This document shows positions 1-11,826 of a stretch of 11,826 nt of DNA, piece after piece. Each line of letters starts with the position of its first letter. Within the stretch, counting starts at the first letter, position 1. The notes beneath the pieces are model-generated. The model saw only the letters and a program-made list of their open reading frames with translations, did no database searches and had not been told where the DNA came from. Origin of the DNA: Leptolyngbya sp. SIO4C5 (lineage in GTDB: Bacteria; Cyanobacteriota; Cyanobacteriia; Phormidesmidales; Phormidesmidaceae); NCBI GenBank assembly GCA_010671965.1, contig JAAHIC010000068.1:1-11826 (forward strand). Reading direction: 5' to 3'. A program made the position numbers and the translations under genes.

Positions 1-219
1 TCTTTTAGCTTCTATGACTAAGCTTAAAGGAGAACCATCATTTAAGCTAAACGGTATTACTTGTGTAGCAAAAGCCAGGAAATCTAATCGAATACTACCA
101 AGAGCAATTTCTTGATACCAGTCCTGTTGAGAATATCCCAATTCTGGCAATAAATATTGAACAATTAGTTTACTTTCAACATCTCCCTCGGTACGGCAGT
201 ATTCAGGATTAAAAAGCAA
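1..219 (-). CDS. HsdR_N-like nuclease-domain protein, N-terminal part (runs off the left edge)
   Basis: An open frame of 73 codons runs to the window edge. An in-frame TAG lies just upstream at 223-225, so the only early start is TTG at 217-219, with an AGAGG Shine-Dalgarno-like tract about 7 nt before it. The N-terminus contains EGDVESKLIVQYLLPELGY, then IRLDFLAFA and LVIEAKR. A conserved Glu in the first helix followed by D...ExK is the PD-(D/E)xK nuclease core, as in the N-terminal domain of type I restriction HsdR subunits and related stand-alone HSDR_N proteins. The likely role is DNA cleavage or restriction, but only this domain is visible, so a full HsdR, a fused methylase or a short orphan nuclease are all possible. 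The segment is more AT-rich than the rest and has no GCGATCGC octamer, which suggests acquisition by transfer. The TTG start is an inference. Confidence 0.6.
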   Translation of the reverse strand, partial: MLFNPEYCRTEGDVESKLIVQYLLPELGYSQQDWYQEIALGSIRLDFLAFATQVIPFSLNDGSPLSLVIEAKR

Positions 220-361
220 AGCCTAAACCTCTGAGCAAATAGAGCTTTTGATAAGATTTCCCAGAAAGCACCTGAAATTTACAATGTCTTTAGTGAAGAG
301 AGATTGAAGAAGCTTAAAGTTATGCTCAAGCTAAAAACAAATACATGATCTTTTAACCGAG

Positions 362-396
362 GTAGGATGGGCAAAGGATGATAATCCGTGCCCATC
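362..396 (-). repeat. REP-like palindromic repeat, copy A
   Basis: Arms GTAGGATGGGCAAAG and CGTGCCCATC flank a loop of about 10 nt, and GATGGGCA pairs with TGCCCATC. It is inverted relative to copies B and C. The loop differs from theirs but can extend the stem through GGAT and ATCC. The family consists of short dispersed repeats with arms GATGGGCA and TGCCCATC followed by CCTAC. The orientation is a convention only. Confidence 0.7.
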
Positions 397-416
397 GGCC
401 TAATGTTTACGCTGCT

Positions 417-446
417 GATGGGCACGCTTCGCTTTGCCCATCCTAC
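417..446 (+). repeat. REP-like palindromic repeat, copy B
   Basis: The arms GATGGGCA and TGCCCATC enclose a loop CGCTTCGCTT, and the unit ends in CCTAC. Copy B is the reference for the other copies. It faces copy A, so A and B form an inverted pair of the kind seen in composite REP elements. Confidence 0.75.
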
Positions 447-456
447 AAAATGTACC

Positions 457-485
457 GGGGGCACGCTTGGCTTTGCCCATCCTAC
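457..485 (+). repeat. REP-like palindromic repeat, copy C
   Basis: This copy has the same orientation as copy B and lies 10 nt after it. The left arm is degenerate (GGGGGCACGCTTGG) and the right arm is intact (CTTTGCCCATCCTAC), so the stem is shorter. Confidence 0.65.
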
Positions 486-693
486 GAAATATTACCGAGA
501 TGTATTACGGTTGCCTCTTGGCTCTACTTCCGGTATATTCACCCATTAAGCGCTCGAACAACCCAAGCGCTCCCTAGATGTGCAGCCACACTATCTAGAG
601 AGCTAACCCCCACGCTGGTATAGGCAGCACGGAGGCTACGGCGATTTTACCCTGTAGCCATCCCGCATTGCCATGCAGTTGCAGCGGGGTGGC

Positions 694-731
694 TTGTTGG
701 TGTTTGAGCGCTTCCAATCAAACACCAACAA
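694..731. repeat. Perfect 14-bp inverted repeat before a small gene
   Basis: TTGTTGGTGTTTGA at 694-707 is the exact reverse complement of TCAAACACCAACAA at 718-731, with a 10-nt loop. The right arm ends 3 nt before the AGGA ribosome-binding site (735-738) of the gene starting at 748. There is no T-run after it. It could be a leader hairpin controlling translation or RNA stability, or a regulator-binding site. It is unlike the REP-like repeats nearby. Confidence 0.75.
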
Positions 732-747
732 AACAGGAAAAAACACC

Positions 748-987
748 ATGACAGACTCCCCGCGCTCAGCTCTACAGCTCAGCCCCTTCAAGCTGCCCAG
801 CGACGATCGCCCCGAAATTTTGCGGGTCATCGCCATCGGCTCCCTGCTCGTCGTCAACGACCACGTCCTGCAAATGTACCAGCGCCACTACGCCGCCATT
901 CACGAATGGTCAGCGCCGCTGCCCCTGCCCAAATCTGACAAAATCATGCGGATCCTGACCAAACGGGTAAATTTGGGCGATCGCTAG
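748..987 (+). CDS. Small conserved-looking hypothetical protein (79 aa)
   Basis: I do not recognise the family. I chose the ATG at 748 over the upstream in-frame ATG at 673, because AGGA at 735-738 is well placed before it and because the upstream codons would run through the inverted repeat at 694-731. The protein is soluble-looking. It starts with a polar segment (about residues 1-22), has a hydrophobic stretch ILRVIAIGSLLVV (about 24-36), then a Tyr/His-rich segment (DHVLQMYQRHYAAIHEW) and a basic C-terminus. No signal peptide or metal-binding motif is evident. The last codons overlap a GCGATCGC octamer. A strong hairpin follows the stop by 16 nt. The sensible RBS, GC content like the chromosome, and the terminator-like end make it a probable real gene of unknown function. 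Confidence 0.6.
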   Translation: MTDSPRSALQLSPFKLPSDDRPEILRVIAIGSLLVVNDHVLQMYQRHYAAIHEWSAPLPLPKSDKIMRILTKRVNLGDR

Positions 988-1003
988 CATTCTCTCTATC
1001 CCA

Positions 1004-1034
1004 GGAGGTTGGGCGCTGCGGCGTCCAACCCTCC
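1004..1034 (+). terminator. GC-rich hairpin after the 748-987 gene
   Basis: GGTTGGGCGC (1007-1016) pairs with GCGTCCAACC (1021-1030) through a 4-nt loop, with one G-T pair. GGA and TCC extend the stem past a single bulged C. It sits 16 nt after the stop at 987 and before the convergent gene ending at 1127. There is no U-tract, which is common for cyanobacterial hairpins, so termination is likely but not proven. Confidence 0.5.
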
Positions 1035-1126
1035 CCGGTTGCCATTGCACGGGCGGGGTGAGCAGTGCCTAAACTGCTAGCTCCAGATGGTATCCGGTCT
1101 GAGAGCGATCGCCGTTGACTGGTTGC

Positions 1127-1933
1127 TTAGTTTGCCTGCGGCAGATTCGGCTGCTTATGGTCAACCGCCTCGCTCTCACCAAGATCAGGTTCTATCCCTG
1201 TCTCCGGCGCCGGCATATTCACCGCCGTCTGCTGTAATTGCTGCTGCAACCAGGCGCTAAATAGCTCATTTAGCAACCGCTGTCTCATAGCATCATCGAG
1301 CTGGGCCGGCAAAAACTTTTCCAACCGCACTACCACAAACCACTCGCCAATCTTAGTGGGAGGCCAAATTTGCCCCGGCTGGCTAATGGAGAGCATCCGG
1401 CCCAGCGTCGGATGCGGCACGCTCAGCTCCACCGGGCCGACCAGCCCTCCCGTCTGCGCTTCCTGCCCTTGGGAATACCTCAGCGCTAGCTCACTAAAGG
1501 GTTCATTATCATCACGAATGCGAAAATATAGCTCTTGGGCCAGTCCGGCATCTTCAGTGCGAATCAGAGCATACAGCACCCGGTCAAGCTGGGTTTTGCG
1601 CTGCAAGAAATGGGAATCGACCTGACTACCCCAGGTTTCTGCCTTAAATTTGCTCAGCTTTTGCTCGCGGGTGATCATCGCTTCGAGCTGCTGAGAAGAC
1701 AGCGATCGCTGCTGCAGCCAAGCCTGGAGCTGTTCTTCAGAGGTAATCTGCTGGCGATCGCAAAATTCCTGCCGCGCCGCTGCCATTTCGTCTTCGCTCA
1801 GCGCAATCGGCTCTAAGGTTTGATCAATCACCACCTCTCGTACCAAGTTCGGCAGTAGCTGGTACTGAGACAGCAGCGGTACAAGCTCGTGGGCCGCAAA
1901 AGAGCGATCGCCAATCTGCAAAACAGAATCCAT
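1127..1933 (-). CDS. Parvulin-type (PpiC/SurA-like) peptidyl-prolyl cis-trans isomerase
   Basis: The product catalyses cis-trans isomerisation of X-Pro bonds and probably helps fold or export partner proteins. I chose the ATG at 1933 (268 aa); an in-frame TTG at 1951 would add six residues. Numbering from the ATG, residues 1-105 are a Gln/Leu-rich helical region like the SurA N-terminal chaperone domain. Residues 115-210 form the rotamase domain, with hallmark segments LYALIRTED, FSELALRYSQ, TGGLVGPVELS and GEWFVVVRLEKF. Residues 213-240 are a further helix, and the tail is acidic and disordered-looking. There is no clear signal peptide, so it is either cytosolic or delivered by another route. 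In other cyanobacteria such proteins often sit beside HlyD and peptidase-containing ABC exporter genes; none is present here. It converges with the small gene at 748-987. Confidence 0.85.
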   Translation of the reverse strand: MDSVLQIGDRSFAAHELVPLLSQYQLLPNLVREVVIDQTLEPIALSEDEMAAARQEFCDRQQITSEEQLQAWLQQRSLSSQQLEAMITREQKLSKFKAETWGSQVDSHFLQRKTQLDRVLYALIRTEDAGLAQELYFRIRDDNEPFSELALRYSQGQEAQTGGLVGPVELSVPHPTLGRMLSISQPGQIWPPTKIGEWFVVVRLEKFLPAQLDDAMRQRLLNELFSAWLQQQLQQTAVNMPAPETGIEPDLGESEAVDHKQPNLPQAN

Positions 1934-2217
1934 CAGCGCTGGTTCTAGCAAGTCTCTATTAGCTCATTACACACCTTATCGCCTACGAGCCGCGATCGCC
2001 ACTGGTCATCATCCTTTTCCTGCAAATAATTTAGCAGCGACGAGACTCTACTGAGGTGCAGTCCGATCCTGTACCTGTAACAGATGCAGACATTGCTGAT
2101 CTCAGCTTCCCAGAGAGAGCTGCAACAGCGCCGCCAAAGCCTAAAACGTACGTGCTATGACACGGGTATCAAGGTTGCGATCGCTACATTAGCAAATCAA
2201 TAGACGGGTTAATTTTG

Positions 2218-2394
2218 TCATGCAAACATTGGATGACTCTTAGCCAGAAAAGCCTTTCCACCTTCCTCGATCTCATTTATTAAGTTGGGCACGCTATTTA
2301 GAGGCAAAGTTCCGAAATCAGTTTTAACAAGCTTGTTGACAAAAGTATCCCTTTGCGCATAAACGTCCTCTATGACTGGCACCTTCAATGACAC
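2218..2394 (-). CDS. Possible small protein (58 aa, GTG start), unrecognised
   Basis: This open frame reads from GTG at 2392-2394 to TGA at 2218-2220, with an in-frame TAG just upstream. Its composition is protein-like and mixed (for example VPVIEDVYAQRDTFVNKL and NLINEIEEGGKAFLAK), with amphipathic helices and balanced charge, which shadow frames rarely show. No Shine-Dalgarno is visible. It may be a genuine small gene or the C-terminal remnant of a decayed one. I do not recognise it. Confidence 0.3.
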   Translation of the reverse strand: MSLKVPVIEDVYAQRDTFVNKLVKTDFGTLPLNSVPNLINEIEEGGKAFLAKSHPMFA

Positions 2395-2609
2395 TGCTTG
2401 CTAGACTGCTACAGTTGCTGCAATTTATAGAGCTTTTTCTCGAATTTTTTGAATTTTTAGCCACGCCGACCGGACTGGCTGCGAGTGCTGGAATCTTTAG
2501 CTACGTGCCGCTGCTGCAAATGAACTGCGAGGCTCCATCCGCCGCAATCTTGGCCAGTGCGATCGCTTTGACGCTCTATTGTCTCCTAGAGCGCTTCGAT
2601 TTTTCATAA
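2388..2609 (+). CDS. Possible small membrane protein (73 aa), unrecognised
   Basis: The ORF has an ATG start and two hydrophobic stretches, about residues 3-25 (Leu/Phe-rich, with few charges) and 48-66. It could be a two-helix membrane peptide. No Shine-Dalgarno precedes the ATG, and the Leu/Phe bias may simply reflect T-rich sequence. It overlaps the opposite-strand candidate at 2218-2394 by 7 bp. I do not recognise a family. Confidence 0.3.
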   Translation: MTLLARLLQLLQFIELFLEFFEFLATPTGLAASAGIFSYVPLLQMNCEAPSAAILASAIALTLYCLLERFDFS

Positions 2610-2732
2610 TCTTTTGGTTAAACCTGGCAGACTCCGTCGAGCAGTTCTGGGCCGCAGCGGGAAGAAGACTGCTGTACAGATGCGGCAGAAAGTGGCGAAA
2701 CTAGAGAGACAGCCACGCCCCCATTATCTGCT

Positions 2733-4427
2733 ATGCCTCTGCTGAAACAACCATCTTTGCAATTATCAAAATGGGTTCGAGACTGGCCTAACCTCTTCAA
2801 CGGCTGGAGTCTGACGGTTTTGCTGATTGCCTGTCTGGTGGCGCTGCCGATTTTGGTCGTTTTGGGCAGCATCTTTGCCCGCACCGGGGCCATTTGGCAG
2901 CACTTGACTTCTACGGTTTTAGCCACCTACGTCACCAACTCTTTTTTATTACTCATAGGCGTTTCGGGGGGAGTGCTGACGCTGGGGATTGGCACCGCTT
3001 GGCTGGTGACGGTCTGCCGGTTTCCGGGGCGGCGTGTCTTTGAGTGGGCGCTGCTGCTGCCGCTGGCGGCTCCGGCCTATTTGCTGGCCTATACCTACAC
3101 GGACTTTTTAGAGTATTTCGGCCCGGTCCAAACGGCGCTGCGATCGCTATTTGGCTGGCAAAGCGCGACAGACTACTGGTTTCCCAATGTGCGCTCGGTG
3201 GGCGGCGCGATCGCCATGCTGAGTCTGACGCTGTATCCCTATGTCTATATGCTGACGCGGGTAGCTTTTCTAGAGCAGTCTACGGTGACGCTGGAGGCTA
3301 GCCGCTCTTTAGGCTGTGGGCCGTGGCGCAGCTTTTTTACGGTGGCGCTGCCCCTGGCCCGTCCGGCGATCATAACGGGACTGTCACTGGCGCTGATGGA
3401 GACGCTAAACGATTTTGGGACGGTGCAGTACTTCGGTGTCGGCACTTTCACCACGGGCATCTACCGCACCTGGTTTGGCATGGGGGAGCGGGTAGCGGCG
3501 GCGCAGCTGGCGGCGATGCTGCTGCTGTTTATTTTGGCGCTGATTTTGTTAGAGCGCTGGTCGCGGCGGCAGGCACGGTACTACCAGAGCGGCGGGCGTC
3601 ACCCGCAGGCGGCGGCTCACAGGCTACGGGGCTGGCGATCGCCTGTGGCTTTTCTAGCCTGTTTTCTACCGATTGGGCTGGGGCTGCTGCTGCCGGGAGG
3701 GCTGCTGCTCAACATGACGGTTCGCCATGCGGCAGAAACTCTAGATGATACTTTCATTGAACTGGCCTATCACAGCATTGTGCTGGCGGTGATGACGGCG
3801 GCGGTGGCGGTCGTTGTTTCCCTAGTGCTGGCCTATGGGGCGCGGCTACATCGCAGCTGGCTGGTGCGCTTTGGGGTGCGGGTGGCGTCAATGGGCTACG
3901 CGGTGCCGGGGTCGGTGATTGCGGTGGGAATTTTGATTCCGGTGACGCAGTTGGACAATGCGATCGCAGGCTGGATTAAAGCAGCCACCGGCAGCTCACC
4001 GGGACTCCTTTTGAGCGGTACGATCACAGCGCTAGTATTTGCCTATCTGGTGCGGTTTCTGGCGGTTTCCTTTGGCACAGTAGAGTCCGGGCTAGCCAAG
4101 ATTCGGCCCAATCTGGACAATGCGGCTCGCAGCTTGGGCTATAACCCAACTGAGACGCTGGCAGAAGTACACGCACCGCTGCTGTGGAGCAGTCTGCTGA
4201 CGGCGGTGATGCTGGTGTTTGTCGACGTGATGAAGGAGCTGCCCGCCACGATTGTGATGCGGCCTTTCAACTTTGATACGCTGGCGGTGCGAGTGTATCA
4301 GTATGCGGCGGATGAGCGGCTGGTAGAAGCAGCCGCACCAGCGCTGATGATTTTACTGGTGGGGCTACTGCCAGTGATTTTGCTGAGCTGGCAGATTGCC
4401 CGCAGTTCGGGGCGCGATCGGGTTTAG
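2733..4427 (+). CDS. Fe(III) ABC transporter permease, two fused permease domains (FutB/FbpB/AfuB type)
   Basis: This is the inner-membrane channel subunit of an iron(III) importer, which would work with a periplasmic iron-binding protein (FutA-like) and an ATPase (FutC-like). The 564 residues carry two binding-protein-dependent permease domains, about 65-275 and 345-555, and about twelve membrane helices. Each domain has an EAA loop that docks the ATPase: EASRSLGCGPWRSFFTVALP at about 189-208 and NAARSLGYNPTETLAEVHAP at about 463-482. The segment after the second loop (MKELPATIVMRPFNFDTLAV) is typical of iron(III) permeases of this family. The length fits the family. No Shine-Dalgarno is obvious before the ATG, and no Fur-type box was recognised upstream. 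Partner subunits are not in the window, so the gene looks like an orphan here. Thiamine or another substrate is a lesser possibility. Confidence 0.88.
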   Translation: MPLLKQPSLQLSKWVRDWPNLFNGWSLTVLLIACLVALPILVVLGSIFARTGAIWQHLTSTVLATYVTNSFLLLIGVSGGVLTLGIGTAWLVTVCRFPGRRVFEWALLLPLAAPAYLLAYTYTDFLEYFGPVQTALRSLFGWQSATDYWFPNVRSVGGAIAMLSLTLYPYVYMLTRVAFLEQSTVTLEASRSLGCGPWRSFFTVALPLARPAIITGLSLALMETLNDFGTVQYFGVGTFTTGIYRTWFGMGERVAAAQLAAMLLLFILALILLERWSRRQARYYQSGGRHPQAAAHRLRGWRSPVAFLACFLPIGLGLLLPGGLLLNMTVRHAAETLDDTFIELAYHSIVLAVMTAAVAVVVSLVLAYGARLHRSWLVRFGVRVASMGYAVPGSVIAVGILIPVTQLDNAIAGWIKAATGSSPGLLLSGTITALVFAYLVRFLAVSFGTVESGLAKIRPNLDNAARSLGYNPTETLAEVHAPLLWSSLLTAVMLVFVDVMKELPATIVMRPFNFDTLAVRVYQYAADERLVEAAAPALMILLVGLLPVILLSWQIARSSGRDRV

Positions 4428-4579
4428 AGACTAACCCCGATCTTTTGCTTCATCTATCTAAAGCTTTGGCAAAAACTTACGTATATTTCCTGAGACTGCT
4501 TCCCTCAGACGCATTGAGTAGATAAGCAGACTGCAAAAAGTAAATTTAAACTTCCTGTCGTCTTCCTTGCCTCTGGCAT

Positions 4580-4599
4580 AGCCGCGCGATCGCGCGGCT
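4580..4599. repeat. Perfect 20-bp palindrome extending a HIP1 octamer
   Basis: AGCCGCGCGA is followed directly by its reverse complement, centred on GCGATCGC. It lies about 150 nt after the permease stop and 26 nt before the small ORF at 4626, and T-rich sequence (AGTAGTTTT) follows it. It could be a terminator for the permease transcript or a fortuitous extension of HIP1. The rest of 4428-4625 shows nothing recognisable. Confidence 0.5.
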
Positions 4600-4625
4600 C
4601 AAAGTAGTTTTCCTCTAAAAAGATC

Positions 4626-4820
4626 ATGACCTTAGGTTCTCACCATAAGCAACAGCCAAAATTTAGAAATAACAAGTTAGGGCGACTGCGGCAGATCGCG
4701 GTCGGCGGACTGGCAACGGTTTGGGTCATGCTGCTTTTATGTGCCGTGAGCAGCGAGGCCCGCAGATTAGCACAACAAATTTTGCCAGAAGCCCTGATGG
4801 AGACAGTTGCCAGATTTTGA
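4626..4820 (+). CDS. Small single-helix membrane protein (64 aa), hypothetical
   Basis: I do not recognise the family. The N-terminus is basic and polar (about residues 1-24, including KQQPKFRNNKLGRLRQ). One hydrophobic segment follows, VGGLATVWVMLLLCAVSS at about 26-43, then an amphipathic tail EARRLAQQILPEALMETVARF. The positive-inside pattern fits either an N-in single-pass membrane protein or a secreted peptide with a signal sequence ending near residue 43. The Shine-Dalgarno is weak (AAAAAGATC before the ATG). It is codirectional with the permease but separated by about 200 nt and a palindrome, and it converges with the YqeY gene. Confidence 0.45.
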   Translation: MTLGSHHKQQPKFRNNKLGRLRQIAVGGLATVWVMLLLCAVSSEARRLAQQILPEALMETVARF

Positions 4821-4860
4821 CCCCTCCGGCGGAAGCTCTGACAGGCCGGGCCGCCACCGT

Positions 4861-5319
4861 TTAATCCGCTAGCTTCGCCTTCACCAGCTCCTGCACTTTC
4901 TTGCCATCCGCCTTGCCCTTCAGCTTTTGCATCGCTGGCCCCATCACTTTGCCCATATCCTTAGGAGAACTCGCCCCCACCTCAGCAATCACCGCGTCAA
5001 TCGCCGCCGCAACTTCCGCTTCTGAGAGCTGCTTTGGCAGATATTCCTCTAAAATTGCTAGCTCCTGCGCTTCCTGTTCCGCTAGCTCCTCTCGCCCAGC
5101 CTGCTGATACTGCGCGATCGAGTCGCGTCTTTGCTTCGCCAACTGGGTTAGAATCTCCAGCTCCTGGGTTTCATTTAGCGAGTCTTGCCCCTGTGCCCGC
5201 ACCGTCGATTCTTTTTCAATAATTACCTTTTTAATACTGCGCACCGTTTCCAGGCGAATTTTATCCTTCGCCTTCATAGCCGCTTTGATATCTGCGGTGA
5301 TCTGCTCTTTCAGGCCCAT
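4861..5319 (-). CDS. GatB/YqeY domain-containing protein
   Basis: The 152-residue protein matches the usual length of the stand-alone YqeY family. It resembles the C-terminal helical domain of GatB, the tRNA amidotransferase subunit. The first half (about 1-90) is helical, with LKEQITADIKAAMKAKDKIR, ETVRSIKKVIIEKE and QRRDSIAQYQQAGREELAEQE. The second half carries EYLPKQLSEAEVAAAIDAVI and the typical DMGKVMGPAMQKLKGKADGK (about 121-140). A tRNA-related role is inferred from the fold only; the function of stand-alone YqeY is unsettled. A GGAG Shine-Dalgarno lies 9 nt before the ATG. It is 69 nt downstream of the nitrilase cluster on the same strand with no clear terminator between, so read-through is possible, but it is not a conserved member of that cluster. 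Confidence 0.9.
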   Translation of the reverse strand: MGLKEQITADIKAAMKAKDKIRLETVRSIKKVIIEKESTVRAQGQDSLNETQELEILTQLAKQRRDSIAQYQQAGREELAEQEAQELAILEEYLPKQLSEAEVAAAIDAVIAEVGASSPKDMGKVMGPAMQKLKGKADGKKVQELVKAKLAD

Positions 5320-5388
5320 GAATTTTCTCTCCGCTCCTGCAGTGTCATGAGCCGATCCTACGAGAATTTGGGCGCGACTGGCGAACCC

Positions 5389-5673
5389 CTAGCGAAACTG
5401 CACCACCCGCACCTTCGGATCAGCGAGCTGCTGGTACTGGCTAGCAGTCGCTTCAATCTGCCGGAGCTGCCCCAGTGCGAGGCTGCAGGGACTGCCGTAC
5501 TTAGCCAAAACGCGATCGCTAGCAATTTGCAAAGCAGCCTGTGACCGGGCCACAAAATCAGCTAAATCGTAAGTTTTGCCGGGTTCAAAATATTCTTTCA
5601 CCACCAGCGAAGGGGAATAGCAAAGCGCTTCAGTGCCGTCGGGCCATTGAATTTGAAAACGAATTTCAGGCAT
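5389..5673 (-). CDS. MSMEG_0570-family nitrogen starvation response protein
   Basis: This small protein (94 aa) of unknown biochemistry is a standard member of the nitrilase (Nit1) cluster. Features seen are an N-terminal beta-rich segment MPEIRFQIQWPDGTEALCYSPS, the segment VVKEYFEPGKTYDLADFVARS (about 24-44), a helical region with LQIASDRVLAKYGSPCS, and a C-terminal strand VRVVQFR. There are no catalytic motifs or membrane helices. It follows the glycosyltransferase stop by 8 nt and has no visible Shine-Dalgarno, so translation is probably coupled to that gene. It is the last gene of the leftward cluster. The family call rests on sequence resemblance plus position. Confidence 0.85.
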   Translation of the reverse strand: MPEIRFQIQWPDGTEALCYSPSLVVKEYFEPGKTYDLADFVARSQAALQIASDRVLAKYGSPCSLALGQLRQIEATASQYQQLADPKVRVVQFR

Positions 5674-5681
5674 GTTTGGGG

Positions 5682-6845
5682 CTATTTAGATAGAGCAACG
5701 GGCAGCACTTTAGCATAGGCATCGAGATGAAGCTGTGCCGATCGCTGCCAGGAATACTGCGGCCCAATACGCTGGCTGTTGCGGACGAGAAACTGGGCAG
5801 CGTGGGGCAGCAGCAACCGCAGCATAGCCTTGGCAATAGCGTCAGTCGCTTGAGGATTCACCAGGCAGGCTTGGCTGGGAGAGAGAAATTCGGTGAAGGG
5901 AGCCTGATTGGCCGTGATGACGGGCAGACCAGAGGCGATCGCCTCTAGCAGCACCAGCCCCCAACCTTCCTTAGTCGAGGGCAAGACGAACACATCGGCG
6001 CTGCGGTAGAGGTCAGGCAGGTCGGCGGCGGGAATAACGCCCGGCAGAATTAGCGATTCGCCCGTGACAATATCAAGCTGCTCAGCAAGCTGAAAAAACT
6101 GCTGCCGATAAGGCTGATAGTCAAACAGGGTCGCCCCACCGGCAATTACGAGCTGAGCCGTGGGTACCTGCTGCCGCACTTGGGCAAAGGCCCGCAGCAG
6201 ACGCAGTGAATTTTTACGCGGTTCAATGCCGCCAACGGTGAGAAAAGTAGGTCGCTGGGTCAGGCCGTAGCGCTGACGGATGGCCGCTTCCTGACCGCTA
6301 AACTGGGGCGAAAAGCGCTGAAGATTGACGCCGTTTAGCACTTTGGGCGCGTCAATCCCATAGTCCTGCCGCAGCACTTGCTGCCAGCGATCGCTGACGC
6401 ACAGGCACAGATCTGGCAGCCGAATTGACTTGTGCTGACAGCTTTGTAGATACGGACTTTGAAAGTCTTCAATGTGATGCACCGTACGCACAATCGGGCC
6501 AAAGTGAGGCCGTCTCTGCCGCAGTTGGATTAGGGCATTGGCGCTGATGCAGTCTTGGGCGTGATAGAGATCGTAGCGGCGATTACCTTGCTGCAGAGCC
6601 GCTACAAACTCCTGAATTCGCTGATGGATGAGCTGATCAATAGCGCTAGGAGCAGGCCGAGCCGGAATTAGACAGCACTCGCAGGCCAGTTCCCCCTCAA
6701 AGCCGCCGCCATCTTTATCGAGCGCATAGATACAGACCTCATGCCCCAGTTTGGTCAGCGCATTCGCCAGTTCCAGGGTGTGCACCACGCTGCCCCTGGG
6801 CTTAGTGGAATAGGTCAGCAGCGCAATGCGGCGGCGTTCAGTCAT
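5682..6845 (-). CDS. MSMEG_0565-family glycosyltransferase (GT4 type)
   Basis: The product is predicted to transfer a sugar from a nucleotide donor, with retention of configuration, to the unknown product of this cluster. I chose the ATG at 6845 (387 aa) because GGAG lies 9 nt before it; an in-frame TTG at 6860 would add five residues. The N-terminal Rossmann domain has the Gly-rich acceptor loop PRGSVVHTLELANALTKLGH (about 16-35), and LCVSDRW is near 148-154. The C-terminal domain has GGIEPRKNSLRLLRAF (about 205-220) and the EX7E donor motif EGWGLVLLE, with Glu at about 293 and 301. There is no signal peptide, so it is cytosolic. Its first 8 nt overlap the end of the AIR-synthase-like gene (ATGACTGA), implying translational coupling. 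The acceptor is unknown. Confidence 0.88.
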   Translation of the reverse strand: MTERRRIALLTYSTKPRGSVVHTLELANALTKLGHEVCIYALDKDGGGFEGELACECCLIPARPAPSAIDQLIHQRIQEFVAALQQGNRRYDLYHAQDCISANALIQLRQRRPHFGPIVRTVHHIEDFQSPYLQSCQHKSIRLPDLCLCVSDRWQQVLRQDYGIDAPKVLNGVNLQRFSPQFSGQEAAIRQRYGLTQRPTFLTVGGIEPRKNSLRLLRAFAQVRQQVPTAQLVIAGGATLFDYQPYRQQFFQLAEQLDIVTGESLILPGVIPAADLPDLYRSADVFVLPSTKEGWGLVLLEAIASGLPVITANQAPFTEFLSPSQACLVNPQATDAIAKAMLRLLLPHAAQFLVRNSQRIGPQYSWQRSAQLHLDAYAKVLPVALSK

Positions 6846-7803
6846 CGCTAGCAACTCCAAATCCGGTGAGGGTTTCCCAGCGCAGATCCCAAAAGCAGGC
6901 AGCTTCGTCAGCTTGGGTCAGGGTCAAAATGCGATCGCCCGTCACCGTCCCCACCTCCGCACAGATCAGAGGGTGGGGCTGAAAAAATTCCTGTACCTGC
7001 TCAACGCTGCTGGGCCGCACGCTGAGCAAAAAGCCGTAGCTGGGAAAGCTCAGCAACCAGCGTTTTAGCGTCAGTTCCGGCGGACAGGGGACTCGGTCTA
7101 AGTCCAGCACCGCGCCGCAGCCGGAAGTCTCTAGGAGCATGAGCAGGGTGCCGATGAGTCCGCCCATGCTAATGTCCTTGCCCGCATTGCAGAGACCGGC
7201 TGCCGCTAGCTGGGGCAGCAGGTTTAAGTGCGATCGCAGCTCCGTCGGATCGGCCTGAGTCGCCGCGTCCCAGAAGGGATAGTCCGGGTGCGCCTTACCG
7301 CGAAAATTACTCAGCAGCAGCAGCTTGTCTCCTGGCTGAGCATCAAAGCTCGTAATCAGCGCCTGCGATCGCCCTAAAATTGCCACTGACAGAGCGTTAT
7401 AGGGACTTTGACAGCTCGTATGTCCACCCACAATCGGCACCGCAAATGCCTGCGCTGCCGCCACCATCCCCTCCCACAGAGGCGCGGCGGCGGCGGCTGA
7501 CTGGCTCCACAGGGTATCTACGACAGCTAGCGGTTGTCCCCCCATCGCATAGATATCGCTGACATTCACCAGCACCGAACACCAGCCGGCAAACCAGGGA
7601 TCTGTCTCCACCAGTTTCGGCCAGATGCCCTCTGCCGCCAACAGCAGATAGCCCTGCCCGTCTGGAATCGCAGCGCAGTCGTCTCCTAGCAAAATGGCTG
7701 ACTCAGCGTTGATCCCAGCCAGCCGCCGTGCCACCGCCTGAATATCTTGTTTCTGGCGAATACCGAGCGCCTGCCGCAGTTCTATAGTCAGTGCCGCCAG
7801 CAT
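6838..7803 (-). CDS. Sll0787-family AIR synthase-related protein (PurM/HypE/ThiL fold)
   Basis: This 321-residue ATP-binding enzyme belongs to the superfamily of PurM, ThiL, HypE and SelD, which activate a substrate by phosphoryl transfer. Visible motifs are LLGDDCAAIPDG (about 39-49), whose Asp residues would bind Mg-ATP, NVSDIYAMGGQPLAVVDTL (about 80-98), GGHTS near 126 and, in the C-terminal domain, KDISMGGLIGTLLMLLE. It is not PurM itself: the PurM signature is absent and the protein sits in the nitrilase cluster. Its substrate is unknown. Phosphorylation of a carboxylate or amide-type intermediate is a reasonable inference. The ATG shares one base with the TGA of the GNAT gene (TGATG), and its end overlaps the glycosyltransferase start by 8 nt. 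Confidence 0.9.
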   Translation of the reverse strand: MLAALTIELRQALGIRQKQDIQAVARRLAGINAESAILLGDDCAAIPDGQGYLLLAAEGIWPKLVETDPWFAGWCSVLVNVSDIYAMGGQPLAVVDTLWSQSAAAAAPLWEGMVAAAQAFAVPIVGGHTSCQSPYNALSVAILGRSQALITSFDAQPGDKLLLLSNFRGKAHPDYPFWDAATQADPTELRSHLNLLPQLAAAGLCNAGKDISMGGLIGTLLMLLETSGCGAVLDLDRVPCPPELTLKRWLLSFPSYGFLLSVRPSSVEQVQEFFQPHPLICAEVGTVTGDRILTLTQADEAACFWDLRWETLTGFGVASDD

Positions 7804-8330
7804 CAGGAAACCTGGCGCGATCGCAGCATTGCTGCCTGTGGCAGCGGGCGCATTTCACCGCTAGGGGGATAGTAGTTTAAGTCAGCTTCCATCAGGTGAT
7901 GGGGGCGATTGCAGAGGCTAATTTCTTCTAAAGAAGTCCAGTGCAGCCGTTGGAAGAAGCGCACATTTTGCAACTGGACGGTAGCTAAAAAGCGATCGCA
8001 GCCCCAGGCGTTAGCGGTTGTGACTGCTTTATGAATCAGCCCTTTGCCGATACGCCCCACGCGCCGATAATTAGGGTGTACTCCCAGCCGCCCGCCATAC
8101 CACTGACGCGGCCCAGTTTCGTAAATGCGAACGACGCCGACTACCTGCTGGCCAGCAATCACCTCATGCTCAACCGCGATAATCGGATAGGCGTGCTCGT
8201 CGATGTCATCTGCGTCGTGCCCGCTGAACAAGCCTTGTTCTTCGCAGAAAATGGTCTGCCGTAGGTTGAAGTAGGCTCGGATCTGGCTGGGCGATCGCGC
8301 TAGTTCAAAGCTGTACCGTCTCAGGGCCAT
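7803..8330 (-). CDS. MSMEG_0567/Sll0786-family GNAT N-acetyltransferase
   Basis: The product is predicted to move an acyl group from acyl-CoA to an amine. The 175 residues include an N-terminal region with FNLRQTIFCEEQGLF (about 21-35), typical of this family, the strands IIAVEHE and VVGVVRIYE (about 50-71), and the acetyl-CoA motif A, GVHPNYRRVGRIGKGLIHKA (about 83-102), with the pyrophosphate-binding RRVGRIGKG. The substrate is not known. A strong GGAGGA Shine-Dalgarno (8341-8346) precedes the ATG, and the radical SAM stop lies 22 nt upstream. The end overlaps the next gene by one base. A strong RBS here after a hairpin-forming repeat could secure translation of the second half of the operon. 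Confidence 0.9.
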   Translation of the reverse strand: MALRRYSFELARSPSQIRAYFNLRQTIFCEEQGLFSGHDADDIDEHAYPIIAVEHEVIAGQQVVGVVRIYETGPRQWYGGRLGVHPNYRRVGRIGKGLIHKAVTTANAWGCDRFLATVQLQNVRFFQRLHWTSLEEISLCNRPHHLMEADLNYYPPSGEMRPLPQAAMLRSRQVS

Positions 8331-8352
8331 TGAATGCTTTTCCTCCGCATTA

Positions 8353-9492
8353 CTAAATGTCTATGCTTGATGGGCACGCTTTGCTTTGCCCATCCTCTGG
8401 GTCTAAACCCTCCTCGAATGTTGATAAGGCGGAACACGCGCCGCACTTGGCGCATCCGGCTTTGATTTCGGCTGCTGACATTCCTGCCTGCCGCAGCAGT
8501 GCGCCCACCTGCTGATACAGAGCAAACATAAAGTCACTGTCAGGGGCGGGATGGTTAGCCAACGGCGTATCGGTGATGGGGACAAACGGCACCACAAAGG
8601 GATAGACACCGAGAGCAATCAGGCGATCGCACGCCTCCACCAGTCCCTCTAAGCTGTCTCCCAGTCCGGCCAGCAGATAGGTACTCACCTGCCCTCGGCC
8701 AAACACGTCTACAGCAGCGGCAAAGGCCGCAAAATATTTGCTCAGGGGCACCTCGGCCTTACCGGGCATAATCCGGGCGCGGATCGCTGGGTCTACGGCT
8801 TCCAGGTGCATCCCCAAGCTGTCAATGCCCGCCGCCTGCATCCGCTCAAACCAGATGAAGTCATCCGGCGGCTCACACTGGGCCTGAATTGGCAGATTCA
8901 CCCGCGCTCTGATGGCCTTAGCACATTCAGTCAGATAGGCCGCGCCGCGATCGGGGGTATGCGGCGTTCCCGTCGTCATCACCATATGCTTCACGCCGTC
9001 GAGTCGCACTGCCGCTTCTGCCACTTCCGCAAGCTGCTCCGGCGTTTTGCGGGCCAAAGTGCGGCCCGCTTCCAAAGACTTTTCAATGGCACAGAACTGG
9101 CAGGCAGTGGCCGGATCGCGGTAGCGCTTGCAGGTTTGCAGCACCGTCGTCGCTAGCACGTTATGGCTATGCAGCAGGGCAATCTGCCAGTAGGGAATGC
9201 CGTCGGCAGTGCTGAGGCTGTAGAACTGAGGCTGCTGGGGAAACGCAAGGGGGGCGATCGCGCTGCTGGCCTGTTCTAGCTGCACCGAGCGATCGGGCTG
9301 AATTTGAGCGGTGTAGGGAGACTCGGCAGCCGTCCCGGTATAGATTGGCACCATCACCGTCGTACCCTCAATGGTGACCGCCTTGTGGTCAGACGGCCCC
9401 GCCCCACCCTTCCGCCCCGCTGCCCCCACAGTGGCATCGACGAGTTTAAGGCCACGGGTTTGCAATTCTGTAATCAGGCGTTGTTTATTCAT
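8353..9492 (-). CDS. MSMEG_0568/Sll0785-family radical SAM protein
   Basis: The product is predicted to be an S-adenosylmethionine radical enzyme with a [4Fe-4S] cluster. Its 379 residues have Cys121, Cys131 and Cys134 in a CX9CX2C pattern (CKRYRDPATACQFC) instead of the common CX3CX2C. The expected TIM-barrel core follows, including HMVMTTGTPHTPDRG, LGMHLEAVDP and TYLLAGLGDS. A second set, Cys347, Cys350 and Cys353 (GCAKCGACSA), near the C-terminus may bind another cluster. Residues about 366-375 are encoded by a REP-like repeat (8369-8396), so the extreme C-terminus differs from what I expect for the family. The start is an ATG with no visible Shine-Dalgarno, and a 102-nt gap follows the nitrilase gene. 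The reaction is unknown; a step making or modifying a nitrile-containing intermediate is inference. Confidence 0.92.
   Translation of the reverse strand: MNKQRLITELQTRGLKLVDATVGAAGRKGGAGPSDHKAVTIEGTTVMVPIYTGTAAESPYTAQIQPDRSVQLEQASSAIAPLAFPQQPQFYSLSTADGIPYWQIALLHSHNVLATTVLQTCKRYRDPATACQFCAIEKSLEAGRTLARKTPEQLAEVAEAAVRLDGVKHMVMTTGTPHTPDRGAAYLTECAKAIRARVNLPIQAQCEPPDDFIWFERMQAAGIDSLGMHLEAVDPAIRARIMPGKAEVPLSKYFAAFAAAVDVFGRGQVSTYLLAGLGDSLEGLVEACDRLIALGVYPFVVPFVPITDTPLANHPAPDSDFMFALYQQVGALLRQAGMSAAEIKAGCAKCGACSALSTFEEGLDPEDGQSKACPSSIDI
8369..8396 (+). repeat. REP-like palindromic repeat, copy D, inside the radical SAM gene end
   Basis: The arms GATGGGCA and TGCCCATC are identical to copy B, and the loop differs at one base (TTTG for TTCG). 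It lies within the last codons of the radical SAM gene, 13 nt before its stop codon in the direction of transcription and just upstream of the GNAT ribosome-binding site. As RNA it would form a stem-loop between two operon genes. Confidence 0.8.
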
Positions 9493-9594
9493 AGATGGGG
9501 AAGGGAGGGTTTTGCACGGGTCGTAGGTGGGGCCGGATTTTGCCCTGAAAGTGGGGAGACAAAGCGCAGTTGCTAGCTAACTCCTCCCGCAGGG

Positions 9595-10632
<1,038 letters not shown>

Positions 10633-10710
10633 GGCTGGGAAATTGTAGGCGATCGCTCACGCAGGATGGTTAAAGCTGAAAGCATACCCACCCGATGAAT
10701 ATTAGCCAGA

Positions 10711-10737
10711 GGGGCAAAGGGCCATCGCCCGTGCCCA
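10711..10737 (-). repeat. Imperfect hairpin between the first two operon genes, possible degenerate repeat copy E
   Basis: GGGCAAAGGGC (10712-10722) pairs with GCCCGTGCCC (10727-10736) around a 4-nt loop, with an internal mismatch. The outer segments GGGCAAAG and CGTGCCCA match the arms of copy A, so this may be an old copy of the same repeat. No T-run follows on the minus strand. It is better read as a processing or stability element than as a terminator. Confidence 0.45.
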
Positions 10738-10748
10738 GTCTGCGGGGG

Positions 10749-11231
10749 CTACATTGTCCAGGTATCGAGGATGAAAGCACCTTCCTTGCGGTGCAGTAAC
10801 ACCAGATCCAGCACATCTAGCGGATTGATGGGGCGAATTCCCGGAATTAGAGAAGGTTCACCATGTCCGTAAAGCGCTTGCAGGGCAAAGCGGCAGGCAT
10901 AGACCTTGCCCCCCTCTTCCATCACCTTGACGAGCTGATTGTTCATGGCCTGATGACCGGGAAAAGACTCATCCCCAATCTTGGGAAAGCCGCGCTGCAC
11001 GCCTAGCGTGACGCCGGGGCCATAGAGCAAAACCGAAGTCTCAAAGCCTTTGCGAATCAGACGAGTCGCCTGCAGCAGGTTCACCAAGCCAATCGAGCCT
11101 TCAAAAGCAACCGTGTGAAATGTGACTAAAGCTTTCTCACCGGGTTCTGCTTGCACATCGGGAAAAACTTTTTCTTCGTAATCAACAAAGAAGTCACCCG
11201 CTTTGTGAGCAGGAGTTGTTACTTCAGGCAT
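10749..11231 (-). CDS. MSMEG_0572/Sll0783-family nitrogen starvation response protein
   Basis: The protein has 160 residues. The region [20 protein letters not shown] followed by [15 protein letters not shown] (about 37-74), then [15 protein letters not shown] and [14 protein letters not shown], resembles a DsrE-like alpha/beta fold with a Cys at about 113, but the activity is unknown. The Synechocystis homologue Sll0783 is strongly induced by nitrogen starvation and is needed for normal polyhydroxybutyrate accumulation. Here the gene is first in the leftward unit, with AAGGG 9 nt before its ATG and a textbook NtcA promoter upstream (box at 11315-11328). The leader is predicted to be about 50 nt. 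The gap of 116 nt with a hairpin before the nitrilase gene may let this first gene be expressed more strongly than the rest. Confidence 0.9.
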
Positions 11232-11286
11232 AGTGTGAATCCCTTAGAATTTGCGCTGAGCGATTAGTTAGAATCGCTTTTCAGCC

Positions 11287-11328
11287 ACCTTAAACGCCTG
11301 ATTTTGTGTTTCCCGTATTCGCTATTAC
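11287..11328 (-). promoter_or_regulatory. NtcA-activated promoter of the leftward operon
   Basis: On the minus strand GTA-ATAGCGAA-TAC (11315-11328) matches the NtcA consensus GTAN8TAC exactly. The -10 box TAAGGT (11287-11292) fits TAN3T and lies 22 nt after the box, the canonical class II spacing. Transcription should start near 11280, about 50 nt before the ATG at 11231. NtcA with 2-oxoglutarate activates such promoters under nitrogen limitation. Confidence 0.87.
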
Positions 11329-11567
11329 AAAATGCCAACGTCTGCCTTAATGGATAGGGCCAGTAGATTTTGAAGGGCAAAAAGGGCGATCGCCCCCAGT
11401 TACCCCTGTCGAAAGTGATAGGTCATGCAGTTTTAGCGATCAGGCTGCCGCCTGAAGCTGAACCTGCAATAGGGATAATTTAAGGTCTTGCAACGGGCAA
11501 TCGCGCTTGTTCTGTAAAAGTTATGGAGGTTGTGGGCGATCGCGGCCAGGTATTGACTCAGTGATTT

Positions 11568-11599
11568 TTGTTCACCCTAGTCAAATCAATAGGTGACAA
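11568..11599. repeat. Spaced inverted repeat in the divergent promoter region
   Basis: TTGTTCACC (11568-11576) and GGTGACAA (11592-11599) are inverted copies apart from one extra T, separated by 15 nt. They lie about 70 bp upstream of the rightward NtcA box. This could be an operator for a second regulator, but no known motif is recognised and it may be chance. Confidence 0.3.
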
Positions 11600-11670
11600 G
11601 CAACCAATGCAGGCTTGAAACGCTGCCATAAATTAGCCCCCCTATCTTTAAGCGTAGATCCAACTGATCT

Positions 11671-11712
11671 GTAGCTGAACATACAAGCTTTCAGCTAGAC
11701 AGCTTTTATGGT
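11671..11712 (+). promoter_or_regulatory. NtcA-activated promoter of the divergent flavoprotein gene
   Basis: GTA-GCTGAACA-TAC (11671-11684) is a second exact GTAN8TAC box. TATGGT (11707-11712) fits the TAN3T -10 box, again 22 nt downstream. Transcription should start near 11719, giving a leader of about 29 nt before the ATG at 11748. Confidence 0.87.
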
Positions 11713-11747
11713 GCAGGTAATATCAGCCTTGCTCCAGGAGTTTGTCT

Positions 11748-11826
11748 ATGGCTACGCACTATTCCGTTTTAATCGTTGGGGGCGGACAGGCGGGGCTGTC
11801 GATGAGCTACTGCCTGCAAGAGCGCG
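11748..11826 (+). CDS. MSMEG_0569-family flavin-dependent oxidoreductase, N-terminus (cut by the right edge)
   Basis: Only 26 codons are present. They begin MATHYSVLIVGGGQAGLSMS, a beta strand followed by the FAD-binding GxGxxG loop (Gly11, Gly13, Gly16), and continue YCLQER. This matches the start of FAD/NAD(P)-dependent monooxygenase-like proteins. Position beside the MSMEG_0572-type gene in a complete Nit1 cluster makes the MSMEG_0569 family the best call. AGGAG at 11736-11740 lies 7 nt before the ATG. It would supply an oxidation step in the same pathway. The rest of the gene, including the substrate domain, lies outside the window. Confidence 0.8.
   Translation, partial: MATHYSVLIVGGGQAGLSMSYCLQER

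Follow-up and report, generated by a model that had tools for sequence, protein, structure and literature searches.

A conserved inverted repeat beside paired, predicted NtcA promoters of cyanobacterial nit gene clusters

The window analysed here, an 11,826-nucleotide stretch of DNA from Leptolyngbya sp. SIO4C5, carries a nit gene cluster in which nitB and nitH point away from each other across an intergenic region of 516 bp. This region is likely to contain two class II NtcA promoters, each furnished with a second operator that is bound by a GAF-LuxR regulator acting together with NtcA. Read directly from the sequence were the predicted promoters, the operator at a constant distance, the lack of this operator in the tested glnA and urtA promoters, and the co-occurrence of the regulator with the cluster.

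The nit cluster of the window and its NtcA boxes

The gene letters nitB to nitH follow the Nit1C cluster nitHBCDEFG, as given in the accessible text of PMC9716671. The window holds the Nit1C gene set, with nitB to nitG above the NCBIfam cut-offs and nitH assigned from 26 residues only, and the cluster is linked to the use of nitriles or cyanide as nitrogen. The genes are located as follows:

11748..11826, plus strand: start of nitH, MSMEG_0569 flavin-dependent oxidoreductase (TIGR04046), cut by the contig end
10749..11231, minus strand: nitB, MSMEG_0572/Sll0783 family (TIGR04044, 290.7 bits)
9595..10632, minus strand: nitC, Nit6803 family nitrilase (TIGR04048, 573.9 bits)
8353..9492, minus strand: nitD, MSMEG_0568 family radical SAM protein (TIGR04043)
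7803..8330, minus strand: nitE, MSMEG_0567/Sll0786 N-acetyltransferase (TIGR04045)
6838..7803, minus strand: nitF, sll0787 family AIR synthase-like protein (TIGR04049)
5682..6860, minus strand: glycosyltransferase between nitF and nitG, MSMEG_0565 family (TIGR04047)
5389..5673, minus strand: nitG, MSMEG_0570 family (TIGR04042)

The ATG of nitH lies at 11748, and the contig stops 26 codons on, at 11826. Its match to TIGR04046 has an E-value of 2e-5 over these 26 amino acids, the full-length cut-off being far above it. The intergenic region contains two NtcA boxes with their putative -10 boxes:

11287..11292, minus strand: TAAGGT, -10 box of the nitB-ward promoter, spacing conserved in relatives
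11315..11328, minus strand: NtcA box GTAATAGCGAATAC of the nitB arm, exact GTAN8TAC, predicted start near 11280
11671..11684, plus strand: NtcA box GTAGCTGAACATAC of the nitH arm, exact GTAN8TAC, predicted start near 11719
11707..11712, plus strand: TATGGT, -10 box of the nitH-ward promoter, spacing conserved in relatives

The first-pass annotation had reported both boxes, each with a TAN3T element 22 nt on; all positions were confirmed, the spacer being 22 nt on the minus and plus arms alike. Its judgement that this is very unlikely by chance was overstated, since the composite pattern GTAN8TAC-N22/23-TAN3T gave 29 matches in the whole 5.60-Mb genome, close to the 24 of the reversed control pattern. 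A lone composite match therefore proves little, and conservation is the strong evidence. From the same two counts, the genome-wide expectation was estimated at about 0.02 pairs that face outward and lie within 600 bp, and among the 29 matches the nitB-nitH region was found to be the sole pair within 1 kb. Shuffling of the window yielded a mean of 0.68 GTAN8TAC matches and at least three in 7 of 200 shuffles; the window itself has three. The third, at 6573-6586, lies within the glycosyltransferase gene, is not among the composite matches of the genome and is probably a chance match.

NtcA is encoded in the genome (TIGR03697, 385 bits; cut-off 244.95). Three other readings of the intergenic region were rejected. 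A shared activator site was discarded on the finding that, for each of the two boxes, TAN3T occurs 20-24 nt away only in the direction of its own arm. For a non-coding RNA between nitB and nitH, the single Rfam match scored 18.6 bits, where the gathering score is 93, and for a sigma-70 -35/-10 promoter, two weak sites were obtained against a mean of 0.8 in shuffles. Between the two promoters lie two GGGCGATCGC repeats (11384-11402 and 11534-11552), which we take to be HIP1-like octamers.

Conservation of the promoters and of a second operator

Relatives of nitB were collected from named genome contigs, where 80 loci were kept out of 518 confirmed, and from 34 of 59 genomes, which contributed 30 loci at first and more later; Synechocystis sp. 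PCC 6714, in which nitH is divergent as in the window, was included as well. Deduplication reduced 111 loci to 95; L001 and L085 were omitted as copies, and L145 and L147-L150 were added with gene starts set by hand. A strict promoter was defined as an exact box followed after 22-23 nt by TAN3T, the relaxed form allowing one box mismatch.

Among the 44 divergent nitB/nitH loci, the window included, a strict promoter was found nitB-ward in 34, nitH-ward in 40 and on both sides in 33. Allowing one mismatch, the corresponding values were 42, 43 and 42, the exceptions being L081 with neither site and L103 without the nitB-ward site. The check suggested by the first-pass annotation, conservation of both boxes in divergent relatives, thus gave a positive outcome at 33/44 (strict) and 42/44 (relaxed), and the strict pair did not occur in 100 dinucleotide shuffles of the divergent regions. 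In 38 representatives with less than 92% nitB DNA identity, the strict counts were 28 (nitB-ward), 34 (nitH-ward) and 27 (both), and the relaxed pair was present in 36, compared with 0.18 of 38 on average in shuffles. Against this conservation it is extremely improbable that the two boxes are chance matches, as the genome-wide count of 29 against 24 might by itself suggest. Spacing was equally narrow: TAN3T followed the 96 exact boxes lying within 300 bp of a start in these representatives after 22 nt in 56 cases and after 23 nt in six, and at 21 or 24 nt in none.

NtcA promoters followed the nit genes across other arrangements. With one mismatch allowed and a distance of up to 300 bp, a promoter preceded nitB in 15 of 26 co-directional loci and nitH in 20 of 21 for which enough DNA was available. 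Six co-directional loci whose names place them in the Pleurocapsales or among their relatives (L002-L005, L007 and L033) have the promoter at nitH only, with nitB about 60-190 bp behind nitH, a layout as in a single operon; at L008, neither gene is preceded by a promoter under the same limits. Where nitH is not adjacent to nitB, 15 of 17 loci have a promoter before nitH, and the two promoterless ones are copies cut by the contig end. The NtcA promoter was absent in 10 of the 11 loci of a control list labelled non-cyanobacterial. The eleventh (L064), from a MAG labelled Tatlockia, has a co-directional nit layout with an NtcA promoter and is probably a misplaced cyanobacterial contig.

The claim that both arms carry NtcA promoters is supported by the conservation of the pair against shuffles together with the NtcA gene, and two separate, outward-facing promoters between nitB and nitH are the supported prediction. 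That their activator sites are unshared agrees with the TAN3T elements on their own sides only and with the separate sites of co-directional and non-adjacent loci. The original two-promoter interpretation can be retained; what had gone unnoticed is a second, nit-specific operator.

Alignment of the promoters on the NtcA box revealed conserved bases far upstream. They form the second operator, CCTRNCNNTANNGNYAGR, an imperfect 18-bp inverted repeat upstream of the NtcA box with the two dyads 28 bp apart. The element runs from -30 to -13, counted from the G that opens GTA, comprises CCT, a central TA and AGA/AGG, and was alike in five separate promoter sets (nitB divergent, 42; nitH divergent, 43; nitH co-directional, 20; other nitB, 27; separated nitH, 15). 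Both arms of the window contain it:

11341..11358, minus strand: second operator CCTATCCATTAAGGCAGA, score 11/12, centred 28 bp upstream of the dyad of the NtcA box
11641..11658, plus strand: second operator CCTATCTTTAAGCGTAGA, score 11/12, centred 28 bp upstream of the dyad of the NtcA box

Filtering to less than 80% identity reduced the promoters from 147 to 115. In these, the mean operator score was 9.98/12 at the fixed offset and 3.56 elsewhere, and the fixed offset was the best-scoring one in 107. Because the consensus had been derived from the same promoters, cross-training between 50 nitB and 66 nitH promoters, filtered in the same way, was also run. The matrix trained on nitB promoters peaked at the fixed offset in 61/66 nitH promoters, and that trained on nitH promoters did so in 45/50 nitB promoters.

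As controls, 48 glnA/urtA loci of relatives were scanned and the 40 with a promoter were used. An operator score of at least 9/12 was reached by 102 of 116 nit promoters versus none of these 40 NtcA promoters (maximum 7), in which the box-to-TAN3T spacing is the same as in the nit promoters. Among glnA promoters with an exact box, 5 of 18 had AG alone at the position of the operator, while none of 15 urtA promoters did. A general extended NtcA motif was rejected on the absence of the operator from the glnA/urtA promoters tested. Covariation within the palindrome was likewise set aside, being weak at -27/-16 (54 complementary pairs versus 45.1 expected), with no clear covariation of weaker pairs. 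CT-N12-AG is the core of lux/las boxes, and the operator, an inverted repeat of about 18-20 bp, contains this core.

A combined pattern, AGAY-N11-GTAN8TAC-N22/23-TAN3T, had two matches in the genome of the window, both in this intergenic region, and none when reversed. Across 59 genomes, this one included, it had 46 matches, 36 of them at nit genes by position and 10 elsewhere, and the reversed pattern had 18. Additional regulon genes were not accepted on this basis, as the 10 matches outside nit loci do not exceed the 18 reversed ones. A tighter pattern (AGAY half, box and -10 box) was found 33 times in 29 of 242 genomes of the class, namely in 29 of 100 genomes with nitB versus 0 of 142 without, the reversed pattern having 13 matches. 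Outside nit loci, AGAC at the distance typical of the nit operator was seen in a promoter before a frame that by eye resembles glutamine synthetase (L280; G049:C15:76797).

A candidate GAF-LuxR regulator

Open-frame clustering around the nit genes of 87 loci revealed a recurrent neighbour protein of about 360-530 residues, where complete, at 24 loci, a count that has one genome twice (L162, L287) and includes some cut or frame-shifted pieces. GAF_2 and GerE (LuxR-type) domains were present in 3/3 proteins scanned, and the matches listed from a fold search cover the GAF part. In an NCBIfam scan of four regulators, none reached a cut-off among the matches listed. The protein is annotated as LuxR-related next to nitH in PCC 6714 and lies between nitB and nitH at L282; in a genome of the same genus as the window (G001), it stands beside nitH on a different contig from nitB.

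With an E-value limit of 1e-50, profile A1 detected the regulator in 96 of the 242 genomes. Regulator and nitB occurred together in 87 genomes, nitB only in 13, the regulator only in 9 and neither in 133, corresponding to a Fisher value of 1.8e-40, uncorrected for kinship. Six of the nine genomes with the regulator and no nitB are at most 95% complete. Of the 87, 34 have the regulator no farther than 10 kb from nitB and 53 do not.

All 100 nitB genomes were given a composite promoter score (operator 12, box 6, -10 box 3) within 500 bp of nitB, earlier coordinates being used for 10. The threshold of at least 17/21 was reached by 78/87 genomes with the regulator versus 4/13 without, and by 0/100 mononucleotide shuffles; nine regulator-bearing genomes fell below 17. 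The four regulator-less genomes with a composite promoter are G000 (contig end), G023 and G225 (91% and 87% complete) and G211, whose 17 equals the threshold. Two more (G153 and G251) have an NtcA promoter and a composite score of 16, and in G217 the composite promoter lies about 1 kb upstream of nitB, before another frame. Six nitB genomes of 1.6-3.0 Mb (G079, G133, G160, G171, G230 and G247), which we would guess to be picocyanobacteria, jointly have no regulator, no NtcA promoter within 300 bp and no composite promoter. At the G217 locus (L281), a frame that looks metF-like by eye lies between the composite promoter and nitB, and the genome has no regulator match.

In the genome of the window, a full regulator was not found, the best match (127.6 bits) covering the GAF part only, and nitH had no match at E <= 1e-80. 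As the contig ends inside nitH and no nitH match was obtained, both nitH and the regulator may lie in an assembly gap beyond 11826. Autoregulation via a composite promoter was rejected, such a promoter being absent from 8/8 upstream regions of the regulator. A recognition-helix residue was compared with the operator base at -27: R went with G in 17/17 cases and S with G in 12/38. Since the R-type regulators form one clade, this agreement counts as one event, and helix-base coupling was not accepted as independent evidence. A partial regulator match with an in-frame stop was noted at G011:C165:4490-5140; this genome has no nitB match, and such a remnant would be expected if the regulator gene decayed once the cluster was lost.

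A proposed two-input model and its alternatives

In the proposed promoter layout, the 18-bp operator would be followed 28 bp on (dyad to dyad) by the NtcA box, a 22-nt spacer and TAN3T. NtcA with 2-oxoglutarate would switch on both arms at nitrogen shortage, and the GAF-LuxR (GerE) regulator, which many relatives encode next to nitH, would sit on the operator, about 69.5 nt before the predicted start, and supplement the general nitrogen input with one specific to the pathway. We infer that the regulator binds the operator, that its effect is activation and not repression, and that a small molecule is sensed by its GAF domain; the ligand might be a nitrile, cyanide or a product. The wider form of this proposal, in which a dedicated GAF-LuxR protein co-occupies nit promoters with NtcA at the 28-bp dyad spacing across much of the cyanobacterial class, making a two-input switch for Nit1C that responds to nitrogen shortage and a pathway-specific small molecule, is in our judgement evenly balanced between true and false.

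The sequence is neutral on the direction of the effect, and a second protein acting as repressor or anti-activator, silencing the cluster without substrate, would fit the gap of approximately 7 bp predicted between the two footprints. For activators, however, a position upstream of a class II activator is the more usual one, as in CRP-type promoters. Moreover, ammonium lowers sll0782, the presumed regulator in Synechocystis, and the sll0783 operon alike in the wild type according to the accessible data of PMC10094980, and we regard repression as unlikely. Slightly less probable is that another protein binds the operator, itself real, and that the GAF-LuxR gene accompanies the cluster for some other reason. 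Binding by the GAF-LuxR protein is a prediction, the gene does not lie within 10 kb of nitB in 53/87 genomes, and the operator is kept in some genomes without it. Against this stand the strong co-occurrence, which extends to unlinked cases, the CT-N12-AG core, which fits GerE-type regulators, and the agreement of helix type with operator base, though within one clade.

It is also conceivable, and quite improbable, that only two ordinary class II NtcA promoters are present and that the palindrome serves to extend the contact with NtcA or is an element for the RNA polymerase alpha subunit shared by NtcA promoters in general. The fixed distance to the NtcA box and the position near -69.5, from which alpha-subunit contact would be possible, are consistent with such a role. 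The palindrome is, however, a sequence-specific inverted repeat, and none of the 40 glnA/urtA control promoters reached a score of 9. We favour two class II NtcA promoters, each with an operator for the GAF-LuxR regulator.

Compared with the canonical class II NtcA promoters of glnA, urtA and nirA, as described in the accessible part of PMC3898017, the nit promoters share GTAN8TAC, TAN3T and, by spacing, a box near -41.5. They differ from the canonical form in the additional 18-bp operator 28 bp upstream, which the glnA/urtA promoters tested do not have. Likeness to lux/las boxes extends to the inverted repeat, the CT-N12-AG core and a GerE-family protein often encoded nearby; unlike in lux/las systems, the nit operator lies upstream of an NtcA box and the candidate protein has a GAF domain. 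The lux box is a 20-bp inverted repeat, as stated in the available text of PMC7683790.

The same gene set is described for Nit1C (PMC9716671) and for Synechocystis sll0783-0787 (PMC10094980), with nitrogen or ammonium control reported in the portions available. There, high induction of sll0783 under nitrogen starvation is reported (PMC3901256, accessible part), which speaks against a second inducer being strictly required. Ammonium lowered the sll0783 operon and, in a table, sll0782 in the Synechocystis wild type (PMC10094980, text available); from its number and annotation, sll0782 is presumed to be the orthologue of the regulator. Induction by cyanide is reported for Nit1C outside the cyanobacterial context in the accessible text of PMC9716671. 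The available portions of the cyanobacterial Nit1C literature (PMC9716671, PMC10094980) name no regulator or operator, and candidates for both are proposed here. In the accessible literature on NtcA, Nit1C, sll0782 and lux boxes, no link of sll0782 or of the operator to the nit cluster was found; a prior report connecting NtcA with sll0783 is possible.

The accessible literature describes control of the cluster in cyanobacteria by nitrogen starvation, as an inducer, and by ammonium, which lowers it; to this the operator likely adds a pathway-specific layer. A named operator together with a candidate regulator, for which no NCBIfam cut-off was reached among the matches listed for four proteins, offers a handle on what Nit1C senses and uses in cyanobacteria.

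The middle domain of the regulator contains a mostly kept CxYCRL motif, in which the cysteine at A1 position 247 of L058:2663-3844 is invariant; it is a possible ligand or redox site.
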